Shown: piece by piece, positions 1 through 64,000 of the stretch
How the letters are laid out: each line of letters starts with the position of its first letter
Position numbering within the stretch: position 1 is the stretch's first letter
NCBI GenBank assembly: GCA_016869975.1
Contig: VGCZ01000001.1
Span: forward strand, 62,001-126,000
Reading direction: 5' to 3'
DNA length: 64,000 nt
From: Alphaproteobacteria bacterium
GTDB lineage: Bacteria > Pseudomonadota > Alphaproteobacteria > Reyranellales > Reyranellaceae
Position numbers and translations under genes: made by a program
The notes under the pieces: model-generated
Databases searched by the model: none
What the model saw: the letters and a program-made list of their open reading frames with translations, nothing else
What the model was told of the DNA's origin: nothing

Positions 1-153
1 GTGATGAAGCTCACAACCTTCACCATCGCCGCGCTGATCGTCATCGTGCTCGGTCTGGCGTTCGGGCTGATCGCCAAGCTGCCGCTGATCGGCTTCGGCG
101 GCATGATCTTCGGGCTGATCGCGCTGATGCTGTGGGCCCTGATCAGCGACTGA
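1..153 (+). CDS. small two-helix membrane protein, unknown function
   Basis: This short frame encodes about 50 residues, almost all hydrophobic, and can form two transmembrane helices (about residues 5-24 and 28-47) joined by a short Lys/Pro turn. It opens at the window edge with GTG followed by ATG at position 4, so the true start may lie upstream. Third positions are mostly G or C, as expected of a real gene here. No family is recognised. It lies on the same strand as argC and just ahead of the argC leader, so it may share a transcript with it. It could be the 3' end of a longer gene. Confidence 0.45.
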   Translation: MMKLTTFTIAALIVIVLGLAFGLIAKLPLIGFGGMIFGLIALMLWALISD

Positions 154-167
154 CCCGGCCAAAGGAC

Positions 168-281
168 ATGCTCAGGAACACGACCCCTTGTGACCGACGC
201 CGACGTCGCCGCACCCCAGCGGCGGCTCTTCAGGCCGCGCGTCGATCCGCGTCCGTCCATGTGGTGACCGTCTCGCCGTAG
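168..281 (+). CDS. candidate Arg-run leader peptide ahead of argC
   Basis: This 37-codon frame contains six consecutive arginine codons (residues 10-15, positions 195-212), a further Arg pair at residues 25-26, and nine Arg in total. It ends about 38 bp before an intrinsic terminator that precedes argC, an arginine biosynthesis gene. That layout is what ribosome-mediated attenuation by arginyl-tRNA supply would need. Against it: the purine-rich AAAGGA (161-166) ends only one base before the ATG, which is too close for normal initiation, and GC3 is lower than in the overlapping frame at 190-267. The call is inference from layout. At most one of the two overlapping frames is likely to be the working leader. 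Confidence 0.33.
   Translation: MLRNTTPCDRRRRRRTPAAALQAARRSASVHVVTVSP
190..267 (+). CDS. alternative Arg-rich mini-ORF in the argC leader
   Basis: A GTG-initiated frame of 25 residues overlaps the 168-281 frame. It has five Arg, including an Arg pair, and ends in Ser-Met-Trp before TGA. Nearly all third positions are G or C, which looks more like real coding than the overlapping frame. The possible ribosome site AGGA (174-177) is 12 nt upstream, which is rather far. Whichever frame is read, translation would finish about 50 nt before the terminator hairpin, leaving room for a competing fold. Function is inferred only from position ahead of argC and from Arg content. Confidence 0.33.
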   Translation: MTDADVAAPQRRLFRPRVDPRPSMW

Positions 282-318
282 GTCCCACAAGCCGGAGCGA
301 CCCCGGCCCGCGTTTCTG

Positions 319-355
319 AACCCCCGCAGCCCTCGGCTTCGGGGGTTTTTTGTTT
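319..355 (+). terminator. intrinsic terminator, possibly an attenuator, before argC
   Basis: Arms AACCCCCG (319-326) and CGGGGGTT (340-347) pair perfectly. The loop holds a second helix, AGCC (328-331) with GGCT (335-338). A T tract runs from 346 to 351, followed by GTTTT. It lies only 26-62 bp before the argC ATG and has no other + strand gene after it, so it either ends an upstream transcript or controls read-through into argC. CCCCG at 301-305 could pair with the 3' arm instead and act as an antiterminator. Confidence 0.75.
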
Positions 356-380
356 TGCCCAACCCCGAAAGGACATCACC

Positions 381-1358
381 ATGAGCATTCGCGTCGGCAT
401 TGTCGGCATCAGCGGTTTTGGCGGCGGCGAGGCGCTGCGCCTGATCGCCAGCCACCCGTCTTTCGAGCTGGTCTACGCCGCGGGCGAGGGCAGCGCCGGC
501 AGCCGTCTGGTGGACCGCTTCCCCGGCGTACCGGCCAAGCTGGCCGAGCTGGTGATCGAGAAATGGGACCCCGCCAACCTGCCGAGGCTCGACGTGCTGT
601 TCGCGTCACTGCCCACGGGCGCCTCGGCCGAGCCGCTGGCGCGCGTGCCGAAGGCGGTGAAGATCGTCGATATCGGCGGCGACCACCGCTACGTCGAGGG
701 TTGGGTGTACGGCCTGGCCGATGTCTGGCCAACCCGGATCGAGGGACAGACCCGCGTCGCCAATCCCGGCTGCTTTCCCGCCGCGGTGCTGACCGCGCTG
801 GCACCGCTGCTCGCCACCCAGCTGATTGAGCCCGGCAACATCGTGATCGACGCCAAGACCGGCATCTCTGGCGCCGGAAGGGGCGGCGGCGACAGCAGGT
901 TCGGCTTCGCCGAGAGCAACGAGAATCTGGTGCCCTATGGCCTGCTCAAGCACACCCACATGCCCGAGATGGCGAGCACCATCGAGCGGCTGAGCGGCGG
1001 CAGCGCGGCCGGGCTGGTGTTCACGCCGCATTTGGTGCCGATGACCCGCGGCGTGCTCGCCACCATGTACTGCCGCGGCCGCGCCACCACGGAGCAATGC
1101 CTGGAAGCGGCCCGGCGCTTCTACGCCGGCCGCGCGTTCGTGCGCGTGACCGACAAGCCGCCGCAGACCAAATGGGCGACGGGATCGAACCTCGCCTTCG
1201 TCGGCTACGCGGCCGATCCCGAGCGCGACCTGGTGATCGCGATGGGCGTGGTCGATAATCTGGGCAAGGGAGCCGCCGGCCAGGCGGTGCAGAACGCGAA
1301 CCTGATCTGCGGCCTGCCGGAAACCGCGGGGCTGGACGGCGCACCGGTTTGGCCGTGA
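381..1358 (+). CDS. argC: N-acetyl-gamma-glutamyl-phosphate reductase
   Basis: ArgC reduces N-acetyl-glutamyl-5-phosphate to the semialdehyde with NADPH, the third step of arginine synthesis, in the cytoplasm. The 325-residue protein starts with a Rossmann segment (VGIVGISGFGGGEALRL, residues 5-21). The catalytic cysteine is Cys131 in ANPGCFPAA, and the His/Arg segment PHLVPMTRGVLAT follows near residue 216. The length fits the type I enzyme. AAGGA lies 7-8 nt before the ATG and fixes the start. The gene is monocistronic by appearance: ndk follows on the opposite strand beyond a terminator. The leader ahead of it, with Arg codons and an intrinsic terminator, suggests arginine-responsive attenuation. 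Confidence 0.96.
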   Translation: MSIRVGIVGISGFGGGEALRLIASHPSFELVYAAGEGSAGSRLVDRFPGVPAKLAELVIEKWDPANLPRLDVLFASLPTGASAEPLARVPKAVKIVDIGGDHRYVEGWVYGLADVWPTRIEGQTRVANPGCFPAAVLTALAPLLATQLIEPGNIVIDAKTGISGAGRGGGDSRFGFAESNENLVPYGLLKHTHMPEMASTIERLSGGSAAGLVFTPHLVPMTRGVLATMYCRGRATTEQCLEAARRFYAGRAFVRVTDKPPQTKWATGSNLAFVGYAADPERDLVIAMGVVDNLGKGAAGQAVQNANLICGLPETAGLDGAPVWP

Positions 1359-1410
1359 TCCAGCGCGCCTCAGAGTGTGCTCGGCTCCGCAATTGCGAGG
1401 CTACAACCGG

Positions 1411-1440
1411 AAGAAAAAAGCGGCCCGCGAGGGCCGCTTT
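1411..1440 (-). terminator. terminator of ndk, shared with argC
   Basis: A perfect 10-bp stem (1417-1426 with 1431-1440) closes a GCGA tetraloop. Read on the minus strand it is followed by a T-rich tract (complement of 1411-1419), making a classical intrinsic terminator just after the ndk stop. On the plus strand the tail is short, so it is weaker for argC. Confidence 0.85.
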
Positions 1441-1464
1441 GTCGATTGAAGCCCGAGCGTCGGC

Positions 1465-1887
1465 TCAGCCGACGATCTCGTTGCCGGCGAAGAAATAGGC
1501 GATCTCGATCGCCGCGTTCTCCGGCGAGTCCGAGCCGTGCACCGAGTTGGCCTCGATCGACTCGGCGAACTCCTTGCGGATGGTGCCGGCGGCGGCGTTG
1601 GCCGGGTTGGTGGCGCCCATGATGTCGCGGTTCTTGGTGATGGCGTTCTCGCCCTCGAGCACCTGGATAACCACGGGCCCCGAGGTCATGAACGACACCA
1701 GGTCCTTGAAGAATGGCCTGGCCTTGTGCACGCCATAGAAGGTCTCGGCCTGCTGCTGGGTCATCTGGATCCGCCGCTGGGCGACGATCCGCAGGCCGGC
1801 GTCCTCGAACTTGGCGTTGATCTTGCCCGTGAGGTTGCGACGCGTGGCGTCCGGCTTGATGATCGAAAACGTGCGCTCCAAGGCCAT
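1465..1887 (-). CDS. ndk: nucleoside diphosphate kinase
   Basis: Ndk moves the gamma phosphate of ATP to other nucleoside diphosphates through a phosphohistidine and balances NTP and dNTP pools. The 140-residue length is standard. The start [11 protein letters not shown] carries the family lysine, and the active-site histidine is His117 in [11 protein letters not shown]. The gene runs toward argC and is closed by the perfect hairpin after its stop codon. Upstream on its own strand lies only an intergenic gap with one REP-like hairpin before the divergent ABC-F gene. Confidence 0.97.
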
Positions 1888-1971
1888 GTCATTGCTCCGC
1901 CTGCGGAAAAAGTGGCCGGCTTATAGACGCAAAGGCGGGCCGGCGGCAACCGGCGTACGGAGGGCCCGGCT

Positions 1972-2001
1972 CCACCTTCGCCCGCCAGCAGGGGAAGGTA
2001 G
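1972..2001. repeat. REP-like hairpin, family B (CCTTC...GAAGG)
   Basis: This imperfect palindrome (CCACCTTCGCCC ... GGGGAAGGTAG) lies between the divergent ndk and ABC-F genes. It belongs to a short hairpin family seen at seven further intergenic places in this window, for example 22662, 47875 and 59264. Confidence 0.6.
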
Positions 2002-2046
2002 ACACGCTTTGACGGACTCATCACCCGTGCTAGAGCCGCGCCCGCC

Positions 2047-3978
2047 ATGTTGCATATCAACGACCTCACCTACCGCGTCGCCGGGCGGCTGCTTTTCGAG
2101 CGCGCAACGGCTGCAATTCCGGCCGGCCATCGCGTCGGTCTGGTGGGGCGCAACGGCACCGGCAAGTCGACCCTGCTGCGCCTGATCCGCGGCGACATCG
2201 CGCCCGATGGCGGCTCGATTTCGGTGCCGCAGAGCGCCCGGGTCGGAGAGGTGGCGCAGGAGGCGCCCGGCGGCCCGACCCTGGTGATCGACGAGGTGCT
2301 GGCCGCCGATCGCGAGCGCGCCGCCCTGCTGGAAGAGGCCGAGCACACGAGCGACGCGCATCGCATCGCCGAGATCCACGAGCGGCTGATCGACATCGGC
2401 GCACACGCCGCGCCGTCGAAAGCCGCGACCATCCTCAACGGTCTGGGCTTCGACCACGACGCGCAGAACCGCCCGCTGGAGGAGTTCTCCGGGGGCTGGC
2501 GCATGCGCGTCGGTCTGGCCTGCGCGCTCTTCGCCGAGCCCGACCTGCTGCTGCTCGACGAGCCCAGCAACCACCTCGACATCGAGGCCAAGCTCTGGCT
2601 CGCCGATTATCTGCGCACCTATCCCCGCACCATCGTGCTGGTGAGCCACGACCGCGAGCTGCTCAACGCGGTGTGCACGGGCATCGTCCATATCGACAAC
2701 CTCAAGCTCGTCTCCTACGCCGGGAACTACGACCGCTTCGAGCGCACCCGGCGCGAGCAGGCCGAGCGGCTGGCGGTGATGGCGAGCCGCCAGATGGCCG
2801 AGCGCAAGCGCATCCAGGCCTTCGTCGATCGCTTCAAGGCCAAGGCGAGCAAGGCGCGCCAGGCGCAGTCGCGCGTCAAGCTGCTGGAGAAGATGGAACC
2901 GATCGTGCCGATGAACGAGGAGAGCGCGATCGAGTTCAGCTTCCCGCAGCCGCAGGAACTGGCGCCGCCGATCATCACCATGGAACGCGCCGCCGTCGGC
3001 TACGTCGCGGACACGCCGGTGCTGAGCAAGCTCGACCTGCGCATCGACATGGAAGACCGCATCGCGCTGCTCGGCCAGAACGGCAACGGCAAGTCGACCT
3101 TCATTCGTCTTCTGGCCGACCGCCTGAAACCGATGGCCGGCTCGGTGCGGCGCTCCGGCAAGCTGCGCGTCGGCTACTTCTCGCAGCAGCAGGAAGAGGA
3201 GCTCGATTTCGAGGCGACGCCCTTCGAGCTGATGCGCCGGCTTATGCCGCTGGAGCCGCCGGTCAAGGTACGGGCACAGCTCGGACGGTTCATGTTCTCG
3301 GCCGACAAAGCCGACCGCAAGGTGAAGTCGCTGTCGGGCGGCGAGAAGACGCGCCTGCTCTTCGCGCTGATGACCAAGGACGCGCCGCACATCCTGATGC
3401 TCGACGAGCCGACCAACCACCTCGACATGGATTCACGCTCGGCGCTGGTCGAGGCGCTCAACGAGTACGACGGCGCGGTGATCCTGGTGAGCCACGATTC
3501 CTCGCTGGTGCGTCTCGTGGCCGACCAGCTCTGGCTGGTGGCCGAGGGCACCTGCAAGGTCTACGACGGCGATCTCGACGACTACGAGCGCGGCTTGCTG
3601 CGCGAGCGTCGCGGCGAGCGCGTCGAGGACAAGCCGGCCAAGGTGGCGCCGGTCGCCGCCGTCGCGGCGGTCGAGGATACGTCGGCTGCGGCGCGCAAGG
3701 ACCGCAAGCGCCTGGACGCCGAGACTCGTCAGCGCCTGGCGCCGCTGCGCCGCGCGCTGGAGCGTGCCGAGAAGAGTGTCGCGGCGATCGAAGCCAAGCG
3801 CACCGAGGTCACGACCAAGCTGGCCGACCCCACGCTGTACGAAGGCTCGGGCGAAGAGGTGCGCCGGCTGCAGATCGAGATGGGCCACCTCCAGCGCGAT
3901 CTCACCACCGCCGAGGAAGCCTGGGTCGCGGCCCAGGAGGCGCTCGACGCCGCGCAAGCGGAAGCCGACGCGGCGTAG
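2047..3978 (+). CDS. ABC-F family ATPase (YheS/Uup type)
   Basis: The protein has two ABC ATPase domains in one 643-residue chain and no membrane segments, the mark of ABC-F proteins, which act on ribosomes. Walker A motifs are GRNGTGKST (residues 34-42) and GQNGNGKST in the second half. Signature motifs are FSGGW and LSGGEK, each followed by LDEPSNHLD or LDEPTNHLD. A charged linker rich in Arg, Lys and Ala joins the domains, and a C-terminal coiled-coil tail (about residues 545-643) resembles YheS and Uup. Length and opening residues are closest to YheS. The role in translation is family knowledge, not visible here. The gene stands alone and a palindromic repeat follows its stop codon. Confidence 0.93.
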   Translation: MLHINDLTYRVAGRLLFERATAAIPAGHRVGLVGRNGTGKSTLLRLIRGDIAPDGGSISVPQSARVGEVAQEAPGGPTLVIDEVLAADRERAALLEEAEHTSDAHRIAEIHERLIDIGAHAAPSKAATILNGLGFDHDAQNRPLEEFSGGWRMRVGLACALFAEPDLLLLDEPSNHLDIEAKLWLADYLRTYPRTIVLVSHDRELLNAVCTGIVHIDNLKLVSYAGNYDRFERTRREQAERLAVMASRQMAERKRIQAFVDRFKAKASKARQAQSRVKLLEKMEPIVPMNEESAIEFSFPQPQELAPPIITMERAAVGYVADTPVLSKLDLRIDMEDRIALLGQNGNGKSTFIRLLADRLKPMAGSVRRSGKLRVGYFSQQQEEELDFEATPFELMRRLMPLEPPVKVRAQLGRFMFSADKADRKVKSLSGGEKTRLLFALMTKDAPHILMLDEPTNHLDMDSRSALVEALNEYDGAVILVSHDSSLVRLVADQLWLVAEGTCKVYDGDLDDYERGLLRERRGERVEDKPAKVAPVAAVAAVEDTSAAARKDRKRLDAETRQRLAPLRRALERAEKSVAAIEAKRTEVTTKLADPTLYEGSGEEVRRLQIEMGHLQRDLTTAEEAWVAAQEALDAAQAEADAA

Positions 3979-3981
3979 TCG

Positions 3982-4014
3982 CCTGTCATGCTTCGCTTCG
4001 CTCAGGATGACAGG
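3982..4014. repeat. short palindromic repeat, family A
   Basis: Arms CCTGTCAT (3982-3989) and ATGACAGG (4007-4014) flank GCTTCGCTTCGCTCAGG. It looks like a shortened member of the longer family A palindromes at 29052, 34586, 49211 and 54397. It lies between the convergent ABC-F and HAD genes and may help end transcripts. Confidence 0.65.
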
Positions 4015-4018
4015 CGGG

Positions 4019-4636
4019 TCAACCGTCCGCGTCGAGGAACTGCTCGATCTGCCGGCGTTCGCGATAGAGATAGGCGCGCCAGCCGCAGGCGCGGGCGCCG
4101 TCGACATTGGCCGCTGAGTCGTCGAAGAAGGCGATCGAGCGGGCGGTGTTCACGCCCATGCGCTGCTGCGCATTGGTGAAGAACACGCGATCGGGCTTGC
4201 ACACGCCCAGCGCCGCCGAATAGATCACCTCGGCGATCCCCTCGCCCAGCGCGCCGGTCTGGCGCAGGTATTCGACGCGATGGTGCTCCTGGTTGGTCGC
4301 GAGATAGACGCGCCCACCGGTGCGCGCGCTCCAGGCGCGGACAAGGCGCAGCAGGTCCTCGTCGATCAGCCTGTCGCGGTCGAACCAGTAACTCACGAAC
4401 GCCGCGACGCGGTCGCCCAGACCGATGGTCTCGAAATACTCACCCAGCGCGGCGAAGAGATCGCGTCGGCCGCGCAACACGTCCTGGAAGCCGACGCGGA
4501 AAAAGCCGGCAGCGAGTTTCTCGTGCGTGAAACCCCAATCGGCCTCGAGGTCGCGATGCCAGGGCATCGGGCCGAAGGGATCACTGCGGTTCACCACGCC
4601 GTCGAGGTCGAGGACCAGAGTGGTGCCACCGGCCAT
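4019..4636 (-). CDS. HAD-superfamily hydrolase, subfamily IA-like
   Basis: The 205-residue protein has the four HAD motifs in order: DLDGVV with nucleophile Asp10 and acid Asp12, ATNQE (motif II), the motif III lysine in GVCKPDRVFF, and FFDDS (motif IV). The helical cap between motifs I and II is of the C1 type. Such enzymes remove phosphate from small metabolites; the substrate cannot be read from sequence. The stop codon of the upstream MFS gene directly abuts its ATG, so the two are almost certainly translated from one mRNA. Confidence 0.85.
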   Translation of the reverse strand: MAGGTTLVLDLDGVVNRSDPFGPMPWHRDLEADWGFTHEKLAAGFFRVGFQDVLRGRRDLFAALGEYFETIGLGDRVAAFVSYWFDRDRLIDEDLLRLVRAWSARTGGRVYLATNQEHHRVEYLRQTGALGEGIAEVIYSAALGVCKPDRVFFTNAQQRMGVNTARSIAFFDDSAANVDGARACGWRAYLYRERRQIEQFLDADG

Positions 4637-5887
4637 CTACGCCGCCGCGAGCTTCTGCGACACGGAGATGCGGCGAATGGTGATCACCGAGGCCATCGCC
4701 ATGAGGAACAGCACGGCGGTCATGATCAGGATGCCCTTCGGCATGCCGTGATCCATCATGTAGCCGAAGATCAGCGGCCCGATCGCCGAGCCGATGTCGA
4801 GGCCCGAATAGACGAAGCCGAACACCTTGCCCGACGCGCCCGGCGGGGTAGCCTTTCGCACGATCATGTCGCGCGACGGGCCGGTAGCGCCCGAGCTGAA
4901 GCCGGCCAGCGCCATCAGCAACGCCGTGCCGATGAATGGCAGGGCCGCCGTCGCGCAGAAGCCCATGAACAGGGCGGCGCAAAGCAGGCCGATGGCGGCG
5001 ACGCGGTCGTGCCGGTCGGTGCGATCCGCCAGCCAGCCGCCGGTCACCACCCCGAAGGCGCTGCCGACGTAGTAGGCGATCACCGCGTTGGCCGCCATCT
5101 TGGGCGTGATGTCGTAGATCGAGGCCAGGGCCTGCGAGCCGAAGGCGTTGATGCTGGGTCCGGTCATCGCGGCGAAGACGAAATAGACCATGCACATCAG
5201 GATCGGCGCGGAAAACAGCACCGCCAGCGACACCGAGCCGACGCCACGCGCGCCATGGCGGCCGCCCGCCGCCGCCGCGCCATCGGTGCGAATCACGCGG
5301 TGGTCGACATATAGGTTCGACGTCGCGGCGATGATCATCGCCATGGCGATGCCGATGGAGCCGGCGATCATCGCGGCGGAGCGCCAGCCCACAGTCTCCG
5401 ACAGGAACCACATCAGCGCGATCGAGGCCGGCCAGCCCAGCGTGCCGAACAGGCCGTGCGTGCCATAGGCGCGCCCGAGCCGCGGCGGCGAGACCGAGGC
5501 GTTGAGGATGGCGAAGTCGCAGGGGTGGAAAACGCAATTGCCGATACCTGCCACGACCGCCAGCACGACGAGGTGCCAGTAGCTCTGGGCGAAACCGGCC
5601 AGCGCCAGGGCGGCGCCGATCAGCGCCAGGCCACCGACCAGCAGTCGCCGGGCGCCGTAGCGGTCGACGGCGATACCGGCCAGCATCTGGCCGATGCAGG
5701 AGGTTACCGACATCACCGTCAGCAGCGCGCCCAGCTCGGTGAAGGAGACCTGGAAAGCGTCCTTCATCGGCCCGAACAGCGGCGGCAAGGCCTGCTGGTA
5801 GAAGTGGCTGATGCCGTGGGCCACGCCGATCAGGCCCATGACCTGGAAATCGCGACGTGGGGGATTGTCGAGAGCGGACGCCGTCAT
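4637..5887 (-). CDS. major facilitator superfamily transporter
   Basis: The 416-residue protein has about twelve hydrophobic helices, with a cytoplasmic loop in the middle (around residues 190-215, rich in Ala, Gly and charged residues). The GIAVDRYGARRLLVGG segment matches the MFS loop 2-3 signature (G-x3-D-R-x-G-x-R), and GGWLADRTDRHDR is its partner in the second half. It acts in the inner membrane. Substrate is unknown; the opening resembles permeases annotated as nitrate or sugar-phosphate transporters, which is too weak to name one. It is the first gene of a two-gene unit with the HAD hydrolase. Confidence 0.88.
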   Translation of the reverse strand: MTASALDNPPRRDFQVMGLIGVAHGISHFYQQALPPLFGPMKDAFQVSFTELGALLTVMSVTSCIGQMLAGIAVDRYGARRLLVGGLALIGAALALAGFAQSYWHLVVLAVVAGIGNCVFHPCDFAILNASVSPPRLGRAYGTHGLFGTLGWPASIALMWFLSETVGWRSAAMIAGSIGIAMAMIIAATSNLYVDHRVIRTDGAAAAGGRHGARGVGSVSLAVLFSAPILMCMVYFVFAAMTGPSINAFGSQALASIYDITPKMAANAVIAYYVGSAFGVVTGGWLADRTDRHDRVAAIGLLCAALFMGFCATAALPFIGTALLMALAGFSSGATGPSRDMIVRKATPPGASGKVFGFVYSGLDIGSAIGPLIFGYMMDHGMPKGILIMTAVLFLMAMASVITIRRISVSQKLAAA

Positions 5888-5996
5888 GCCGGTCCTTGTA
5901 GCCGCCGCGCGGCGGCCAAGGCCACGTCAGATTGTCCGCATTATGGGCGAAGCCAGCGCCCAGCGCGCCGGCCGAACGGCATGGCTGCCATGCCGC

Positions 5997-6266
5997 TCAG
6001 CGATCCGGCAGCGGGATCTTGGCCTGGGCGAGCTTGGTCTCGAGGACCGGGATGCCGTCGGCGAAGCGTCCGTTGCGGCAGCGATCGATCGCTGCGTCGG
6101 CCACGCCGTCGCGCGCCGTCCCGCCAAACCGCTTGATCCGCGCGACATAGCGCTCGTGCATCTCGTAGAGCCGCTCGCAATAGGCCAGGTCGCGATTGGC
6201 CTGCGCCTGTGCCTGCGCCACCGGGGCGATCAACACCAGCCCGATGGCGATCATGAGTGTCCGCAT
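5997..6266 (-). CDS. secreted mini-protein, tandem family copy 1
   Basis: The 89-residue protein has a signal peptide ending near AQAQA (about residue 22). The mature part of about 67 residues follows the pattern DLAYCERLYEMHERYVARI ... DRCRNGRFADGIPVLETKL. It is the most divergent of three adjacent paralogues (5997-6266, 6322-6588, 6675-6941). Two conserved cysteines, one in YCE and one in RCR, could form a periplasmic disulfide. No function is recognised. GC-rich third positions and conservation among the copies support real coding. It lies downstream of the other two on the same strand. Confidence 0.78.
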   Translation of the reverse strand: MRTLMIAIGLVLIAPVAQAQAQANRDLAYCERLYEMHERYVARIKRFGGTARDGVADAAIDRCRNGRFADGIPVLETKLAQAKIPLPDR

Positions 6267-6321
6267 GACGTCCTCCTCGACCGACCAATCTACGCGCCAG
6301 TCGGGGCGGAATCATGGCGGC

Positions 6322-6588
6322 TCAGCGCCGGGGCAGGTTGAACAGGTTGTCGCGCAGCTTCTTCTCGAGCACCGGGATGCCGGCCGCGGTGTTGCCGCGA
6401 CGGCACTGCTCGACGGCGCCGATGGCGTCGACACCGCTGGTCGATCGGCTCTCGCCGCGCGGCGCGATGTAACGGTCGAAGGTGGCGTAGAGGCTCTCGC
6501 AATAGGTCAGATCGCCAGATCCCGTCTGCGCCATGGCGGTGCCAGACAGCGACAGGCCCAGAACGGCCAACCCGATCAGTCTCAACAT
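6322..6588 (-). CDS. secreted mini-protein, tandem family copy 2
   Basis: The 88-residue protein has a signal peptide cleaved about after GTAMA (residue 20). The mature part contains DLTYCESLYATFDRYIAPR and, further on, QCRRGNTAAGIPVLEKKLRD. The last 20 residues are nearly identical to copy 3, so this duplication is recent. Both cysteines are kept. I start it at the ATG whose product opens directly with the signal sequence; longer in-frame starts would add a non-signal N-terminus. Likely periplasmic; function unknown. Confidence 0.82.
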   Translation of the reverse strand: MLRLIGLAVLGLSLSGTAMAQTGSGDLTYCESLYATFDRYIAPRGESRSTSGVDAIGAVEQCRRGNTAAGIPVLEKKLRDNLFNLPRR

Positions 6589-6674
6589 GGCTTCCCCAAC
6601 GATAACGCTGGCGCGGTCCACGCCCACGTCCCCCAGGGGGTTGCGGCGCTTGGAACTCAAGAACGGCGGGAAAC

Positions 6675-6941
6675 TCAACGCGCCGGCAAGGTGAAGCGGT
6701 TGTCGCGCAGCTTCTTCTCGAGGGTCGGGATGCCGCCGGCCGGATTGCCGCGACGACACTGGTCGACCGACGCGATGGCGTCGACGCCGCCGGTGATCTG
6801 CCCCTGGCTGCGCGGCGCGATATAGCGCTCCCAGGTCGCATAGAGTCGTTCGCAATAGGCGAGATCGTCGGATTGCGCGTGCGCCACGCCGATGTGGCCC
6901 AGCGACGTGGCGAGGACGAGCGCGGCAAGGACTGTTCGCAT
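6675..6941 (-). CDS. secreted mini-protein, tandem family copy 3
   Basis: The 88-residue protein has a signal peptide ending at AHA (about residue 22). The mature region contains DLAYCERLYATWERYIAPR, then GVDAIASVDQCRRGN and a final GIPTLEKKLRDNRFTLPAR. It matches copy 2 nearly residue for residue in the second half. The start is the ATG opening the signal peptide; a longer frame starts 60 bp upstream. It is the first of the three tandem copies and diverges from the cyclase gene, so the promoter of the set should lie in 6942-7090. Confidence 0.82.
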   Translation of the reverse strand: MRTVLAALVLATSLGHIGVAHAQSDDLAYCERLYATWERYIAPRSQGQITGGVDAIASVDQCRRGNPAGGIPTLEKKLRDNRFTLPAR

Positions 6942-7100
6942 GGATTTCCCCAAAAGTTGAGGCCACCCAATCTGCGCCATCGCCGCCTCGCGCGGGGTCA
7001 CATCGGCTTGACCTCAACCGGCCTTGATCGGCCGTGAGCGCGCCGCTTCACGCCGGCTTGTCGCTGTCCTACGCTCCGCGCCATCGAGGATGGAGGAAAC

Positions 7101-8135
7101 ATGACCAAGCGCTGGAAGCATCGGCCGGAGGGTTCGACCTGGGGCGATTGGGGCGACGACGACCAGCTCGGCCGGCTCAACCTGATCACCCCGGAGAAGG
7201 TCAAGCAGGGCATCGCCGAGGTGAAGGAGGGCCTGAGCTTCTGCCTGTCGCTGGCGCTCGACTATCCCGGCGGCAACGTGCTCAATCCGCGCCGCCTGCC
7301 GCCAGTGCTGTCGCCGACCGGCGACGAGAACGGCTGGCGCTTCAACTTCCTCACCAAGAACGTCGATCCACGCTTTATCGACGTCGCCTGCGACGATCGC
7401 GTGATGCTGACCCTGCAGTATTCGACGCAGTGGGACACGCTGGCTCATGTGGGCGCGATGTTCGACGCGGACGGGGACGGCGTGCCTGAAGCGCTCTACT
7501 ACAACGGCTTCCGCGCCGGCGAGGACATCTGCGGTCCTGGCCCATCGGCCGACATCGACGGCTGCGGCCACACCTCCTACGCGCGCAAGCTCGGCGTCGA
7601 GAACATGGCGGTGAAGGCGATCCAGGGTCGCGGCGTCATGGTCGATCTCGAGAAGCACTATGGCCGAGGCCACGTCTTCGTCGACTACGAAATGTTCATG
7701 CGCGCCCTGGAGGCCGACAAGGTGGTCGTCGAGAAAGGCGACATGCTGCTACTGCACACCGCCTTCACCGTCGAGGTGATGGGCATGAACAAGAAGCCGG
7801 CCGATCGCATCCATGCCATGTGCTGCGTGCTCGATGGCCGCGACGAGAAGCTGCTGCAGTGGATCAGCGACAGCGGCATCGCGGCCCTGATCGCCGACAA
7901 CTACGGCGTCGAGGCGGTGCCGGCGCGCCCAGGCAAGGGTGACAAGCACCCGTCGCTGCCGCTGCACCATCACTGCCTGTTCAAGCTCGGCCTGAACCTG
8001 GGCGAGATCTGGTGGCTGCACGATCTCGCGATGTGGCTGCGCAAGGCCGGTCGCTCGCGCTTCCTGCTCACCGCGCCGCCTTTGCGCCTGCCCGGCGCGG
8101 TGGGTTCGCCGGCGACGCCGGTGGCGACGGTCTGA
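7101..8135 (+). CDS. cyclase-family metal-dependent hydrolase
   Basis: The 344-residue protein belongs to the family that includes bacterial kynurenine formamidase and polyketide cyclase-like proteins (Pfam Cyclase). The metal-site segment reads YSTQWDTLAHVGAMFDADGD (near residues 108-127), where the usual HGTHxDAPxH is replaced by DTLAHV, as in the larger members of the family. GVMVDL and DMLLLHTAF are the usual core strands. A GAGGAAAC site lies about 7 nt upstream of the ATG. The likely reaction is hydrolysis of an amide or ester; the substrate is not predictable. It stands alone between divergent and convergent neighbours. Confidence 0.82.
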   Translation: MTKRWKHRPEGSTWGDWGDDDQLGRLNLITPEKVKQGIAEVKEGLSFCLSLALDYPGGNVLNPRRLPPVLSPTGDENGWRFNFLTKNVDPRFIDVACDDRVMLTLQYSTQWDTLAHVGAMFDADGDGVPEALYYNGFRAGEDICGPGPSADIDGCGHTSYARKLGVENMAVKAIQGRGVMVDLEKHYGRGHVFVDYEMFMRALEADKVVVEKGDMLLLHTAFTVEVMGMNKKPADRIHAMCCVLDGRDEKLLQWISDSGIAALIADNYGVEAVPARPGKGDKHPSLPLHHHCLFKLGLNLGEIWWLHDLAMWLRKAGRSRFLLTAPPLRLPGAVGSPATPVATV

Positions 8136-8174
8136 CGGCCGCGGCCCTGCCCGGTTCAATATGAAAATCCATCG

Positions 8175-8798
8175 TCATTTCGTCCGTCGCTTGAAGCCAT
8201 TGTAGATGGCGGGCTGTGAGATCTTATCCTTGTAGTTGGGGTGGAGGTTGACGGCCTTCCGCATCGGCTGATAGCTGAACGCGCTCAATTCTCCCGTTTC
8301 GAAGCCGGACTCCAATCTTTCGGCGATCTCCGTGCCCTGGGCGAAGACGACATCCCACGGATCCTTCCCGTCGCGCGCGCCGGCGCCTGGCCGCGGCGCA
8401 CCCCAGCCCGCCCGCAGCATCTGGAAATGGCACTGCACGATGTAGGCCATCGATTCCGACGTCCCGATATCCATCTTGGCTTTGTTCTTGTCGCACAACG
8501 CGTGTACCGCCTCGTGGATGACCAGTCCCTGAAGCGAGATGGAGAAAGCGTCGGTGAAATTGACGAACAGCGCGTCCTCGACGCTGTCGTAGAACGCCAC
8601 GGCGGCCCCGTCACGGGTGCCCTTGGGCGCCGACTCGAACTTGACATTGATGTGCAGCCCAAAGTCACCGATCAGGCCCGCAAGCTCCACAGGATCAAAT
8701 CTCGCGCGCAAGATCGAAAACGGCTTCAGGTCGAATATTTCTGGCGTGTGCAACACGGTCATGACCATGACTAACGCCTGCTCATCCTTGCTCGCCAT
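8175..8798 (-). CDS. putative zinc metallopeptidase-like protein (HEAVH)
   Basis: The 207-residue protein has no signal peptide. It carries HEAVHA at residues 95-100, a canonical HExxH zinc site, followed 16 residues later by ESMA (Glu115), which could supply the third ligand as in ExxA-type gluzincins. The segment before it (GAAVAFYDSVEDALFVNFTD) reads like the strand that often precedes an HExxH helix. No family name is recognised. The coding sequence is less GC-rich than its neighbours, consistent with transfer. Activity as a peptidase is inference; an immunity or effector role is equally open. Confidence 0.7.
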   Translation of the reverse strand: MASKDEQALVMVMTVLHTPEIFDLKPFSILRARFDPVELAGLIGDFGLHINVKFESAPKGTRDGAAVAFYDSVEDALFVNFTDAFSISLQGLVIHEAVHALCDKNKAKMDIGTSESMAYIVQCHFQMLRAGWGAPRPGAGARDGKDPWDVVFAQGTEIAERLESGFETGELSAFSYQPMRKAVNLHPNYKDKISQPAIYNGFKRRTK

Positions 8799-9006
8799 CG
8801 GAAGTCTCCTCCAGATGCGAAATCCCGGGCATCCGATCCCGCAATAGGAATCCCGATGACCCGGCCTGCCGAGGCCAGTCGTTAGCCATACGCAGGAGAA
8901 GTGTTCATCACTCTGCGACGCTGTATGGCTTGTAGGCGTTATCTTACGCCATCAGCGGGTCGCTGGCGATGTGGTGTCCACGCCCTTCTTTCGACGCGGC
9001 CCGGCG

Positions 9007-9456
9007 TCAGGCCTTCTTCTCCCAGCCGCCGCGCTCGCCTTGCTGCCAGTATTCCAGCGCGTGGCCGGCCGCCTTGTAGTCGCGCCAGCGTTCGCGCGCG
9101 TCGGCGACGACGGCGTCGTCGCGGCCGTCGAAGATCTCCGATACGCGCTCCCACTCCTGCGGCCGGCTGGCGCGCGCGCCGTCGGCGACGAAGAGGAACC
9201 GCGCGCCGTTGGGATTCTCCTCGACATGGGTCAGCCACACCGGCTGGCGCTCGGCGTTGCCGTCGCGCGCCGCGCCGTGCGCCAGGAAGCTGTCGGGATC
9301 GTAGGTCCACAGATGCGCGTTGAGCGCCTCGACGCGCTCGGCCGAGCCCAGCAGCACCACCGCGCGCTTGCCCGCCTGCAAGGTGCGTTCGAGCAGGCGC
9401 GGCAGCACGTCCTCGATGCCGCCGCGCGTGAGGTGATAGAAGCGGACGTCGCTCAG
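9007..9456 (-). CDS. holC: DNA polymerase III chi subunit
   Basis: HolC (chi) binds SSB and, through psi, the clamp loader. The sequence begins SDVRFYHLTRGGIEDVLPRL and continues with WTYDPDSFLAHG and the family end ALEYWQQ. The conserved opening (x-x-VRFYHLT) is encoded from position 9456, where the first codon is CTG. No ATG, GTG or TTG lies between the pepA stop (9460-9462) and it, and the first in-frame GTG would cut off the conserved first strand. GGAGAG in the pepA tail sits about 7 nt before the CTG. Thus either a CTG start is used, or initiation is at GTG with a truncated protein. It directly follows pepA, the usual partner in proteobacteria. Confidence 0.9.
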   Translation of the reverse strand: MSDVRFYHLTRGGIEDVLPRLLERTLQAGKRAVVLLGSAERVEALNAHLWTYDPDSFLAHGAARDGNAERQPVWLTHVEENPNGARFLFVADGARASRPQEWERVSEIFDGRDDAVVADARERWRDYKAAGHALEYWQQGERGGWEKKA

Positions 9457-9459
9457 CGA

Positions 9460-10956
9460 TCAGCTCTCCAGATTGTCGGCGACGTACTGGTCGACCAGGC
9501 GCACGCCATAGGCCGTGGCGCCCTTGGGCGTGGTGTCGTCGCCCTTGCTCGACCACGCCGTGCCGGCGATATCGATATGCGCCCAGGGCCGGTCGTTCTC
9601 GACGAAGCGCTTGAGGAACTGCGCGGCGCTGATCGAGCCGGCGTCGCGGCCGGTGCCGACATTGCGCATGTCGGCGATATCGGAGGTCAAGAGCTTATCG
9701 TAGGCGTCGCCCAGCGGCATGCGCCACAGCTTCTCGCCGACCTTGGCGCCGGCGTCGCGCAGCTTGTTGGAGAAATCCGTGTTGTTGCAGAAAAGCCCCG
9801 CGCGCTCGTGGCCGAGCGCGATGATGATCGCGCCGGTCAAGGTCGAGAACTCGATCATCGCCCGGGGCGCGAAGTTCTTCTGCGCGTACGTCATCACGTC
9901 GCACAGCACGAGGCGGCCTTCGGCGTCGGTGTTGATGACCTCGATGGTCTGGCCCGACATCGAGGTCACGACGTCGCCCGGCCGCTGCGCGTTGCCGTCG
10001 GGCATGTTCTCGACCAACCCGATCAGGCCGACGACGTTGGCTTTCGCCTTGCGCCCGGCCAGCGCCATCATCGCGCCGGTGACGGCGCCGGCGCCGCCCA
10101 TGTCCCACTTCATGTCTTCCATGCCGCCGGCCGGCTTCAGCGAGATGCCACCGGTATCGAAGCACACGCCCTTGCCGATGATGGCGAGCGGCTTGTCGCC
10201 CCGCTTGCCGCCCTCCCAGCGCATCACCACCATCTGCGACTCGCGCGCGCTGCCCTGGCCGACGCCCAGCAGCGAGCCCATGCCGAGCTTGCGCATCGCC
10301 GCCTCGCCCAGCACCTCGACCTTGACGCCGAGCTTGGTCAGCTGTCGGCAGCGCTGCGCGAAGCTCGCGGGATAGAGCACGTTGGGCGGCTCGCTCACCA
10401 GGTCGCGCGTCAGGAACACGCCGTCGGCCACCGCCTTCAGCCCGGCGAACAGCTTGCGCGCCTGGGCGGCGTTCTTCGTCACCACGGTGAGCCCGGCCAC
10501 CGTCGGCTTGGCCTCGGGCTTCTCCTTGGTGCGGTACTTGTCGAAGCGGTAGGAGCGCAGCAGCGCGCCCATCGCCAGGCGCGCGGCGATCTCCTCGACC
10601 TTCAGCTTGGAGCCCGGGGGCGCGTCGACCAACAGGGTGAGTTTCTTCTGCGCCGCCCCGTTGGCGTCGGCCAGCAGCGCGCCGCCGACACCCTCGACGG
10701 TGCGCGGCCGCAAGTCCTTGCCCTCGCCCAGGCCGGCGACGGCGACGCGCGTGGCCGAAACGCCCCTTGGCGCCAGCAGCGCCATGATCTGGCCCTGTTT
10801 GCCGGTGAAACGACCGCCGGCCATGGCGGCGGCGATCGCGCCACCGACAGCCTTGTCGGTCGCCGCGGCCTGCGGCAGCAGCTTGCGCTCGGGTGCGGCG
10901 AAGACGGCGAGCCCACCGGGCGACGATGGCGCGGACTCAACGAAGGCGATCTGCAT
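9460..10956 (-). CDS. pepA: leucyl aminopeptidase (M17)
   Basis: PepA removes N-terminal residues, preferably leucine, using two metal ions. The 498-residue protein has the M17 signature NTDAEGRLVL and the metal and base segment GKGVCFDTGGISLKP, followed by MKWDMGGAGAV. The start is the ATG giving MQIAFVES; a longer frame adds 16 residues with no family match. The N-terminal macro-like domain and C-terminal catalytic domain are both complete. holC follows almost without a gap. surA lies upstream on the opposite strand, so the 167-bp gap between them must hold both promoters. Confidence 0.96.
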   Translation of the reverse strand: MQIAFVESAPSSPGGLAVFAAPERKLLPQAAATDKAVGGAIAAAMAGGRFTGKQGQIMALLAPRGVSATRVAVAGLGEGKDLRPRTVEGVGGALLADANGAAQKKLTLLVDAPPGSKLKVEEIAARLAMGALLRSYRFDKYRTKEKPEAKPTVAGLTVVTKNAAQARKLFAGLKAVADGVFLTRDLVSEPPNVLYPASFAQRCRQLTKLGVKVEVLGEAAMRKLGMGSLLGVGQGSARESQMVVMRWEGGKRGDKPLAIIGKGVCFDTGGISLKPAGGMEDMKWDMGGAGAVTGAMMALAGRKAKANVVGLIGLVENMPDGNAQRPGDVVTSMSGQTIEVINTDAEGRLVLCDVMTYAQKNFAPRAMIEFSTLTGAIIIALGHERAGLFCNNTDFSNKLRDAGAKVGEKLWRMPLGDAYDKLLTSDIADMRNVGTGRDAGSISAAQFLKRFVENDRPWAHIDIAGTAWSSKGDDTTPKGATAYGVRLVDQYVADNLES

Positions 10957-11082
10957 GATGCTCCCCGAACGACGGCAATGATGGAATGCGGCGCACCTTG
11001 GCACGCGCCGCGCGGCCGGGTAAAGGGCTGCCCGACCGGTCGCCCGTGACCACGCCGCGTGGCGGGCCGGGCCGCCAAAGGG

Positions 11083-11088
11083 TATAGT
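11083..11088 (+). promoter_or_regulatory. possible -10 element for surA
   Basis: TATAGT lies 36 bp before the surA start in the gap shared with divergent pepA. No convincing -35 lies 17 bp further up (TGGCGG at best), so this is a weak call. Confidence 0.3.
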
Positions 11089-11123
11089 ATTCGCGCGGAC
11101 TGAACCGCTGACGACCGAGGTGC

Positions 11124-12404
11124 ATGGTGCGCTTGCCGAGACTGCTGACGCTTCTGGCCGTGATGGCGGGCCTCTGCGCCCTGCCGACGGCGGTACCCGC
11201 CCAGGACTCCTATCGCATCATCGCCAACGTCAATTCGCAGGGCATCACCCAGTACGAGCTGGGTCAGCGCATCAAGCTCACCATGCTGTCCTCGCGCATG
11301 GCCGACACGCCGGCCAACCGCGCCCAGGTGCAGCGCCAGGTGCTGCGTCAGATGATCGACGAGCGCATCCAGCTCGACGAAGGCCTGCGCTCGCAGATCA
11401 AGGCGACGCCGAGCGAGATCCGCGAGCGCGTCCAGCAGCTCGAGCAGGCCAACCGCATGCCGCCGGGCGGCATCGAGCAGGCGCTGCGCGGCTCCGGCAT
11501 CGAGATGTCGGTTCTGATCAGCCAGATCGAGGCCAACGTCGTGTGGGCCAAGCTGGTGCGGCGCAAGGTACGTGGCACGATCGACGTCACGGACTCCGAG
11601 ATCGACGAGGTGCTGAACCAGCTCAGGCGCAATGTCGGCAAGTCGGAGAACCGCGTCGCCGAGATCTTCCTCGCCGTCGACCGACCCGACCAGGCCGACG
11701 AGGTCCTGCGCAACGCCCAGCGCATCCTCGAGCAGATCCGCGTCGGCACGCCCTTCGCGGTGATGGCCCAGCAGTTCTCGCAGGCTGCCTCGGCGGGCAC
11801 CGGCGGCGACCTCGGCTGGGTGCTGCCCGGCCAGCTCGATCCCGCGCTGGAGGCAGCGATCGCCAAGCTGCAACCCGGCCGGGTGACCGAGCAGCCGGTG
11901 CGCTCGGCCAGCGGCTGGCACATCATGGCGCTGATCGACCGGCGCACCTTCGGCGCCGCCGCGAGCGCCAATCCGGCCGAGATCCGCGTCAACGTCGCGC
12001 AGCTGCTGCTGCCGCTGCCGCAGAACGCCAACCAGGACGAGATCGCCCGCGCCAAGGGCGAGGCGGAGCGGATCATGGCCCAGGTCACCAAGTGCGCCGA
12101 TCTGCGCGCCGCCGCGGCGCGCACGCGCGGCGCCACCACCAGCGACGTCGACAAGCTGCGCGTCGGCGATCTGCCGCCCAACGTCGCCCAGCAGGTCATC
12201 GCGGCGCCGATCGGCCGGGCCATCGGCCCCTTCGCGCTGCAGGGTTCGATCCAGATCATCGCGGTCTGCAGCAAGGAGGGTGACGGCGGCCTGCCCAGCC
12301 GCGACGCCATCCAGCAGCAGATCCTCAGCGGCAAGCTCGAGGGCGCGGCGCGCCGCTACATGCGCGATCTGCGACGCGCCGCGATCATCGACGTGCGCGT
12401 ATAG
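11124..12404 (+). CDS. surA: SurA-like periplasmic peptidyl-prolyl isomerase
   Basis: SurA escorts outer-membrane proteins through the periplasm. The 426-residue protein has a signal peptide (residues 1 to about 26, cleaved near VPAQ) and a SurA N-domain (NSQGITQYELGQRI onward). A parvulin domain at about residues 180-275 contains TPFAVMAQQFSQ and GGDLGWVLPGQLDP, and a second, degenerate parvulin-like part follows. The start is the ATG opening the signal. pdxA follows after 3 bp and rsmA overlaps pdxA, so all three form one operon. In many relatives lptD precedes surA; here it does not. Confidence 0.92.
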   Translation: MVRLPRLLTLLAVMAGLCALPTAVPAQDSYRIIANVNSQGITQYELGQRIKLTMLSSRMADTPANRAQVQRQVLRQMIDERIQLDEGLRSQIKATPSEIRERVQQLEQANRMPPGGIEQALRGSGIEMSVLISQIEANVVWAKLVRRKVRGTIDVTDSEIDEVLNQLRRNVGKSENRVAEIFLAVDRPDQADEVLRNAQRILEQIRVGTPFAVMAQQFSQAASAGTGGDLGWVLPGQLDPALEAAIAKLQPGRVTEQPVRSASGWHIMALIDRRTFGAAASANPAEIRVNVAQLLLPLPQNANQDEIARAKGEAERIMAQVTKCADLRAAAARTRGATTSDVDKLRVGDLPPNVAQQVIAAPIGRAIGPFALQGSIQIIAVCSKEGDGGLPSRDAIQQQILSGKLEGAARRYMRDLRRAAIIDVRV

Positions 12405-12407
12405 TTC

Positions 12408-13424
12408 ATGGCCACGACCGCGCCCGTCGCCGTCACCATGGGCGAGCCGGCGGGCATCGGCGGCGAATTGACCCTCAAGGCCTGGCGCGCGCGGCGCGCG
12501 GCGCCCGGCGCGACACCGTTCTTCGCCGTCGACGATCCCGAGCGACTGGCCGCGACGGCGCGGCTTCTGGGGCTCGATGTCGCGATCAAGCCGATCGCGA
12601 CGCCGGCCGAGGCGGCGGCGATCTTCCCGAACGCCCTGCCCGTTCTGCCGCAGCCGCTCGCGGTTCCGTCCGAGCCGGGCCGGCCCGACGCGCGCAACGC
12701 GCGGCCGGCGATCGACAGCATCACCCGCGCGGCGCGCTTGGCGCGCGACGGCGCGGCGGCGGCACTGGTGACCAACCCGGTGCAGAAGAAGGTGCTGCAG
12801 GATGGCGGCTTCCGTCACCCCGGCCACACCGAGTACCTGGCCGAGCTGGGCGGCGAGGCCGGCCGGCCGGCCTCCGTCGTGATGATGCTGGCGTGCCCCG
12901 CGCTGCGAGTCGTGCCGGTGACCATCCATGTCTCGCTGCGCCGCGCGCTCGAGCTGCTGAGCGCCGAGCTGATCGTCGAGGCGGCGCGCGTCACCGTGGC
13001 CGGCTTGCGCCGCGACCTGGCCTTGGCCGCGCCGCGGCTGGCCGTGGCCGGGCTGAACCCGCACGCCGGCGAGGACGGGACGATGGGCGACGAGGAGCTG
13101 CGCATCGTCAAACCCGCCATCGAGCGCCTGCGCGCCGAAGGCGTGGACGTGCGCGGGCCGCTGCCGCCGGACACCATGTTCCACGCCCGGGCGCGCGCCA
13201 CCTACGACGTGGCGCTGTGCATGTATCACGACCAGGCGCTGATCCCGATCAAGACCATCGACTTCGACGGCGGCGTCAACATCACGCTCGGCCTGCCCTT
13301 CATCCGCACCTCGCCCGACCACGGCACGGCGCTCGACATCGCCGGCACCGGGCGCGCCGAGCCCACCAGCTTCCTGGCCGCGCTCGACATGGCGGCCGAC
13401 ATGGCGCGCCGACGCCGTGCCTGA
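12408..13424 (+). CDS. pdxA: 4-hydroxythreonine-4-phosphate dehydrogenase
   Basis: PdxA oxidises 4-phospho-hydroxy-L-threonine in the DXP-dependent route to pyridoxal phosphate, using NAD and a divalent metal. The 338-residue protein opens with [13 protein letters not shown]. It has [20 protein letters not shown], the metal-binding [13 protein letters not shown], and the late [15 protein letters not shown] and [14 protein letters not shown] segments. All are diagnostic. It lies 3 bp after surA, and its TGA overlaps the rsmA start region. Confidence 0.97.
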
Positions 13425-14241
13425 CGACCCACTGGCGGCCCTGCCGCCGCTGCGCGAAGTGATCGCCCGCCACGAGCTCGCGGCGCGCAAGGCGTTGGGC
13501 CAGCACTTCCTGCTCGACGGCAATCTCACCGACCGCATCGCGCGGGCGGCCGGCGATCTGTCCACCGGCACGACCATCGAGGTCGGCCCCGGGCCGGGCG
13601 GCCTGACCCGCTCGCTGCTGCGGGCGGGCGCGCATCGCGTGGTGGCCGTCGAGCGCGACCGTCGCGCCGTCGCCGCCTTGGCCGACCTCGCGGCGGCCTT
13701 TCCCGACAGGCTGGAGGTGCGCGAGGGTGACGCCCTGGCGATCGACCTGGCCCGGCTGGGCGAGGCGCCGCGGCGCGTCGTCGCCAACCTGCCCTACAAC
13801 GTGGCCACCCCCCTGCTGATCCGCTGGCTGCGCCAGGCACGCGCCTTCGAGTCCCTCACCCTGATGTTCCAGAAGGAAGTCGTCGAGCGTCTGGCCGCCC
13901 AGCCCCGCTCCAAGGCCTATGGGCGCCTGTCCGTCCTGACCCAGCATGTGTGCGAGGTCACACCGTTGTTCGACATCGCCGCCTCCGCCTTCGTGCCGCC
14001 GCCCAAGGTCGTGTCCAGCGTGGTGCGCCTGCGGCCGCGAACCGAGGTCATCGGCGACCTCTCCCGCCTGGAGGCGGTGACGGCCGCCGCCTTCGGCCAG
14101 CGCCGCAAGATGCTGCGCGGCAGCCTCAAAGGCGCGTTCGACGATCCCGACGCCGTCCTGAGCCGGCTTCATCTGTCGCCGACGGCGCGCGCCGAGGAGC
14201 TGTCGGTTGGCGACTTCGTCCGGCTGGCCCGATCCGGTTGA
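13417..14241 (+). CDS. rsmA: 16S rRNA dimethyladenosine transferase
   Basis: RsmA (KsgA) dimethylates two adjacent adenines near the 3' end of 16S rRNA during 30S assembly. The 274-residue protein has [10 protein letters not shown] (residues 26-35), the SAM loop [10 protein letters not shown] (55-64) and the catalytic NLPYN (124-128). The start is GTG at 13417, inside the last codons of pdxA, which indicates translational coupling. This is the last gene of the surA-pdxA-rsmA unit; an AT-rich promoter region follows. Confidence 0.97.
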
Positions 14242-14273
14242 TCCCGAGGAGACACCGCGGGCTCGGGAACTTG

Positions 14274-14302
14274 TTGCCATCAAAGTTCAATTTTGATACA
14301 TA
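14274..14302 (+). promoter_or_regulatory. promoter with inverted repeat in its spacer
   Basis: TTGCCA (14274-14279) and TACATA (14297-14302) are spaced by 17 bp in an unusually AT-rich stretch (14277-14346). The spacer is framed by the inverted repeat ATCAAA (14279-14284) and TTTGAT (14292-14297), a plausible operator. It would drive the GtrA-like gene 45 bp downstream and perhaps the FAD oxidoreductase after it. Confidence 0.5.
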
Positions 14303-14346
14303 TCCTGCTGAAACTATTGTTAATTCATAGTCTAGGCTTTATTTCA

Positions 14347-14937
14347 ATGTCCCTCGCCCCGGCCGATTCGGCGGTTTCCGCCGCGATCGCCTATCCCCCT
14401 TCCGGCCGGACCGCGGCCTCCCCGCTCGACCATCTCGCGAGCCTGCTTCAGGCGTCGCTGAAGCTGTTCGTCTCGCGCCGCTTCGCGACCTTCATCGTCT
14501 TCGGCGGCCTGGCGGCGCTGGTGAATATCGGCGTGGGCACGACGCTGTACTCGGTGCCCGGGATAGCCGCCGTGGTGCCCTACTGGCTGGCGGTCGCGGT
14601 CGGGTCGGCCAGCGGGCTGCTGGTAAATTTCGGCCTGAACTATGCTTTCAACTTCAGCTTCCAGGGCCGCTCGGCCGGCGCGCAACTGCGCACCTTCATC
14701 GTTGTCGCCATCGGCGGCGTGGCGCTTACCGCGCTGATCGCGCCGAGCCTGGTCGCGCTGGCCAGCTGGATCGGGGTGACCGCGCCGCTGCGCATCGCCG
14801 GCGTCGCACTGGAGACCAGCTTCATCGCTCACGTCATGGCGACCGGCCTGGTCACCTTCTACTCCTTCGCCGCGCACAGCGCGTTCTCCTTCAACGTCGG
14901 CCTGCGCGGCCGGCTGATGCGTCTCTTCTCCCGCTGA
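14347..14937 (+). CDS. GtrA-like membrane protein
   Basis: The 196-residue protein has four hydrophobic helices and the GtrA pattern: RFATFIVFGGLAALVNIGVG at the start of helix 1 (near residue 50), GLLVNFGLNYAFNFSFQG after helix 2, and TFYSFAAHSAFSFN at the end. GtrA proteins are thought to help move or hold undecaprenyl- or polyprenyl-linked sugars in the inner membrane. I chose ATG at 14347; an upstream TTG would add 18 residues encoded in the AT-rich promoter stretch. The FAD oxidoreductase follows after 14 bp, so the two are probably cotranscribed. Confidence 0.83.
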   Translation: MSLAPADSAVSAAIAYPPSGRTAASPLDHLASLLQASLKLFVSRRFATFIVFGGLAALVNIGVGTTLYSVPGIAAVVPYWLAVAVGSASGLLVNFGLNYAFNFSFQGRSAGAQLRTFIVVAIGGVALTALIAPSLVALASWIGVTAPLRIAGVALETSFIAHVMATGLVTFYSFAAHSAFSFNVGLRGRLMRLFSR

Positions 14938-14951
14938 GAGCCCCCCAAGCG

Positions 14952-16454
14952 ATGACCACCCCCAAGCCTTCGACCGTCTGCATCGGCGCCGGCCCGGCCG
15001 GCCTGACCGCCGCCTACCATCTGTCCAAGGCGGGCGCCCGGGTGACCGTGCTGGAGCGCGACCCCGTCAATGTCGGCGGCATCTCCAGGACTGAGAGCTA
15101 CAAGGGGTTCCGCTTCGACATCGGCGGCCACCGCTTCTTCTCGAAGTCGCGCGAGGTCGAGGCGCTGTGGGACGAGATCCTCGGCGACCAGTTCGTCGAC
15201 CGCCCGCGCAAGTCGCGCATCTTCTATCAGCGCAAGCTGTTCGACTATCCGCTCAAGGCCTTCGACGCGCTGATGAAGCTGGGCATCGTCGAGTCGATCC
15301 TGTGCATGGCCTCTTACGGCAAGGCCAAGCTGATGCCGATCGCCAAGCCCAAGAGCTTCCAGGACTGGGTCACCAACCAGTTCGGCCAGCGCCTGTTCGG
15401 CATCTTCGTCAAGACCTACACCGAGAAGGTGTGGGGCATGAAGTGCACGGAGATCTCGGCCGACTGGGCGGCGCAGCGCATCAAGGGCCTGTCGCTGGGC
15501 ACCGCCGTGATGAACGCGCTGTTCCCGCGCAAGCCGAAGTCGAAGGAAGCCACGATCAAGACGCTGATCGACAGCTTCCGCTACCCCCGCCTCGGACCTG
15601 GCCAGATGTGGGAGGCTGCCGCCGCCCATGTCGAGCGTCACGGCAACCAGGTCCATCGCGGCCGCGACGTGGTCGGCCTGTCGCGCGACGCGGCTACCGG
15701 CCGCTGGACGGTGACGTCGCGGGACGCCGTCGGCGGCGAGCACCGCCACGACGCCGACAACGTCGTCTCCAGCGCCGCCATCGCCGATCTCGCCGAGTAT
15801 CTGCGGCCCGCCCCGCCGCCCGAGGTCCTGAAGGCCGCACGCGCGCTGCGCTACCGCGACTTCATCACCGTGGCGCTGGTCGTCAAGGACAAGGGCCGTT
15901 TCGACGACAATTGGATCTACATCCACGAGCCGGGCGTGAAGGTCGGCCGCATCCAGAACTTCAAGTCGTGGTCGCCCGACCTGGTGCCTGACCCGACGCT
16001 GAACTGCTACGGCCTGGAATACTTCTGCTTCGAGGGCGACGATCTGTGGACGGCAAAGGACGAGGACCTCGTCGCGCTGGCGCGCAAGGAGCTGGTGCAT
16101 CTGGGCCTCGCCGCCGACGAGGACATGGTCGACGGCCACGTCATCCGCCAGCCCAAGGCTTATCCGGTCTACGACGATCACTACCAGGACAACGTCCAGG
16201 TCGTGCGCCAGTGGATCGAGAAGGACATGCCCGGCCTGCATCTCGTCGGCCGCAACGGCATGCACAAGTACAACAACCAGGACCACGCCATGATGACGGC
16301 GCTGCTGGCGGCTGAAAACATCCTGGCCGGCCACCGCAAGTGGGACGTCTGGCAGGTTAACCAGGACGCCGAGTACCATGAGGCCGGCGAGGACCGTTCG
16401 CTGGCGCTCGACTCCGGCCGCCTGGTGCCGACACGGATGGCGCCGGCGGAGTAG
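14952..16454 (+). CDS. FAD-dependent oxidoreductase, amine-oxidase/UGM-like fold
   Basis: The 500-residue protein opens with an FAD Rossmann motif (VCIGAGPAGLTAAYHLSKAG, near residues 9-28). It then has the family segment RFDIGGHRFFSKS and the aromatic-rich KTYTEKVWGM. The layout resembles protoporphyrinogen-oxidase-like and UDP-galactopyranose-mutase-like flavoproteins. Such proteins are often found beside GtrA-like and glycosyltransferase genes, as here, which suggests action on a polyprenyl-linked or nucleotide sugar. The exact reaction is unknown. Its stop lies 15 bp from the convergent STT3-like gene. Confidence 0.8.
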   Translation: MTTPKPSTVCIGAGPAGLTAAYHLSKAGARVTVLERDPVNVGGISRTESYKGFRFDIGGHRFFSKSREVEALWDEILGDQFVDRPRKSRIFYQRKLFDYPLKAFDALMKLGIVESILCMASYGKAKLMPIAKPKSFQDWVTNQFGQRLFGIFVKTYTEKVWGMKCTEISADWAAQRIKGLSLGTAVMNALFPRKPKSKEATIKTLIDSFRYPRLGPGQMWEAAAAHVERHGNQVHRGRDVVGLSRDAATGRWTVTSRDAVGGEHRHDADNVVSSAAIADLAEYLRPAPPPEVLKAARALRYRDFITVALVVKDKGRFDDNWIYIHEPGVKVGRIQNFKSWSPDLVPDPTLNCYGLEYFCFEGDDLWTAKDEDLVALARKELVHLGLAADEDMVDGHVIRQPKAYPVYDDHYQDNVQVVRQWIEKDMPGLHLVGRNGMHKYNNQDHAMMTALLAAENILAGHRKWDVWQVNQDAEYHEAGEDRSLALDSGRLVPTRMAPAE

Positions 16455-16469
16455 CGCGGCGCTAAGGCG

Positions 16470-18215
16470 TCAGCGCACCACGTAAAGCCGATATCCCGAC
16501 TTGGGATCCAACGGCCGCTCGACCAGCCAGTCGGGCGGCCGTCCTTCTTTCAGGGCGGCCCAGAGCGTTCCCGGCTTCGCCCGATCCTTGACGCAGACCA
16601 GCACCGACGTGGCCTTGGTTGCGCTGAAGCTGGCCGGCGCGGCGGCGCCGGCGAACCTGGTCTCGTCGAAGGCGTCCATGCTGCGGATGATCAGCTTCTC
16701 GGCGCGGTGATAGGGGCCGGCCACCATGATTGCACGCGAGAAGTAGAGGACCTCCGGCGCGTCGCTGAACGGCGTCAGCACGATCCGACCAGCCAACGGC
16801 TGGAGTTCCTGGCGCAACGGCCGCGGATCGCAGGAGCCGCCTTGCCGTTCCGCGGTCCCGTCCGAGGGCAGCGCCGAGGACAGCGCGTAGGGGCCGACCA
16901 GCAGGCCGAGCCACGCCGTCACCAACGCCAGACGCCAGGCGCGAGCCCCCTCGCCGCGCGTGGCGATCTCGATCACCACGCCCAGCGCGACGACCGCGGC
17001 GAGCTGGGGGTACATCGCGAAGCGCACATGCTTGATCCCGATGTAGAGCAGGAAGGCGGCGAAGACGGCTACCAGCAGCGCCATCGGCGTTCGCCCGCGC
17101 CACAGTAGCGCGCCCGTCGACGCCACGAGCACCAGCGCCGGCAGCGCGATCATCAGCCCGATGTTCTGCACCGAGCCGATCGGCTGCATCTCGGCAACGT
17201 ATTGCCAGACCCGCTGGATGGCCTCGGCCGAGAAGATGCCGCCTGTCCCCTTGAGCACGCCGGGGTAACGCACCACCCAGGCGACCAGCGGCACGGCGAG
17301 GATCGCGCCGGCGAGGATGGAAGCGAGCCACGGCGAGGCGACACCCGGCGCCAGACGACGCAGGATCAGCGGAATCACGAGCATCCCGGCGCCCAGCTCG
17401 ACATAGGGCAGCGACAGCCGGTCGACCTCCACCGCAAGACGGCCGTTGGCCGGCGGATCGATCGCCAACGCCAGCGCCAGCACGGCAAGATGCCCCGCCG
17501 CCAGCGCCAGCGCGCGCGATCCGACGCGCCGATCCGCCTCGACGTCGCGCAGCGCAGCGACACCCCAGGCAAACAGCAGGAACGGCAGCGCCTCCGGGCT
17601 CAGCCACTCGCCGAGCCCGCCCAGCGCGCCGGCGACGACCGCCGGCGCCAGACCACGACCGCCGGCGCCCGCGACATACGCCAGCGCCGGCATGATCACG
17701 GCGATGGCCGCCAACAGGACGTGATGGTCGGCGCGGCCGAAGGCGCCGTAGGCGACGATGCCCGGCGCCAGCGCGGCCAGCACCGCGGCCGTGATCGCGT
17801 GCCGGTGGCTGCCCGCCACCAGGCGTACCGCCTGAAAAGCGGCCAGCGCGACCAGCACAGAGGTCACTGGCCCGACCGCCGCCCCGGCCAGCCGCAACGC
17901 CTCGCCCAGCGGGAAGAACAGCCGCAGCGGCAAGGACAGCAGCAGGATCAGGCCGTCGAGCAGATGCGTCCAGTGCAGCGGTATATCCAAGCCGCTGTTG
18001 TCGCGCGGTGTATGGTGCAGGGCCCGGCCGGCCTCGAGCATGGCCTCGATCCGGCTTACCCGGGCGTAGGAATCGGTGTCGATCAGCTTGCCGTCGAACA
18101 CGCCCTGCAGATTGCCCGCCACCATCGAGACGCCGGCGCAGGCGAGAAAGATGATCGCCACCAGCAAGGTGGACGGACCGGGCGGGGTGGCGGGGTGACT
18201 CTGGTCGGCGGACAC
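16470..18215 (-). CDS. STT3-like polytopic membrane glycosyltransferase (GT-C)
   Basis: The protein has about twelve hydrophobic helices and a soluble C-terminal part of roughly 130 residues. The first periplasmic loop carries the acidic motif IDTDSYARV and then LDIPLHWTHLLDG. A later loop has FGRADHHVLL. Both match the STT3/AglB oligosaccharyltransferase layout. The WWDYG motif of true STT3 is not seen, so the acceptor may not be protein. The start is uncertain: GTG at 18215 leaves the promoter palindrome outside the gene, while another GTG at 18308 would add 31 polar residues. It faces the GtrA/FAD pair and probably belongs to the same glycan pathway. Confidence 0.65.
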   Translation of the reverse strand: MSADQSHPATPPGPSTLLVAIIFLACAGVSMVAGNLQGVFDGKLIDTDSYARVSRIEAMLEAGRALHHTPRDNSGLDIPLHWTHLLDGLILLLSLPLRLFFPLGEALRLAGAAVGPVTSVLVALAAFQAVRLVAGSHRHAITAAVLAALAPGIVAYGAFGRADHHVLLAAIAVIMPALAYVAGAGGRGLAPAVVAGALGGLGEWLSPEALPFLLFAWGVAALRDVEADRRVGSRALALAAGHLAVLALALAIDPPANGRLAVEVDRLSLPYVELGAGMLVIPLILRRLAPGVASPWLASILAGAILAVPLVAWVVRYPGVLKGTGGIFSAEAIQRVWQYVAEMQPIGSVQNIGLMIALPALVLVASTGALLWRGRTPMALLVAVFAAFLLYIGIKHVRFAMYPQLAAVVALGVVIEIATRGEGARAWRLALVTAWLGLLVGPYALSSALPSDGTAERQGGSCDPRPLRQELQPLAGRIVLTPFSDAPEVLYFSRAIMVAGPYHRAEKLIIRSMDAFDETRFAGAAAPASFSATKATSVLVCVKDRAKPGTLWAALKEGRPPDWLVERPLDPKSGYRLYVVR

Positions 18216-18273
18216 AATCGCTAGTATGACCGCATGCGATCGGCCTCCGCATCTGGATTTTCCGTCACAGGGC

Positions 18274-18302
18274 TTGCTATTTTGAACATCGTTCAATATA
18301 AT
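18274..18302 (+). promoter_or_regulatory. near-consensus promoter with palindromic operator
   Basis: TTGCTA (18274-18279), a 17-bp spacer and a perfect TATAAT (18297-18302) lie 30 bp before the acyltransferase start. The spacer is almost filled by the palindrome TTGAACATCGTTCAA (18282-18296; 6-bp arms, 3-bp centre). A protein bound there would block RNA polymerase. The size is short for a TetR site but suits a small helix-turn-helix dimer. Confidence 0.7.
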
Positions 18303-18331
18303 CCCCACCAGCGTCGATTTCGACGCGGGAG

Positions 18332-19144
18332 ATGAACATGCGGTGGCTTCGGGCGATCGCTTTCAACGTCTACTACTGGTCGCTGACGATCAGCGCGGCC
18401 CTCGCCTGCACAGTCCTGCTGATCCTGCCGCTGCGCGACCCGCTGCGCTTCATCATGCTGCATTGGGCGCGTGCCGTGGTCTGGGGCATGCGCGCTTTCG
18501 GCGGCATGCAAATCGACGTGCGCGGCCGCGAGCACCTGCCGGCCAAGGGCCCCGCGCTGATCGCCAGCAAGCACCAGAGCGAATGCGACGGCATCCTGCT
18601 CGCCGCCCTGGTCAAGGACATCGCCTTCGTGGCGATGAAGGAGCTGTTCTCCTGGCCGCTGATCGGGCCGATCCTCTATCGCCTGCAGATGGTGCGCGTC
18701 GATACCTGCGGCGGCGAGCGCGAACGGCGCAACCTGGCGCATTTCTGCCGCCGCGCCTTCGACAACGGCCGGATCATCGCGATCTATCCCGAGGGCCATC
18801 TGATGCCGATCGGCCAGAAGGAGCGCTATCGCACCGGCATCTACTACCTGTCGCGCGATCTCAACCTGCCGGTGACGCCGGTGGCGCTGAGCGTCGGCCT
18901 GCTGTGGAGCCGCTGGCAGTTCTGGAAGCGCCCGGGTCGTGCGGCGATCCAGTTCCTGCCGCCGATTCCGCCCTCGCCGGACAAGGACGCCTTCATGGCC
19001 CGGCTGGAGGACGAGATCGAGCGCGCGACGGCGGCGTTGGTGGCCGAAGCCACCGGGCAGCCGGTGGAGCTGGCCCGCTACGTCCCCCGCTCGCCGCCGC
19101 GCCCGCCCAGGGAAGTTGCTGCCGCCCCCTTTACAACGCCTTGA
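18332..19144 (+). CDS. 1-acylglycerol-phosphate acyltransferase-like (PlsC family)
   Basis: The 270-residue protein has one or two N-terminal hydrophobic helices (residues 8-34). The acyltransferase motif I is HQSECD (His81, Asp86), and motif III is YPEGHL (Glu154), followed by GIYYLS. PlsC-type enzymes add the second acyl chain to lysophosphatidate at the inner membrane. The start may be ATG 18332 or ATG 18338; GGGAG lies just before the first. The palindrome-bearing promoter ahead of it suggests repressor control. Cyclopropane fatty acid synthase follows on the same strand after 79 bp, forming a phospholipid group. Confidence 0.87.
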   Translation: MNMRWLRAIAFNVYYWSLTISAALACTVLLILPLRDPLRFIMLHWARAVVWGMRAFGGMQIDVRGREHLPAKGPALIASKHQSECDGILLAALVKDIAFVAMKELFSWPLIGPILYRLQMVRVDTCGGERERRNLAHFCRRAFDNGRIIAIYPEGHLMPIGQKERYRTGIYYLSRDLNLPVTPVALSVGLLWSRWQFWKRPGRAAIQFLPPIPPSPDKDAFMARLEDEIERATAALVAEATGQPVELARYVPRSPPRPPREVAAAPFTTP

Positions 19145-19223
19145 TCCGGTTCCTAAATCTACGATCACACCAGCGGCGGGCCGGATCGGAGGAAGGGGCG
19201 GGCCGCCAAGCGCGAGGACGATC

Positions 19224-20456
19224 ATGCTCCTGGCGAAAGGCTTGCGACGACTGATCCGGACCGGCTCGATGAGCGTCATCGACGCCACGGGCGTCCTGCA
19301 CCGCATCGACAGCGGCGTGCCGGGTCCCGACGTGACGGTTCGGCTGCACGACCGCTCGGTGCACCGCACGCTGGCGCTCAATCCGCGCCTGCGCGTCGGC
19401 GAGGCCTACATGGATGGCACGCTGACGGTCGACGATGGGCGCCTCTACGATTTCCTCGACCTGCTCGGCCTCAACATGGCCGATCTCGAAGCGCATCCGC
19501 TGGTCTCGGTGAAAATGGTCTTCGAGCGCATCGTGCGCCTGATCGGGCAGTACAACCCGGTCGGCCGCGCGCAGCGCAACGTCGCGCACCACTACGATCT
19601 CAACGGCGCGCTCTACGACACATTCCTCGACGCTGACCGGCAATACTCCTGCGCCTATTTCCGCACACCGCAGGACACGCTGGAGCAGGCGCAGGCCGCG
19701 AAGAAGGCGCACATCATCGCCAAGCTGCTGATCGAGCCCCGACACAAGGTGCTCGATATCGGCTCGGGCTGGGGCGGGCTCGCCCTGCAGATCGGCCGCG
19801 ACGCCGGCGCTGACGTCACCGGCGTCACGCTCTCGGTCGAGCAGCACGCCGCCTCGAGCCGGCGCGCGCTGGAAGCCGGCATGGCCGATCGCGTGCGCTT
19901 CAAGCTGCTCGACTACCGGAAAGAGGGCGGCATCTACGACCGCATCGTCTCGGTCGGCATGTTCGAGCATGTCGGCGTGCCGCATTACCGGGAATTCTTC
20001 ACCAAGGTGAAGGCGCTGCTTGCCGAGGACGGCGTGATGCTGCTGCACTCGATCGGCACCATGGGGCCGCCAGGCACGCAGAACCCTTGGATGCGCAAGT
20101 ACATCTTCCCCGGCGGCTACACGCCCTCGCTGTCGGAGGTGCTGCGCGCGATCGAGCATGTCGGGCTCCACGTCACCGATATCGAGATCCTGCGCCTGCA
20201 CTACGCCGAGACCTTGAGGCACTGGCGCGAGCGCTTCATGGCCAATCGCGAGCGGGTGAAGGCGATGGCAGGCTTCGACGACCGCTTCTGCCGCATGTGG
20301 GAGTTCTACCTTGCCGCCGCCGAGATGAGCTTCAGGCGCATGGGCCAAATGGTCTTCCAGATACAGCTGACGCGGCATGCGGCCTCGGTACCGCAGACGC
20401 GCGACTACATGTTCGACGGCGAACGCGGGGCGCGACTTTCGGTGGCGGCGGAGTAG
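19224..20456 (+). CDS. cfa: cyclopropane-fatty-acyl-phospholipid synthase
   Basis: The enzyme transfers a methylene from SAM to cis double bonds of membrane phospholipid chains. The 410-residue protein has the N-terminal lipid-binding region and the segment VAHHYDLNGALYDTFLDADR (residues 120-139). The SAM loop is VLDIGSGWGGLA (176-187). FEHVGVPHYREFF and LHYAETLRHWRERF follow, all typical of the family. The ATG at 19224 follows GCGAGGACG. Together with the acyltransferase just upstream it remodels membrane lipids. Confidence 0.94.
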   Translation: MLLAKGLRRLIRTGSMSVIDATGVLHRIDSGVPGPDVTVRLHDRSVHRTLALNPRLRVGEAYMDGTLTVDDGRLYDFLDLLGLNMADLEAHPLVSVKMVFERIVRLIGQYNPVGRAQRNVAHHYDLNGALYDTFLDADRQYSCAYFRTPQDTLEQAQAAKKAHIIAKLLIEPRHKVLDIGSGWGGLALQIGRDAGADVTGVTLSVEQHAASSRRALEAGMADRVRFKLLDYRKEGGIYDRIVSVGMFEHVGVPHYREFFTKVKALLAEDGVMLLHSIGTMGPPGTQNPWMRKYIFPGGYTPSLSEVLRAIEHVGLHVTDIEILRLHYAETLRHWRERFMANRERVKAMAGFDDRFCRMWEFYLAAAEMSFRRMGQMVFQIQLTRHAASVPQTRDYMFDGERGARLSVAAE

Positions 20457-20569
20457 TCAACCGGAACATTCCGGGGCCGGGGGCGGGCTTATGCGCCTGT
20501 TGCACGGGATGATTTGTCCACGCGCATTTCATTCATGCCAGCGCCGCGCGGCGGCGTTAGGGTCCGCCG

Positions 20570-22090
20570 ATGGCTGAAACATCCAACGTCACCCCTCTTC
20601 CCGGCAGCGGCGACCAGCGCTTCCGAGAGCCGCCGCACAATTTCGAGGCGGAACAGGCACTGCTGGGCGCGATCCTGGTCAACAATTTCGCCTACAACAG
20701 GGTTTCCGACTTCCTGAAGCCCGAGCACTTCGCCGATCCGCTGCACGGGCGCATCTTCGAGGCCGCCGCCCGGCTGATCGAGCGCAACCAGGTGGCCACG
20801 CCGGTGACGCTCAAGCCGTTCTTCGAGCGCGAGGAGGTGTTGCAGCAGGCCGGCGGCGCGGCCTATCTCGCCCGGCTTGCCGGCGCGGCGATCAGCATCA
20901 TCGACGCCGGCGACTATGGCCGACAGATCCACGACCTCTTCCTGCGCCGCCAGCTGATCGATGTCGGCGAGACCATGGTCAACGGCGCCTTCGCGCCCGA
21001 TGTCGAGGAGCCGGCGACAAGCCAGATCGAGCAGGCCGAAAAGAAACTCTACGACCTGGCCACCGCCGGCCAGATCGAGGGCGGCTTCAAGCCGTTCGGC
21101 TCGGCGTTGGCCGAGGCCGTGGAGATGGCGGAATCCGCCTACAAGCGCGAGGGCGGATTGACCGGCGTCGCCTCCGGGCTGGGTGCGCTCGACCAGCTGC
21201 TGGGCGGCCTGCACAAATCCGACCTGATCGTGCTCGCCGGCCGACCCTCGATGGGCAAGACGGCGCTGGCGACCAACATCGCCTTCCACGCCGCCAAGCA
21301 GTATCGGGAGGAATTCGACGCGGACGGCCGCGCCCAGGCGGTCGACGGCGCGGTGGTCGGCTTCTTCTCGCTGGAAATGTCGGCCGAGCAGCTCGCCACC
21401 CGCATCCTCGCCGAACAGGCGATGGTCAGCTCGGAGAAGATCCGCCGCGGCGAGCTCAACGCGCACGACTTCAACAGCGTGCTGACCCGCAGCCGCGAGC
21501 TGCAGATGGTCCCGCTGTTCATCGACGATACGCCGGGCCTGACGGTGCAGGCGCTGCGTACCCGCGCGCGCCGCCTGAAGCGCCAGCACGGGCTGGGCAT
21601 GATCGTCGTCGACTATCTGCAGCTGCTGCAGGGCGCCGGCCGCGGCCGCGACACCAATCGGGTGCAGGAGATCTCGGAAATCACCCGCGGCCTGAAAACA
21701 CTGGCCAAGGAGCTCGACGTGCCCGTCGTGGCGCTGTCGCAGCTCAGTCGCGCCGTCGAGCAGCGCGAGGACAAGCGGCCGCAGCTCGCCGATCTGCGTG
21801 AATCGGGATCGATCGAGCAGGACGCCGACGTGGTGATGTTCGTCTTCCGCGAGGAGTATTACCTTTCCCGCTCCGAGCCGACGCGCCGGGGCGAGGAAAG
21901 CGATGAGCGCTTCAACGACCGCCACGACGCCTGGAAGCAGCGATGCGAGCAGTCCTACGGCAAGGCCGAGGTGATCGTCGCCAAGCAGCGCCACGGACCG
22001 ACCGGCATCGTGCGCCTGAGCTTCGAGGGCGAGTTCACCAAGTTCGGCAACCTGTCGGCCGACGACAGCTACGGCAGCATGCAGGAATAG
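20570..22090 (+). CDS. dnaB: replicative DNA helicase
   Basis: DnaB is the hexameric helicase that unwinds the fork. The 506-residue protein has the N-terminal primase-interaction domain (PHNFEAEQALLGAILVNN, from residue 22) and a linker. The RecA-like core has Walker A GRPSMGKT (224-231), FFSLEMSAEQLATR, and the Walker B/H3 segment IVVDYLQLL. Late motifs LSQLSRAVE and RHGPTG are present. No intein interrupts it. It heads the run dnaB, HD hydrolase, alr, mlaE, mlaF, radA, cvpA, purF; ribosomal protein genes that precede it in many relatives are not here. Confidence 0.97.
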   Translation: MAETSNVTPLPGSGDQRFREPPHNFEAEQALLGAILVNNFAYNRVSDFLKPEHFADPLHGRIFEAAARLIERNQVATPVTLKPFFEREEVLQQAGGAAYLARLAGAAISIIDAGDYGRQIHDLFLRRQLIDVGETMVNGAFAPDVEEPATSQIEQAEKKLYDLATAGQIEGGFKPFGSALAEAVEMAESAYKREGGLTGVASGLGALDQLLGGLHKSDLIVLAGRPSMGKTALATNIAFHAAKQYREEFDADGRAQAVDGAVVGFFSLEMSAEQLATRILAEQAMVSSEKIRRGELNAHDFNSVLTRSRELQMVPLFIDDTPGLTVQALRTRARRLKRQHGLGMIVVDYLQLLQGAGRGRDTNRVQEISEITRGLKTLAKELDVPVVALSQLSRAVEQREDKRPQLADLRESGSIEQDADVVMFVFREEYYLSRSEPTRRGEESDERFNDRHDAWKQRCEQSYGKAEVIVAKQRHGPTGIVRLSFEGEFTKFGNLSADDSYGSMQE

Positions 22091-22103
22091 GAGGGCCAGA
22101 CGG

Positions 22104-22655
22104 GTGGCGAGCGACGTGGAGAGACTGGCACGCGCCGCGGCGTTCGCCGCCGAGAAGCACACCGGCCAGCTGCGTAAGGGTGAGGCCGGCGAGCCCTACG
22201 TCAACCACGTCATCGAGGTCGCTGAAATGCTGGCGCGTGCCTGCGGCGGCCGCGACATCGAGCTGGTGATCGGCGGCCTGCTGCACGACACGATCGAGGA
22301 CACCGGCGCCACCCATGCCGAGGTCGCGGCGATCTTCGGCCCCGGCGTCGCCGATCTCGTGGCCGAGGTCACCGACGACAAGTCGCTGCCCAAGGCCGAG
22401 CGCAAGCGGCTGCAGGCGCTGCACGCCCCGCACAAATCGCCGCGCGCCAAGCAGCTCAAGCTCGCCGACAAGACGTCGAATCTGCGCGCGCTGGCGAGCA
22501 GCCCGCCGGCCGAGTGGCCCTTGTCGCGCCAGCTCGAGTATGTCGCGTGGGCGCGCTCCGTCGCGGCCGGCCTGCGCGGCGCCAACGCCTGGCTGGAGGA
22601 GCAGTTCGACCAGGCCGCAACCGCCGCCGAACAGGCGATCGCGGGGCGTCGATGA
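22104..22655 (+). CDS. MESH1-like HD-domain hydrolase
   Basis: The 183-residue protein is a single HD domain like the hydrolase half of RelA/SpoT enzymes and metazoan MESH1. The metal site is complete: His35 in YVNHVIEVA, His61-Asp62 in LLHDTIEDT and Asp122 in KLADKTSN. Small stand-alone members degrade (p)ppGpp or remove phosphate from NADPH; which one applies cannot be told. The synthetase domain is absent. The start is GTG at 22104, 13 bp after dnaB, and a REP-like hairpin follows its stop before alr. Confidence 0.88.
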   Translation: MASDVERLARAAAFAAEKHTGQLRKGEAGEPYVNHVIEVAEMLARACGGRDIELVIGGLLHDTIEDTGATHAEVAAIFGPGVADLVAEVTDDKSLPKAERKRLQALHAPHKSPRAKQLKLADKTSNLRALASSPPAEWPLSRQLEYVAWARSVAAGLRGANAWLEEQFDQAATAAEQAIAGRR

Positions 22656-22661
22656 CTCTTG

Positions 22662-22688
22662 CCTTCCCCCGCCAGCGGGGGAAGGTAG
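22662..22688. repeat. REP-like hairpin, family B
   Basis: CCTTCCCCC ... GGGGGAAGG forms a perfect 9-bp stem between the HD hydrolase and alr. Frames reading through it upstream of alr should not be taken as the alr N-terminus. Confidence 0.7.
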
Positions 22689-22723
22689 ACGTCACGCCTC
22701 TCTTCCCGCATACGTTCGACCTG

Positions 22724-23851
22724 ATGTCCCTGTCCCCCGAGTCCCGCCGCGCCGGCGCGATCCTGACCGTCGATCTCGACGCGGTGGCCGCCAATTGGCA
22801 CCTGCTGCGTGATCTCGGGCGCGCCCAGGGCAAGCCGGTGGAATGCGCCGCCGTGCTCAAGGCCGACGCCTATGGGCTGGGCGCCGCCCAGGTCGGCCGC
22901 AGGCTGTGGGCCGAGGGCTGCCGATCCTTCTTCGTCGCCCATATCGACGAAGGCATCGCGCTGCGCGCGGCCCTGCCCGAGGCCTGGATCTGCGTACTCA
23001 ACGGCCTGCTGCCGGGCACCGATGCCGATCTGGTCGAGCACCGCCTGGTGCCGGCGCTCAACGATCTCGGCCAGGTCTCGGCGTGGCGTTCCTGCGCCCA
23101 GCGCGTCGTGCAGCCGCTCGACGCGGTGATCCATCTCGACACCGGCATGAACCGGCTGGGCCTCAATCCCGACGAGGCGATGCTGCTGGCCAACGACCGC
23201 ATGCGCCTGCGCGGCCTGCGCCTGGCGCTGCTGATGAGCCACCTGGTATCCTCGGAACGGCCGGCCGACACGATCAACCGCGCCCAGCTCGAGCGCTTCC
23301 GGCAGTTCGTCGGGCGCATGCCCGGCGCGCCGGTCTCGCTGGCCAATTCCTCCGGTGTCTTCCTCGGGCCCGACTACCATTTCGACCTGATGCGCCCGGG
23401 CGCGGCGCTCTATGGCATCAACCCGACGCCCGACGCCGCCAATCCGATGCGGCCGACCGTGGCGCTGATGGCGCGCATCCTGCAGGTCCGGCAAATTGAA
23501 GCCATGGCCGGCGTTGGCTATAACCACGACTGGCGGTCGGGACGGCCGACACGCATCGCCGTCGTGGCCGCCGGATACGCCGATGGCTACATGCGCGCGT
23601 TGGGCAATCGTGGTGAAGTCGCGGTCGAAGGTCACAAGGCGAAAGTCGTCGGACGAGTCTCGATGGATCTCCTGACAATCGATGTTACCGACCTGCCCGA
23701 GGGGCTCGCGGTTCCCGGCGCCTTCGTCGAGCTGATCGGGCCCAACATGCCACCTGACGCGGTGGCGGCAAACGCGCGCACCAACGGCTACGAGATCCTG
23801 ACCAGCCTGGGTCAGCGCTATCACCGCATCTACAGCGGGGCCGCCTCGTGA
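22724..23851 (+). CDS. alr: alanine racemase
   Basis: Alr makes D-alanine for peptidoglycan using pyridoxal phosphate. The 375-residue protein has the PLP lysine at residue 46 in AVLKADAYGLG. The second-base tyrosine region is VGYNHDW, where the usual Gly-Tyr-Gly is Gly-Tyr-Asn, and AAGYADGY and VGRVSMD follow. I start at ATG 22724; the in-frame ATG at 22652 would run through a REP-like hairpin. The TGA overlaps the mlaE GTG, so translation is coupled. Confidence 0.94.
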   Translation: MSLSPESRRAGAILTVDLDAVAANWHLLRDLGRAQGKPVECAAVLKADAYGLGAAQVGRRLWAEGCRSFFVAHIDEGIALRAALPEAWICVLNGLLPGTDADLVEHRLVPALNDLGQVSAWRSCAQRVVQPLDAVIHLDTGMNRLGLNPDEAMLLANDRMRLRGLRLALLMSHLVSSERPADTINRAQLERFRQFVGRMPGAPVSLANSSGVFLGPDYHFDLMRPGAALYGINPTPDAANPMRPTVALMARILQVRQIEAMAGVGYNHDWRSGRPTRIAVVAAGYADGYMRALGNRGEVAVEGHKAKVVGRVSMDLLTIDVTDLPEGLAVPGAFVELIGPNMPPDAVAANARTNGYEILTSLGQRYHRIYSGAAS

Positions 23852-24627
23852 ACGTGCCGCTGGTCACCGTTCTGGGCCGCATGACGCTGTCCTTCCTGGC
23901 GCTGACCGGCGCTGTGACGGCCTTCGCCACGCGCGGCATCCTGCATTGCTTCGAGCCGCCGATCTACCGCCGGCAGATCCTCCGGCAGATGCTGGAGATC
24001 GGCTACTACTCGCTGCCGGTGGTCGGGCTGACGGCGATCTTCACCGGCATGGTGCTGGCGCTGCAGAGCTATACCGGCTTCGCGCGCTTCTCGGCCGAGA
24101 GCGCGATTCCCAACGTTGTCGTCGTCTCGCTCACCCGCGAGCTGGGCCCGGTGCTGGCTGGTCTGATGGTCGCCGGCCGCGTCGGCGCGGCGATAGCCGC
24201 CGAGCTCGGCACCATGCGGGTCACCGAGCAGATCGACGCGCTCACCACACTGTCGACCGAGCCTTTCAAGTACCTGGTGGCACCGCGCATCATCGCCGCG
24301 GTGGTGACCCTGCCGCTGCTGGTGCTGGTGGCCGACGCCATCGGCATCCTCGGCGGCTACCTGGTGGGTGTCTACAAGCTGGACTTCAACGAGCAGAGCT
24401 ACCTGCGCAACACCACCGACTTCCTGCAGGTCATGGACGTCGTCTCCGGTCTGGTGAAGGCTGCGGTGTTCGGCTTCCTGATCGCCCTGATGGGCTGCTA
24501 TCACGGCTACAATTCGCGTGGCGGCGCGCAGGGCGTGGGTACTGCGACCACCAACGCCGTGGTCTCGGCCTCGATCCTGATCCTGACCGCCAACTACCTC
24601 ATCACCGAGCTGTTCTTCGCCCGCTGA
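23848..24627 (+). CDS. mlaE: MlaE-type ABC transporter permease
   Basis: The 259-residue protein has five or six hydrophobic helices and the MlaE family core: ELGPVLAGLMVAGRVGAAIAAELGTM (near residues 92-117) and VTEQIDALTTL. It is the inner-membrane channel of the phospholipid or retrograde-transport system together with MlaF. The start is GTG, overlapping the alr stop by four bases. mlaF follows after 2 bp. The MCE-domain gene mlaD, usually next, is not in this cluster. Confidence 0.93.
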   Translation: MNVPLVTVLGRMTLSFLALTGAVTAFATRGILHCFEPPIYRRQILRQMLEIGYYSLPVVGLTAIFTGMVLALQSYTGFARFSAESAIPNVVVVSLTRELGPVLAGLMVAGRVGAAIAAELGTMRVTEQIDALTTLSTEPFKYLVAPRIIAAVVTLPLLVLVADAIGILGGYLVGVYKLDFNEQSYLRNTTDFLQVMDVVSGLVKAAVFGFLIALMGCYHGYNSRGGAQGVGTATTNAVVSASILILTANYLITELFFAR

Positions 24628-24629
24628 TC

Positions 24630-25403
24630 ATGGCCGCCCCCCGTATCGTCATCCGCGGACTGCGCAAATCCTTCGGTCGCAAGAAGGTGCTCGACGGCAT
24701 CGATGTCGAGGTCGGCGTCGGCCAGTCGCTGGTCGTCATCGGCGGCTCGGGCTCTGGCAAGTCGGTGCTGCTGAAATGCATTCTGGGCCTCATCGAGCCC
24801 GATTCCGGGTCGATCCGCATCGACGGCGAGGAGACGGTGGGGCTGTCGCGCGCCGACCGCGCGCGCGTCATGCGCAAGTTCGGCATGCTGTTCCAGGGCG
24901 GCGCGCTGTTCGATTCGCTGAAGGTCTGGGAGAACGTCGCCTTCGGTCCGATCCAGAGCGACCACATCCCGGAGGCCGAGGCCAAGGAGATCGCGCTGGC
25001 CAAGCTGGGCGCTGTCGGGCTGACGCCCGATGTCGGCGAGCTCAGGCCGGCCGAGCTGTCGGGTGGCATGCAGAAGCGCGTGGCGCTGGCGCGCGCCATC
25101 GCGCGCGAGCCGGAGATCATCTTCTTCGACGAGCCGACCACCGGGCTCGATCCGATCATGTCCGACGTGATCAACGAGCTGATCGTGCAGTGCGTGAAGC
25201 AGCTCGGTGCCTCGACCATCTCGATCACCCACGACATGGCGAGCGCGCGCAAGATCGGCGACCGCATCGCCATGCTCTACGAGGGTCGCCTGATCTGGCA
25301 GGGACCGGTCGCCGACATCGACCACTCCGGCGACGCCCATGTCGACCAGTTCATCCACGGCCGCGCCGAAGGGCCGATCCGGATGCAGGTGACGAAGGGT
25401 TGA
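24630..25403 (+). CDS. mlaF: MlaF-type ABC transporter ATPase
   Basis: The 257-residue ATPase has Walker A GGSGSGKS (residues 38-45), the Q-loop MLFQGGALFDSL, signature LSGGMQKRVALARA, Walker B IIFFDEPTTGLDP and switch ITHD. The GGALFDSL sequence after the Q-loop is diagnostic of MlaF. It energises the MlaE permease encoded just upstream. The ATG lies 2 bp after the mlaE stop. A double palindrome with a T run follows the gene and likely ends the message before radA. Confidence 0.95.
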   Translation: MAAPRIVIRGLRKSFGRKKVLDGIDVEVGVGQSLVVIGGSGSGKSVLLKCILGLIEPDSGSIRIDGEETVGLSRADRARVMRKFGMLFQGGALFDSLKVWENVAFGPIQSDHIPEAEAKEIALAKLGAVGLTPDVGELRPAELSGGMQKRVALARAIAREPEIIFFDEPTTGLDPIMSDVINELIVQCVKQLGASTISITHDMASARKIGDRIAMLYEGRLIWQGPVADIDHSGDAHVDQFIHGRAEGPIRMQVTKG

Positions 25404-25413
25404 ATGGTCGTGG

Positions 25414-25465
25414 CGCGCCACTCCAGTGGCGCGATTTTTCGTCGACGCGCCACTGGAGTGGCGCG
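25414..25465 (+). repeat. double palindrome, also a terminator after mlaF
   Basis: Two 20-bp palindromes, CGCGCCACTCCAGTGGCGCG (25414-25433) and its reverse complement (25446-25465), flank ATTTTTCGTCGA. The first stem followed by five T residues forms an intrinsic terminator. The mirror-image pair resembles a BIME-type unit. No third copy was noticed in the window. Confidence 0.75.
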
Positions 25466-25487
25466 CCCCCAGAGATAGACTGAGGCG

Positions 25488-26909
25488 ATGGCCAAACCCC
25501 TGCGCTCTTTCGTATGCCAGTCCTGCGGCGCTGTCACGGCGAAGTGGGCGGGCAAGTGTGAGTCGTGCGGGGCGTGGAACTCGATCGTCGAGGAAGCGCC
25601 GTCGGGCGCCGCCGCAGGCTCGCCGCTGGCGCGCGGTGGCGGTGGCAAGGGAAGGAAGATCGAGTTCGCGGCGCTGACCGGTTCCTCGCCGCAGCCGCCG
25701 CGGCACGTCACGGGAATCGGCGAGTTCGACCGCGTGTGTGGCGGTGGATTGGTGGCGGGATCGGCGCTGCTGATCGGCGGCGATCCAGGCATCGGCAAGT
25801 CGACCCTGCTGCTGCAGGCGGCGGCGGCGTTGGCCAAGGGCGGCGTGAGCTGCGCCTATTTCTCTGGCGAGGAGGCGATGGACCAGGTCAGGCTGCGCGC
25901 CGCGCGGCTCGGCCTGGCCGAGGCGCCGGTGCTGCTGGCGGCCGCCACCTCGGTGCGCGACATCGTCGCCACGCTCGAAGCACGCGATGGCCCGCAGGTG
26001 GCGGTGATCGACTCGATCCAGACCATGCATCTGGACACGGTCGATTCCAGCCCGGGCACGGTCACCCAGGTGCGTTCATCCGCGCAGGCGCTGATCGAGC
26101 TGGCCAAGCGGCGCGGCGTCACGGTGCTGCTGGTGGGGCATGTGACCAAAGAGGGCGCGATCGCCGGTCCGCGCGTGCTCGAGCACATGGTCGACACCGT
26201 GCTCTATTTCGAGGGCGAGCGCGGGCACCAGTTCCGCATCCTGCGGGCGGTCAAGAATCGCTTCGGCCCGACCGACGAGATCGGCGTGTTCGAGATGTCG
26301 GATCGCGGCCTGACCGACGTCGCCAATCCCTCGGCGCTGTTCCTCGCCGAGCGCCGCGGCGCGGTGAGCGGCGCCTGCGTCTTCGCCGGGGTCGAGGGTA
26401 CGCGCCCGCTTCTGGTCGAGATCCAGGCGCTGGTGGCGCCCTCCTCCTTCGCCACGCCCAGGCACGCCGTGGTCGGCTGGGATTCCGGCCGGCTGGCCAT
26501 GGTGATCGCCGTGCTGGAGGCGCGCTGCGGCGTCTCGGTCGGGCCCAACGACGTCTATCTCAACGTCGCCGGTGGCTTGCGCATCAACGAGCCGGCCGCT
26601 GACCTCGCGGTCGCCGCCGCGCTCCTGTCGTCGCTGGCCGACGAGCCGGTGCCCTCCGATGTGGTGGTATTCGGCGAGATCGGCCTGGGCGGCGAGGTGC
26701 GCGCCGTGGGCCAGCGCGAGGCCCGGCTCAAGGAAGCCGCCAAGCTGGGCTTCCAGCGCGCCCTGCTGCCCCCGCTCGCGACGACATCAGGCCGCGCCGC
26801 GGGCGAAAGCATCCGCGTTGACGAAATCGGCCATCTGTCGGACCTTGTGGCTCGACTTCGTCCCGGCGGCCATCAGGCACGGCGGCACCTCCGGAAAACC
26901 GAGACCTGA
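25488..26909 (+). CDS. radA: DNA repair protein RadA
   Basis: RadA (Sms) is a DnaB-like, RecA-related motor that drives branch migration in recombination. The 473-residue protein has a zinc finger (Cys10, Cys13, Cys24, Cys27), Walker A GGDPGIGKST (97-106), the RadA-specific KNRFGPTDE motif (near 257) and a C-terminal Lon-like domain (VALLSSL- and FGEIGLGGEVR-type segments). It begins 23 bp after the second palindrome, so it probably has its own promoter there. cvpA and purF follow closely. Confidence 0.96.
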   Translation: MAKPLRSFVCQSCGAVTAKWAGKCESCGAWNSIVEEAPSGAAAGSPLARGGGGKGRKIEFAALTGSSPQPPRHVTGIGEFDRVCGGGLVAGSALLIGGDPGIGKSTLLLQAAAALAKGGVSCAYFSGEEAMDQVRLRAARLGLAEAPVLLAAATSVRDIVATLEARDGPQVAVIDSIQTMHLDTVDSSPGTVTQVRSSAQALIELAKRRGVTVLLVGHVTKEGAIAGPRVLEHMVDTVLYFEGERGHQFRILRAVKNRFGPTDEIGVFEMSDRGLTDVANPSALFLAERRGAVSGACVFAGVEGTRPLLVEIQALVAPSSFATPRHAVVGWDSGRLAMVIAVLEARCGVSVGPNDVYLNVAGGLRINEPAADLAVAAALLSSLADEPVPSDVVVFGEIGLGGEVRAVGQREARLKEAAKLGFQRALLPPLATTSGRAAGESIRVDEIGHLSDLVARLRPGGHQARRHLRKTET

Positions 26910-26915
26910 TCAGGC

Positions 26916-27512
26916 ATGGACTCGCTAGGCATAACCCCCGCCGATATCGGGGCGCTCGGACTGTTGATCTTCGCTGGCGCCATGGGCCTGTCGAGCGGCT
27001 TCATCCACTCCGTGCTGTTCATCGGCTCCTGGATCGTCGCCGGCGCCGGCTCCTGGCGGCTGTCGCCGTCGCTCCAGCCCGAGGTGCAGAAATACGTCGC
27101 CTCCGAGCAGATCGCCTATTTCACCACCTTGCTGGGCACCTTCGTGGTGCTGCTGATCGTGCTGACCCTGGTGGCTGGCGCCATCGGCCGGGCGGTGCGC
27201 GGCAGCATGATCCGCATCCCTGACAAGGTCGTCGGCATGGCCTTCGGCGTGGTCTGCGGCGTGATCGTCCTGGCCACCGGCTTCCTGCTCTATACCTACA
27301 TCGTCAAGCCGGCGACCCTGCCGCCGATCATCGCCCAGGCCCGGCTCTTCCCGCTGGTCAAGGAGGCGGCCGAGATGATCGAGCCGCAGCTGCCGGAGTC
27401 CTTCAAGACCCGGGCCCAGCGTCTCACCCCGTCCAAGGCTCCGGACCCGGCCACCGCCCCGCCCGATCCCGCGGTCACGCCCGCGAATCCGGGTGGACCC
27501 CCCAAGCAATAG
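26916..27512 (+). CDS. cvpA: CvpA family inner-membrane protein
   Basis: The 198-residue protein has four hydrophobic helices in its first 130 residues and a Pro/Ala-rich cytoplasmic or periplasmic tail (about 165-198). The segment VVGMAFGVVCGVIVLATGF is the typical CvpA third helix. CvpA is linked to colicin V export in E. coli and to envelope stress tolerance; the molecular role is unsettled. The position between radA and purF is the conserved alphaproteobacterial arrangement. Confidence 0.88.
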   Translation: MDSLGITPADIGALGLLIFAGAMGLSSGFIHSVLFIGSWIVAGAGSWRLSPSLQPEVQKYVASEQIAYFTTLLGTFVVLLIVLTLVAGAIGRAVRGSMIRIPDKVVGMAFGVVCGVIVLATGFLLYTYIVKPATLPPIIAQARLFPLVKEAAEMIEPQLPESFKTRAQRLTPSKAPDPATAPPDPAVTPANPGGPPKQ

Positions 27513-27575
27513 GAGTATAAGGACGCACCCTTCTTAACGCCGGCGCAACACCGGCGGCAGCGCGGAGAATCGATC

Positions 27576-29042
27576 GTGCCGGTGGGACTTCCCCGCAGTA
27601 CGAACCCTTTCGACGACGACAAGCTGCGCGAAGAGTGCGCGATCTTCGGCATCTACGGCTCGCCGGACGCCTCCGCGCACACGGCGCTGGGCCTGCACGC
27701 CCTGCAGCATCGCGGCCAGGAAGCCACCGGCATCGTCAGCTACGACGGCCAGCACTTCCACCAGCACCGAGATCTCGGCCTGGTCGGCGAGGTCTTCGAC
27801 AAGCCCGAGGTGATGCGCAAGCTCAAGGGCTACGCCGCCATCGGCCACAACCGCTACTCGACGACCGGCGACACGGTGCTGCGCAACGTGCAGCCGATCT
27901 TCGCCGATTTCGATTTCGGCGGCCTGGCGATCGCCCATAACGGCAACCTCACCAACGCCTACCTGCTGCGCAAGGAGCTCGTGCGCCGCGGCTGCCTGTT
28001 CCAGTCGACCATGGACACCGAGGTCATCAACCATCTGATCTCGCGGTCGAACTACTCGACCGTGGTCGATCGGCTGATCGACGCGCTCAACCAGGTCAAG
28101 GGCGCCTATTCGCTGGTGATGCTCACCAACGACGGGCTGATCGGCGTGCGCGATCCACTGGGCGTGCGCCCGCTGGTGCTGGGCAAGCTCGACGACGCCT
28201 GGATCCTCAGCTCCGAGACCTGCGGGCTCGACATCATCGGCGCGCGCTTCGTACGCGATGTCGAGCCGGGCGAGATCGTCATCGCCGGCAAGGACGGCCT
28301 GAAATCGATCAAGCCCTTCGGCAGGGCCAAGCGCCGCTTCTGCATCTTCGAGCACATCTATTTCGCCCGCCCCGACAGCCGCGTCGAGGGACTGGGCGTC
28401 TACGACGTACGCAAGCGCATCGGCGCCGAGCTGGCGAAGGAAAGCCCCGTTACGGCCGACATCGTCGTGCCGGTGCCCGATTCGGGCGTGCCAGCGGCGA
28501 TGGGCTACGCGCAGCAATCCGGCCTGCCCTTCGAGCTCGGCATCATCCGCAACCACTATGTCGGGCGCACCTTCATCGAGCCGGCCGACCACATCCGCCA
28601 TCTCGGCGTGCGCCTGAAGCACAACGCCAACCGCGCCACCATCGAGGGCAAGCGCGTCATCCTGGTTGACGATTCGATCGTGCGCGGCACCACCTCGGTG
28701 AAGATCGTCGCCATGGTGCGCGCCGCCGGCGCGCGCGCGGTGCACATGCGCATCGCCGCGCCACCGACCACCGACTCCTGCTACTACGGCGTCGACACGC
28801 CGGAGCGTGACAAGCTGCTGGCCTCGCGCCTCGACGTCGCCGGCATGGCCAAGTTCATCGGCGTCGATTCACTGGCCTTCGTCTCGATGGACGGCCTCTA
28901 CCGCGCCGTCGGCGAGGCCGGCCGCGACCCCGCCGACCCGCGGTTCTGCGACGCCTGCTTCACCGGCGACTACCCGATCTCGCTCGACGACCGCGACGGC
29001 CCGGAAGAGCGCCAGCTCTCGCTGCTGACCGAGTCGGCGTGA
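27576..29042 (+). CDS. purF: amidophosphoribosyltransferase
   Basis: PurF makes 5-phosphoribosylamine from PRPP and glutamine, the first committed step of purine synthesis. The nucleophile is Cys21 in [11 protein letters not shown], which means that a 20-residue propeptide must be removed. The glutaminase domain continues with HRGQEATGI and NGNLTN. The PRTase domain has [14 protein letters not shown]. Total length is 488 residues. The GTG at 27576 is taken as start. A small GC-rich inverted repeat lies in the 63-bp gap after cvpA. Confidence 0.97.
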
Positions 29043-29051
29043 TCTTTCCGA

Positions 29052-29120
29052 CTGTCATTCCGAGCGCAGCGAGGAATCCCGGCAGCCTTCCTGGATCCCT
29101 CGCCGCGCCCGGGATGACAG
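29052..29120. repeat. palindromic repeat, family A
   Basis: A 69-bp imperfect palindrome begins CTGTCATTCCGAGCGCAGCG and ends with the matching GGGATGACAG, with GGATCC-type sequence inside. It lies between purF and the SDR gene. Close relatives are at 34586, 49211 and 54397. Confidence 0.8.
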
Positions 29121-29129
29121 AGCTCTCTG

Positions 29130-29153
29130 CCTTCTCCCCGGAGGGAGAAGGTA
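29130..29153. repeat. REP-like hairpin, family B
   Basis: CCTTCTCCC and GGGAGAAGG form a 9-bp stem directly after the family A element and 14 bp before the SDR start. The GGAGGGAGAAGG arm could also serve as a purine-rich ribosome site. Confidence 0.65.
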
Positions 29154-29166
29154 AGGCTTTTCTCCC

Positions 29167-29907
29167 ATGACCAAACGCCTCGCCGGCAAGCTGGCGCTGG
29201 TCACCGGTGCGTCGCGCGGCATCGGCGCGGCCGTCGCCCGCCTCTTCGCCCGCGAGGGCGCGCATGTCGTCGCCGTCGCGCGCACCGTGGGCGGGCTCGA
29301 GGCGCTCGACGATCAGATCAAGGCCGAGGGCGGCCAGGCCACCCTGGTGCCGCTCGACCTCGCCGACGGCGCCGGCATCGACCGTCTGGGCGCCGCCCTG
29401 CACGGCAAGTTCGGCAAGCTCGACATCCTGGTCGGCAACGCCGCGATGCTGGGCGTGCTATCGCCCGTGGGTCACATCGACCCGCCGCTCTTCGAGAAGA
29501 CGCTGGCGCTCAACGTCACGGCCAATTACCGCCTGATCCGCTCGCTCGACCCGCTGCTGCGCCTGTCCGACGCCGGCCGCGCGATCTTCGTGACCTCGGG
29601 CGCCTCGAAGCACGCGATCCCCTACTGGAGCCTCTACTGTGCGACCAAGGCGGCGCTGGAATCGCTCGTGCTGTGCTACGCCGCCGAGGTCGCGAGCACC
29701 AAGGTGCGCGTCAACCTGATCAACCCCGGCCCGACGCGCACGAAGATGCGCGCCGAGGCGTTTCCCGGCGAGGACCCGATGCGGCTGCCGACAGCCGACG
29801 CGATCGCCGAGGCGTTCCTGCCGCTGGCGGAAGAGCGCTGCGCGCTGCACGGCGCCTGGGTCGCGGCGGACGAATACCTGGGCGCGCGACAGGCAGCCCG
29901 ACACTGA
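29167..29907 (+). CDS. short-chain dehydrogenase/reductase
   Basis: The 246-residue protein has the cofactor motif TGASRGIG (residues 13-20), the NAA motif (91-93), Ser144 and the catalytic pair Tyr157-Lys161 (YCATK). All SDR elements are complete. The closest flavour is the YciK-like group, often found next to purF in alphaproteobacteria. The substrate is unknown. NADP preference is likely from Arg18 and the basic residue at the end of strand 2 (VART). It is separated from purF by two repeat elements. Confidence 0.9.
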   Translation: MTKRLAGKLALVTGASRGIGAAVARLFAREGAHVVAVARTVGGLEALDDQIKAEGGQATLVPLDLADGAGIDRLGAALHGKFGKLDILVGNAAMLGVLSPVGHIDPPLFEKTLALNVTANYRLIRSLDPLLRLSDAGRAIFVTSGASKHAIPYWSLYCATKAALESLVLCYAAEVASTKVRVNLINPGPTRTKMRAEAFPGEDPMRLPTADAIAEAFLPLAEERCALHGAWVAADEYLGARQAARH

Positions 29908-29961
29908 CGGCGATCACCGCCCGCCACCGATAATCTTTCTGATTTCTCACTAACGGCATGA

Positions 29962-29987
29962 GATGTTCAACAGGAACCGTGAACATC
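29962..29987. promoter_or_regulatory. inverted repeat, possible operator or hairpin
   Basis: Perfect 8-bp arms GATGTTCA (29962-29969) and TGAACATC (29980-29987) are separated by 10 bp in the gap between the SDR and the 30177 gene. The arm shares GAACATC with the promoter palindrome at 18282. There is no T run, so an operator is more likely than a terminator. Confidence 0.45.
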
Positions 29988-30176
29988 AATCCGGAGAGTT
30001 CACTGAATCGGCGGCGATGCCCCGGCCCAGTCCGGCGCGCCCTTGAAAGCGAAGAACCTTCAGTGGACGCTGTCGAAGTGGGCAGGTGAAGGGCGCCTGC
30101 GATAGACTGCAACCCCGGTCGAATTCCGCGCGATACTCATCCGTTCCCCGCGCCCGCATCACAAGGAGTCCAGGAC

Positions 30177-30659
30177 ATGGTAACCGGCATCGCCCCGATC
30201 AGTCGTCGCATTGCCAGCACGATCGCGATAGGCGCGATTCTGGGATGTCTAGGGCCGATCGCCCCGGCGATGGGCAAGTCCGGCGTCGCCGCGCCAAAGG
30301 ACGCCGCGGAGGTGTTCGTCAAGGCGACGGCGGCGGGCGACGCGGAGGCGATCGCCGCGCTCTACACGGCAGACGCCATCCTGTTGCCGCCCGGCGCGCC
30401 CCCGGTGTCCGGCCGCAACGCCATCAAGGCTGTCTTTGCGCAGAACTTCAGCGCCGGCGCCAACACCATCGCGTTCACGAATGTGCGCTCGGAGATCGGC
30501 CAGGACCGCGCCGCCGTCTTCTGGCAGTGGCGATCCGAGATCAAGCAAGCCTCCGGCCAGGTCGTCCGGTCGATCGGCCAGTCGCTCGTGTACTTCAGGC
30601 GCGTCGACGGACTCTGGCTGATCAGCGCCGACATGTTCCACGTCCGACCGGCCCCGTAG
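30177..30659 (+). CDS. secreted SnoaL/DUF4440-like (NTF2 fold) protein
   Basis: The 160-residue protein has a long N-terminal signal-like segment (hydrophobic about residues 14-31, cleavage near PAMGK). The mature domain of about 125 residues reads AAEVFVKATAAGDAEAIAAL then YTADAILLPPG, the usual opening of SnoaL-like or DUF4440 domains. It ends in a VDGLWLISADMFH strand. Such domains bind small ligands or degrade them; no active-site residues can be assigned. AAGGAG lies upstream of the ATG. Confidence 0.78.
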   Translation: MVTGIAPISRRIASTIAIGAILGCLGPIAPAMGKSGVAAPKDAAEVFVKATAAGDAEAIAALYTADAILLPPGAPPVSGRNAIKAVFAQNFSAGANTIAFTNVRSEIGQDRAAVFWQWRSEIKQASGQVVRSIGQSLVYFRRVDGLWLISADMFHVRPAP

Positions 30660-30755
30660 GAGTCGAACCGACCCTGCCGCGCCCCGCCATCCGCTTCCGC
30701 CAGCAATGAGCCAGGACACATGCCGGCGGAAGTGCAGAGATCCGAGGCCTCCACC

Positions 30756-31250
30756 ATGGACCGAACGACCTATCTCGAGGAAATCGAGACCGCCTATCAG
30801 GGTGAGGTGCGCGGCGAGGCCGGCTTTCTGATTCTGGCGGAGCGCGCGACGGATCCCGAGGAGGCCGCGATCTGGCGCACGCTGGCGCGCCTGGAGGCGA
30901 CGACGCGCGCGTGTCTGGTGCCGCTGATGCGACGACACGGCATCGACACGACCCCGGACGAGACGCAGAGACAGCGCGGCCACGCGCGCGGCGAGCAGCG
31001 TGCCGCCGCCGGCTTCGCCGCGAGCGTCGCGGCGATGACCGAATCCCTGCTTCCCTACCTGACGCTCTACGCGCGCCTCGAAGCGGAAGGCCCGGCAGAA
31101 GACCGCCCGGAACTCGCCTGCCTCAACGCCCACGAGATCGCGCTGCATGCGTTCGCAACGCGCGCCCATGCCGGCGAGCGCCGTGCCGCGCTGGCGCCGG
31201 TCGAGGCCTTCCTCGATATCTACGGCGCGGCCCGACCGTCCGACCCGTGA
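30756..31250 (+). CDS. conserved hypothetical, helical, next to UbiE-like gene
   Basis: The 164-residue protein is predicted all-helical and rich in Glu, Ala and Arg. EEIETAYQGEVRGEAGF followed by Glu residues about 30 apart recalls ferritin-like four-helix proteins, but no metal motif is clear. I prefer ATG 30756, which has GAGG 8 nt upstream; ATG 30720 would add 12 residues. The methyltransferase starts 4 bp after its stop, so both are on one mRNA. Function unknown. Confidence 0.65.
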   Translation: MDRTTYLEEIETAYQGEVRGEAGFLILAERATDPEEAAIWRTLARLEATTRACLVPLMRRHGIDTTPDETQRQRGHARGEQRAAAGFAASVAAMTESLLPYLTLYARLEAEGPAEDRPELACLNAHEIALHAFATRAHAGERRAALAPVEAFLDIYGAARPSDP

Positions 31251-31254
31251 CGGT

Positions 31255-32004
31255 ATGGACGTCACGTCCCGCTCCGCCACCGACAACGCCGCCGCGTTCG
31301 ACGCGCACCACGACGACGTCTTCGGCCGCATCGCCACGCGATATGACGTGCTGTGCGATCTCTTCAGCCTGGGCATCCATCGCCTGTGGAAGCGGCGCGT
31401 GGCTCGGTGCATCGCCGAAGAGTCCTGGGACACGCTGCTCGACGGCGCCACGGGCACAGGCCACATCGTCCAGCACATACTGGCCCACGCCTCGACGCGT
31501 GACAGGCGCGTCATCGCATCCGACATCAGCCCGAAGATGCTGGCGATCGCCGAACGCCGCCTGGCCTCGCATCGCGATCGTGTCGAACTGCGGCTGCTCG
31601 ACGCCGAGAGCATGCCCGCGATCGCCGACGCCAGCGTCGATGCTTACTCGATCTCGCTCGGCCTGAAGATCTGCGACCGGCGCCGCGCGCTCAGCGAGGC
31701 CTTTCGCGTGCTCAAGCCCGGCGGAAGGCTGATCGTGCTGGAGGCCTCGACAATCGCCTGGGCGCCGCTGCATCGCGCCTACCTCGCCTACATGTCGCTG
31801 TGCATGCCGGCGCTGGGTTGGCTGGCGACCGGCGGCGACGCGTCGGCCTACCGATACCTGCTGCAGGGCGTTCGCGAGTTTCCGTCTGCCGAGGCGCTCG
31901 CCCGGGAGATCGCCGGCCACGGCTTCACCGATGTCCGCTTCGAGCGCCTGTCGCTGGGCATCGTGGCAATCCATGTGGGGCGGAAGCCCGGCGGCGCCCG
32001 TTGA
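31255..32004 (+). CDS. UbiE/MenG-like SAM methyltransferase
   Basis: The 249-residue protein resembles UbiE at its N-terminus (IATRYDVLCDLFSLGIHRLW) but has DGATGTGHI in place of the usual DLAGGTGD as SAM loop. LKPGGRLIVLEAS is the standard post-II strand. Because a real quinone C-methyltransferase is normally better conserved, this may be a paralogue with another small-molecule substrate. It is coupled to the helical protein just upstream. Confidence 0.8.
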   Translation: MDVTSRSATDNAAAFDAHHDDVFGRIATRYDVLCDLFSLGIHRLWKRRVARCIAEESWDTLLDGATGTGHIVQHILAHASTRDRRVIASDISPKMLAIAERRLASHRDRVELRLLDAESMPAIADASVDAYSISLGLKICDRRRALSEAFRVLKPGGRLIVLEASTIAWAPLHRAYLAYMSLCMPALGWLATGGDASAYRYLLQGVREFPSAEALAREIAGHGFTDVRFERLSLGIVAIHVGRKPGGAR

Positions 32005-32098
32005 GCCGGCCCAAGCGACGCGGAAGACCCCGCACGCGTCTTCTGGGCGCGCCGGCGTCGCGCCGGCGCATGACGGCGAGGACAACTCGCACGCCACC

Positions 32099-32779
32099 CT
32101 AAACCTTCAATCGATCGCCGAGCCTCTTGGTCAACAGAGCCCGGTCCCATTTTTCGACGACACTGTCGACCCGGATCTCCAGGCCCTTGTCCGGGAGGTC
32201 ATCGAATGGCGGCTCCAGCAGCAGGACGATGCCGACCGTCCAGTTGGCATAGCCATCGCGCAGCGCCGCCTGGATGCCGGCGATCAGCGACGGTGTCAGG
32301 TGCTCGATCTTGAAGATGGTGATCGACTGCCAAGCGTCGCCATTGTCCTCGTCGAACAGAAAGAAGTCGGCGCCGTCCTCCGAGTCGTTGACGCCAAGCG
32401 GCGCCAGGAAGGCCTCGAGCCGCGTATGGAGCGCCTCCCACTCCCCCGCGCTCGTCAGCGGTTCAGGCTCCCCCAGCCACGTGTCGGCCTCGCTGGCAAA
32501 CCCGAAGACATACGTGCCAAGCGGTGGGCCGTAGGGCGACCAGATCATGATGCCCGCGGCCCACGTGTCTTTCCTGTCCGGCACGACGCGGCGGATACGC
32601 GGCACCCATTCCCGGCAGAGCGCCGCGCCCTCGTCCGGACTGAGCAGTCGTTTGGGTCGGGCGGAGAAGAGCATCGGAGTCTCTTCATCGGGCGGCACCA
32701 CGTCGATCCGAGTGACGCCGTACGCCTTGGCGCACGCGACCAATTCCTTCACCAATCGCTTGCGCTCATCGTTGGTCAT
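32099..32779 (-). CDS. hypothetical protein, unrecognised
   Basis: The 226-residue protein has no signal peptide or membrane helix and is rich in Trp and acidic residues (EWEALHTRLEAF, FFLFDEDNGD, WTVGIVLLLEPPF). No family is recognised. The ATG at 32779 is taken; a GTG at 32815 would add 12 residues. Lower GC content than its neighbours and its solitary position suggest an acquired gene. It might be an immunity-type or SMI1-like protein, but nothing specific supports that. Confidence 0.6.
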   Translation of the reverse strand: MTNDERKRLVKELVACAKAYGVTRIDVVPPDEETPMLFSARPKRLLSPDEGAALCREWVPRIRRVVPDRKDTWAAGIMIWSPYGPPLGTYVFGFASEADTWLGEPEPLTSAGEWEALHTRLEAFLAPLGVNDSEDGADFFLFDEDNGDAWQSITIFKIEHLTPSLIAGIQAALRDGYANWTVGIVLLLEPPFDDLPDKGLEIRVDSVVEKWDRALLTKRLGDRLKV

Positions 32780-32944
32780 CGAGCAGGCGTCCCCTCCGAA
32801 GCGGATGACCGACACGCCGCGCTGGCGCGGATAGTCTTGATCCGGACCCTAACCGCGGCAAAGGCTATTCGTCACGCGACTTGGGAATCTCGGATCGAGC
32901 GTCACGCGCCGTCCGCAACCACGCCGGCAAGGACTCGCGCCGCG

Positions 32945-33171
32945 TCACGCGGCGGGCACGGCCTCTTTCGCCCGGTTCGCCGCGAACCCGGCCTGGGCCC
33001 GCGCGCGGCGCTCGTCGAACCTGGCCAGCCGCCTGGGCGCGACGCGGTGCACGACATTGTCGCCCGCGCTCGGGTTCTTCTGTGAGCCGGCCCAGCCGTG
33101 TGCCGCGATGTCGAAGATGATGCCGTCGAGGTCGGTGTGCTTAACGTGCTGTCTGATTTCCGCGTTACCCC
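32945..33171 (-). pseudogene. open reading remnant without a start codon
   Basis: This minus-strand frame encodes roughly 75 residues, including HTDLDGIIFDIAAHGWAG and a basic helix RRLARFDERRARAQAGF. It runs from just after a stop codon at 33172-33174 to TGA at 32945. No ATG, GTG or TTG precedes the conserved-looking part. It may be the tail of a decayed gene or chance. It lies between the hypothetical gene and der. Confidence 0.25.
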
Positions 33172-34592
33172 TTCACAAACGGATTCTTCGGCTTGCGCAT
33201 CACGATCCGGATTGGCGTCCCCGGCAGATCGAAATCCTCGCGCAACCTGTTCACCAGATATCGCTCATACGACTCCGGCAGGTCCGCCGGCTTGCTCACG
33301 AACAGCGCGAAGGTCGGCGGGCGCGCCTTCACCTGCGAGCCGTAGCGCAGCTTGATGCGCCGGCCGTCGACCAACGGCGGCGGGTTGCGCTCGATCGCCT
33401 CGGCGAGCCAGCGGTTGAACTGCGGCGTCGGCACGCGGCTGTTCCACGCCTTGTGCAGCTTCACCACGGCGGGCATCAGCTTCTCGACGCCGCGGCCGGT
33501 GCGCGCGGAGAAGCCGACGATCGGCAGGCCCTTGACCTGCGCCAGCGAGGCCTGCAGGCGGTCGGTGAGCTTGCGCCACTGCTCGTTGCGCTCCTTGTCG
33601 GTGCGGCCCAGCAGGTCGGTCTTGTTGACCGCCAGCACCAGGCCGCGGCCCTCCTCGATGACGTGGCGCGCGATGGTGAGGTCCTGCTTCTCCATCATCT
33701 GCTGCGCGTCGAGCACCAGGACCACGACCTCGGCGAAGCGGATCGCCTCCTCGGTGCTCTTGGCCGACAGCGCCTCGAGACGCTGGTGGACATTGGCGCG
33801 GCGGCGCAGGCCCGCGGTGTCGATCAGGCGGATCGGCTTGCCCTCGTGCATCCATTCGACGGCGATGGCGTCGCGCGTCGTGCCCGCCTCCGGCCCGGTC
33901 AGCACGCGCTCGTCGCCGAGCAGGCGGTTCAGCAGGGTCGACTTGCCGACATTGGGCCGGCCGACGATGGCGAGCTGCACCGGACGCGACGGATCGGGCG
34001 TAGCGTCGTCGGACTCGTCTTCGTCAGCGTCGATGCCGTCGTCCGTCGCCTCGTCGTCCGTCGTCTGCGCCGGCGGCGGGCCCAGCACGCGCTCGAGCGC
34101 ATGGCCGATGTCGCCGATGCCGATGCCGTGCTCGGCCGAGACCGGCACGGGATCGCCCAGGCCCAGCGCGTGCGCCTCGGCGATGCCCGAGACGGCGCCG
34201 GCGTCGCTCTCGCTCTTGTTGGCGACGACGATGGTCTTGCGCGCGTGCTTGCGCAGCCAGCGCGCGAAGGCGCGATCGAGCGGCGTCAGGCCGGCGCGCG
34301 CGTCGATCAGGAACAGCACCGCGTCGGCCTCGGCCACGGCGCGCTCGCTCTGCTTGCGCATGCCGGCCTCGAGCCTGTCGCCCACCGCTTCCTCCCAGCC
34401 GGCGGTGTCGGTGATCACGACATCGCGCCGGCCGATGGTGGCGGCTGCCTCGCGCCGATCGCGCGTCGTGCCCGGCTCGTCGGCGACGATCGCCATGCGC
34501 CGCCCCGCGAGGCGGTTGAACAAGGTCGACTTGCCGACATTGGGCCGCCCGACCAGGGCGATGCGTGGACGTCGATTGGCCAAGACTGTCAT
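33165..34592 (-). CDS. der: ribosome biogenesis GTPase Der (EngA)
   Basis: Der has two tandem GTPase domains and a KH-like domain and matures the 50S subunit. In this 475-residue protein the first G1 is GRPNVGKSTLFNRL and the second GRPNVGKSTLLNRL. G3 motifs are DTAGW and DTAGL, and G4 motifs are NKSE and NKTD. An acidic linker (DDEATDDGIDADEDESDD) joins the domains. The ATG at 34590-34592 lies inside a family A palindromic repeat, whose ATGACAG end supplies the start codon. It follows bamB and the YfgM-like gene, the classical grouping. Confidence 0.96.
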   Translation of the reverse strand: MTVLANRRPRIALVGRPNVGKSTLFNRLAGRRMAIVADEPGTTRDRREAAATIGRRDVVITDTAGWEEAVGDRLEAGMRKQSERAVAEADAVLFLIDARAGLTPLDRAFARWLRKHARKTIVVANKSESDAGAVSGIAEAHALGLGDPVPVSAEHGIGIGDIGHALERVLGPPPAQTTDDEATDDGIDADEDESDDATPDPSRPVQLAIVGRPNVGKSTLLNRLLGDERVLTGPEAGTTRDAIAVEWMHEGKPIRLIDTAGLRRRANVHQRLEALSAKSTEEAIRFAEVVVLVLDAQQMMEKQDLTIARHVIEEGRGLVLAVNKTDLLGRTDKERNEQWRKLTDRLQASLAQVKGLPIVGFSARTGRGVEKLMPAVVKLHKAWNSRVPTPQFNRWLAEAIERNPPPLVDGRRIKLRYGSQVKARPPTFALFVSKPADLPESYERYLVNRLREDFDLPGTPIRIVMRKPKNPFVKG

Positions 34593-34652
34593 CCCGAGCG
34601 CAGCGAGGGATCTACGGACTGCCTGGATCCCTCGCTACGCTCGGGACGACAG
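34586..34652. repeat. palindromic repeat, family A, overlapping der start
   Basis: This 67-bp palindrome has ends CTGTCATCCCGAGCGCAGCG and CTACGCTCGGGACGACAG, with GATCC-type sequence near the middle. The first seven bases are also the first seven bases of der on the other strand (der ATG at 34590-34592). It lies between bamB and der. Confidence 0.85.
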
Positions 34653-34659
34653 ACGCGTC

Positions 34660-35976
34660 CTAGCGCAGCGCGACCAGCCGGCCCGAATCGGTCAGCACGT
34701 AGATCGTGCGGTCGGCGATCACCGGCGCCACCATGACCGCCGAGCCGACCGAGACCTTGCCGATCGGCTGGCCGTCATAGGGTGAGATCGCCAAGAGCTC
34801 GCCGCCGCCGCCGCCGATCAGCAGGCGGTCGCCGGCCAGCACCGGGCCGACCCAGATCGCCGTCTGCCGCCGCCGTTGGTCGGTGTAGAGCGTCAGCGGC
34901 GTGACCCAGCGGATCTTGCCGTCCTCGCGGTCGAGGCAGACGATCTCGTTGTTGCCACTCAGGATGAAGACGTGTCGGCCGGCGACCCACGGGGTGCCTG
35001 AGCCGGCGATCGGCTTGTCCCACAGCCGCGCGCCGGATCGCAGCTCGAAGGCGCCGATCTGGCCGGCCGAGCCGATGGCCAGCACCTTGCCGCGGTCGAT
35101 CACCGGCCGGCCGCGGATATCCGACAGCGCCGCCAGCGACTGCGCGCCGCCGCGGCGCTGGGCGATCAGGCTCTCGTTCCAGACCTGGCGGCCGCTGTCG
35201 AGGCGCAGCGCGACGAGCTCGCCCGAGCTGAACGGCGCCACGACGAACTCGGCCGAGGCCGAGGGGCTGGGGCCGGAAAGGAAGCCGGCGTTCTCCTGCA
35301 ACGCGGCGAACTCCCACAGCTCGGCGCCGTCGATGGCGGCGAGCGCGTGCAGCTTGTTGTCGATGCTGATGGCGAAGACGCGGTCGGCGAAGACGGTGGG
35401 CGCGCCGCGCACCGGGGCGCTCACCGATTTGCGCCAGACCACCGCGCCGTCGTCGGGGTTGAGCGACATCACCTCGGCGAAGCCCGTGGTGACGAACAGG
35501 CGATTGCCATAGAAGGCCAGGCCGCCGCCGAACTCGTTGTCGTCGCGGCCACCCTTGCTCTTCAAGGTCACGCGCCAGAGCTGCCGGCCGCTCGCCGCCT
35601 CGTAGGCCGTGACGGTGGCCTGCGAATCCTTCACGAACACGCGGCCATTGGCGACCACCGGCGGCGTCAGCAGATGGCGGTCGGAGCCCGAGCCCGAGCC
35701 GACATCGACGCTCCACACCTCGCGCGGCGCGTCGGCGATCTCGAGGTGGTGCATGGCGAAGTTGGCGAAGCCGCCGGATTGCGGCCACGAATCGTTGACC
35801 GCCGGGCGCGGCAGCACGACGTCGCCGGCGGCGTCGGACTTGAGCTCGCTGTCGTCGGTCAGCACGGCGATGCGCTCGCCGGGCAATGGCGTCTTGTCCC
35901 GGGCGAGGATGTCGCTGACGGTTTCGCAGGCCGTGAGCGACAGCAACGCGGCGGCGAGGATGGGCAGCGATCTCAT
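34660..35976 (-). CDS. bamB: outer-membrane assembly lipoprotein BamB
   Basis: BamB is a beta-propeller lipoprotein of the BAM complex, which inserts outer-membrane barrels. The 438-residue protein has a lipobox LTAC with the lipidated cysteine at residue 17. Repeated PQQ-like blades follow, with patterns such as VWRKSVSAPVRGAP, GAELWEF and GKIRWVTPLT. The ATG overlaps the stop of the upstream YfgM-like gene (ATGA). der follows beyond a repeat. Confidence 0.94.
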   Translation of the reverse strand: MRSLPILAAALLSLTACETVSDILARDKTPLPGERIAVLTDDSELKSDAAGDVVLPRPAVNDSWPQSGGFANFAMHHLEIADAPREVWSVDVGSGSGSDRHLLTPPVVANGRVFVKDSQATVTAYEAASGRQLWRVTLKSKGGRDDNEFGGGLAFYGNRLFVTTGFAEVMSLNPDDGAVVWRKSVSAPVRGAPTVFADRVFAISIDNKLHALAAIDGAELWEFAALQENAGFLSGPSPSASAEFVVAPFSSGELVALRLDSGRQVWNESLIAQRRGGAQSLAALSDIRGRPVIDRGKVLAIGSAGQIGAFELRSGARLWDKPIAGSGTPWVAGRHVFILSGNNEIVCLDREDGKIRWVTPLTLYTDQRRRQTAIWVGPVLAGDRLLIGGGGGELLAISPYDGQPIGKVSVGSAVMVAPVIADRTIYVLTDSGRLVALR

Positions 35977-36623
35977 TTGTCGGCCGGCTCGCCCAAGGCG
36001 CTCAACAGCTCGGCGGCGCGCTCGCGCAGCCCCTGGCTGGCCGACGACTCGTCGCGCAGCTCGGCGAGCAGCGCCTTGGCCTTGGTCTCGTCCTTCTGCT
36101 TCAGCGCCACCGCCGCCAAGAGCTCCAGCGCCATCGGCCGCCACGGCCGATCCTTGCCCAGGAGCGGCTGCAGCTCGGCGGCGAGGTCCTCGGGCTTGGC
36201 GCTGTCGAACTCCTGCATCGCCTTGAGCAGGGTGGCGAGCTCGCGGCCATCGGCGTCGCGCGCGCCGGCCACCGCGGCGCGGTACGCCGCCGCTGCGCCG
36301 TCCTTGTCGCCGGCCTCGGCCTTCAGCCGCGCGATGCGCAGGCGGGCCAGCTCGGCATAGGGCGCCACGCCGCCGCTGGCGATCTTGTCGAGCGCGGCGA
36401 TCGCGCCCGGCTTGTCGGTCGCCACCTGGGCGAGCGCGGCGCCAAAGGCGTCGCCGGCCTGGGCGCGCTGGTTGGACTGGTACCAGATCCAGCCATTGTA
36501 GGCCGCGACCGCCACGACGATCGCGACGGCGCCGCCGATCACCGCGGTGCCCCAGCGACGCCACCACTCCTTGGCGCGGTCCTCGCGCAGGGCCTCGTCG
36601 ACTTCCTGGAAGATATCCGACAC
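35973..36623 (-). CDS. YfgM-like TPR membrane protein
   Basis: The 216-residue protein has an N-terminal cytoplasmic stretch, one transmembrane helix (about residues 26-44) and a periplasmic tetratricopeptide-like region. YfgM in E. coli links the SecYEG translocon to periplasmic chaperones. The start is GTG at 36623, which gives SDIFQEVDEALREDR, the usual family opening; an upstream ATG would add 52 residues of basic sequence. It overlaps bamB by four bases, so translation is coupled. Confidence 0.88.
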   Translation of the reverse strand: MSDIFQEVDEALREDRAKEWWRRWGTAVIGGAVAIVVAVAAYNGWIWYQSNQRAQAGDAFGAALAQVATDKPGAIAALDKIASGGVAPYAELARLRIARLKAEAGDKDGAAAAYRAAVAGARDADGRELATLLKAMQEFDSAKPEDLAAELQPLLGKDRPWRPMALELLAAVALKQKDETKAKALLAELRDESSASQGLRERAAELLSALGEPADK

Positions 36624-36729
36624 GCCGTTACCCGGGTTTGGAGGGATCGGGGCGGGCGTTCTAGCCGGCCGCCGCCCGCGCGGGAAGCCTTTACCACGCG
36701 CCGGCTTTTTGCGACATTTTTCGCCTGCG

Positions 36730-37047
36730 ATGGACAATCTTCTGCGAATGCAAGACGTTCGCAGCCGACGGCGGGTCATTACCTTCGACCGGCGCGAGCT
36801 GCGGCAGCTCCTGGCCCTGTACAGCGCCCGGGTGGTGACCGGCGAATGGCGCGACTACGCCATCGACTTCCGGCCCGGCATGGCGCTGTTCTCGATCTTC
36901 CGCCACACGGCGGAGCAACCGCTCTTCGCCATCGCGAAGTTCGCGGGCGCGCGCTGGACAGTGCATGCCGGTCCGCGCCGCCTCGCCCAGGGCGACGACC
37001 TGGGCGAGGTGCTGAGCATCTTCGACCGCAAGCTCAGGGTCTTCTAG
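36730..37047 (+). CDS. DUF2794-type small conserved protein
   Basis: The 105-residue protein has VITFDRRELRQLLALYSARV followed by GEWRDYAIDFRPGMALFSIFR, matching the alphaproteobacterial DUF2794 family as I recall it. No function is known. ATG 36730 and ATG 36748 are both possible starts. Its last bases overlap the end of the convergent glycine-zipper gene by four. Confidence 0.75.
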   Translation: MDNLLRMQDVRSRRRVITFDRRELRQLLALYSARVVTGEWRDYAIDFRPGMALFSIFRHTAEQPLFAIAKFAGARWTVHAGPRRLAQGDDLGEVLSIFDRKLRVF

Positions 37048-37307
37048 TAGCGGTAGCCGTTGTTGTAATAGCCGTTGTTGTAGTACGGCCGCTGCGGCGT
37101 GGTCGCGGCGCCGATTGCGGCGCCGCCCAGGCCGCCCAGGACCAGGCCGGTCACCGGGCTGACGCCCAGCGCCGGGCCGGCGAGCGCGCCACCGGCGCCG
37201 CCGATCACGCCGCCCGACACAGCGCGCTGGCCGGTGGTGTCGCCGCAGGCCGACAGGCCCAGCATGCTCACCAGGCCGATGGCGATCAGCTTGGACTTCG
37301 AGGTCAT
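37044..37307 (-). CDS. glycine-zipper small lipoprotein
   Basis: The 87-residue protein has a lipobox LSAC (Cys21). The mature part is rich in Gly and Ala in a G-x3-G pattern (VIGGAGGALAGPALG, GLGGAAIGAATT) and ends in a Tyr/Asn-rich repeat (YNNGYYNNGYRY). Glycine-zipper lipoproteins sit in the outer membrane or periplasm; function is unknown. AGGAGAA lies 8 nt before the ATG. A paralogue is encoded 180 bp upstream on the same strand. Confidence 0.82.
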   Translation of the reverse strand: MTSKSKLIAIGLVSMLGLSACGDTTGQRAVSGGVIGGAGGALAGPALGVSPVTGLVLGGLGGAAIGAATTPQRPYYNNGYYNNGYRY

Positions 37308-37433
37308 GACGCGTTCTCCTCTCATGTGGCCGCGAGCAGCGGCCGGACGACAGAAGACCGCGCCGGCAAGCCGACAAGAGGGCCGCTCAAGGGCGAAGCT
37401 GTGGCCCAGCGTATCGCCCCATGACAAACGGCG

Positions 37434-37458
37434 ACGGGCGGCCAAGCCGCCCGTTTAT
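37434..37458. terminator. 9-bp hairpin between the two glycine-zipper genes
   Basis: ACGGGCGGC (37434-37442) pairs with GCCGCCCGT (37446-37454) across CAA. Only a short TTTATT tail on the plus strand follows, so termination would be weak on the minus strand, where it is needed after the 37487 gene. Confidence 0.35.
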
Positions 37459-37486
37459 TCCATCAAATCAATATATTAGGTGCGCG

Positions 37487-37708
37487 CTACTGCTTTTTCT
37501 CGGTGGTCGCGGCGCCGACCGCCGCGCCGCCCAGGCCGCCGATCAGCGCGCCGGCCCACCAGGAGATGCCGGGCAGCAGCAGGCCGGTGATGGCCCCGGC
37601 GGCCGCGCCGACGCCGCCACCGGTGGCCGCGCGTTCACCCACGCTCTCGCCACACGCCGACAACGCCAACGCCGCCGGCAACAGCAGCACGATCAGCCGC
37701 TTCGCCAT
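37487..37708 (-). CDS. glycine-zipper small lipoprotein, paralogue
   Basis: The 73-residue protein has a lipobox LSAC (Cys19), then GESVGERAATGGGVGAAAGA and a GALIGGLGGAAVGAATT zipper. The last part matches the neighbour at 37044, but the Tyr/Asn tail is missing and a WW pair is found instead. The two arose by duplication. Likely an outer-membrane or periplasmic lipoprotein of unknown function. Confidence 0.8.
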   Translation of the reverse strand: MAKRLIVLLLPAALALSACGESVGERAATGGGVGAAAGAITGLLLPGISWWAGALIGGLGGAAVGAATTEKKQ

Positions 37709-38235
37709 CCCTTGCCTCTTCGACCCATGACAAACGGAAAATTTTTAAAAGGGCGGCAAAAACGCGCCGCCTAATCGGGGGGAAAACCGGCCCGGAAGCG
37801 CCGGTATCTTTCTTTTTTCTGCTGCACGTCGATCTCGTGGGGGGAGGGGATCGCGTGCAATTATGAGATTAAGATAGGGGTATAGAATCCTGATTTCAAT
37901 AGTTTTCTTTTCGAGTCACTAACCCACTGATCAGACTCGCCTTTTGCCCGGCCGAGCCGCTCTCACCGCGTCGGGGCGAGGCTGTCGAGGGCCAGCGTCG
38001 GCCCGGGCGCGCGCCTCACACGCCTCCTTCCATTCCGTCGCGGACGCCACGCCAGGCAATGTCCGTACCCGTCTGATCGGCACGGATCAGATCTGCGATC
38101 AGAACTTCTGCACCGGCTTTCAGATGATCGTTTGTCAGTGATCATTCAGCGGCTCGCCGGTCGCGACGTTGAAGTCGCCGGCCGTCGTATCGCGATCCGG
38201 CGCGACACCGGGGCGGTGAGCGGAGAGAAAAATCC
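37709..38235. other. intergenic region, AT-rich in part
   Basis: No convincing gene is seen here. Positions 37737-37760 and 37860-37930 are AT-rich for this genome. TGCACG (37823-37828) and CGTGCA (37854-37859) frame a G-rich loop. ATGATC and GATCAT (38124-38129 and 38140-38145) form another inverted repeat. The stretch may hold the promoter of the glycine-zipper genes and the end of the nar transcript. Confidence 0.45.
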
Positions 38236-38541
38236 TCAGGCCCGACCGCACCCGCACGCCGCCGCGTCGTGGCGCAGCGACCACAGCAGCATGCGCCTCA
38301 GGCAGGCCACGCCGGGATCCTCGGCGCGCGCCGCCGCGGTCATCAGCGCCAGCCAGTCGTCGTCGGTGGCGTGGGCGGCGAAGCGCCGCGCGGCGCCGGC
38401 GGCGTAGGTCGCCGGCGTTTCCGCCGCATCTCGCGCCGCGCGGTCGATCTCGGCCAGCAGGGCGAGATCGTCGAGCGCGATCATCGCCTCGATCGCGACC
38501 GCCTCGTCGTCGAGCCGCTCGATCATCCGACCCAGCATCAT
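38236..38541 (-). CDS. hypothetical protein at the end of the nar operon
   Basis: The 101-residue helical protein is rich in Ala, Asp and Arg and ends in ACGCGRA. It has no signal or membrane segment. It begins 9 bp after the ppiC stop, so it is the last gene of the narGHJI-ppiC unit. No family is recognised; a helper in nitrate reductase assembly is possible by position only. Confidence 0.6.
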   Translation of the reverse strand: MMLGRMIERLDDEAVAIEAMIALDDLALLAEIDRAARDAAETPATYAAGAARRFAAHATDDDWLALMTAAARAEDPGVACLRRMLLWSLRHDAAACGCGRA

Positions 38542-38550
38542 GGCCGCCTC

Positions 38551-39387
38551 CTATCGCAACAACGGCCCGGCGGCGGGCGCGAGGTCGACGCCAGCGACCT
38601 GGGCGCGCCCGGCCAGCACCGACACGTATTGCCGCAACGCGCGCCGGCGCACGCTCTCGTCGAGGTATTGGGCGATGCGCGCCCGTACCATCTCGAAGGG
38701 CAGCGCGCGGCCCTCGATACGGCGGTCGAGGCGCACGACGTGGATGCCGTAGCGGCTCTCCACCGGTTCGGGATGAACCGCGCCCGGTGTCATCGCGCGC
38801 AGAGCAGCGTCGAACTCGGGCACGGTCTGGCCGGGCGAGAGCTGGCCGAGATTGCCGCCCTGCCCCGCCGACGCACAGGCGGAGTGGTGCGCCGCCAGCG
38901 CCACGAAATCCTCGGGCCGCTGCTGGAGCGTGGCGATCAGCGCTGTCGCCGTCTCGCGCGCCTGCGTACGCGCGGCCGCGTCGCCGGGCGCGGCGGGCAG
39001 CAGGATATGCGCCGCCTCGCAGAGATCGGGCGTGCGGAAACGCGCGATGTTGCGCGTGTAGTAGCGCCGACAGGTCTCCTCGTCGGCCGAAGGCACGACG
39101 ACTTCCTGTTCGATCAGTTGGCGATAGCGCGCCTCCTGTTCGGTCTCGACGCGCCCCTCCTCGTCCTCGATCGGCTCGGCGACGATGCCCAGGCGATCGG
39201 CCTCCTGCGACAGCAGCTCGCGGATCGCCAGCGCCCGCGTCGCCTGCTCCCAGGCCTGGTCGGGATCGTCGGCGGGATGATGCTGGGTCTCGCGCACGAT
39301 GTCGGCGCCGGCGATGGCGACGCCGTTGACACTCACCGGGACCGGCCGCGTGAAGCGGCGGCGCGGCGCAGCCGTCGCGGCGCTCAT
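38551..39387 (-). CDS. PpiC/NifM-like peptidyl-prolyl isomerase in nar operon
   Basis: The 278-residue protein has no signal peptide and carries a parvulin domain at about residues 130-225: AAHILLPAAP, HSACASAGQGGNLGQLSPGQ and GIHVVRLDRR. Similar genes follow narI in pseudomonads, where the product is thought to aid folding of the nitrate reductase. Its ATG overlaps the narI stop (ATGA), so it is coupled to narI. The rest of the operon may not be functional because narG is truncated. Confidence 0.88.
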   Translation of the reverse strand: MSAATAAPRRRFTRPVPVSVNGVAIAGADIVRETQHHPADDPDQAWEQATRALAIRELLSQEADRLGIVAEPIEDEEGRVETEQEARYRQLIEQEVVVPSADEETCRRYYTRNIARFRTPDLCEAAHILLPAAPGDAAARTQARETATALIATLQQRPEDFVALAAHHSACASAGQGGNLGQLSPGQTVPEFDAALRAMTPGAVHPEPVESRYGIHVVRLDRRIEGRALPFEMVRARIAQYLDESVRRRALRQYVSVLAGRAQVAGVDLAPAAGPLLR

Positions 39388-40091
39388 GGCGCGCCCCTCG
39401 CGCGCAGCGGCCCGCGGCTGCGCACCACCTGATAGCCGCGCCGGCCGAGATACCAGACCGGCGCCGACCAGATGTGCACCAGGCGACTGAACGGGAAGAC
39501 CAGGAACAAGGTCATGCCCAGCACCAGATGCGTGAGATACGGCCAGTCGAGTCCCTGCAACGTCTTGGCGTCGACCGGATTGAGCGTGACGATGCCCTGC
39601 GCCCAGTGCGATAGGATCAGCATCACCGAGCCGTCGCGGTGGGCGAGCGAGAACGGCAAGGTCGCCAGGCCGAGCACGAGCTGGATCCACAGCAGCGCCA
39701 GGATGGCGATGTCCATCGCCGAGCTGGTGCGCCGAATGCGCTCGTCAAACAGGCGGCGGTGCAGCAGCAGCGTGAGCCCGGCGAAGCAGATCACACCGGC
39801 GATGCCGCCGGCGGCGACGGCGATCAGCTGCTTCTGCTCGACGCTCATGACCAGCGTGTAGACCGAGGTCGGCGTCAGCAGGCCGACCGCGTGGCCCAGC
39901 AGCAGGAACAGGATGCCGACATGGAACAGGTTCGAGCCCCAGCGCAGCTGGCGCTTGCGCAGCATCTGGCTCGAACTCGCCTTCCAGCTATAGGGCTCGC
40001 GATCGAAACGGATCAGGCTGCCGAGCAGGAACACCGTCAGGCAGATGTACGGATACCAGACGAACAGCAGTTGGAAGATGTAGTCCTTCAT
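39384..40091 (-). CDS. narI: respiratory nitrate reductase gamma subunit
   Basis: NarI is the membrane cytochrome b that takes electrons from quinol and passes them to NarH. The 235-residue protein has five hydrophobic helices, with heme-ligand histidines in LFHVGILFLLLGHAVG and near THLVLGMTLFLVFPFSRLVH. Length and helix pattern are normal. It starts 81 bp after narJ, the gap being filled by a REP-like hairpin, and overlaps ppiC. Confidence 0.95.
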   Translation of the reverse strand: MKDYIFQLLFVWYPYICLTVFLLGSLIRFDREPYSWKASSSQMLRKRQLRWGSNLFHVGILFLLLGHAVGLLTPTSVYTLVMSVEQKQLIAVAAGGIAGVICFAGLTLLLHRRLFDERIRRTSSAMDIAILALLWIQLVLGLATLPFSLAHRDGSVMLILSHWAQGIVTLNPVDAKTLQGLDWPYLTHLVLGMTLFLVFPFSRLVHIWSAPVWYLGRRGYQVVRSRGPLRARGAP

Positions 40092-40120
40092 GATGCCACT
40101 CCTTGGTGGAGTTCCGTCGC

Positions 40121-40153
40121 TTCTCCCTCTCCCCGCCTGCGGGGAGAGGAAGG
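40121..40153. repeat. REP-like hairpin, family B, inside the nar operon
   Basis: CTCTCCCCGC and GCGGGGAGAG form a strong stem in the narJ-narI gap. It may shield the upstream message or reduce read-through into narI. Confidence 0.7.
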
Positions 40154-40172
40154 AAATGCACGTGCGATTGCC

Positions 40173-40856
40173 CTACTCCGCCATCGCGGCGCGCAGGCGG
40201 CTGGTCATGCGGTCGACCGGGCAGCTGGCAGCGGCGGTACCGGGGCCAAAGGTCACCTCCTGGTCGACCCAGGCGGCGTCGAGCGCCTCGAGATCGTCAG
40301 GCTCCGGATCGGGCTCGGCGCGCAACGCGGCCAAGGTCGCCTCGTCGAGCCGGGCGCGCGACAGCGCCAGCAGCGCGGCCATCACCGCTTCGTAGGGCGA
40401 CGACCGTTTGGCCAGGCGTTCGCGCAGCGCGGCCACGACATGGGCCGGCTGGCCGATCAGCTCGATCGCGGCCTTCGGTTCGCGCGTCGAGGCGTATTCG
40501 AGGAACAGCGGCAGGAAGTCGGGCAGCTCGCTGGCGACCGGCGAATAGCCGGTCTCCTCGTAGAGCTTGAGCAGGTCGACCATGGCCTGGCCGCGATCGC
40601 GGCTCTCGCCGTGCACGTGCTCGAACAGATGCAGCGACAGCGAGCGCGTGCGGTCGAACAGCAGGCCGTAGCGCTCCTGCAGGTCGTAGAGATCACCGGC
40701 TTCGAGCTCGCCGATCAGGCGATCGAGCGCGCGGCGCTCCGCCGCCGGCAACAGCGCCTCGCGATCGAGCGCGACGCGGATCTCGCCCGACGCGGCGAGC
40801 AATTCCGCCGTCGGGTAGCTGAGCAAGGCCGCCAGCGCGCGCAGGGTCCTCATCAC
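40173..40856 (-). CDS. narJ: nitrate reductase assembly chaperone
   Basis: NarJ binds apo-NarG and is needed for molybdenum-cofactor insertion. The 227-residue protein has LLSYPTAELL at the start and the family core YGLLFDRTRSLSLHLFEHVHG with LPDFLPLFLEYAS. Its ATG overlaps the narH stop, as usual for narGHJI. Intact by sequence. Confidence 0.95.
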   Translation of the reverse strand: MMRTLRALAALLSYPTAELLAASGEIRVALDREALLPAAERRALDRLIGELEAGDLYDLQERYGLLFDRTRSLSLHLFEHVHGESRDRGQAMVDLLKLYEETGYSPVASELPDFLPLFLEYASTREPKAAIELIGQPAHVVAALRERLAKRSSPYEAVMAALLALSRARLDEATLAALRAEPDPEPDDLEALDAAWVDQEVTFGPGTAAASCPVDRMTSRLRAAMAE

Positions 40857-42376
40857 GCGACCTCCATCGGGTTCTTGCGCTTGAGCTTGCCGCCGGCGAA
40901 CAGATTGCCCGTGTCGCCGTCGGGCGAGCAGCCGTCGCCGAAGCTGAAGCCGCAGGCGCCGCGCAGCGCGTAGGCGTCCTCCGAGGTCTCGCGATGCGCC
41001 GTCGGGATAACGAAGCGGTCCTCGTAATTGGCGATCGCCATCACGTGGTACATCGCCTCGATCTGCTGGGCGCTCAGGCCCACGCGCTTGGCGATGGCGT
41101 GGTCAACGACGCCGTCGACGGTCTTGGCCCGCATGTAGGCGCGCATCGCCAGCATGCGCTCCAGGCCCCGCGCCACCGGCTCCTCGTCGCCCGCCGTGAG
41201 CAGGTTGGCGAGGTAGCGCAGCGGGATGCGCAGCGAGCGCACGTCGGGCATGGCGCCGTCGACGCCCATCTTGCCGGCCTCGGCCGCCGACTGGATCGGC
41301 GACAGCGGCGGCACGTACCAGACCATCGGCAGGGTGCGGTACTCGGGATGCAGCGGGAAGGCGACCTTCCACTCCATCGCCATCTTCCACACCGGCGAGC
41401 GCCGCGCCGCCTCGAGCCAGGACTCGGGCACGCCGTCGCGCCGCGCCTGGGCGATCACCCGCTCGTCGTCGGGATCGAGGAAGACCCCCATCTGCGCGTC
41501 ATAGAGCCGCCGTTCGTCGTCCACCGACGCCGCCTGCTCGATGCGATCGGCATCGTAGAGCATCACGCCGAGATAGCGGATGCGCCCGACGCAGGTCTCC
41601 GAGCATACGGTCGGCTCGCCGGCCTCGATCCGCGGATAGCAGAAGATGCACTTCTCCGACTTGCCGGAGGACCAGTTGAAATAGACCTTCTTGTACGGGC
41701 AGGCCGAGACGCACATGCGCCAGCCCCGGCACTTGTCCTGGTCGATCAGGACGATGCCGTCCTCCTCGCGCTTGTAGATGGCGCCCGACGGACAGGCCGC
41801 GACGCAGGCCGGGTTAAGGCAATGCTCGCACAGCCGGGGCAGGTACATCATGAAGGTGTTCTCGAACTGGCCGTAGATCTCCTTCTGCACGCCCTCGAAA
41901 TTGTAGTCGGCCGAGCGCTTGGCGAACTCGCCGCCGAGAATCTCCTCCCAGTTCGGGCCCCACTCGATCTTCTCCATGCGCTGGCCGGTGATCAGCGAGC
42001 GCGGCCTGGCCGTCGGGAAGGCCTCGAGTTCGGGCGCCTTCTGCAGGTGCTCGTAGTCGAAGGTGAAGGGCTCGTAGTAGTCGTCGATCTCCGGCAGGTC
42101 GGGATTGGCGAAGATGTTGGCGAGGATGCGCCACTTCGAGCCGATCTTCGGCTGGATCTTGCCGTTGCGCTTGCGCACCCAGCCGCCGTTCCAGCGCGTC
42201 TGGTTCTCCCAGTCCTTGGGATAGCCGATGCCGGGCTTGGTCTCGACGTTGTTGAACCAGGCGTATTCCATGCCTTCGCGGCTGGTCCACACGTTCTTGC
42301 ACGTCACCGAGCAGGTATGGCAGCCGATGCACTTGTCGAGGTTCAGCACCATCGCGATCTGCGCGCGCACTCTCAT
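40853..42376 (-). CDS. narH: respiratory nitrate reductase beta subunit
   Basis: NarH carries three [4Fe-4S] clusters and one [3Fe-4S] cluster between NarI and NarG. The 507-residue protein has the first Cys set CIGCHTCSVTC (residues 16-26). CEHCLNPACVAACPSG follows, and then GWRMCVSACPYK, whose Trp in a cysteine position marks the [3Fe-4S] site as in E. coli NarH. Length is normal. ATG 42376 overlaps the narG stop; the earlier in-frame ATG is not needed. Confidence 0.96.
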   Translation of the reverse strand: MRVRAQIAMVLNLDKCIGCHTCSVTCKNVWTSREGMEYAWFNNVETKPGIGYPKDWENQTRWNGGWVRKRNGKIQPKIGSKWRILANIFANPDLPEIDDYYEPFTFDYEHLQKAPELEAFPTARPRSLITGQRMEKIEWGPNWEEILGGEFAKRSADYNFEGVQKEIYGQFENTFMMYLPRLCEHCLNPACVAACPSGAIYKREEDGIVLIDQDKCRGWRMCVSACPYKKVYFNWSSGKSEKCIFCYPRIEAGEPTVCSETCVGRIRYLGVMLYDADRIEQAASVDDERRLYDAQMGVFLDPDDERVIAQARRDGVPESWLEAARRSPVWKMAMEWKVAFPLHPEYRTLPMVWYVPPLSPIQSAAEAGKMGVDGAMPDVRSLRIPLRYLANLLTAGDEEPVARGLERMLAMRAYMRAKTVDGVVDHAIAKRVGLSAQQIEAMYHVMAIANYEDRFVIPTAHRETSEDAYALRGACGFSFGDGCSPDGDTGNLFAGGKLKRKNPMEVA

Positions 42377-44436
42377 GACACGTCTCCTCGCGCCGCGTCG
42401 GCGTGCGGCCGTTCGAGCCAATCGACCTTCGCCAGCTTGCGCACGACGACGAACTCGTCGCGGTTGGTGCCGATCGTGCCGTAGTAGTTGAAACCCCAGG
42501 CCTGCTGGGCGTAGCCGCCGATCATGTGCGTCGGCTTCAGCACGGCGCGGGTCACCGAGTTGTGGATGCCGCCGCGATTGCCGGTCATCTCAGAGCCCGG
42601 CACGTTCACGATCTTCTCCTGCGCGTGATACATGAAGAGCGTGCCCTCCTTCATGCGCTGCGAGACCACGGCGCGCGCCACCAGCGCGCCATTGACGTTG
42701 AAGGCCTCGACCCAGTCGTTGTCGACAATACCCGCCTTGGCCGCGTCGACCTCGCTCAGCCAGACGATCGGCCCGCCGCGCGACAGCGTCAGCATCATCA
42801 GGTTGTCGGTGTAGGTGGAGTGGATGCCCCACTTCTGGTGCGGCGTGATGAAGTTCAGCACGATCTCCTTCTCGCCGTTGGGCTTGGCACCGAGCAGCGG
42901 CCGCGTCGTGCGCAGATCGACCGGCGGGCGATAGACGCAAAGCGCCTCGCCGAAGGCCAGCATCCAGCGATGATCCTGGTAGAGCTGCTGGCGGCCGCTC
43001 AGGGTGCGCCAGGGAATCAGCTCGTGCACGTTGGTGTAGCCGGCGTTGTAGCAGACCTTCTCGCTCTCGAGCCCCGACCAGGTCGGCGCCGAGATGATCT
43101 TGCGCGGCTGCGCGACGACGTCGCGGAAGCGGATCTTCTCGTCCTCCTTGGGCAGCGCGAGATGCGCGTGCGCGCGACCGGTGGTTTTCGACAGGGCGCC
43201 CCACGCTTTCACCGCGACCTCGCCGTTTGTCTCCGGCGCCAGCATCAGCAGCACCTCGGCGGCATCGATGTCGCTCTCGATGCGCGCCAGCCCCTTTGTC
43301 GGGCCGTCCTCGACGACGCCGTTGAGCGCCTTGAGATGCTCGACCTCGTGCGCCGTCTGCCAGGCGATGCCCTTGATGCCGTTGCCGACCTTCTCCATCA
43401 GCGGACCGAGCGCGGTGAAGCGCTGGTAGGTGTTGGGGTAGTCGCGTTCGACGACGGCGACGTTGGGCATGGTCTTGCCGGGGATCGGCTCGACCTCGCC
43501 CTTCTTCCATTCGCGCACGTCGAGCGCCTGGGCGATCTCGCCCGGGCTGTCGTGCATGATCGGGGTGAGCACGACGTCCTTCTCGACGCCCAGCACCTCC
43601 GGCGCCACGCGCGAGAAGGCCTTGGCGATCGACTTGTAGATGTCCCAGTCGCTCTTTGCCCCCCACACCGGATCCACCGCCGATGTCAGCGGGTGGATGA
43701 AGGGATGCATGTCCGAGGTGTTGAGGTCGTTCTTCTCGTACCAGGTGGCCGTCGGCAACACGATGTCGGAGTAGACGCAGGTGGTCGACATGCGGAAGTC
43801 GAGCGTCACCAGCAGATCGAGCTTGCCCTGGGGCGCCTCGTCGCGCCACGTCACCTCGGTCGGCTTGGCTCCGCCTTCCTGGCCGAGATCCTTGCCCATC
43901 ACGCCATGGCTCGTGCCCAGCAAGTGCTTGAGGAAGTATTCGTGGCCCTTGCCGGAGGAGCCCAGCAGGTTCGAGCGCCACACGAACATGTTGCGCGGCC
44001 AGTTCTTCGGGTTGTCGGGATCCTCGCAGGACATGCGCAGCTCGCCGCTCTTCAGCTTCTGCGCGACGTAGTCCTTGGCCTCCATGCCCGCGGCCTGGGC
44101 GGCGCGCGCGACGCCGAGCGGATTGTCCTGGAGCTGCGGCGCGGAGGGCAGCCAGCCCATGCGCTCGGCGCGCACGTTGTAGTCGATCAGCGAGCCGTCC
44201 CACGCCCCTTCCGGCGCCGTCGGCGAGACGATGTCGGCGACGTTGATCGTCTCGTAGCGCCACTGGTCGGTGTGCGCGTAGAACGCCGAGGTCGAGTTCT
44301 GCTGGCGTGGCGGGCGGCCCCAGTCGAGCGCGAAGGCGAGCGGCGCCCAGCCGGCCTGCGGCCTGAGCTTCTCTTGGCCGACATAGTGCGCCCATCCGCC
44401 GCCCGACTGGCCGACGCACACAATCGCCACACCGTT
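42373..44436 (-). pseudogene. narG: truncated respiratory nitrate reductase alpha subunit
   Basis: About 680 residues match the C-terminal half of NarG, from CVGQSGGGWAHYVGQEKLRP through NLLGSSGKGHEYFLKHLLG, TCVYSDIVLPTATWYEKND and FNYYGTIGTNRDEF to the end. A complete NarG has about 1250 residues. The missing part would contain the N-terminal [4Fe-4S] ligands and the molybdenum-ligand Asp. The open frame continues to 44634 with about 70 unrelated residues, which lie antisense to an ankyrin tail on the plus strand. Homology stops near 44418-44436, so a rearrangement or assembly join lies there. The remaining C-terminal part cannot form an active enzyme. Confidence 0.9.
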
Positions 44437-44604
44437 CTGATGCATGCCCAGGATATGGTCATGGTGCAGTATCTGCTCGATCACGGCGCCGATCCCAATA
44501 TCCGTGCCGCCAACGGAGAGAATGCCTTGGAGATGTGGTCCAAGAACACGCATCGCAAGGATCACCTGGAAACTGCGAAGCTGTTGGAGCGAAGCGTGAA
44601 GTAG
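44425..44604 (+). pseudogene. C-terminal ankyrin-repeat fragment
   Basis: This plus-strand frame reads RHTVLMHAQDMVMVQYLLDH then GADPNIRAANGENALEM, an ankyrin repeat with its TVLMHA, VQYLLDHGADPN signature, and ends with a charged tail before TAG at 44602. No start or earlier repeats remain because the sequence meets the truncated narG on the other strand. It is the tail of an ankyrin protein gene left at a breakpoint. Confidence 0.75.
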
Positions 44605-45142
44605 CACGTCTCGGCCGCATCGCTCGTCAACCAATCAGATTACCCTCTTCCGCGCGACACCGAACTGTCGTGCCTGCTTCGTCGTCAAGCGGCGCGAATG
44701 TCGGCTTCATGTCGCTTCAGCAGCTTCAACCAGAGAAGGTAACTCTCGAGTTATGAACTAAGCGCAGCCGTGATCCCGCGCTCGCCAGTCTTCTGCGTTC
44801 AGAAAGTGAACAAGCCTGTCCAGCTCCTAGGCGAGTTGGACAAAAAGAAAAATAACGCAACGAATTCAACGACGAACCTTGGAGATGGCGCCCCCCGAAA
44901 GGATCGTCCACCGACTGGACGCGGCCGGCTGAGCCGGGCCCGGCGAAGCGCTTGCGACGCGGCGGCGGCGTCTGACGTCCAACGTGCCGCTCCCAGTACT
45001 TGTCCGCGAAATCTCGGCTCGATCGCCTCGGTGCGTCTCTTTGGCAGGGTTTGATCTGAATCAAACCCGAAGCGAGCGGACCGACTTCAACTACGGGCGC
45101 CATGCGCCATCGGTCGGACGTGATCTATCGGGGTTGCCAATC
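44605..45142. other. 538-bp intergenic region before ppk2
   Basis: No gene is supported here. It holds a lower-GC stretch (44735-44880), the short inverted repeat GTTCA-GAAAG-TGAAC (44797-44811) and the FNR-type box at 45051-45064. It may contain the former nar promoter, now separated from an intact narG. Confidence 0.5.
45051..45064. promoter_or_regulatory. FNR/CRP-type binding site
   Basis: TTGATCTGAATCAA is a perfect match to the FNR consensus TTGAT-N4-ATCAA. It is centred about 86 bp before the ppk2 ATG. If it acts at -41.5, the start of transcription would fall near 45099, with TCAACT (45087-45092) as a poor -10, which is acceptable for an activated promoter. Confidence 0.7.
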
Positions 45143-46252
45143 ATGACGGATATGGGTAGCGCGCGCGCCGCGAAGCGCGGAGACATCGCCTCGCCTCGGT
45201 CGCCCGACTCCATCGAGGAGTCGGTCGCGAACGACGCCGTGCGATCGGCGGAGCTCTCGCAGGAGATCGCGGTCCGCGACATTCTCGGCCTGATGCTTCC
45301 CGACAAGACGCACGAGCTGGCCGACGCGCTTAAGGCGATCATGGCCGGCGCGTCGCCCGACGACGCCATCGCGCTCAAGCGCGCCTTGCAGAGTTCCGAC
45401 GCGGAAAAAACCGTCGCGGGAGCGCATCCGGACGAGGAGCTGGCGGAGGGCTGGCGACAGGGAGCATACCCGTACCGCAACCTGATGCTTCGCAAGAACT
45501 ACGAGAAGGCCAAGTACAGCCTGCAGGTGGAGCTGCTGAAGCTCCAGAGCTGGACCAAGGAGCGCAAGCAGAAGGTCGTCATACTCTTCGAGGGCCGCGA
45601 CGCGGCCGGCAAGGGAGGCGCGATCAAGCGGTTCATGGAGCATTTGAACCCGCGCGGCGCGCGGGTCGTCGCCCTCGAGAAGCCGTCGGAGGCGGAGCGC
45701 GGACAATGGTACTTCCAGCGCTACGTGCAGCAGCTACCGACGGCGGGCGAGATCGTTCTCTTCGATCGCTCCTGGTACAATCGCGCCGGTGTCGAAAGGG
45801 TGATGGGCTTCTGCTCCGACGAGGAATACCGGGAGTTCATGCGCCAGGCGCCGGAGTTCGAACGGAACCTCACGCGCAGCGGGCTGCATCTGGTCAAGTT
45901 CTGGTTCTCGGTCAGCCGCGAGGAACAGAGACGGCGCTTCAAGGAAAGACAGGTCCATCCGCTCAAGCACTGGAAGCTGTCGCCGATCGACCTGGCCTCG
46001 CTCGACAAGTGGGAAGAATACACGCGGGCGAAAGAGTCGATGTTCCAGCATACCGACACTGCCGATGCGCCCTGGACGGTCATCAAGTCGGATTGCAAGA
46101 AGCGCGCGCGGCTCAATGCCATGCGATACCTGCTGCACAGGCTTCCCTATGATGGCAAGGACCCCAAGCGGATTGGCCCGCTCGATCCCCTGCTGGTGGG
46201 GCGCGCGCACGTGGTTTACGAGAGGGGTGAAAACGCCGCTCCCGTGGTCTGA
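45143..46252 (+). CDS. ppk2: polyphosphate kinase 2
   Basis: PPK2 makes or uses polyphosphate to phosphorylate nucleoside diphosphates, mainly forming GTP or ATP. The 369-residue protein has Walker A FEGRDAAGKGG (residues 149-159), the conserved PRGARVVALEKPS, Walker B LFDRSWYNR (206-214) and the lid VERVMGFC. It is a one-domain (class I) member with an N-terminal extension of about 100 residues. An upstream FNR-type box suggests induction when oxygen is low. The long in-frame extension ahead of ATG 45143 would run through that box and is rejected. Confidence 0.92.
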   Translation: MTDMGSARAAKRGDIASPRSPDSIEESVANDAVRSAELSQEIAVRDILGLMLPDKTHELADALKAIMAGASPDDAIALKRALQSSDAEKTVAGAHPDEELAEGWRQGAYPYRNLMLRKNYEKAKYSLQVELLKLQSWTKERKQKVVILFEGRDAAGKGGAIKRFMEHLNPRGARVVALEKPSEAERGQWYFQRYVQQLPTAGEIVLFDRSWYNRAGVERVMGFCSDEEYREFMRQAPEFERNLTRSGLHLVKFWFSVSREEQRRRFKERQVHPLKHWKLSPIDLASLDKWEEYTRAKESMFQHTDTADAPWTVIKSDCKKRARLNAMRYLLHRLPYDGKDPKRIGPLDPLLVGRAHVVYERGENAAPVV

Positions 46253-46325
46253 ATCACCGGTCGAGGGTCCGCCTCCTCCAGTGTTAGAGTTCCGACGAGC
46301 AGATCCCAGTTGAGAAAGCAGACCA

Positions 46326-47870
46326 GTGCCCGACACCGTCATGACACCCCGTGCGCCCGAGGCGAAGACCGAGCATTTCGACGTCCTCATCGTCGGCGCC
46401 GGCATCTCGGGCGTCGGTGGCGCCTACCACCTGACCCAGCAATGCCCCGGCACCAGCTTCGTGGTCCTGGAAAGCCAGGCGAGCTTCGGTGGCACCTGGC
46501 TGACGCATCGCTATCCCGGCATCCGCTCCGACAGCGACCTCTACACCTTCGGCTACCGCTTCAAGCCGTGGACCGGCAAGCCGATCGCCCAGGCGCACGA
46601 GATTCGCGACTACATGGCCGAGGTGATCGCCGAGAACGACCTCGCGCGCCACATCCGCTACCACCACAAGATCACGAATGCCGCGTGGTCGAGCGCCGAC
46701 AATCGCTGGACCATCGAGGCCACACGCGGCGATACCGGTGAGACGGTGCGCTTCAGCGCCAACTTCCTGTGGATGTGCCAGGGCTATTACCGGCACAACG
46801 AGGGCTACACGCCGAGCTGGCCGGGCATGGCGGACTACAAAGGCCGCATCGTGCATCCGCAGACCTGGCCGGAGGATCTCGACTACACCGGCAAGACGAT
46901 GCTGGTGATCGGCTCGGGCGCGACGGCGGCGACGCTGATCCCGGCGGTGGCCGACAAGGTCGCCCATGTCACCATGCTGCAGCGCTCGCCGACCTACTTC
47001 ATCCCGGCGCGCAACGCCAATGATCTGGCCGACACCTTGCGCCAACTGCAGATCGACGAGACGTGGATCCACGAGATCGTGCGCCGCAAGATCCTGCACG
47101 ACCAGGCGGTCTTCACGCGCCGCGCCTTCAACGAGCCGGAGACGGTGAAGAAGGAGCTGCTGGCCGGCGTGCGCGCCTATATCGGCCCCGACTACAAGCT
47201 CGATCCCGACTTCACGCCGAGCTACCGGCCGTGGCGCCAGCGAATCGCCTTCGTGCCCGATGGCGATCTGTTCCGGGGCATCCGCGCCGGCAAGGCCTCG
47301 GTGGTCACTGACGAGATCGAGCGCTTCACCGAGACCGGCATCCTGCTGAAATCGGGCAAGACGCTGGAGGCCGACATCATCGTCACGGCCACCGGCTTCA
47401 ACATGAACGCGCTGGGCGACATCGCCTTCAGCATCGACGGCAAGCCGCTCGATTTCGCCGACACGGTGACCTATCGCGGCATGATGTTCACCGGCATTCC
47501 CAACATGGTCTGGGTGTTCGGCTATTTCCGCGCCAGCTGGACCTTGCGCGCCGATCTGGTCGCCGACTTCGTCTGCCGCCTGCTCAACCACATGAAGACG
47601 CGGCAGGCCAAGCGCGTGGCCGTCGCGCTGCGGCCGCAGGACAACGACATGCCGATCCTGCCGTGGATCGATCCCGAGAACTTCAATCCCGGCTACCTGA
47701 TGCGCGCCATGCACCTCTTGCCCAAGCGCGGCGACAAGCCGGAATGGCAGCACAATCAGGATTACTGGAACGAGAAGGACCAGTTCCCCGCCATCGACCT
47801 CGATGACGCGGCGTTCGTGTATGGACCGTCGGCGGACAGACGCGACCTGTCACGCGCGGCGGCGGACTGA
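46326..47870 (+). CDS. flavin monooxygenase, Baeyer-Villiger type
   Basis: The 514-residue protein has the FAD motif VLIVGAGISGVGGAYHL, FGGTWLTHRYPGIRSDSDLY, the Baeyer-Villiger fingerprint YKGRIVHPQTWPED (F/Y-x-G-x3-H-x3-W-P/D) and a second nucleotide motif VIGSGATAATLIP. Such enzymes insert oxygen next to ketones or oxidise amines and sulfur, using NADPH. The start is GTG 46326 or ATG 46341. It stands alone; a REP-like hairpin follows the stop, before the convergent CoA transferase. Confidence 0.92.
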   Translation: MPDTVMTPRAPEAKTEHFDVLIVGAGISGVGGAYHLTQQCPGTSFVVLESQASFGGTWLTHRYPGIRSDSDLYTFGYRFKPWTGKPIAQAHEIRDYMAEVIAENDLARHIRYHHKITNAAWSSADNRWTIEATRGDTGETVRFSANFLWMCQGYYRHNEGYTPSWPGMADYKGRIVHPQTWPEDLDYTGKTMLVIGSGATAATLIPAVADKVAHVTMLQRSPTYFIPARNANDLADTLRQLQIDETWIHEIVRRKILHDQAVFTRRAFNEPETVKKELLAGVRAYIGPDYKLDPDFTPSYRPWRQRIAFVPDGDLFRGIRAGKASVVTDEIERFTETGILLKSGKTLEADIIVTATGFNMNALGDIAFSIDGKPLDFADTVTYRGMMFTGIPNMVWVFGYFRASWTLRADLVADFVCRLLNHMKTRQAKRVAVALRPQDNDMPILPWIDPENFNPGYLMRAMHLLPKRGDKPEWQHNQDYWNEKDQFPAIDLDDAAFVYGPSADRRDLSRAAAD

Positions 47871-47874
47871 AATC

Positions 47875-47904
47875 TTCCTTCTCCCCGCGAAGGCGGGAAG
47901 AAGG
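47875..47904. repeat. REP-like hairpin, family B
   Basis: CCTTCTCCCCGC and GCGGGAAGAAGG form the stem between two convergent genes, the monooxygenase and the CoA transferase, where it may act as a shared terminator. Confidence 0.7.
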
Positions 47905-47934
47905 GAACAAAGCCCCAGGCGATAGCCCCGCGGT

Positions 47935-49116
47935 TCAGGCCGCCACAGTTCCATCGGCGATCAGCGCATCTGTCTCCGCGGCGGTGAAGCCGTGTTCGCC
48001 GAGGATCGCGCGGCTGTGCTGGCCCACGACCGGCGACGTGCCGCGCGGGGTTCCGTCCTGCGGCGGCGCCATGCCCGGCAGCGCCGGTACGGGTACCTTG
48101 GTTGGCAGGCCGGCCTGCGCCAGCCAGTGCAGCAGCTCGACGGCCTTCACCTGTGGCTGCTCGACAAACTCGGCATAGCTGTTCAATCGCTCGTGCATCA
48201 CCCCGGCCGCGACGAAGCGGCTCGATAGTTGTCCGCTTGCCATTCGAGCGAGGGCCGGGCGCAGCCAGGCATAGAGCTCTTCGGCGTTGGCGAGGCGATC
48301 GGCACGCGTCGCGAAGCGCGGATCGGCGGCATGCTGCGGCGCCGCCAGCGCCTCGCACACCGCCTGCCAGTGCCGATCCGACGTGGCGACGATCGACATC
48401 CAGCCATCGGCGGTCTTGAAGACGCCGCCCGGCACGCCGCCGGGCTTCATCGCGCCGCCCTCGAGCAGGCTCATCATCATGCGGATCGACTGCAGCGCCG
48501 TGGCCGATTGCATCAGGCTGACGTCGATATAGCGGCCACGCGTCTCGTCGCGACGCGCGTAGAGCGCCGCCGACAGCGCCTGGAAGGCGTAGAGCGCGGT
48601 CGACATGTCGACCACGATCACCGGCACGCGATGGGGAATGCCGTCCTCGCCGCGATTCTCCGTCATCAGGCCGGTATAGGCCTGCAGAACGGGGTCCATC
48701 GCCGGGCGGTCGGCGAGCGGGCCGGTCTGGCCGAAGCCGGAGATCGAGAGATAGAGCAGGCGCGGCGCGCGCGCCGAGACGGCGTCGTAGTCGAACCCCA
48801 GCCGCGCGATGGTGCCCGGCTTGAAGCCCTCGATGAAGACATCGGCGCCGTCGATCAGGCGCCATAGCACGTCCTTGCCCGCAGGCGATTTCAGGTCGAG
48901 CGCGAGGCTGCGCTTGCCGAGATTGCCGATCACGGAAAAGGCGCTGTGCTGGCCATAGTACGTGCCCAGCGTGCGCGCCCAGTCGCCCTCGCCCGGCTGC
49001 TCGACCTTGATCACGTCGGCGCCGTACTGCGCCAGCAGCATGGCGCAGTACGGCCCGGCGATCCCCTGGCTGAGATCGACGACCTTGAGACCGGCGAAGG
49101 GGGCTAGATAGCTCAT
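47935..49116 (-). CDS. class III acyl-CoA transferase (CaiB/BaiF)
   Basis: The 393-residue protein belongs to the formyl-CoA transferase family. Key segments are FAGLKVVDLSQGIAGPYCAM, KVEQPGEGDWAR, LDLKSPAGKDV and GFGQTGPLADRPAMD. The likely catalytic aspartate is Asp170 in VIVVDMSTALYA, in line with Asp169 of formyl-CoA transferase. It moves CoA between organic acids; the acids are unknown. It is monocistronic, running toward the monooxygenase. Confidence 0.93.
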   Translation of the reverse strand: MSYLAPFAGLKVVDLSQGIAGPYCAMLLAQYGADVIKVEQPGEGDWARTLGTYYGQHSAFSVIGNLGKRSLALDLKSPAGKDVLWRLIDGADVFIEGFKPGTIARLGFDYDAVSARAPRLLYLSISGFGQTGPLADRPAMDPVLQAYTGLMTENRGEDGIPHRVPVIVVDMSTALYAFQALSAALYARRDETRGRYIDVSLMQSATALQSIRMMMSLLEGGAMKPGGVPGGVFKTADGWMSIVATSDRHWQAVCEALAAPQHAADPRFATRADRLANAEELYAWLRPALARMASGQLSSRFVAAGVMHERLNSYAEFVEQPQVKAVELLHWLAQAGLPTKVPVPALPGMAPPQDGTPRGTSPVVGQHSRAILGEHGFTAAETDALIADGTVAA

Positions 49117-49210
49117 CGGTCCTCACTCCAATCCCCGCATAGGATCACGTTGTCGCCCTTCAGCACAGCCTGATCGCGGATGTGACCGCCGCTGGAGGAC
49201 GAGTCACGAC

Positions 49211-49280
49211 CGTCACCCCGCACGCAGCGAGAGGTCTTTGAGGTCAATGGAAAGATCCTTCGCTGCGCTCCGGACGACAG
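49211..49280. repeat. palindromic repeat, family A (degenerate)
   Basis: CGTCACCCCGCACGCAGCGAG and GATCCTTCGCTGCGCTCCGG with a final ACGACAG form an imperfect 70-bp palindrome between the divergent CoA transferase and LLM oxidoreductase genes. Confidence 0.7.
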
Positions 49281-49365
49281 CAACGCCGTATCAGGCACTT
49301 GCGATTCCGTGCATGCTCAGCGGGACAGGAAACGAGCGCGCCCATCGGCTCACCAGGATTCAGCC

Positions 49366-50355
49366 ATGCCACTGCCCCTCGATACCCACCTCAAGATCGG
49401 CATCCAGACCATCCATCGCCGCACCGAGCCCGCCATCGGGCCGTGGCTGCCGCGCATCGACGAGTTGGTCGAGCTGGTCGAGCTGGTCGATCGCTGCGGC
49501 TACGACTCGCTGTGGGTCGGCGATCACATCTCCTTCGCCATCCCGATCCTCGATCCGCTGCTGCAGCTGGCGCAGGCGGCGGTGGCGAGCCGGCGGCTGC
49601 TGCTGGGCACCAACGTCTATCTCCTGCCGCTGCGCCACGCCGGGCCGGTCGCCAAGCAGGTCTCGACGCTCGATCATCTCTGCGAGGGCAGGCTGATCTT
49701 CGGTGTCGGTGTCGGCGGCGAGTTCCCCAGGGAGTATCAGCTCGCCGGCGTGCCGATCGGCGAGCGCGGCGCGCGGCTGTCGGATGGCATCCGCGCGCTG
49801 CGCAAACTGTGGACGGGCGAGACGGTGTCGCACGACGGCGCCTTCTATCCCTTCCCGCCGCTCAGCATGCAGCCGCCATCGCGCCAACCGGGCGGGCCGC
49901 CAATCTGGTGCGGCGGCCGCTCGCCCGGCGCGCTCAAGCGCACCGGCCGCCTGGCCGACGGCTGGATGTCCTATGTCGTGACGCCGGACATGTACCGCGA
50001 CAGCCTGGCCGCGATCGCCGAAGCCGCCGGGGCCGCCAATCGGCCGCTCAGCCGCTTCGGTACCGGCCATCTGCTGTTCACGCGGCTCGACGATACCTAC
50101 GAGAAAGCGCTCGACGCGGCGACCGAGACCTTGAGCGTCCGGTACGCCATGGACTTCCGCAAGGCGGCGCAGCGCTACGCCGGGCTCGGCCCGCCGGCGC
50201 GCATCGCCGAGCGGATCCGCGAATTCCACGCTGCCGGCGTGCGCCACCTCGTCCTCGATCTGGTCGGCCCCTACGAGCAGCGCGACCAGCAGATCCAGCG
50301 CGTCGCGAACGAGGTGCTGCCGCTGCTCAAGGATCTGATGGCGCCCACGGCGTGA
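49366..50355 (+). CDS. LLM-class flavin-dependent oxidoreductase
   Basis: The 329-residue protein is a luciferase-like monooxygenase by pattern: CGYDSLWVGDHISFAIPILD, LLLGTNVYLLPLRHAGPVAK and GRLIFGVGVGGEFPREYQLA, then PPIWCGGRSPGALKRTGRLA. The fold is a TIM barrel that binds FMN or F420. The substrate is unknown. AGGA lies near 49354, about 10 nt before ATG 49366; earlier starts add residues of no family match. A family B hairpin follows. Confidence 0.9.
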   Translation: MPLPLDTHLKIGIQTIHRRTEPAIGPWLPRIDELVELVELVDRCGYDSLWVGDHISFAIPILDPLLQLAQAAVASRRLLLGTNVYLLPLRHAGPVAKQVSTLDHLCEGRLIFGVGVGGEFPREYQLAGVPIGERGARLSDGIRALRKLWTGETVSHDGAFYPFPPLSMQPPSRQPGGPPIWCGGRSPGALKRTGRLADGWMSYVVTPDMYRDSLAAIAEAAGAANRPLSRFGTGHLLFTRLDDTYEKALDAATETLSVRYAMDFRKAAQRYAGLGPPARIAERIREFHAAGVRHLVLDLVGPYEQRDQQIQRVANEVLPLLKDLMAPTA

Positions 50356-50376
50356 GGCGTGAGGGGCCAGGCGTCT

Positions 50377-50402
50377 TACCTTCTCCCGGAGGGGGAAGGT
50401 AA
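50377..50402. repeat. REP-like hairpin, family B
   Basis: TTACCTTCTCCC and GGGGGAAGGTAA form the stem in the 65-bp gap between the LLM enzyme and a lipoprotein gene. Confidence 0.65.
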
Positions 50403-50420
50403 AGACTACGGAGGTATGCC

Positions 50421-51020
50421 GTGTTACGACGTCTGATCCTTCAGGTCGCGGCGCTGGGGGTGTTTGGGCCTCTCCTCGCCGCCTGCGCCACCACCTATGT
50501 CGTGGCGCCGCCGCCGCTGGCGCCCGGCGCGGCGCGCGCGCCGGTCGCGGTGCTCGATCACGGCCGCCATTCCAGCCTCGTCATCGGCCTGCAAGACGGC
50601 CGCATGGTGCGCTACGCCTACGGCAATTGGCGATGGTATGCACAGGGCATCACCGGCGCAGCGGAGGGCGTCGCCGCGCTGTCCGGGCAGACGCCGGCGG
50701 CGCTCGGTCGGCGCGTGATGGCCGGGCCGCTCACGGCGGAGACGCTGCGCCAACAGGTCCGCGTCGGGGTCGCCGATACACTGCTGCTCGATGTCGATGC
50801 CGCCGCGGCGAAGCGCCTGGTCGACAAGCTCGACGGCATCGCCGAGGCCGGCCGCGCCCGCATGCTGACGAACCCGAACGTCGATCTCGATTTCTTCCCG
50901 CACCCCGTGCCCTACTCCGAAGCGCACAGCTCCAATCGCGTGCTCGCCGGTTGGCTGCGCGAAATGGGCGTCGAGGTCGACGGCGACGGCCTGATCGCCG
51001 ACTGGAAGCTGCGCCGCTGA
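50421..51020 (+). CDS. lipoprotein of DUF2459-like type
   Basis: The 199-residue protein has a signal with lipobox LAAC (Cys22). HGRHSSLVIGLQDGRMVRYAYGNWRWYA follows near residues 48-75, and the end has PVPYSEAHSSNRVLAGWLREM. A His at the start of the domain, a Trp-rich strand and a late His-Ser-Asn recall DUF2459-type hydrolase-like proteins, but I am not sure. It starts with GTG at 50421 and is probably anchored in the outer or inner membrane. Confidence 0.7.
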   Translation: MLRRLILQVAALGVFGPLLAACATTYVVAPPPLAPGAARAPVAVLDHGRHSSLVIGLQDGRMVRYAYGNWRWYAQGITGAAEGVAALSGQTPAALGRRVMAGPLTAETLRQQVRVGVADTLLLDVDAAAAKRLVDKLDGIAEAGRARMLTNPNVDLDFFPHPVPYSEAHSSNRVLAGWLREMGVEVDGDGLIADWKLRR

Positions 51021-51283
51021 AATCCCGTGCCTCATCGAGCGGAACAGGCCGATCGACAGCGACTGGCCGTTTCCTAGTAGCGGCGCCACTTGCGACACGG
51101 TCCGCCAAGCTGGTGACCGCATGCGCACGCCGCTCGCTCATGACACGCCGGCAAATGGGCCGCTCTTGACCGCCGCTCGACAAGCAGGGGTAAACTGATT
51201 GCAGAGCTGCATAGTGATCCAAACGGCCGAGCCGCGTGTATTCTCACCAAGACGGCAGGATTCGCCCGAAGTAGAAAGCCTCG

Positions 51284-52426
51284 ATGCTGTTGATCGCGCT
51301 GAAAATGCTGTTTGGGGACCCGATGAAGCTGATCGGGTTGGTCGCCGGCATAGCCTTTTCAACGTTGCTGATGTCGCAACAGGGCGGCTTCTTCATTGGA
51401 CTGATTTCGCGCGCCGCGAACGTGATTTCAGACGCTCGCGAAGCGACGATCTGGGTCATGGATCCCCAGACCGAGACCGTCGAAGGCCCCACCAACATGC
51501 GCGCGACAGAACTCCTGCGGGTGCGCGGCGTCGACGGCGTTCTATGGGCGGTGCCACTGGTCAGGGCTTCGGGCACGATACGGACCGACGACGGGCGCTC
51601 GACCACCGCGTCGTTCATCGGCGTCGACGATGCCAGCCTGGTCGGCATGACGAGCCGTTTTGTCGCCGGCGCCCCGGAGGACCTGCGCAGGCCGGACGCG
51701 ATTGCGATCGACCAACTCGGCTTTGCGCGTTTGTGGCCGGGAGAGCCACTCGAGACTGGCAAGATCCTCGAGGTCAACGACAGGCGCGCCGTCGTCGTCG
51801 CCATCACCGACGCCGCTCCCGGATTCGGCGCGCCGGTCGTCGTCTATGCTCGCTTCTCCCAAGCTCTTGTCTATGTTCCGGGCGGGCGCAATACCCTGTC
51901 CTTCATCTTGGTTCGCCACGTGCCGGAGAGCGACGCCGCAACGGTGGCCCGGCGGATCTCCGAGTCGACCGGCCTGCGCGCCCTGACATCGCCGGCGTTT
52001 CAGCGGGCAACCATCGACTACGTTCTCGCCAATACCGGGATCGCCTTCTCCTTCGGCGTCGTACTCGCTCTGGGCGCAATCGTCGGCGTCCTGGTCTGCG
52101 GGCTCACCTTCACGCTGTTCGTCAACGACAACATCCGGCAGTTCGCCGTGCTGAAGGCGATTGGCGTCTCGAACTTCAGGATTTTCGGCATGGTCGCGAG
52201 CCAGGCCGTCGTGGTGGCCTTTATCGGCTATTCGATCGGCATCTGGCTATCTTCGGCGTTCTTCGACGGCGTCAACCAGCCGCTATCCGACCTCAAGGGC
52301 TTCTGGCTGCCCTGGCAAGTCGCGGCGCTGTCCGCTGCCGCGGTCCTGGCGATCGTCCTCTTGTCCACCGTGCTGAATCTGCGGCGTGTCTTCACGCTCG
52401 ATCCTGCCATCACCTTCCGGGGTTGA
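51284..52426 (+). CDS. ABC exporter permease, DevC-like
   Basis: The 380-residue protein has one N-terminal helix (about residues 13-38), a periplasmic domain of roughly 230 residues and three C-terminal helices with the FtsX-like motif FVNDNIRQFAVLKAIGVSNF. This is the DevC/MacB-type layout. With the ATPase and the HlyD-type protein downstream it should form a tripartite exporter. The three genes are contiguous. Their GC content appears somewhat lower than the surrounding genes. Confidence 0.87.
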   Translation: MLLIALKMLFGDPMKLIGLVAGIAFSTLLMSQQGGFFIGLISRAANVISDAREATIWVMDPQTETVEGPTNMRATELLRVRGVDGVLWAVPLVRASGTIRTDDGRSTTASFIGVDDASLVGMTSRFVAGAPEDLRRPDAIAIDQLGFARLWPGEPLETGKILEVNDRRAVVVAITDAAPGFGAPVVVYARFSQALVYVPGGRNTLSFILVRHVPESDAATVARRISESTGLRALTSPAFQRATIDYVLANTGIAFSFGVVLALGAIVGVLVCGLTFTLFVNDNIRQFAVLKAIGVSNFRIFGMVASQAVVVAFIGYSIGIWLSSAFFDGVNQPLSDLKGFWLPWQVAALSAAAVLAIVLLSTVLNLRRVFTLDPAITFRG

Positions 52427-52430
52427 GACC

Positions 52431-53132
52431 TTGGCTGCCGTCGTCGCCCGCGGACTGTGCAAGCGCTTCGGCCGTGGAGAAACAAGCGAGGTCGTGCTCG
52501 ATCGCACGGACTTCCAAGCCCGCGCCGGCGAAATGACCTTGCTTGTGGGACCTTCGGGCTGCGGCAAAACGACGTTGATCTCTATATTGTCCGCGATGCT
52601 TCGGGCCGACGAGGGAGAGGTCACGGTTTTCGGCACGGACCTCAAGACGCTGGGTGGCCGGGCGCTCAGCCGCTTCCGCGGCGAGACCGTCGGTTTCGTT
52701 TTCCAGCAGTTCAATTTGCTCCCCGCCCTCGACGCCGCCGAGAACGCGGCGGTACCGCTGATCGTGCATGGCATGCCCTCTGGACGCGCCCGCCGTCGGG
52801 CGAGTGAACTGCTCGACTTGCTGGGGCTCGCCGAGAACATGAACAAGTTTCTGCGCGAACTCTCGGGAGGCCAGCAGCAGCGCGTGGCGATCGCGCGCGC
52901 ATTGGTCCATGATCCGAAATTCATCGTGTGCGACGAGCCGACCGCCTCGCTCGACGGCGCATCGGGGAATGCGGTCATGAACCTCCTGCGCAGCCACGCG
53001 GTGCGACCCGATCGCGCGGCGATCGTCGTCACACACGACGAGCGAATTTTCCGCTTCGCGGATCGAATCGCCTTCATGGCCGATGGCAGGGTGATCCGGA
53101 CCGAAGAGCATCCCCGCGACGAGAAGCATTGA
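52431..53132 (+). CDS. ABC exporter ATPase, DevA-like
   Basis: The 233-residue ATPase has Walker A GPSGCGKTT, the Q-loop FVFQQFNLLPALDAAENA, signature LSGGQQQRVAIARAL, Walker B FIVCDEPTASLD and the H-loop VTHDE. The group is LolD/MacB/DevA. The likely start is TTG at 52431, 4 bp after the permease stop; a GTG at 52386 would give an N-terminus overlapping the permease. Its stop overlaps the ATG of the next gene (TGATG). Confidence 0.9.
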   Translation: MAAVVARGLCKRFGRGETSEVVLDRTDFQARAGEMTLLVGPSGCGKTTLISILSAMLRADEGEVTVFGTDLKTLGGRALSRFRGETVGFVFQQFNLLPALDAAENAAVPLIVHGMPSGRARRRASELLDLLGLAENMNKFLRELSGGQQQRVAIARALVHDPKFIVCDEPTASLDGASGNAVMNLLRSHAVRPDRAAIVVTHDERIFRFADRIAFMADGRVIRTEEHPRDEKH

Positions 53133-54295
53133 TGGCCGCCCGCTCCCGCCTGCTCATGTTCGGCCTGCCCGCGCTTGCCGGTATCGCCCTCACCGCCGCG
53201 GTCATGTCGATCATCAACTCGAATTCGCCCGACACGACGGTCGCGCCCCTGAACATGCCGCCGACGGCGCGAGCGCAGGCGCCGTCGACGCCAGCCTCGT
53301 CTTCGCCGCCGCCGACCACTGCGCCGGCGGTTATCGGCGCACTCGGCGCGGTCGAGCCCGCCGACCGAGAGATCGCGGTCGCGACCCGGTTTCCGGGCGT
53401 CGTCACGGAAGTACGCGTGACCGATGGTGACAAGGTGAGAGCGGGAGACGTGCTCTTCGTCATCGATACCGCGCTGGCCACCGTCACCGTCGCCGAACGC
53501 CAACGCGAACTCGAGGTCGCCGAGGCGCGCCTCGCCCAGATCAGGCAGAGGGCGGCGGTGCTTGCCGCGGACGTTGCGATCGCGCGCGGCGTTGCGGCCT
53601 CGGCCGAGGCGGATCTGGACGAAGCCAGCGATCTGGTCCGGATCGCCGGTCAGCTGCAGAGCGGGTCATCGATCACCGAGCGCGAAATGGTCCGTCGCCG
53701 CAACCTGTTGCGCACCGCCGAGGGGCGCCTTGCCGAGGCCAGGGGCCGCCTGGCCCGTGCAGAGGCCGAGTTCGCGCTTTTGAACCCTTTAACCAATGGC
53801 TCGTCTTTCCGCATCGAGGAGGCGACCGTCAACCAGGCGAAGGCGTCACTGGCATTTGCCGTAGCCGAGCTGGATCAACGCACCGTGAGGGCGCCCTCGG
53901 ACGGAACCGTCCTGGCAGTGAACATCCGTCCGGGCGAATTCGCGACCGCCGGCGCGTCGACACCGCCAATTCTGCTGGGCCGGCTCGATCCCCTCCATGT
54001 GCGGGTGGATATCGACGAAGCCGATATCCCGCGGTTCGCTTCCGGCGCCAACGCGGTGGGCCTGCCCCGCGGCGCACCCGACCAACGAATCGCCTTGCGA
54101 TATGTGCGCGCCGAGCCGTTGGTAAAGGCCAAGCGCACCCTCTCGGGACAGAGCAGTGATCGCGTCGATACGCGGGTGCTGCAGGTCGTCTACGCCGTAA
54201 GTCCGCCGACCGCGGGCCTCCGCCCAGGCCAGGTAATCGATGTTTTCATCGACGCCGCGCCCAGGCGTGCGCCGGCCACCCCGACAAAACGCTAA
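53132..54295 (+). CDS. HlyD-family membrane fusion protein, DevB-like
   Basis: The 387-residue protein has an N-terminal transmembrane helix (about residues 7-28), a Pro/Ala-rich linker and a lipoyl half (AVEPADREIAVATRFPGVVTEV). A coiled coil (about 120-215) and the second lipoyl half with RAPSDGTVLAVNIRPGEF follow. It bridges the inner-membrane pump to an outer-membrane channel. No TolC-like gene is nearby, so a shared channel must be used. It overlaps the ATPase gene by one base. Confidence 0.9.
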   Translation: MAARSRLLMFGLPALAGIALTAAVMSIINSNSPDTTVAPLNMPPTARAQAPSTPASSSPPPTTAPAVIGALGAVEPADREIAVATRFPGVVTEVRVTDGDKVRAGDVLFVIDTALATVTVAERQRELEVAEARLAQIRQRAAVLAADVAIARGVAASAEADLDEASDLVRIAGQLQSGSSITEREMVRRRNLLRTAEGRLAEARGRLARAEAEFALLNPLTNGSSFRIEEATVNQAKASLAFAVAELDQRTVRAPSDGTVLAVNIRPGEFATAGASTPPILLGRLDPLHVRVDIDEADIPRFASGANAVGLPRGAPDQRIALRYVRAEPLVKAKRTLSGQSSDRVDTRVLQVVYAVSPPTAGLRPGQVIDVFIDAAPRRAPATPTKR

Positions 54296-54396
54296 GGGCC
54301 CATTCGTGATCTGACAATTCGAGGATGAGCCCGTACCGCGCCATTCGATACAAAGTCGCGCCCCGGCACGCGCCCAGACCGGCTCTACTACCAGCG

Positions 54397-54464
54397 CTGT
54401 CATCCTGAGCGGAGCGATGGATCGAGGCATCGTCCCTGGATCCATCGCCGCGCCCGGAATGACC
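54397..54464. repeat. palindromic repeat, family A
   Basis: This is a 68-bp palindrome, CTGTCATCCTGAGCGGAGCG to GCCGCGCCCGGAATGACCG, between the exporter genes and the molybdopterin oxidoreductase. The last arm ends 22 bp before the next ATG. Confidence 0.8.
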
Positions 54465-54485
54465 GAGTTTCAGGAGCACCAAGCC

Positions 54486-56525
54486 ATGGCCCTCACCGAA
54501 CACGCGAGCGTCTGCACGTTCGACTGCCCCGACACCTGCAGCCTTACGGTCGGCGTCGAGGATGGCCGCATCGTCAAGGTGCGTGGCTCGGAGGCGTTGC
54601 CCTACACGGCGGGCGTGATCTGCAACAAGGTCGCGCACGACACGGCCGCCTTCGTGCAGGGGCCGCAGCGCCTGCGCCATCCGCTGCGCCGCGTCGGCCC
54701 CAAGGGCTCCGGCACGTTCGAGCGCATCACCTGGCAGGCAGCGCTCGACGTGATCCACGGGCGGGTGAGCGAGGTCGTCGCGCGATTCGGCGCGCAGGCG
54801 GTGATACCACTGAACTACGCCGGACCGCACGGCTTCCTCGCCTATGACAGCATGTCCTCGCGCTTCTTCCACAAGCTTGGCGCCACGCAGCTCTACCGGC
54901 AGGCGCTGTGCGGCGGCGTGCGCAGCCAGGCCTGGGCGGGAACCTATGGCGCGGTGCCCGGCTGCCCGCCGGAATTCGTCGAGCACGCCGACCTCAACGT
55001 GATCTGGGGCAACAACGCCACCGTCGCCAATCTCCACGTCGTGCGCGGTGCGCGCATCGCCAAGCGCGGCGGCGGCCGGCTGGTGGTGATCGATCCGCTG
55101 CGTACCAAGATCGCCGAGCAGGCCGACCTGCATCTGGCGCTGTTGCCCGGCACCGACGTGCTGCTTGCGTGGTCGCTGGCCTGCGAACTTGAGCGCACGG
55201 GTGCCTTCGACACGGCGTTTATCGAGAAGCACGTGCTGGGCGCCGAGGACTTCATGGCGCGCGCGCGCCAATGGCCCGCGTCGCGCGCGGCCCAGGCCTG
55301 TGGCCTGCGCGAGGACCAGATCCTCACCTTCGCCCGCTGGCTCGCCGAGTCGAAGCGCCTGGTCATGGCGCCGGGCAACGGGCTGGAGCGCGGCCGCAAC
55401 GGCGGCAGCGGCATCCGCGCGGCGATCACCTTGCCCGCCCTGCTCGGCAAGCTCGGCAAGGGCAGCGGCATCGTGCTGGGCGCCGGCAACGCCTTTCCCA
55501 AGACGCCGGCCAAGCTGCAGCGGCCCGACCTGGCGCCGCCGGGCACGCGCACGCTCAACATCAACGATGTTGGTCGCCATCTCGCCAACGACGATCTCGA
55601 CCCGCCGCTGCGTGCGCTCTTCATCTACAACCACAATCCCGTGGTCGTGCACCCCGACCAGAACCGCATGCGCCGCGGGCTTGCGCGCCCGGAGATCTTC
55701 ACCGTCGGCATCGAGCTCTCGATGACCGAGAGCATGGCCTATTGCGACATCGTGCTGCCGGCGGCGACGCATTTCGAGTACGACGACCTCTACGCCGCCT
55801 ATGGCCATCACTGGCTGCAGCGCGCCCAGGCGGTGATCGCGCCGATCGGCGAGGCGCTGCCCAACACCGAGATATTCCGTCGCCTGGCCGCGCGCTTCGG
55901 CTTCGACGAGCCTTGCTTCAAGGCGAACGACGCCGAGCTGATGGACGACGCCGTCGATGGCGCCGACCGACGGCTGGCGGGCCTGCGGCCGAGCCAGATC
56001 CCGACCACCCAGGCGCTGCGAATGACCGGCCCGGACGGCGCACCGATGTCGCTGTTCGACAACGTCATGCCGGCGACGCCGTCAGGCAAGGTCGAGCTCG
56101 TATCGGAGACGCTGGCGAAGCGCTGGGGCGCGGGCGCGCTGCTGGCGGACTTCCGCCCGCGCGATGGCTCGCATCCGCTGATGCTGATCTCGCCGGCCTC
56201 CGACAAGCGCGTCTCCTCGACGCTCGGCGATCTGCCCGCCTCGAGCGCCGCACCACCGCTGAAAATGAATCCCGCCGACGCCGCACGCCGCGGCCTCACG
56301 AGCGCGCGCGAAGCGCGCGTCTGGAACGACCTCGGCGAGGTGATCCTGCCGCTCGAGGTGACCGACGCCGTGCCGCCCGGTGTCGTCTCCAGCGAGAAGG
56401 GCGCCTGGATATCCACCAGCCGCACCGGCCAGACGATCTCCGCGCTGGTCTCCGCCGACCAACGCGCCGACCTCGCCGAAGGCGCCTGCTTCAACGACAC
56501 CGCCGTCGAGGTCGGCCCGGCGTAA
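54486..56525 (+). CDS. molybdopterin-dependent oxidoreductase (DMSO reductase family)
   Basis: The 679-residue protein has the N-terminal cluster ligands Cys10, Cys14, Cys18 and Cys46 (C-x3-C-x3-C-x27-C, within CTFDCPDTC). It then has the MGD-binding segments GPHGFLAYDSMSSRF, VIWGNNATVANLH and VIDPLRTKIAEQAD, and NHNPVVVHPDQNRM. No Tat signal is present, so it is cytoplasmic. Electron-transfer partners are not encoded nearby. The substrate is unknown. It stands alone downstream of a family A repeat. Confidence 0.92.
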   Translation: MALTEHASVCTFDCPDTCSLTVGVEDGRIVKVRGSEALPYTAGVICNKVAHDTAAFVQGPQRLRHPLRRVGPKGSGTFERITWQAALDVIHGRVSEVVARFGAQAVIPLNYAGPHGFLAYDSMSSRFFHKLGATQLYRQALCGGVRSQAWAGTYGAVPGCPPEFVEHADLNVIWGNNATVANLHVVRGARIAKRGGGRLVVIDPLRTKIAEQADLHLALLPGTDVLLAWSLACELERTGAFDTAFIEKHVLGAEDFMARARQWPASRAAQACGLREDQILTFARWLAESKRLVMAPGNGLERGRNGGSGIRAAITLPALLGKLGKGSGIVLGAGNAFPKTPAKLQRPDLAPPGTRTLNINDVGRHLANDDLDPPLRALFIYNHNPVVVHPDQNRMRRGLARPEIFTVGIELSMTESMAYCDIVLPAATHFEYDDLYAAYGHHWLQRAQAVIAPIGEALPNTEIFRRLAARFGFDEPCFKANDAELMDDAVDGADRRLAGLRPSQIPTTQALRMTGPDGAPMSLFDNVMPATPSGKVELVSETLAKRWGAGALLADFRPRDGSHPLMLISPASDKRVSSTLGDLPASSAAPPLKMNPADAARRGLTSAREARVWNDLGEVILPLEVTDAVPPGVVSSEKGAWISTSRTGQTISALVSADQRADLAEGACFNDTAVEVGPA

Positions 56526-56537
56526 CGGGCGTCGCAG

Positions 56538-56571
56538 CTCCCCCTCTCCCCGCGAGCGGGGAGAGGGAGGG
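56538..56571. repeat. REP-like hairpin, family B
   Basis: CTCCCCCTCTCCCCGC and GCGGGGAGAGGGAG form a long near-perfect stem between the convergent oxidoreductase and yffB genes. Confidence 0.75.
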
Positions 56572-56576
56572 AAACG

Positions 56577-56927
56577 TCACTTCCTCTTGACCGCCGCCGC
56601 GTAGTCGTCCGGCTTGAAGCCGACCAGCAGGCGATCGCCCAGTTCCAGCACCGGCCGCTTGATCATCGCGGGCTGCGCCAGCATCAGCGCGATGGCGCGG
56701 CGTTCGTCGAGGCCGTCGCGATCCTTGTCCGGCAGCTTGCGGAACGTCGTGCCGGCGCGGTTCAGCAGCCGCTCCCAGCCGACTTGGCGCGCCCAGCCTT
56801 CCAGCCGAGCGCGCTCGATGCCGGCCGCCTTGTAGTCGTGGAAGGCGTAGGCCACGCCCGCCGCATCGAGCCAGACGCGCGCCTTCTTCATCGTGTCGCA
56901 GTTCTTGATGCCGTAGATCGTGATCAC
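56577..56927 (-). CDS. yffB: ArsC/Spx-family protein YffB
   Basis: The 116-residue protein opens with a GTG codon and reads YGIKNCDTMKKARVWLDAAG, as in E. coli YffB, with one redox cysteine (Cys10) and no CxxC. GTTFRKLP and MIKRPVLE are the other family marks; the Arg-Pro motif holds the glutathione or arsenate site. A glutathione-dependent thiol reductase role is suggested by the family, not shown. Monocistronic. Confidence 0.9.
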   Translation of the reverse strand: MITIYGIKNCDTMKKARVWLDAAGVAYAFHDYKAAGIERARLEGWARQVGWERLLNRAGTTFRKLPDKDRDGLDERRAIALMLAQPAMIKRPVLELGDRLLVGFKPDDYAAAVKRK

Positions 56928-57110
56928 GCCGCCATTCTCCCGACTCGAGACACCCCGTCCTCGAGAGCGTAGCGACGGCCCCCTCGCCGCGCCACGATCT
57001 CCGCCGTAGGGGCGAGACAAAACACGATGGCCGTAGGCTCGGATGCCCCGATAGCGCGCGCGTAGGCGCGGAAATCGAAGATTCGTGTTGGCGTCGCTAA
57101 AATTACCCGC

Positions 57111-57734
57111 ATGACCGACCATCTCGACGATCCCCCGCTCTCCCCCTCCACCCGGACGTTGACGCCCAGGCAGCGGCGCTTCGTCGCGGAGTACCTCATC
57201 GACTCCAATGCCTCGCAGGCCTTCCTGCGCGCCGGCTACTCGCCGAGGAATTCGCGGCGAGCGGCCTGGCGGCTGATGCGCCTGCCGGCGCTGCGCGCGG
57301 CGATCGAGGCCGGCCAGCAGGAGCTCGCCGCCGCCGCCAAGGTCAGCGCCGAGCGGGTGATCGCCGAATACGTGCGCGTCGCCTTCGCCTCGGTCGACGA
57401 CTATCTCGACATTCGCGAGGACGGCAGCGTGCGGCTCGACCTCGAGAAGGTCCCGCCGGAGAAGCGCGGGGCCATCGCCGATGTACGCGTCGAGGAGCAC
57501 ACGTCACCCGAGGGAGGACGCTCGCGGATCGTCAGGCTGAAGCTGGCGTCGAAGCTCCACGCCCTCGACTCGCTGTCGCGCCATCTCGGCCTGTTCGCGC
57601 CGCGGGCGATAGCGACGGTGACGGCCCGCACGCAGAAGGACGGCGGCGGCGCGGGGCGGGACCTGGCGACGGAATTGCGCGAAGCGCGCGAGCGCATCGC
57701 CGGCTGGGACAGCCGCTTCGCGGACGAGGATTGA
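57111..57734 (+). CDS. phage terminase small subunit
   Basis: The 207-residue protein has the small-terminase opening LTPRQRRFVAEYLIDSNASQ and an HTH-like AFLRAGYSPRNSRRAAWRLM (about residues 17-58) typical of the Terminase_2 family. A second region AFASVDDYLDIREDG and the LHALDSLSRHLGLF end follow. It recognises packaging sites on phage DNA. No other head or tail gene is near. It overlaps the start of the large subunit. Confidence 0.88.
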   Translation: MTDHLDDPPLSPSTRTLTPRQRRFVAEYLIDSNASQAFLRAGYSPRNSRRAAWRLMRLPALRAAIEAGQQELAAAAKVSAERVIAEYVRVAFASVDDYLDIREDGSVRLDLEKVPPEKRGAIADVRVEEHTSPEGGRSRIVRLKLASKLHALDSLSRHLGLFAPRAIATVTARTQKDGGGAGRDLATELREARERIAGWDSRFADED

Positions 57735-59171
57735 GCTTGACCACCATCGATCCCGTCGCCGACGAGGACCTGCGCGCCACCATCCAGGGCTTCGCGCGCG
57801 ATCCGCTGTCCTTCGTGCGCTTCGTCTTTCCGTGGACCAAGAAGGGCGCGCCGCTATCCTGGGAAAAGGGCCCGCGCCCCTGGCAGGAGGCGGTGCTAGT
57901 CGAGATCGGCGAGCGCCTGGAGATCAACGCCGCCTTGAAGAGGAGCAAGCCGATCCACATCGCCGTCGCTTCGGGCCACGGCATCGGCAAGTCGGCGCTG
58001 ATGGCCTGGATCAAGCTCTGGGCGCTGGCGACCTTCGAGGATTCGGTGAGCATGATCACCGCCAATACCGATCAGCAGCTGCGCACCAAGACCTGGCCGC
58101 AGGTCGTGAAGTGGTTCAACCTGATGAACTGCCGGCACTGGTTCAGCCTGACCGAGACGGCGATCGTCAGCCGCGCGCCGGGTCACACCAAGACCTGGCG
58201 CGGCGATCGCGTCACCTGGAACGCGCACAACACCGAGGCGTTCGCCGGCTTGCACAATCTGGGCAAGCGCATCGTGCTGCTGTTCGACGAGGCGAGCGCC
58301 ATCGCCGATCCGATCTGGGAGGTCGCCGAGGGCGCGCTGACCGACGCGGACACCGAGATCATCTGGATCGTCTTCGGCAATCCGACGAAGAACGGCGGCC
58401 GCTTCCGGGAATGCTTCGGCAAGTCGCGCGCGCGTTGGAGCGGGCGGCAGATCGACAGCCGCTCGGTGGCCGGCGTCAACAAGGCGCAGCTCGAGCAATG
58501 GGTGCGCGAGTACCGGCGAGGACAGCGATTTCGTGCGTGTGCGGGTGAAGGGCGAGTTCCCGCGCGTCGGCGACAACCAGTTCATCGGCTCCGACGTGGT
58601 CGAGGCCGCGCGCAAGCGCGTGGTCGCCGCGCAGCCGCACGAGCCGCTGGTGATGGGTGTCGACGTGGCGCGCCATGGCAACGACCGCACGGCGATCGTC
58701 TTGCGCCGCGGCCGCGACGCGCGCGTCATCCCGCCGATCCGCCTGCGCGTGGCCGACCTGATGCAGGTCGCCGCGCGCGTCGCCCACGAGGCGCGCCAGC
58801 ACCGGGTCGACGCGATCTTCGTCGACATGGGCATGGGCGCCGGCGTCGTCGACCGGCTGCGCCAGATGGGCGTGCCCGACGTCTACGGCATCGAGTTTGG
58901 CTCGGCCGGCGACGGCGCGCCGGGAGTCAACAACGTCGCCGGCAACTACGCCAACAAGCGCGCCCAGATGTGGGACAACCTCAAGACCTGGCTGGCCGAC
59001 GCGGCGATCCCCGACGACGCCGAGCTGGCCGAGGACCTGGTCGGCCCGCGCTACGGCTTCAACGCCCGCGACCAGATCCAGCTCGAGCGCAAGGAGGACA
59101 TGAAGAAGCGCGGCCTCGCCTCGCCCGACATGGCCGACGCGCTGGCGCTCACCTTCGCCTTCCGGGTGTAA
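57731..59171 (+). pseudogene. phage terminase large subunit, frameshifted
   Basis: The first part has Walker A ASGHGIGKSALM, Walker B LLFDEASAIAD and the coupling motif IVFGNPTKNGGRFRE. It goes out of frame at about 58513-58514, where one extra C in GAGTACCGGC breaks the frame. From 58515 a +1 frame continues GEDSDFVRVRVKGEFPRVGD, with the RNase H-like nuclease acids in GVDVARHGNDRTAI and MADALALTF, to a stop at 59171. The total would be about 480 residues. Start is TTG at 57731 or 57737. It is either a real pseudogene or a sequencing error at one base. Confidence 0.82.
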
Positions 59172-59263
59172 CAGCGCGCCGTGGTCGAACGCAACGCCCT
59201 GGGCTCCCCGATCGGCCGTCACGCCGTCGAGTACGATATCTTCGCGGAGCTCTGAGTCGACTC

Positions 59264-59298
59264 TTCCCTTCTCCCCGCGAAGGCGGGGAGGAGGAAAG
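59264..59298. repeat. REP-like hairpin, family B
   Basis: CTTCCCTTCTCCCCGC and GCGGGGAGGAGG form the stem after the terminase remnant and before the secreted-protein gene. Confidence 0.7.
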
Positions 59299-59362
59299 GT
59301 GGTGGCTCTTGCCAATCCCGATCGCCATCGGCACCGTCGCAGAGCGTCGCGGGGAGAAGACA

Positions 59363-59953
59363 ATGCGGCTCCTAGTGTCATTCGTCGCCGCCGCCCTGCT
59401 CGCGGGGCCGGCGGACGCGCAGATCGAATCGTGGAAGCAGGTCGGCGGCTGGGACGTGAATGTCGACCGTAGCCTCAAGAATGGCTGCTTCATCCTGTTC
59501 AAGGGCACGCGCGGCACGGTGGTGCGCCTGGGCTTCACCGCCGAGCGCGACATGCACTGGTTCCTGGCGCATGACGACTGGAAGTCGTTGGAGGACGGCA
59601 AGGCCTATGTGACCAGCGTCTCCTTCGACAACGGCGCGCCCTATACCGGGCCGATGAAGGGCAAGGCGATGGGCGGCGCCACGGTCGCGCTCACCGCGAC
59701 TTTCGCCGACGCCGCCGTCTGGAAGCGCTTCCTCGGCGAGTTCATGCGCGGCAACCGCATGCGCGTCACCTATGGCGGCCAGCAGATCGCGCTGCTCAAC
59801 CTGCAGAGCAGCGCCGCCGCCGGCGAAGCGCTGCTCGCCTGCCAGACCTCCTTTGACGGCCGCGCGCCCGGCTCCGGCGCGCCCACCGGCGGCGACCCCT
59901 TCGCGCCGCGCGGTGGCCAGCCGCCGGATCAGAAGGATCCGTTCAAGCGCTAG
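59363..59953 (+). CDS. secreted protein of unknown function
   Basis: The 196-residue protein has a signal peptide cleaved near ADAQ (about residue 20). The mature domain starts ESWKQVGGWDVNVDRSLKNG and has a Cys at about 39 (GCFILF). ARCC-like repeats are absent; the end is a Pro/Gly-rich tail. Patterns such as GGWDVNVD and AVWKRFLGEFMRGN recall the invasion-associated locus B-type beta proteins, weakly. GGGGAGAAG precedes the ATG at 59363. The frame is joined to the terminase shift by read-through only. Confidence 0.72.
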   Translation: MRLLVSFVAAALLAGPADAQIESWKQVGGWDVNVDRSLKNGCFILFKGTRGTVVRLGFTAERDMHWFLAHDDWKSLEDGKAYVTSVSFDNGAPYTGPMKGKAMGGATVALTATFADAAVWKRFLGEFMRGNRMRVTYGGQQIALLNLQSSAAAGEALLACQTSFDGRAPGSGAPTGGDPFAPRGGQPPDQKDPFKR

Positions 59954-60072
59954 CGGATTCCCTGCCCGGCGAAGCGCTCCGGTTGTTGACTCTCTTTCAC
60001 CCGCACGCGCTAATCCGCCCATGCGCCCGCCGCACCGCGGCTGGCTGAACGCAAGACAGACGGAGACCCTTC

Positions 60073-61653
60073 ATGAAACTGGGACGCATCATCGCGGCGA
60101 CGGCGATAGCCATGTCGCTGGCGATGCCGCTGGCGCAGGCCAAGACCCTGCGCTGGGCCAGTGTCGGCGACGCGCTGACGCTCGATCCGCATTCGCAGAA
60201 CGAGGGCCCCACCGGGGCGATGTCGCAGCACATCTACGATCCACTGATCCAGCGCGATCCGCAGCTGCGCAAGGTGCCCAACCTGGCGCTGTCGTGGAAG
60301 CCGCTCGAGGGCGACGCCTGGGAGTTCAAGCTGCGGCCCGACGTGAAGTTCAGCGACGGCACGCCGTTCACCGCCGAGGACGTGGTCTTCAGCATCAACC
60401 GCGCGCTGGCGCCGAGCTCGGACTTCAAGACCTACATCGCCTCGATCAAGGAGGTGAAGGCGATCGATCCGCTGACCGTGGTGATCCACACCAACGGGCC
60501 CAACCCGATCCTGCCCGACCAGCTCACCAGCATCTACATCATGTCCAAGGCCTGGGCGGAGAAGAATAACGTCGTCAAGCCGGCCAGCTACAAGGACAAG
60601 GAAGAGACCTTCGCGGTGCGCAACGCCATGGGCACCGGACCGTTCACGGTCAAGCAGCGCGACCCCGACGTGAAGACCGTGCTGGTCAAGAATCCCAATT
60701 ACTGGGGCAAGGCGCAGTTCCCCAACTATCCCGATGAGGTCGTCTACACGCCGATCAAGGAGCCCTCGACGCGCGTCGCCGCCTTGATCTCCGGCCAGAT
60801 CGACTTCCTGCTCGACGCGCCGTTGCAGGATATCGGCCGCATCAAGGCCACCGCCGGCCTGAAGACGCTGGAGACGGCGCAGGTGCGCTCGATCTTCTTC
60901 GGGCTGGACGTCGGCTCGCCCGAGCTGAAGTACAGCGACGTGAAGGGCAAGAACCCCTTCGCCGACGCCCGCGTGCGCGAGGCGATGTACAAGGCGATCG
61001 ATATCGGCGCCATCCGCAGCAAGGTCATGCGCGGCTTCGCGGCGCCCGCCGGTATCATCACGCCCTCGGCGGTGCATGGCTGGACCAAGGAACTCGACCA
61101 GCGCCCGGCACTCGACATCGCCGGCGCTAAGAAGCTGATGGCCGACGCCGGCTATCCCAACGGCTTCAAGGTCACGCTCGACTGCCCCAACGACCGCTAC
61201 AACAACGACGAGGCGATCTGCCAGGCGGCGGTCGGCATGCTGGCGCAGATCGGCATCACCATCGATCTGCAGGCGCGGTCCAAGACGCTGCACTTCCCCA
61301 AGCTGCAGAAGAAGGACAGCAGCTTCTACCTGCTGGGCTGGGGCGTGCCGACGCTCGACTCGCATTACGTCTTCTCGTTCCTCTACCAGACGCACGACGG
61401 CAAGGCGAACGGCGCCTGGAACTTCACCGGCCTGTCGAACAAGGCGCTCGACGACCTCGTGGTGGCGATGTCGAAGGAGACCGACGCCGCCAAGCGCGAC
61501 AAGATGATCGCCGAGGCGTGGAAGCTGGCGCGCGGCTCGAACGCCTACCTGCCGCTGCACCACCAGGTGATCGTCTGGTCGATGAGCGATAAGGTGACGA
61601 CGCCGATCTTCGCCACCGACTCGCCGAACTTCAAATACGCCGTGATGAAGTAG
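60073..61653 (+). CDS. ABC transporter substrate-binding protein, family 5
   Basis: The 526-residue protein has a signal peptide (residues 1-23, ending AQA), then the DppA/OppA-type fold: LTLDPHSQNEGPTG, the binding-core LALSWKPLEGDAWEFKLRPD, FSDGTPFTAEDVVFSINRAL and TGPFTVKQRDPD. It binds peptides or similar compounds in the periplasm. No permease or ATPase gene follows, so the partners lie elsewhere. GGAGACCC lies before the ATG. A strong terminator follows. Confidence 0.93.
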   Translation: MKLGRIIAATAIAMSLAMPLAQAKTLRWASVGDALTLDPHSQNEGPTGAMSQHIYDPLIQRDPQLRKVPNLALSWKPLEGDAWEFKLRPDVKFSDGTPFTAEDVVFSINRALAPSSDFKTYIASIKEVKAIDPLTVVIHTNGPNPILPDQLTSIYIMSKAWAEKNNVVKPASYKDKEETFAVRNAMGTGPFTVKQRDPDVKTVLVKNPNYWGKAQFPNYPDEVVYTPIKEPSTRVAALISGQIDFLLDAPLQDIGRIKATAGLKTLETAQVRSIFFGLDVGSPELKYSDVKGKNPFADARVREAMYKAIDIGAIRSKVMRGFAAPAGIITPSAVHGWTKELDQRPALDIAGAKKLMADAGYPNGFKVTLDCPNDRYNNDEAICQAAVGMLAQIGITIDLQARSKTLHFPKLQKKDSSFYLLGWGVPTLDSHYVFSFLYQTHDGKANGAWNFTGLSNKALDDLVVAMSKETDAAKRDKMIAEAWKLARGSNAYLPLHHQVIVWSMSDKVTTPIFATDSPNFKYAVMK

Positions 61654-61675
61654 CCCTTCGTCTGCGGCTGAAGCG

Positions 61676-61708
61676 CGCCCGCCCCTTTCGGGGCGGGCGT
61701 TTTTCTTT
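61676..61708 (+). terminator. intrinsic terminator after the binding protein
   Basis: CGCCCGCCCC (61676-61685) pairs with GGGGCGGGCG (61690-61699) across TTTC and is followed by TTTTTCTTT. It lies 23 bp after the stop codon and separates this gene from the convergent esterase. Confidence 0.93.
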
Positions 61709-61716
61709 GGGACCGC

Positions 61717-62565
61717 TCAGTTCGGCAGCCTGAAGCGCATGAAGAATTCCCAGCTCGCGATAGTCAGGTCGATCTGATTGGTCCGCGGCCAGACATGGTC
61801 GACGCCGAGCATCCTGACGTAGCGCACCTCGCTGCCATCGCGGCAGGGTGCGGACAGCTCGACCAGCAGGTCGGGCGCGGATGGCGGCCGCCGCGCCGCA
61901 GGGCAATCGTTCAGCGCGCGCCATTTGTCGATGATCGTGCGATGCGAGTCGGCGACAAAGGTGCCGTTGCCTTCGACCGGCGTGACCGGATCGCGATCGC
62001 CGGCGCTGATCAGGATCGGCATCCCGCGAACACCTCGTCCATAAGCCGGCGGCAGGCCGCCGGCGCTGGCGGAGATCGCGGCGATACGGCCCGAAAGCTC
62101 GATGCCCAGCCGATGCGCCATCGCACCGCCGCTGGAGAAGCCAGCGACATAGACGCGGCGGCGGTCGATCGCGCTCAGTCGCGCGACGTCGTCGATCATC
62201 GCGGCGACGAAACCCACATCGTCGCTTGATGTGACGTTGCTGGCGGCGCGATGGCCGCCGTGGTTCCAGGTGCGGAAGTTCTTGTCGCTCACCGGCTCGT
62301 TGGCGCGCAAGGTCGGTGCGTCCGGCCCCGCGATGATGAAGTCGCGGCTGTCGGCCCAATGCTCCCAGCCGTAGCGCCGCACGTCGTTGCGGCCATCGGC
62401 CGTCGCGCCATGCAGCATGATGATCAGCGGCGCGCCGGGCTTCACGGTCGCCGGCACGTGCAAGTAGTAGGTGCGCTCGACGCCGTTGACGACGAGGCGC
62501 CGCATCTCGCCGGCCTGGGCGGGCCATGCGGTGAGCAGACTCAACAGGACCAGAAGAACACGCAT
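61717..62565 (-). CDS. PHB depolymerase-type esterase, secreted
   Basis: The 282-residue protein has a signal peptide (MRVLLVLLSLLTAWPAQAGE, cleaved about residue 19). It shows the alpha/beta-hydrolase layout of the LpqC/PHB depolymerase esterase group: LIIMLHGATADGR with the oxyanion hole, the nucleophile elbow GFSSGGAMAHRLG, the acid in ISAGDRDPVTPVEG and the His in GVDHVWPRTNQ. The start is taken at ATG 62565. Substrate unknown. It converges on the terminator of the binding protein gene. Confidence 0.88.
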   Translation of the reverse strand: MRVLLVLLSLLTAWPAQAGEMRRLVVNGVERTYYLHVPATVKPGAPLIIMLHGATADGRNDVRRYGWEHWADSRDFIIAGPDAPTLRANEPVSDKNFRTWNHGGHRAASNVTSSDDVGFVAAMIDDVARLSAIDRRRVYVAGFSSGGAMAHRLGIELSGRIAAISASAGGLPPAYGRGVRGMPILISAGDRDPVTPVEGNGTFVADSHRTIIDKWRALNDCPAARRPPSAPDLLVELSAPCRDGSEVRYVRMLGVDHVWPRTNQIDLTIASWEFFMRFRLPN

Positions 62566-62703
62566 CGACGCACCCCGGTGTTCCGCATCGACATCCTGCC
62601 TCAATCCGGCCGTGGCGCAACGACCCTCGAAGTTTCCCGCCCCTTACGTCGCGCGAGCGGCGTCGATACACTCGCCGGAGTCCTGGCGTTCGAGGAGATC
62701 CGC

Positions 62704-63558
62704 ATGACCGGCCTCGCTACCGCGCGCGGCGAGAGCGCGCCGCCTCCGGCCGCGCTCGATCTGCGGCCGCTGGCCGATACCTTCGGCGTCGAGGTGCGCG
62801 GCGTCGATCTTTCCCGGCCGATCGATCCCGCCAGCGGCGCGGCGCTCGCCGCCGCCTTCGAGCGCCATCGCCTGCTGCTGCTGCGCGACCAGACGCTGTC
62901 GCCGGAACGCCAGGCGGCGTTCGCTCGACTGTTCGGCACTATCGCCATCCGCGCCGACTACGATTCTGCGCCCAATCGCGACGCCGATACGCAATACGTC
63001 TCCAACACCCGCGACGACGGCATTCTCGGCACCGGCGAGCTCGACTTCCACAGCGACCAGCTCTTCTTGCCCGATCCGCTCAAGGCGCTGATGCTCTACG
63101 GCATCGAGATCCCGGCCGAGGGTGGCGACACCCACTTCGTCGATTCCTGCGCGGCGCTGGAGCGCATGCCGGCCGCGTTGCGCGATTGCGCCCGCACGCT
63201 CTCCTGCCTGCACGCCTACGATTTCAAGGCCGACTACACCCAGCGCATGGACCACGCCGCCGGCGATGCCAACGCCCGCAACGCCGTCCACCCCATGCTC
63301 TATCGCGACGACGCCGGCCGCGAAGCGCTCTGGGTCAATCACCTCACCACGGTGCGGGTAGAGGGCACGACGCCCCAGGAGAGCAAGGCGTTGATCGCCG
63401 AGACGCGGCGCTGCCTCTACGGCGAGGAACGCCTGATCTACCGCCACAAGTGGCGCGTCGGCGACATCCTGGTCTGGAACAACCGCCTGCTGCAGCACGC
63501 CCGCACGCCGTTCGATCCCGCTCAGCCGCGCACCCTGCGGCGCACGCCGATCATATGA
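62704..63558 (+). CDS. TauD/TfdA-family 2-oxoglutarate dioxygenase
   Basis: The 284-residue protein has the iron ligands His116 and Asp118 in FHSDQLF and the distal His265 in LLQHARTPFD, with the 2-oxoglutarate arginine in PRTLRRTP. The opening LRPLADTFGVEVRGVDLSRP is the family mark. It hydroxylates an organic sulfonate, acid or related compound. The next SDR gene overlaps its stop codon (ATGA), so they form one unit. Confidence 0.92.
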   Translation: MTGLATARGESAPPPAALDLRPLADTFGVEVRGVDLSRPIDPASGAALAAAFERHRLLLLRDQTLSPERQAAFARLFGTIAIRADYDSAPNRDADTQYVSNTRDDGILGTGELDFHSDQLFLPDPLKALMLYGIEIPAEGGDTHFVDSCAALERMPAALRDCARTLSCLHAYDFKADYTQRMDHAAGDANARNAVHPMLYRDDAGREALWVNHLTTVRVEGTTPQESKALIAETRRCLYGEERLIYRHKWRVGDILVWNNRLLQHARTPFDPAQPRTLRRTPII

Positions 63559-64000
63559 GCGGCATGCGTCGCGTCGCCCTGATCACGGGCGGCGCCCAGG
63601 GTATCGGCCGCGCCAGCGCCGCGCGCCTGATCGCGCAGGGCTTCGACGTCGCCCTGGCCGATATCCAGGCCGAGCGCGTCGCGGCTACCGCCAGCGAGCT
63701 GGGGCAGAACGGCGCGCGCGTCGCGGGCTTCACCGCCGATGTCGGCGACGCGGCCGCCGTCGAGCGTTTGCGCGCCGCGGTCGAGGACGCTTTCGGCCGC
63801 ATCGACGCGCTGGTGCATGTCGCCGGCGGCGCCGGCCCGCGCAACGTGCAGCAGATCGACGAGATCGAGCCCGATCTGTGGGACCAGGTCATCGATCTCA
63901 ACCTGCGCTCGGCCTATCTGATGGCGCGCGCCGTGGTGCCGGGCATGCGCACGCGCCGTCACGGCCGCATCGTGCTGATGTCCAGCACCATCGCGCGCGG
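63555..64000 (+). CDS. short-chain dehydrogenase, truncated by the window end
   Basis: At least 148 residues are present: ALITGGAQGIGRASAARLIA (Rossmann cofactor motif), VALADIQAERV, LVHVAGGAG (the NAG-type motif is changed to VAG) and the strand IVLMSSTIARG. The catalytic Tyr and Lys would follow beyond the edge. It starts at ATG 63555, overlapping the dioxygenase stop. Confidence 0.88.
   Translation, partial: MSGMRRVALITGGAQGIGRASAARLIAQGFDVALADIQAERVAATASELGQNGARVAGFTADVGDAAAVERLRAAVEDAFGRIDALVHVAGGAGPRNVQQIDEIEPDLWDQVIDLNLRSAYLMARAVVPGMRTRRHGRIVLMSSTIAR

Follow-up and report, generated by a model that had tools for sequence, protein, structure and literature searches.

The argC locus and its leader

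The window, by which we mean the whole 64-kb stretch of Reyranellaceae DNA that was analysed, opens in the end of a gene for subunit IV of an aa3 cytochrome c oxidase, which begins before the window (Pfam COX4_pro_2, E 1.3e-8). Behind it, on the plus strand, lies argC (381-1358), whose product, N-acetyl-gamma-glutamyl-phosphate reductase, scores above the cut-off of NCBIfam TIGR01850 (284 bits versus 233.6). The gene is preceded by a ribosome site, AAAGGA, at 368-373, and AGGACA is kept before argC in most relatives. The intrinsic terminator that an earlier note on this DNA had placed ahead of argC proved to be real. Its stem-loop consists of arms at 319-331 and 335-347 (AACCCCCGCAGCC / GGCTTCGGGGGTT) that are 92% complementary and followed by six T, within a T tract at 346-356 seen both in the sequence and in the terminator scan. 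The stem-loop is kept in alignment A1, which comprises 60 correctly oriented leaders; its shuffle control and the terminator and covariation counts refer to the same 60. The region 160-380 as a whole folds more stably than its dinucleotide shuffles (z -2.4).

Two overlapping short frames on the plus strand precede the terminator, as the earlier note had described. The first (MLRNTTPCDRRRRRRTPAAALQAARRSASVHVVTVSP, 168-281) starts with ATG and ends with the stop codon TAG at 279-281; it has 37 codons, its peptide begins MLRNTTPCDRRRRRRTPAAA, and at 195-212 it contains six consecutive Arg codons, CGA CGC CGA CGT CGC CGC. The second starts with GTG and spans 190-267. The gene behind the run belongs to the metabolism of the amino acid that the run encodes. 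Runs of at least six Arg codons in an ATG frame arose in 0.1% of dinucleotide shuffles of 154-318. The minus strand of the 64-kb window has two further short ATG frames with such runs, so that the run by itself is weak evidence and it is conservation that decides.

Conservation among argC relatives

Relatives of ArgC were collected from genomes of the family Reyranellaceae and from GTDB contigs, and their upstream regions were compared after all loci had been oriented. Among 99 distinct upstream regions of close argC relatives, 65 have an intrinsic terminator with a G run and a T tract within about 110 nt of argC, and each of these 65 also has a short frame with 3-6 consecutive Arg codons; the remaining 34 have neither terminator nor leader. 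The comparison that the earlier note had proposed as a check therefore came out in its favour: relatives that keep the terminator keep the Arg codons. The ATG stands 9, 10 or 11 codons ahead of the run in 64 of the 65 leaders, with the frame kept up to the run; the exception (locus L022) has lost the leader start and is apparently a truncated insertion. The GTG of the 190-267 frame occurs in 28 of the 65 only, most of the others having no start codon at that place, and this frame, which does exist, was rejected as a leader. Judged by conservation, the true leader frame is 168-281 and not 190-267. Carriers of the leader include Reyranella, Vineibacter, Bosea, Methylobacterium, Roseomonas, Belnapia and Asaia, and also a plasmid of Methylobacterium aquaticum. 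A pattern search of 75 family genomes gave matches in 27, one apiece and immediately 5' of argC wherever checked. The class-wide scan matched in 1 of 385 sampled genomes, with a strict pattern that misses the window's own copy and gives no true frequency.

The reading frame is under constraint over part of the leader only. ATGs within 45 nt 5' of the Arg run are in frame with it in 67 cases, as against 10 in the other two frames combined. In alignment A1 indels within the run measure 6 nt, and single-base indels are common right after it; there, close relatives continue in different frames, reading RRRRRCTQAAALRAARR... in most and RRRRRCTPRRLFWLRVDRRPSAW in others. Gaps of six nucleotides in the run and of one base behind it suggest that selection maintains the frame as far as the Arg codons but does not extend to the rest of the peptide, as would be expected of a sensor and not of a functional protein. 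The choice of Arg codons is also skewed. CGA makes up 115 of the 294 run codons in the 65 leaders, compared with 3% of Arg codons in seven genes of the window, and CGA and CGT together make up 145 of 294, compared with 9%. Slow CGA and CGT codons could help the sensor, although the needs of base pairing are an alternative explanation for their enrichment.

In 62 of the 65 loci a -35-like TTGAC precedes the ATG of the leader by 36-38 nt, which places it upstream of the leader and not between 355 and 381; the three copies without it are those of the window, L022 and L094. In relatives a CAGTGT-like -10 element follows about 17 nt beyond TTGAC, and in the alignment this -10-like element ends about 11 nt before the ATG. 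From this spacing a transcript start is predicted within a few bases of the leader ATG. The earlier note had regarded it as a weak point that neither frame has an ideal ribosome site; this fits the predicted near-leaderless start and is reminiscent of trpL in Sinorhizobium, which is translated from a leaderless RNA (PMC10117765). The terminator scan recognised no promoter before argC in the window; transcripts would have to come in from the cytochrome oxidase subunit gene ahead of the leader or start at a promoter that escaped recognition. Since the conserved promoter is missing, continued regulation of this particular copy is uncertain, and by comparison with its relatives the window holds one of the less typical copies of the leader-argC unit.

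Alternative folds and the proposed attenuation

The 65 leaders were each modelled as nascent RNA, with folding extended as far as the terminator's 5' arm and a ribosome fixed at chosen positions. The predicted folds involve three segments, all on the plus strand: segment 1, the Arg codons at 195-212; segment 2 (222-244), which in constrained folding with shuffle control pairs with segment 1 when free and with segment 3 under a ribosome on the Arg codons; and segment 3 (304-327), the 3' side of the antiterminator in constrained folding, which overlaps the 5' arm of the terminator. In the free nascent leader the median expectation was 12.3 bp of the 1:2 pairing and 0 of 2:3. With a ribosome on the second Arg codon this changed to 0.1 bp of 1:2 and 14.2 bp of 2:3, the terminator arm being occluded in 97% of leaders. 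When the ribosome was placed at the stop codon and the 5' part was free to refold, the 1:2 pairing came back and 2:3 returned to 0. Dinucleotide shuffling of segment 2 reduced occlusion of the arm to 18%. The folds of the window copy also switch, with 13.3 and 12.7 bp of 2:3 for a ribosome at the second and the last Arg codon, respectively, and its 1:2 hairpin is weaker (8.8 bp). In these models the antiterminator would exclude the terminator and would itself be excluded by pairing with the codon-run segment.

Alternative structures of the kind for which the earlier note had recommended folding are thus found in silico, 1:2 with the terminator on the one hand and 2:3 on the other. Its own candidate antiterminator, CCCCG at 301-305 pairing with the 3' arm, was unsupported; the predicted antiterminator is formed by 222-244 with 304-327. 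Our first antiterminator model, GGGCTGCG with CGCAGCCC, fared no better, being absent in constrained folding, where this longer helix took its place. Two invariant bases of the terminator arm had also been thought to be unpaired in the terminator, which was wrong for one of them (an A that pairs with U).

When the full-length RNA is taken to equilibrium, the terminator prevails even under a stalled ribosome, with 5.4-5.8 of 6 pairs, so the switch would depend on co-transcriptional timing. Such dependence is general for attenuators. The outer antiterminator helix is paired in 99.7% of the cells of alignment A1. Covariation among the 60 leaders showed no antiterminator pair changed on both sides and a score like that of its shuffles; it is silent on the antiterminator because both strands are nearly invariant, and the counts neither support nor refute the helices. 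The RNAalifold consensus of all 60 leaders was poor, as the pairing register differs between two clades.

The anatomy of the leader, its conservation, the selection on its frame and the alternative folds are in silico results, and the conserved leader, the Arg run, the terminator and the folds lend strong support to the attenuation that the earlier note had read into this layout. Very probably the leader senses arginine and attenuates transcription of argC by a ribosome-mediated mechanism. Its nascent RNA would encode a peptide of 31-37 residues with a run of 3-6 Arg codons from codon 10-12. With charged tRNA-Arg plentiful, the ribosome would pass the run and segment 1 would pair with segment 2; given this hairpin, the terminator would form and RNA polymerase would halt before argC. 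With charged tRNA-Arg scarce, the ribosome would stall on the run and cover segment 1, and the freed segment 2 would pair with segment 3 and so engage the 5' arm of the terminator, letting the polymerase continue into argC. What we infer in this scheme is where transcription starts, that the leader is translated, that ribosomes stall on it and that argC responds to arginine.

Other roles for the leader were considered. It might instead encode a small basic peptide with a function of its own, or, once terminated, the leader RNA might act in trans in the manner reported for rnTrpL and peTrpL of Sinorhizobium; in favour are the near-leaderless layout, similar to that of trpL (PMC10117765), and a fair degree of conservation in the first half of the peptide. 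We regard this as unlikely in place of attenuation, as among close relatives half of the peptide is read in different frames and in Acetobacteraceae its N-terminus is another one, both of which speak against the peptide as the main role. The frame-shifting half argues against a peptide function and leaves room for an additional role of the RNA in trans, which it might have. A further possibility is that the leader senses a general slowdown of translation, or antibiotics, and not arginine, given that a ribosome halted over the run for whatever reason would release segment 2 and that rare CGA codons slow ribosomes generally. This is quite unlikely in view of the Arg codons being the only ones kept in all 65 leaders and of the regulated gene making arginine; the residue after the run, by comparison, is often Cys but is replaceable by Phe, Leu, Ser, Pro or Ala.

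A mobile argC and its relation to known attenuators

The genome from which the window derives harbours another ArgC, of the TIGR01851 type (G000:C52:8501-9418), a type found in all four genomes of the genus, and no similar leader is present upstream of its gene in the window genome. Distant alphaproteobacteria, and some betaproteobacteria, have a window-type ArgC with 86-93% identity. A threshold of E 1e-60 or better left 30 of the 75 family genomes without a match to this type, whose tree has families intermixed. In the window the leader-argC unit, extending approximately from 159 to 1410 on the plus strand, is inserted between the COX4_pro_2 cytochrome oxidase subunit gene and ndk. The empty site is seen in two sister genomes (G002 and G003), in which the ndk region follows the oxidase subunit gene within about 20 nt and argC is located elsewhere in the genome. 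The left junction, at 158/159, lies immediately before the leader ATG; with its edge in this position the unit would have left its promoter behind, and the promoter is missing in the window copy. From these comparisons, argC here is a second, horizontally moving copy. A search for a phage origin of argC gave no match, and terminal inverted repeats of the mobile unit are suspected but not established.

This mobility also bears on another account of the locus, in which the terminator would be an ordinary one of the upstream gene, argC would have its own promoter downstream and the Arg-rich frame would simply reflect high G+C. The window's terminator does come after the cytochrome oxidase subunit gene, and the scan, as mentioned, recognised no promoter. 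However, 96 upstream flanks of argC fall into 68 unrelated groups while leader and terminator go along with the gene; both are absent together from 34 regions, and selection acts against frameshifts in the Arg frame as far as the run, all of which makes this account very unlikely. Still less credible is a ligand-binding riboswitch or T-box with an incidental coding frame: strong sequence conservation (mean column identity of 78% in the leader region of alignment A1) would suit it, but no Rfam family was matched at threshold, the conserved segments are those needed by a three-segment attenuator, and the frame is protected.

In proteobacteria, repressors such as ArgR are described as the regulators of arginine biosynthesis. 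The window had no match at the gathering threshold to Rfam 15, T-boxes and riboswitches included, and sub-threshold matches were chance ones only. Nor was a description found in the literature on arginine attenuators and argC leaders, which was covered mostly without subscription papers, so that an earlier description is possible; according to the earlier note, attenuation is not known to be described for argC in this group. The attenuated operons named in PMC1183508 are trp, his, leu, thr, ilv and phe, and arg is not among them. The argC leader shares with these proteobacterial attenuators a short leader peptide with a run of cognate codons and mutually exclusive terminator and antiterminator structures between which the position of the ribosome decides. 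It differs from them in that the stop codon of the leader lies 24-46 nt past the antiterminator segment, and not between segments 1 and 2, and in that the unit is a single gene moving between genome sites. The trpL/rnTrpL system of Sinorhizobium is likewise an alphaproteobacterial attenuator, with a documented leaderless start where that of the argC leader is predicted, but it has Trp codons and regulates trpE, and the likeness described here is one of layout (PMC10117765). In the Salmonella orf34-speF leader, arginine is also sensed by ribosome pausing at consecutive Arg codons of a leader peptide, although the peptide is another one with two Arg codons, and the ornithine decarboxylase gene is controlled via Rho and RNase G with no intrinsic terminator (PMC6386406). 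The cysS motif uORFC-8-2 of Rhodobacterales is a computationally identified alphaproteobacterial leader with tandem cognate codons before a gene for the same amino acid, there with Cys codons and a tRNA synthetase gene (PMC8632094). The Arg T-box of Firmicutes (mentioned in PMC1262725) provides arginine-responsive transcription control of arginine genes as well, but reads the tRNA directly and has no leader peptide.

On balance we favour the view that this is an undescribed Arg-specific ribosome-mediated attenuator on an extra argC. This argC would be a single-gene unit that regulates itself and spreads among the chromosomes and plasmids of alphaproteobacteria, and its terminated leader RNA might also act in trans like rnTrpL. 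If so, the leader would add a new amino acid specificity in Alphaproteobacteria, a class with few worked examples, and a mobile metabolic gene would be carrying its own sensor, workable in any host because only ribosomes and charged tRNA are needed. Cultured carriers such as Bosea, Methylobacterium, Roseomonas and Reyranella make the attenuator directly testable.

Several further observations were made on the argC copies and their surroundings. ArgC proteins that are about 90% identical occur in Bosea, Bradyrhizobium, Cupriavidus gilardii, Ramlibacter and Reyranella (L038, L043, L053, L056 and others), an unusually wide transfer of a single biosynthetic gene. The 34 leaderless argC loci (for example L026, L043, L056 and L127) represent a second mobile version without the attenuator, often with a common 5' sequence (TTCGCTCACTCCAGCAGTAGGACACCACC) and a downstream sequence of their own (TGAGATCTTTTGCGAGTCCGTGTTGTCC). 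In several Reyranellaceae genomes (loci L029, L031, L035, L129 and L134) the mobile argC seemingly stands in tandem after another argC-like gene. In L005, an apparent truncated TetR-like regulator is located on the minus strand (5560-5870), flanked by the oxidase subunit gene and the gene that follows purN. A near-palindrome, CTCCGCAATTGCGAGtCTACGACC, recurs 3' of some Reyranellaceae argC copies (window 1379-1410, L007, L019 and L028) and is possibly a repeat or an insertion end.

What the first reader, a model, noticed from the sequence alone, without database searches (positions are those of the whole stretch)
18274..18302. Consensus promoter with a palindrome filling its spacer
TTGCTA-N17-TATAAT is the best-looking sigma70-type promoter noticed here, and its spacer is the palindrome TTGAACATCGTTCAA. 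A repressor would compete directly with RNA polymerase, controlling a PlsC-like acyltransferase and perhaps cyclopropane synthase. The regulator is not next to it.
Basis: partly seen in the sequence, partly recalled or inferred. Interest (0 to 1): 0.55.

Follow-up and report, generated by a model that had tools for sequence, protein, structure and literature searches.

The report
Repressor site inside acyltransferase promoter
A DNA palindrome sitting inside the promoter of a membrane-lipid gene is very probably the docking site of a repressor encoded elsewhere in the same genome, and related bacteria control the same gene with a different palindrome in the same spot.

Summary
In detail: TTGCTA-17-TATAAT at 18274-18302, spacer filled by TTGAACATCGTTCAA (18282-18296). 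Palindromes alone are common here (57 perfect 6-3-6 in the window, this one included); conservation makes this one real. The operator lies upstream of the same PlsC-like acyltransferase in 4 of 4 genomes of the genus (Reyranellaceae), upstream of a DES-type desaturase (4/4), and twice, 51 bp apart, between a TetR gene and an ACP gene (4/4). In these 16 operators the half-sites never vary (0/40 columns); the centre does (8/12).

The regulator is most likely that TetR (contig C15). Its homologs in Alpha- and Gammaproteobacteria carry TGAAC-RNY-GTTCA before their own gene in 41 of 80 loci (78 sites; 3 in the other 544 kb; reversed control 0), often beside aas/lplT lysophospholipid genes.

Unexpected: outside this genus the orthologous promoter holds a different palindrome, TGAG-N6-CTCA, in the same spacer (41 of 41 examined family genomes that have a second TetR; 4 of them with one mismatch) and TGAAC in none. 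So an operator, and probably its repressor, was swapped while spacer occlusion was kept. No binding, expression or ligand was tested.

The parts
18274..18279 (+). -35 hexamer TTGCTA
   Evidence: TTGCTA or TTGCCA in 4 of 4 genomes of the genus
18282..18296 (.). operator TTGAACATCGTTCAA for the TetR-family regulator TetR1 (encoded on contig C15, not in the window)
   Evidence: half-sites invariant in 4 genomes; centre ATC fits the R-N-Y rule of the family (76 of 78 sites)
18297..18302 (+). -10 hexamer TATAAT
   Evidence: TATAAT or TATATT in 4 of 4 genomes
18327..18331 (+). probable ribosome binding site GGGAG
   Evidence: read directly; inference
18338..19144 (+). PlsC-like acyltransferase gene (the ORF can also start at ATG 18332; the G002 ortholog points to 18338)
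   Evidence: PF01553 75.5 bits; HX4D (HQSECD) and YPEGH motifs visible in the translation; orthologs 93-94% in the genus, 56-74% in the rest of the family
19224..20456 (+). cyclopropane fatty acid synthase gene, probably same operon
   Evidence: PF02353 280.6 bits, NF053839 565.6 bits with cut-off 600; same strand, 79 bp after the acyltransferase, no terminator called between; adjacency kept in G000-G004 and G013
18295..18323 (-). weaker promoter-like site on the other strand (TCGAAA-17-TATATT) overlapping the operator; might let the same repressor act on the divergent STT3-like gene 16470-18224
   Evidence: 9/12; inference only

Best explanation
The palindrome is the operator of a TetR-family repressor (here TetR1; 209 aa, TetR_N + TetR_C_33, contig C15:71249-71875). 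TetR1 represses its own gene and the divergent acyl carrier protein gene through two operators 51 bp apart, a DES-type fatty acid desaturase gene, and the window's PlsC-like acyltransferase (probably with the cyclopropane synthase behind it). At the window promoter the dimer would occupy the -35/-10 spacer and so exclude sigma70 RNA polymerase. Release is probably triggered by an acyl-lipid-type ligand, so the regulon would adjust the acyl chains of membrane phospholipids. Shown: sequence, conservation, clustering of operators at TetR1 homologs, gene identities by profile. Inferred: binding, repression, occlusion, operon, ligand. Within the family this control is derived: other Reyranellaceae carry a different palindrome (TGAG-N6-CTCA) in the same spacer, most likely the operator of a second, unrelated TetR (TetR2, near gcvT), which the genus still encodes.
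For: Own genome: 5 exact TGAACNNNGTTCA sites, control 0; two of them lie between TetR1 and the divergent ACP gene. Three target regions (4 operators) conserved in 4/4 genus genomes; half-site columns variable 0/40, centre 8/12, flanks 28/96. TetR1 homologs: of the best 80 loci of 187, 41 have at least one exact site within -350..+60 of the gene start, 78 sites in all, against 3 sites in the remaining 543,971 bp and 0 for the reversed pattern; consensus ATATTGAAC-RNY-GTTCAATAT. Recurrence in G064, another family: a TetR homolog (31-34%) with operators at its own gene and one abutting TATAAT before another acyltransferase. Lipid link: Aas-like matches within the fetched flanks of 33 of 80 homolog loci, 18 of them with an exact site. 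Swap: TGAG-N6-CTCA in 41 of 41 examined non-genus family genomes with acyltransferase and TetR2 (37 exact, 4 with one mismatch), TGAAC in 0; genus 4/4 the reverse. Nested in the promoter: 49 promoters, median 10/12 consensus matches against 5/12 at shifted positions.
Against: No binding or expression data. 39 of 80 TetR1-homolog loci lack an exact site (one of them, L146, has only 7 bp upstream; some have one-mismatch versions by eye, others a different palindrome or none). G004 (sister genus, no close TetR1) has orthologous acyltransferase (74%) and desaturase (73%) genes without TetR1 sites; this fits the model, but its desaturase promoter has neither palindrome. Three of 21 exact sites in the genus break the R-N-Y rule: two unconserved ones in G003 and the C11-type site of G002. 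8 of 12 sites in seven genomes without a close TetR1 also fit R-N-Y (five of the seven have sites), so that rule alone does not identify functional sites. Some TetR1 homologs sit beside VIT/VWA and rhombosortase genes with no obvious lipid role. Ligand and operon structure are untested.
Confidence: 0.78

Rival explanations
1. The operator is real but is bound by another regulator with the same specificity (a TetR paralog), and TetR1 only regulates itself and ACP.
For: The genome has 9 places matching TetR1 at E<=0.001, TetR1 itself included; paralogs can share operators.
Against: TetR1 has two copies of this operator before its own gene, and the same pairing recurs at homologs across Alpha- and Gammaproteobacteria. 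Of 61 family genomes searched, close TetR1 orthologs appear only in the four of the genus, and of the family acyltransferase promoters examined only those four have this operator.
Confidence: 0.12
2. The site is an activator site, or a mixed one, and not a repressor operator.
For: Some TetR-family proteins activate (recalled).
Against: It lies between -35 and -10 in 4/4 genomes of the genus, with a good core promoter (9-11 of 12), a position suited to exclusion; operators at the regulator's own gene are also usual for autorepression (recalled).
Confidence: 0.07
3. The operator exchange did not involve TetR2: the TGAG-N6-CTCA palindrome of the other Reyranellaceae belongs to a third regulator.
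For: TetR2's own upstream region carries the motif in the 5 g3 genomes examined and G061, but not in the 4 g1, 1 g2 and 4 g4 genomes or G062. 9 of 75 genomes have TetR2 but no such acyltransferase found, and 3 incomplete genomes have the palindrome without a detected TetR2.
Against: TetR2 and the acyltransferase co-occur (both 46, acyltransferase only 5, TetR2 only 9, neither 15 of 75 genomes; Fisher p 4e-6, not corrected for relatedness). The two near-complete genomes with the acyltransferase but no TetR2 (G007, G025) lack the palindrome. In G062 the TetR2 and acyltransferase matches are 38 bp apart on the same strand, TetR2 first.
Confidence: 0.25
4. Chance: a palindrome that happens to lie between two promoter-like hexamers.
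For: 57 perfect 6-3-6 palindromes in the window, this one included.
Against: Invariant half-sites with a variable centre in 4/4 genomes and the genome-wide sites at TetR, ACP and desaturase genes.
Confidence: 0.02

Closest known systems
TetR-family fatty-acid repressors DesT (Pseudomonas), FabR (E. coli), FadR (Bacillus), FasR (Mycobacterium)
   Same: TetR fold (AlphaFold model aligns to DesT 3lsj Z 15.5, FadR 3whc Z 15.4, FasR 6o6p Z 16.1; FabR was not among the rows), palindromic operators, targets that shape acyl chains. DesT's site, as recalled, also has a TGAAC half.
   Different: Only 16-22% identity in those alignments, so no sign of orthology; own operator TGAAC-RNY-GTTCA; targets are an acyltransferase, an ACP, a DES-type desaturase and, elsewhere, Aas/LplT. 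Drug-binding QacR scores as high, so the fold does not show a ligand.
PDB 3cjd, putative TetR regulator YP_510936.1 of Jannaschia sp. CCS1
   Same: Nearest solved relative by profile (E 5.5e-43) and by fold (Z 20.9, rmsd 2.4 over 182 residues, 27% identity).
   Different: Structure only; no paper in the held library contains the word 3cjd. Its operator and targets were not examined here.
Aas / LplT lysophospholipid re-acylation
   Same: TetR1 homologs often sit beside Aas-type acyl-[ACP]-phospholipid O-acyltransferases (PRK06814, 1717 bits for L141) and LplT (PRK11195, 384 bits, L145); the window acyltransferase's best NCBIfam hit is the PlsC part of PRK08633 (66.6 bits against a cut-off of 1221).
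   Different: The window gene is a stand-alone PlsC-type domain without transporter or ligase parts, with a cyclopropane synthase behind it.
QacR-type operator occlusion
   Same: TetR-family protein covering promoter elements blocks transcription (recalled).
   Different: Here inferred from position only; the operator is a short 5-3-5 palindrome, QacR's is longer (recalled).

Membership tests
TetR family of transcriptional regulators (TetR1) | N-terminal TetR helix-turn-helix | tested here: met
   PF00440 47.2 bits, cut-off 24
TetR family of transcriptional regulators (TetR1) | all-helical C-terminal ligand domain and TetR fold | tested here: met
   PF13305 45.9 bits, cut-off 26.8; model pLDDT 89.6, best match 3cjd Z 20.9
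TetR family of transcriptional regulators (TetR1) | palindromic operator at its own promoter | tested here: met
   two operators 51 bp apart in 4/4 genus genomes; exact operator at 41 of 80 homolog loci
TetR family of transcriptional regulators (TetR1) | binds DNA and is released by a ligand | not testable with these tools
   no assay possible
FabR / FadR / FasR / PsrA / AcrR equivalogs | reaches the curated NCBIfam cut-off of such a family | tested here: not met
   FasR 25.6 of 330 bits, FadR 25.1 of 200, PsrA 24.2 of 300, AcrR 43.5 of 271; FabR not listed for TetR1
DesT | same as above, or shared operator and desaturase target | tested here: inconclusive
   no DesT model appears; fold match 3lsj Z 15.5 at 16% identity; a DES-type desaturase is among the targets, but DesT's operator is only recalled
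1-acylglycerol-3-phosphate acyltransferase (PlsC) | acyltransferase domain with HX4D motif | tested here: met
   PF01553 75.5 bits; HQSECD in the translation
1-acylglycerol-3-phosphate acyltransferase (PlsC) | TIGR00530 subfamily cut-off | tested here: not met
   63.8 against 102.95 bits; the genome has a second acyltransferase (C8:129833-130531, 36%) that could be the housekeeping enzyme
sigma70-type promoter | -35 and -10 hexamers 16-18 nt apart | tested here: met
   10/12 matches, 17 nt
sphingolipid delta4-desaturase-like (DES) desaturase (target) | PF00487 and PF08557 domains | tested here: met
   103.5 and 31.7 bits, cut-offs 29.7 and 23; the query held 34 extra N-terminal codons from the leader; the substrate is unknown

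The most novel reading that the evidence does not exclude
A natural repressor swap seen in one promoter: the TetR1 regulator, with no close ortholog in the 57 other family genomes searched, took over the acyltransferase promoter from the resident, unrelated TetR2 by exchange of the palindrome inside the same -35/-10 spacer, so that the occlusion logic stayed while the signal changed. TetR1 itself belongs to a widespread proteobacterial group (operator TGAAC-RNY-GTTCA) that would govern re-acylation of lysophospholipids through Aas/LplT and PlsC-like enzymes, a step for which the listings of my paper searches showed no dedicated repressor.
Probability: 0.55. Interest if true: 0.68.

Novelty: new member of a known kind. 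Interest (0 to 1): 0.55.

Why it matters
It names a testable regulator, operator and small regulon for membrane-lipid acyl remodelling in a little-studied family, and extends the operator to a broad set of Alpha- and Gammaproteobacteria where the same regulator group often sits beside aas/lplT. The operator exchange inside one spacer, seen across about fifty orthologous promoters, is a clean natural case of regulator replacement in which promoter architecture is kept and only the recognised sequence changes; it can be tested in vitro with two proteins and two short DNAs.

Tried and rejected
Chance palindrome: rejected by conservation, although window statistics alone would not have done it.

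A two-mismatch genome scan of 21 genomes was too noisy (29-327 sites per genome; reversed control 11-221) and was not used; it was repeated with WTGAACNNNGTTCAW in 16 of those 21 (34 sites, control 2). 18 stretches around such sites were read, some of them TetR loci. Of the others, one lies before a DUF2339 gene (L235, PF10101 159 bits), which fits because DUF2339 genes also flank TetR1 homologs (5 of 80 loci); several lie inside coding regions and look like chance.

TetR1 homologs that do not fit: eight start directly behind leuC with no operator, G071/L199 has TTAATC-N3-GATTAA, and L148, L153, L154 and L207 show no operator by eye.

Papers: eight searches. Only listings and abstract beginnings were seen, no paper was opened. 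None of the listed titles describes this regulator, either operator, or a TetR repressor of aas/lplT. This is no proof that none is in print: most papers of subscription journals are missing, and long result lists were shown only in part.

Full report
Observation. At 18274-18302 the window reads TTGCTA, 17 nt, TATAAT, and the spacer holds the perfect palindrome TTGAACATCGTTCAA (18282-18296). It is the better of two promoter-like sites in 15-22 kb (10/12). In the window the motif is unique, but it is one of 57 perfect 6-3-6 palindromes there, so the claim needs conservation.

Genome-wide sites. The window is C1:62001-126000 of a 4.84-Mb genome. TGAACNNNGTTCA occurs five times in it, the reversed control 0 times, with 1.06 expected from base composition. 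Besides the window there are two sites 51 bp apart on C15 between a TetR gene and a divergent ACP gene, one on C36 before a DES-type fatty acid desaturase, and one on C11 between gcvT and a small ORF, 0.68 kb before a second TetR gene.

Conservation in the genus. Over these four operators in four genomes, 0 of 40 half-site columns vary, 8 of 12 central columns do, and 28 of 96 flank columns do. This is the pattern of a protein reading two half-sites with a free centre. The C11-type site is seen in G000, G001 and G002, not in G003. G003 has two further sites without counterpart in the others that break the R-N-Y centre rule; the C11-type site of G002 breaks it too.

The regulator. A scan of the genome collection gave 187 relatives of TetR1, of which the best 80 were kept. 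Exact TGAACNNNGTTCA occurs within -350 to +60 of the match start in 41 of 80 loci, 78 sites in all; the reversed pattern in 0; the remaining 543,971 bp of the same loci hold 3. The aligned sites give ATATTGAAC-RNY-GTTCAATAT (R-N-Y in 76 of 78). Multiple sites are common, most often 33 bp apart (11 of 37 successive pairs). Of the 39 loci without an exact site, L146 has only 7 bp upstream, several have one-mismatch versions by eye (L136, L137, L140, L174, L184), eight follow leuC directly and have none, and one (L199 = G071) uses TTAATC-N3-GATTAA. In G064, a member of another family, a TetR homolog has two exact and one imperfect copy of the operator between itself and a fatty acid hydroxylase-superfamily gene, and a further copy touches TATAAT before an acyltransferase gene only distantly like the window's (28% over part of it). 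The same promoter layout thus recurs on a different acyltransferase gene.

What the regulator group goes with. In 33 of 80 loci an Aas-type acyl-[ACP]-phospholipid O-acyltransferase match lies within the fetched flanks, 18 of them with an exact operator; in 13 the match begins 507-802 nt after the TetR start on the same strand, so it follows TetR directly. In the eight leuC-type loci the match is far off (3.5-3.8 kb) and cut by the end of the stretch. L141 encodes the full transporter-acyltransferase-ligase fusion (PRK06814, 1717 bits), and L145 encodes Aas and LplT separately. Other neighbours are a VIT/VWA protein (15 of 80) with rhombosortase (9 of 80), an alpha/beta hydrolase (10), DUF2145 (5) and DUF2339 (5). 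The Aas theme agrees with the genus targets (acyltransferase, cyclopropane synthase, ACP, desaturase); the VIT/rhombosortase theme does not obviously, and stands as a point against a purely lipid role.

Mechanism. The 13-bp core leaves 3 nt to the -35 and 1 nt to the -10 in all four genomes of the genus. A bound TetR dimer there would exclude RNA polymerase. That step, and repression itself, are inference from position. The AlphaFold model of TetR1 (pLDDT 89.6) is a standard TetR fold, closest to 3cjd (Z 20.9, rmsd 2.4, 182 residues), with lipid-sensing TetR proteins (FasR, FadR, PfmR, DesT) among the lower matches beside drug-binding ones (QacR), so the fold does not decide the ligand.

The swap. 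In relatives outside the genus the same acyltransferase promoter holds another palindrome. Of 75 family genomes, 51 have this acyltransferase and 55 have TetR2 (the C11 TetR). Of the 42 non-genus genomes with both, 41 could be examined: TGAG-N6-CTCA is there exactly in 37 and with one mismatch in 4, and TGAACNNNGTTCA in none (best 3-5 mismatches). Genus g1 is the reverse: 4 of 4 TGAAC, 0 of 4 TGAG. Five genomes have the acyltransferase but no detected TetR2: the two near-complete ones (G007 100%, G025 96%) lack the palindrome, and the three less complete ones (G049 82%, G126 60%, G131 71%) have it. Over 49 promoters with a palindrome (4 genus, 44 other family, and G061 of a second family of the order) a promoter spanning the palindrome matches consensus at a median of 10 of 12, against 5 of 12 at 490 shifted positions; 46 of 49 against 14 of 490 reach 8. 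The weakest are G006, G009 and G011 (7 of 12). A typical form is TTGACA-GTGAGTGAGTACTCAC-TATTAT (G014).

TetR2 as owner of the second palindrome is likely but less sure than TetR1 for the first. It co-occurs with the acyltransferase (both 46, acyltransferase only 5, TetR2 only 9, neither 15; Fisher p 4e-6 without correction for relatedness), its match lies 38 bp before the acyltransferase match on the same strand in G062, and it carries the motif before its own gene in the 5 g3 genomes examined and in G061, but not in the 4 g1, 1 g2 and 4 g4 genomes or G062. In G000 a TGAG-type site remains just before a gene without known family whose relatives in G004 (72%) and G014 (61%) also have one, so TetR2 may still work in the genus. 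As G061 (another family of the order) and genera g2, g3 and g4 share TGAG at the acyltransferase, TGAG is the simpler ancestral state.

Limits. All functional statements rest on sequence. Four genus genomes are few and one is 67% complete. Genome-wide sites of other genomes were read only in part. No paper was opened; the listings of eight searches showed nothing on this regulator.

Noticed in passing
L011:3836-3848 (own genome C11:73335), L060:1152, L070:2461: A TetR1-type operator lies between gcvT and the TetR2 gene in three of four genus genomes, followed 21 bp later by a degenerate second palindrome (TGAACATTGTTTA in G001 and G002, TGAGCGGTGTTTA in G000). The short ORF behind it starts alike in G001 and G002 and differently in G000; distance to TetR2 is 0.68 kb (G000), 1.2 kb (G002) and 3.0 kb (G001). 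TetR1 may act on TetR2 or on small membrane proteins.
   Followed up: partly
L011:3538-3748 (-): Tandem glycine riboswitch (RF00504, 65.9 and 36.5 bits) upstream of gcvT, close to the TetR1-type operator on C11.
   Followed up: yes
window 18295-18323 (-) and 16470-18224 (-): A divergent promoter-like site overlaps the operator; the divergent gene is a large membrane protein weakly like archaeal STT3 oligosaccharyl transferase (TIGR04154 36 bits, far below cut-off) and lies next to the acyltransferase in the four genus genomes.
   Followed up: partly
L143, L144, L147, L158, L159, L168, L171, L179 and others: In 15 loci named as Gammaproteobacteria the TetR1 homolog is divergent from a VIT/VWA protein resembling the marine sortase target (TIGR03788, below cut-off), with a rhombosortase (TIGR03902, above cut-off) behind it in 9; up to three operators lie upstream of the TetR. 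Why a lipid-type regulator sits there is unclear.
   Followed up: partly
L249:2014-3048, L253:1491-1873, L255:967-1512: A conserved gene (61-72% identity) without a Pfam match (L249, L255) has a TGAG-type palindrome at or just before its start in three genera; possibly another TetR2 target.
   Followed up: partly
L074:2739-2830 (G071): The TetR1 homolog of G071 has TTAATC-N3-GATTAA-like palindromes upstream: same spacing, changed half-site, possibly a natural specificity variant.
   Followed up: no
G061: Six TGAACNNNGTTCA sites (control 0) though no close TetR1 ortholog was found there.
   Followed up: no
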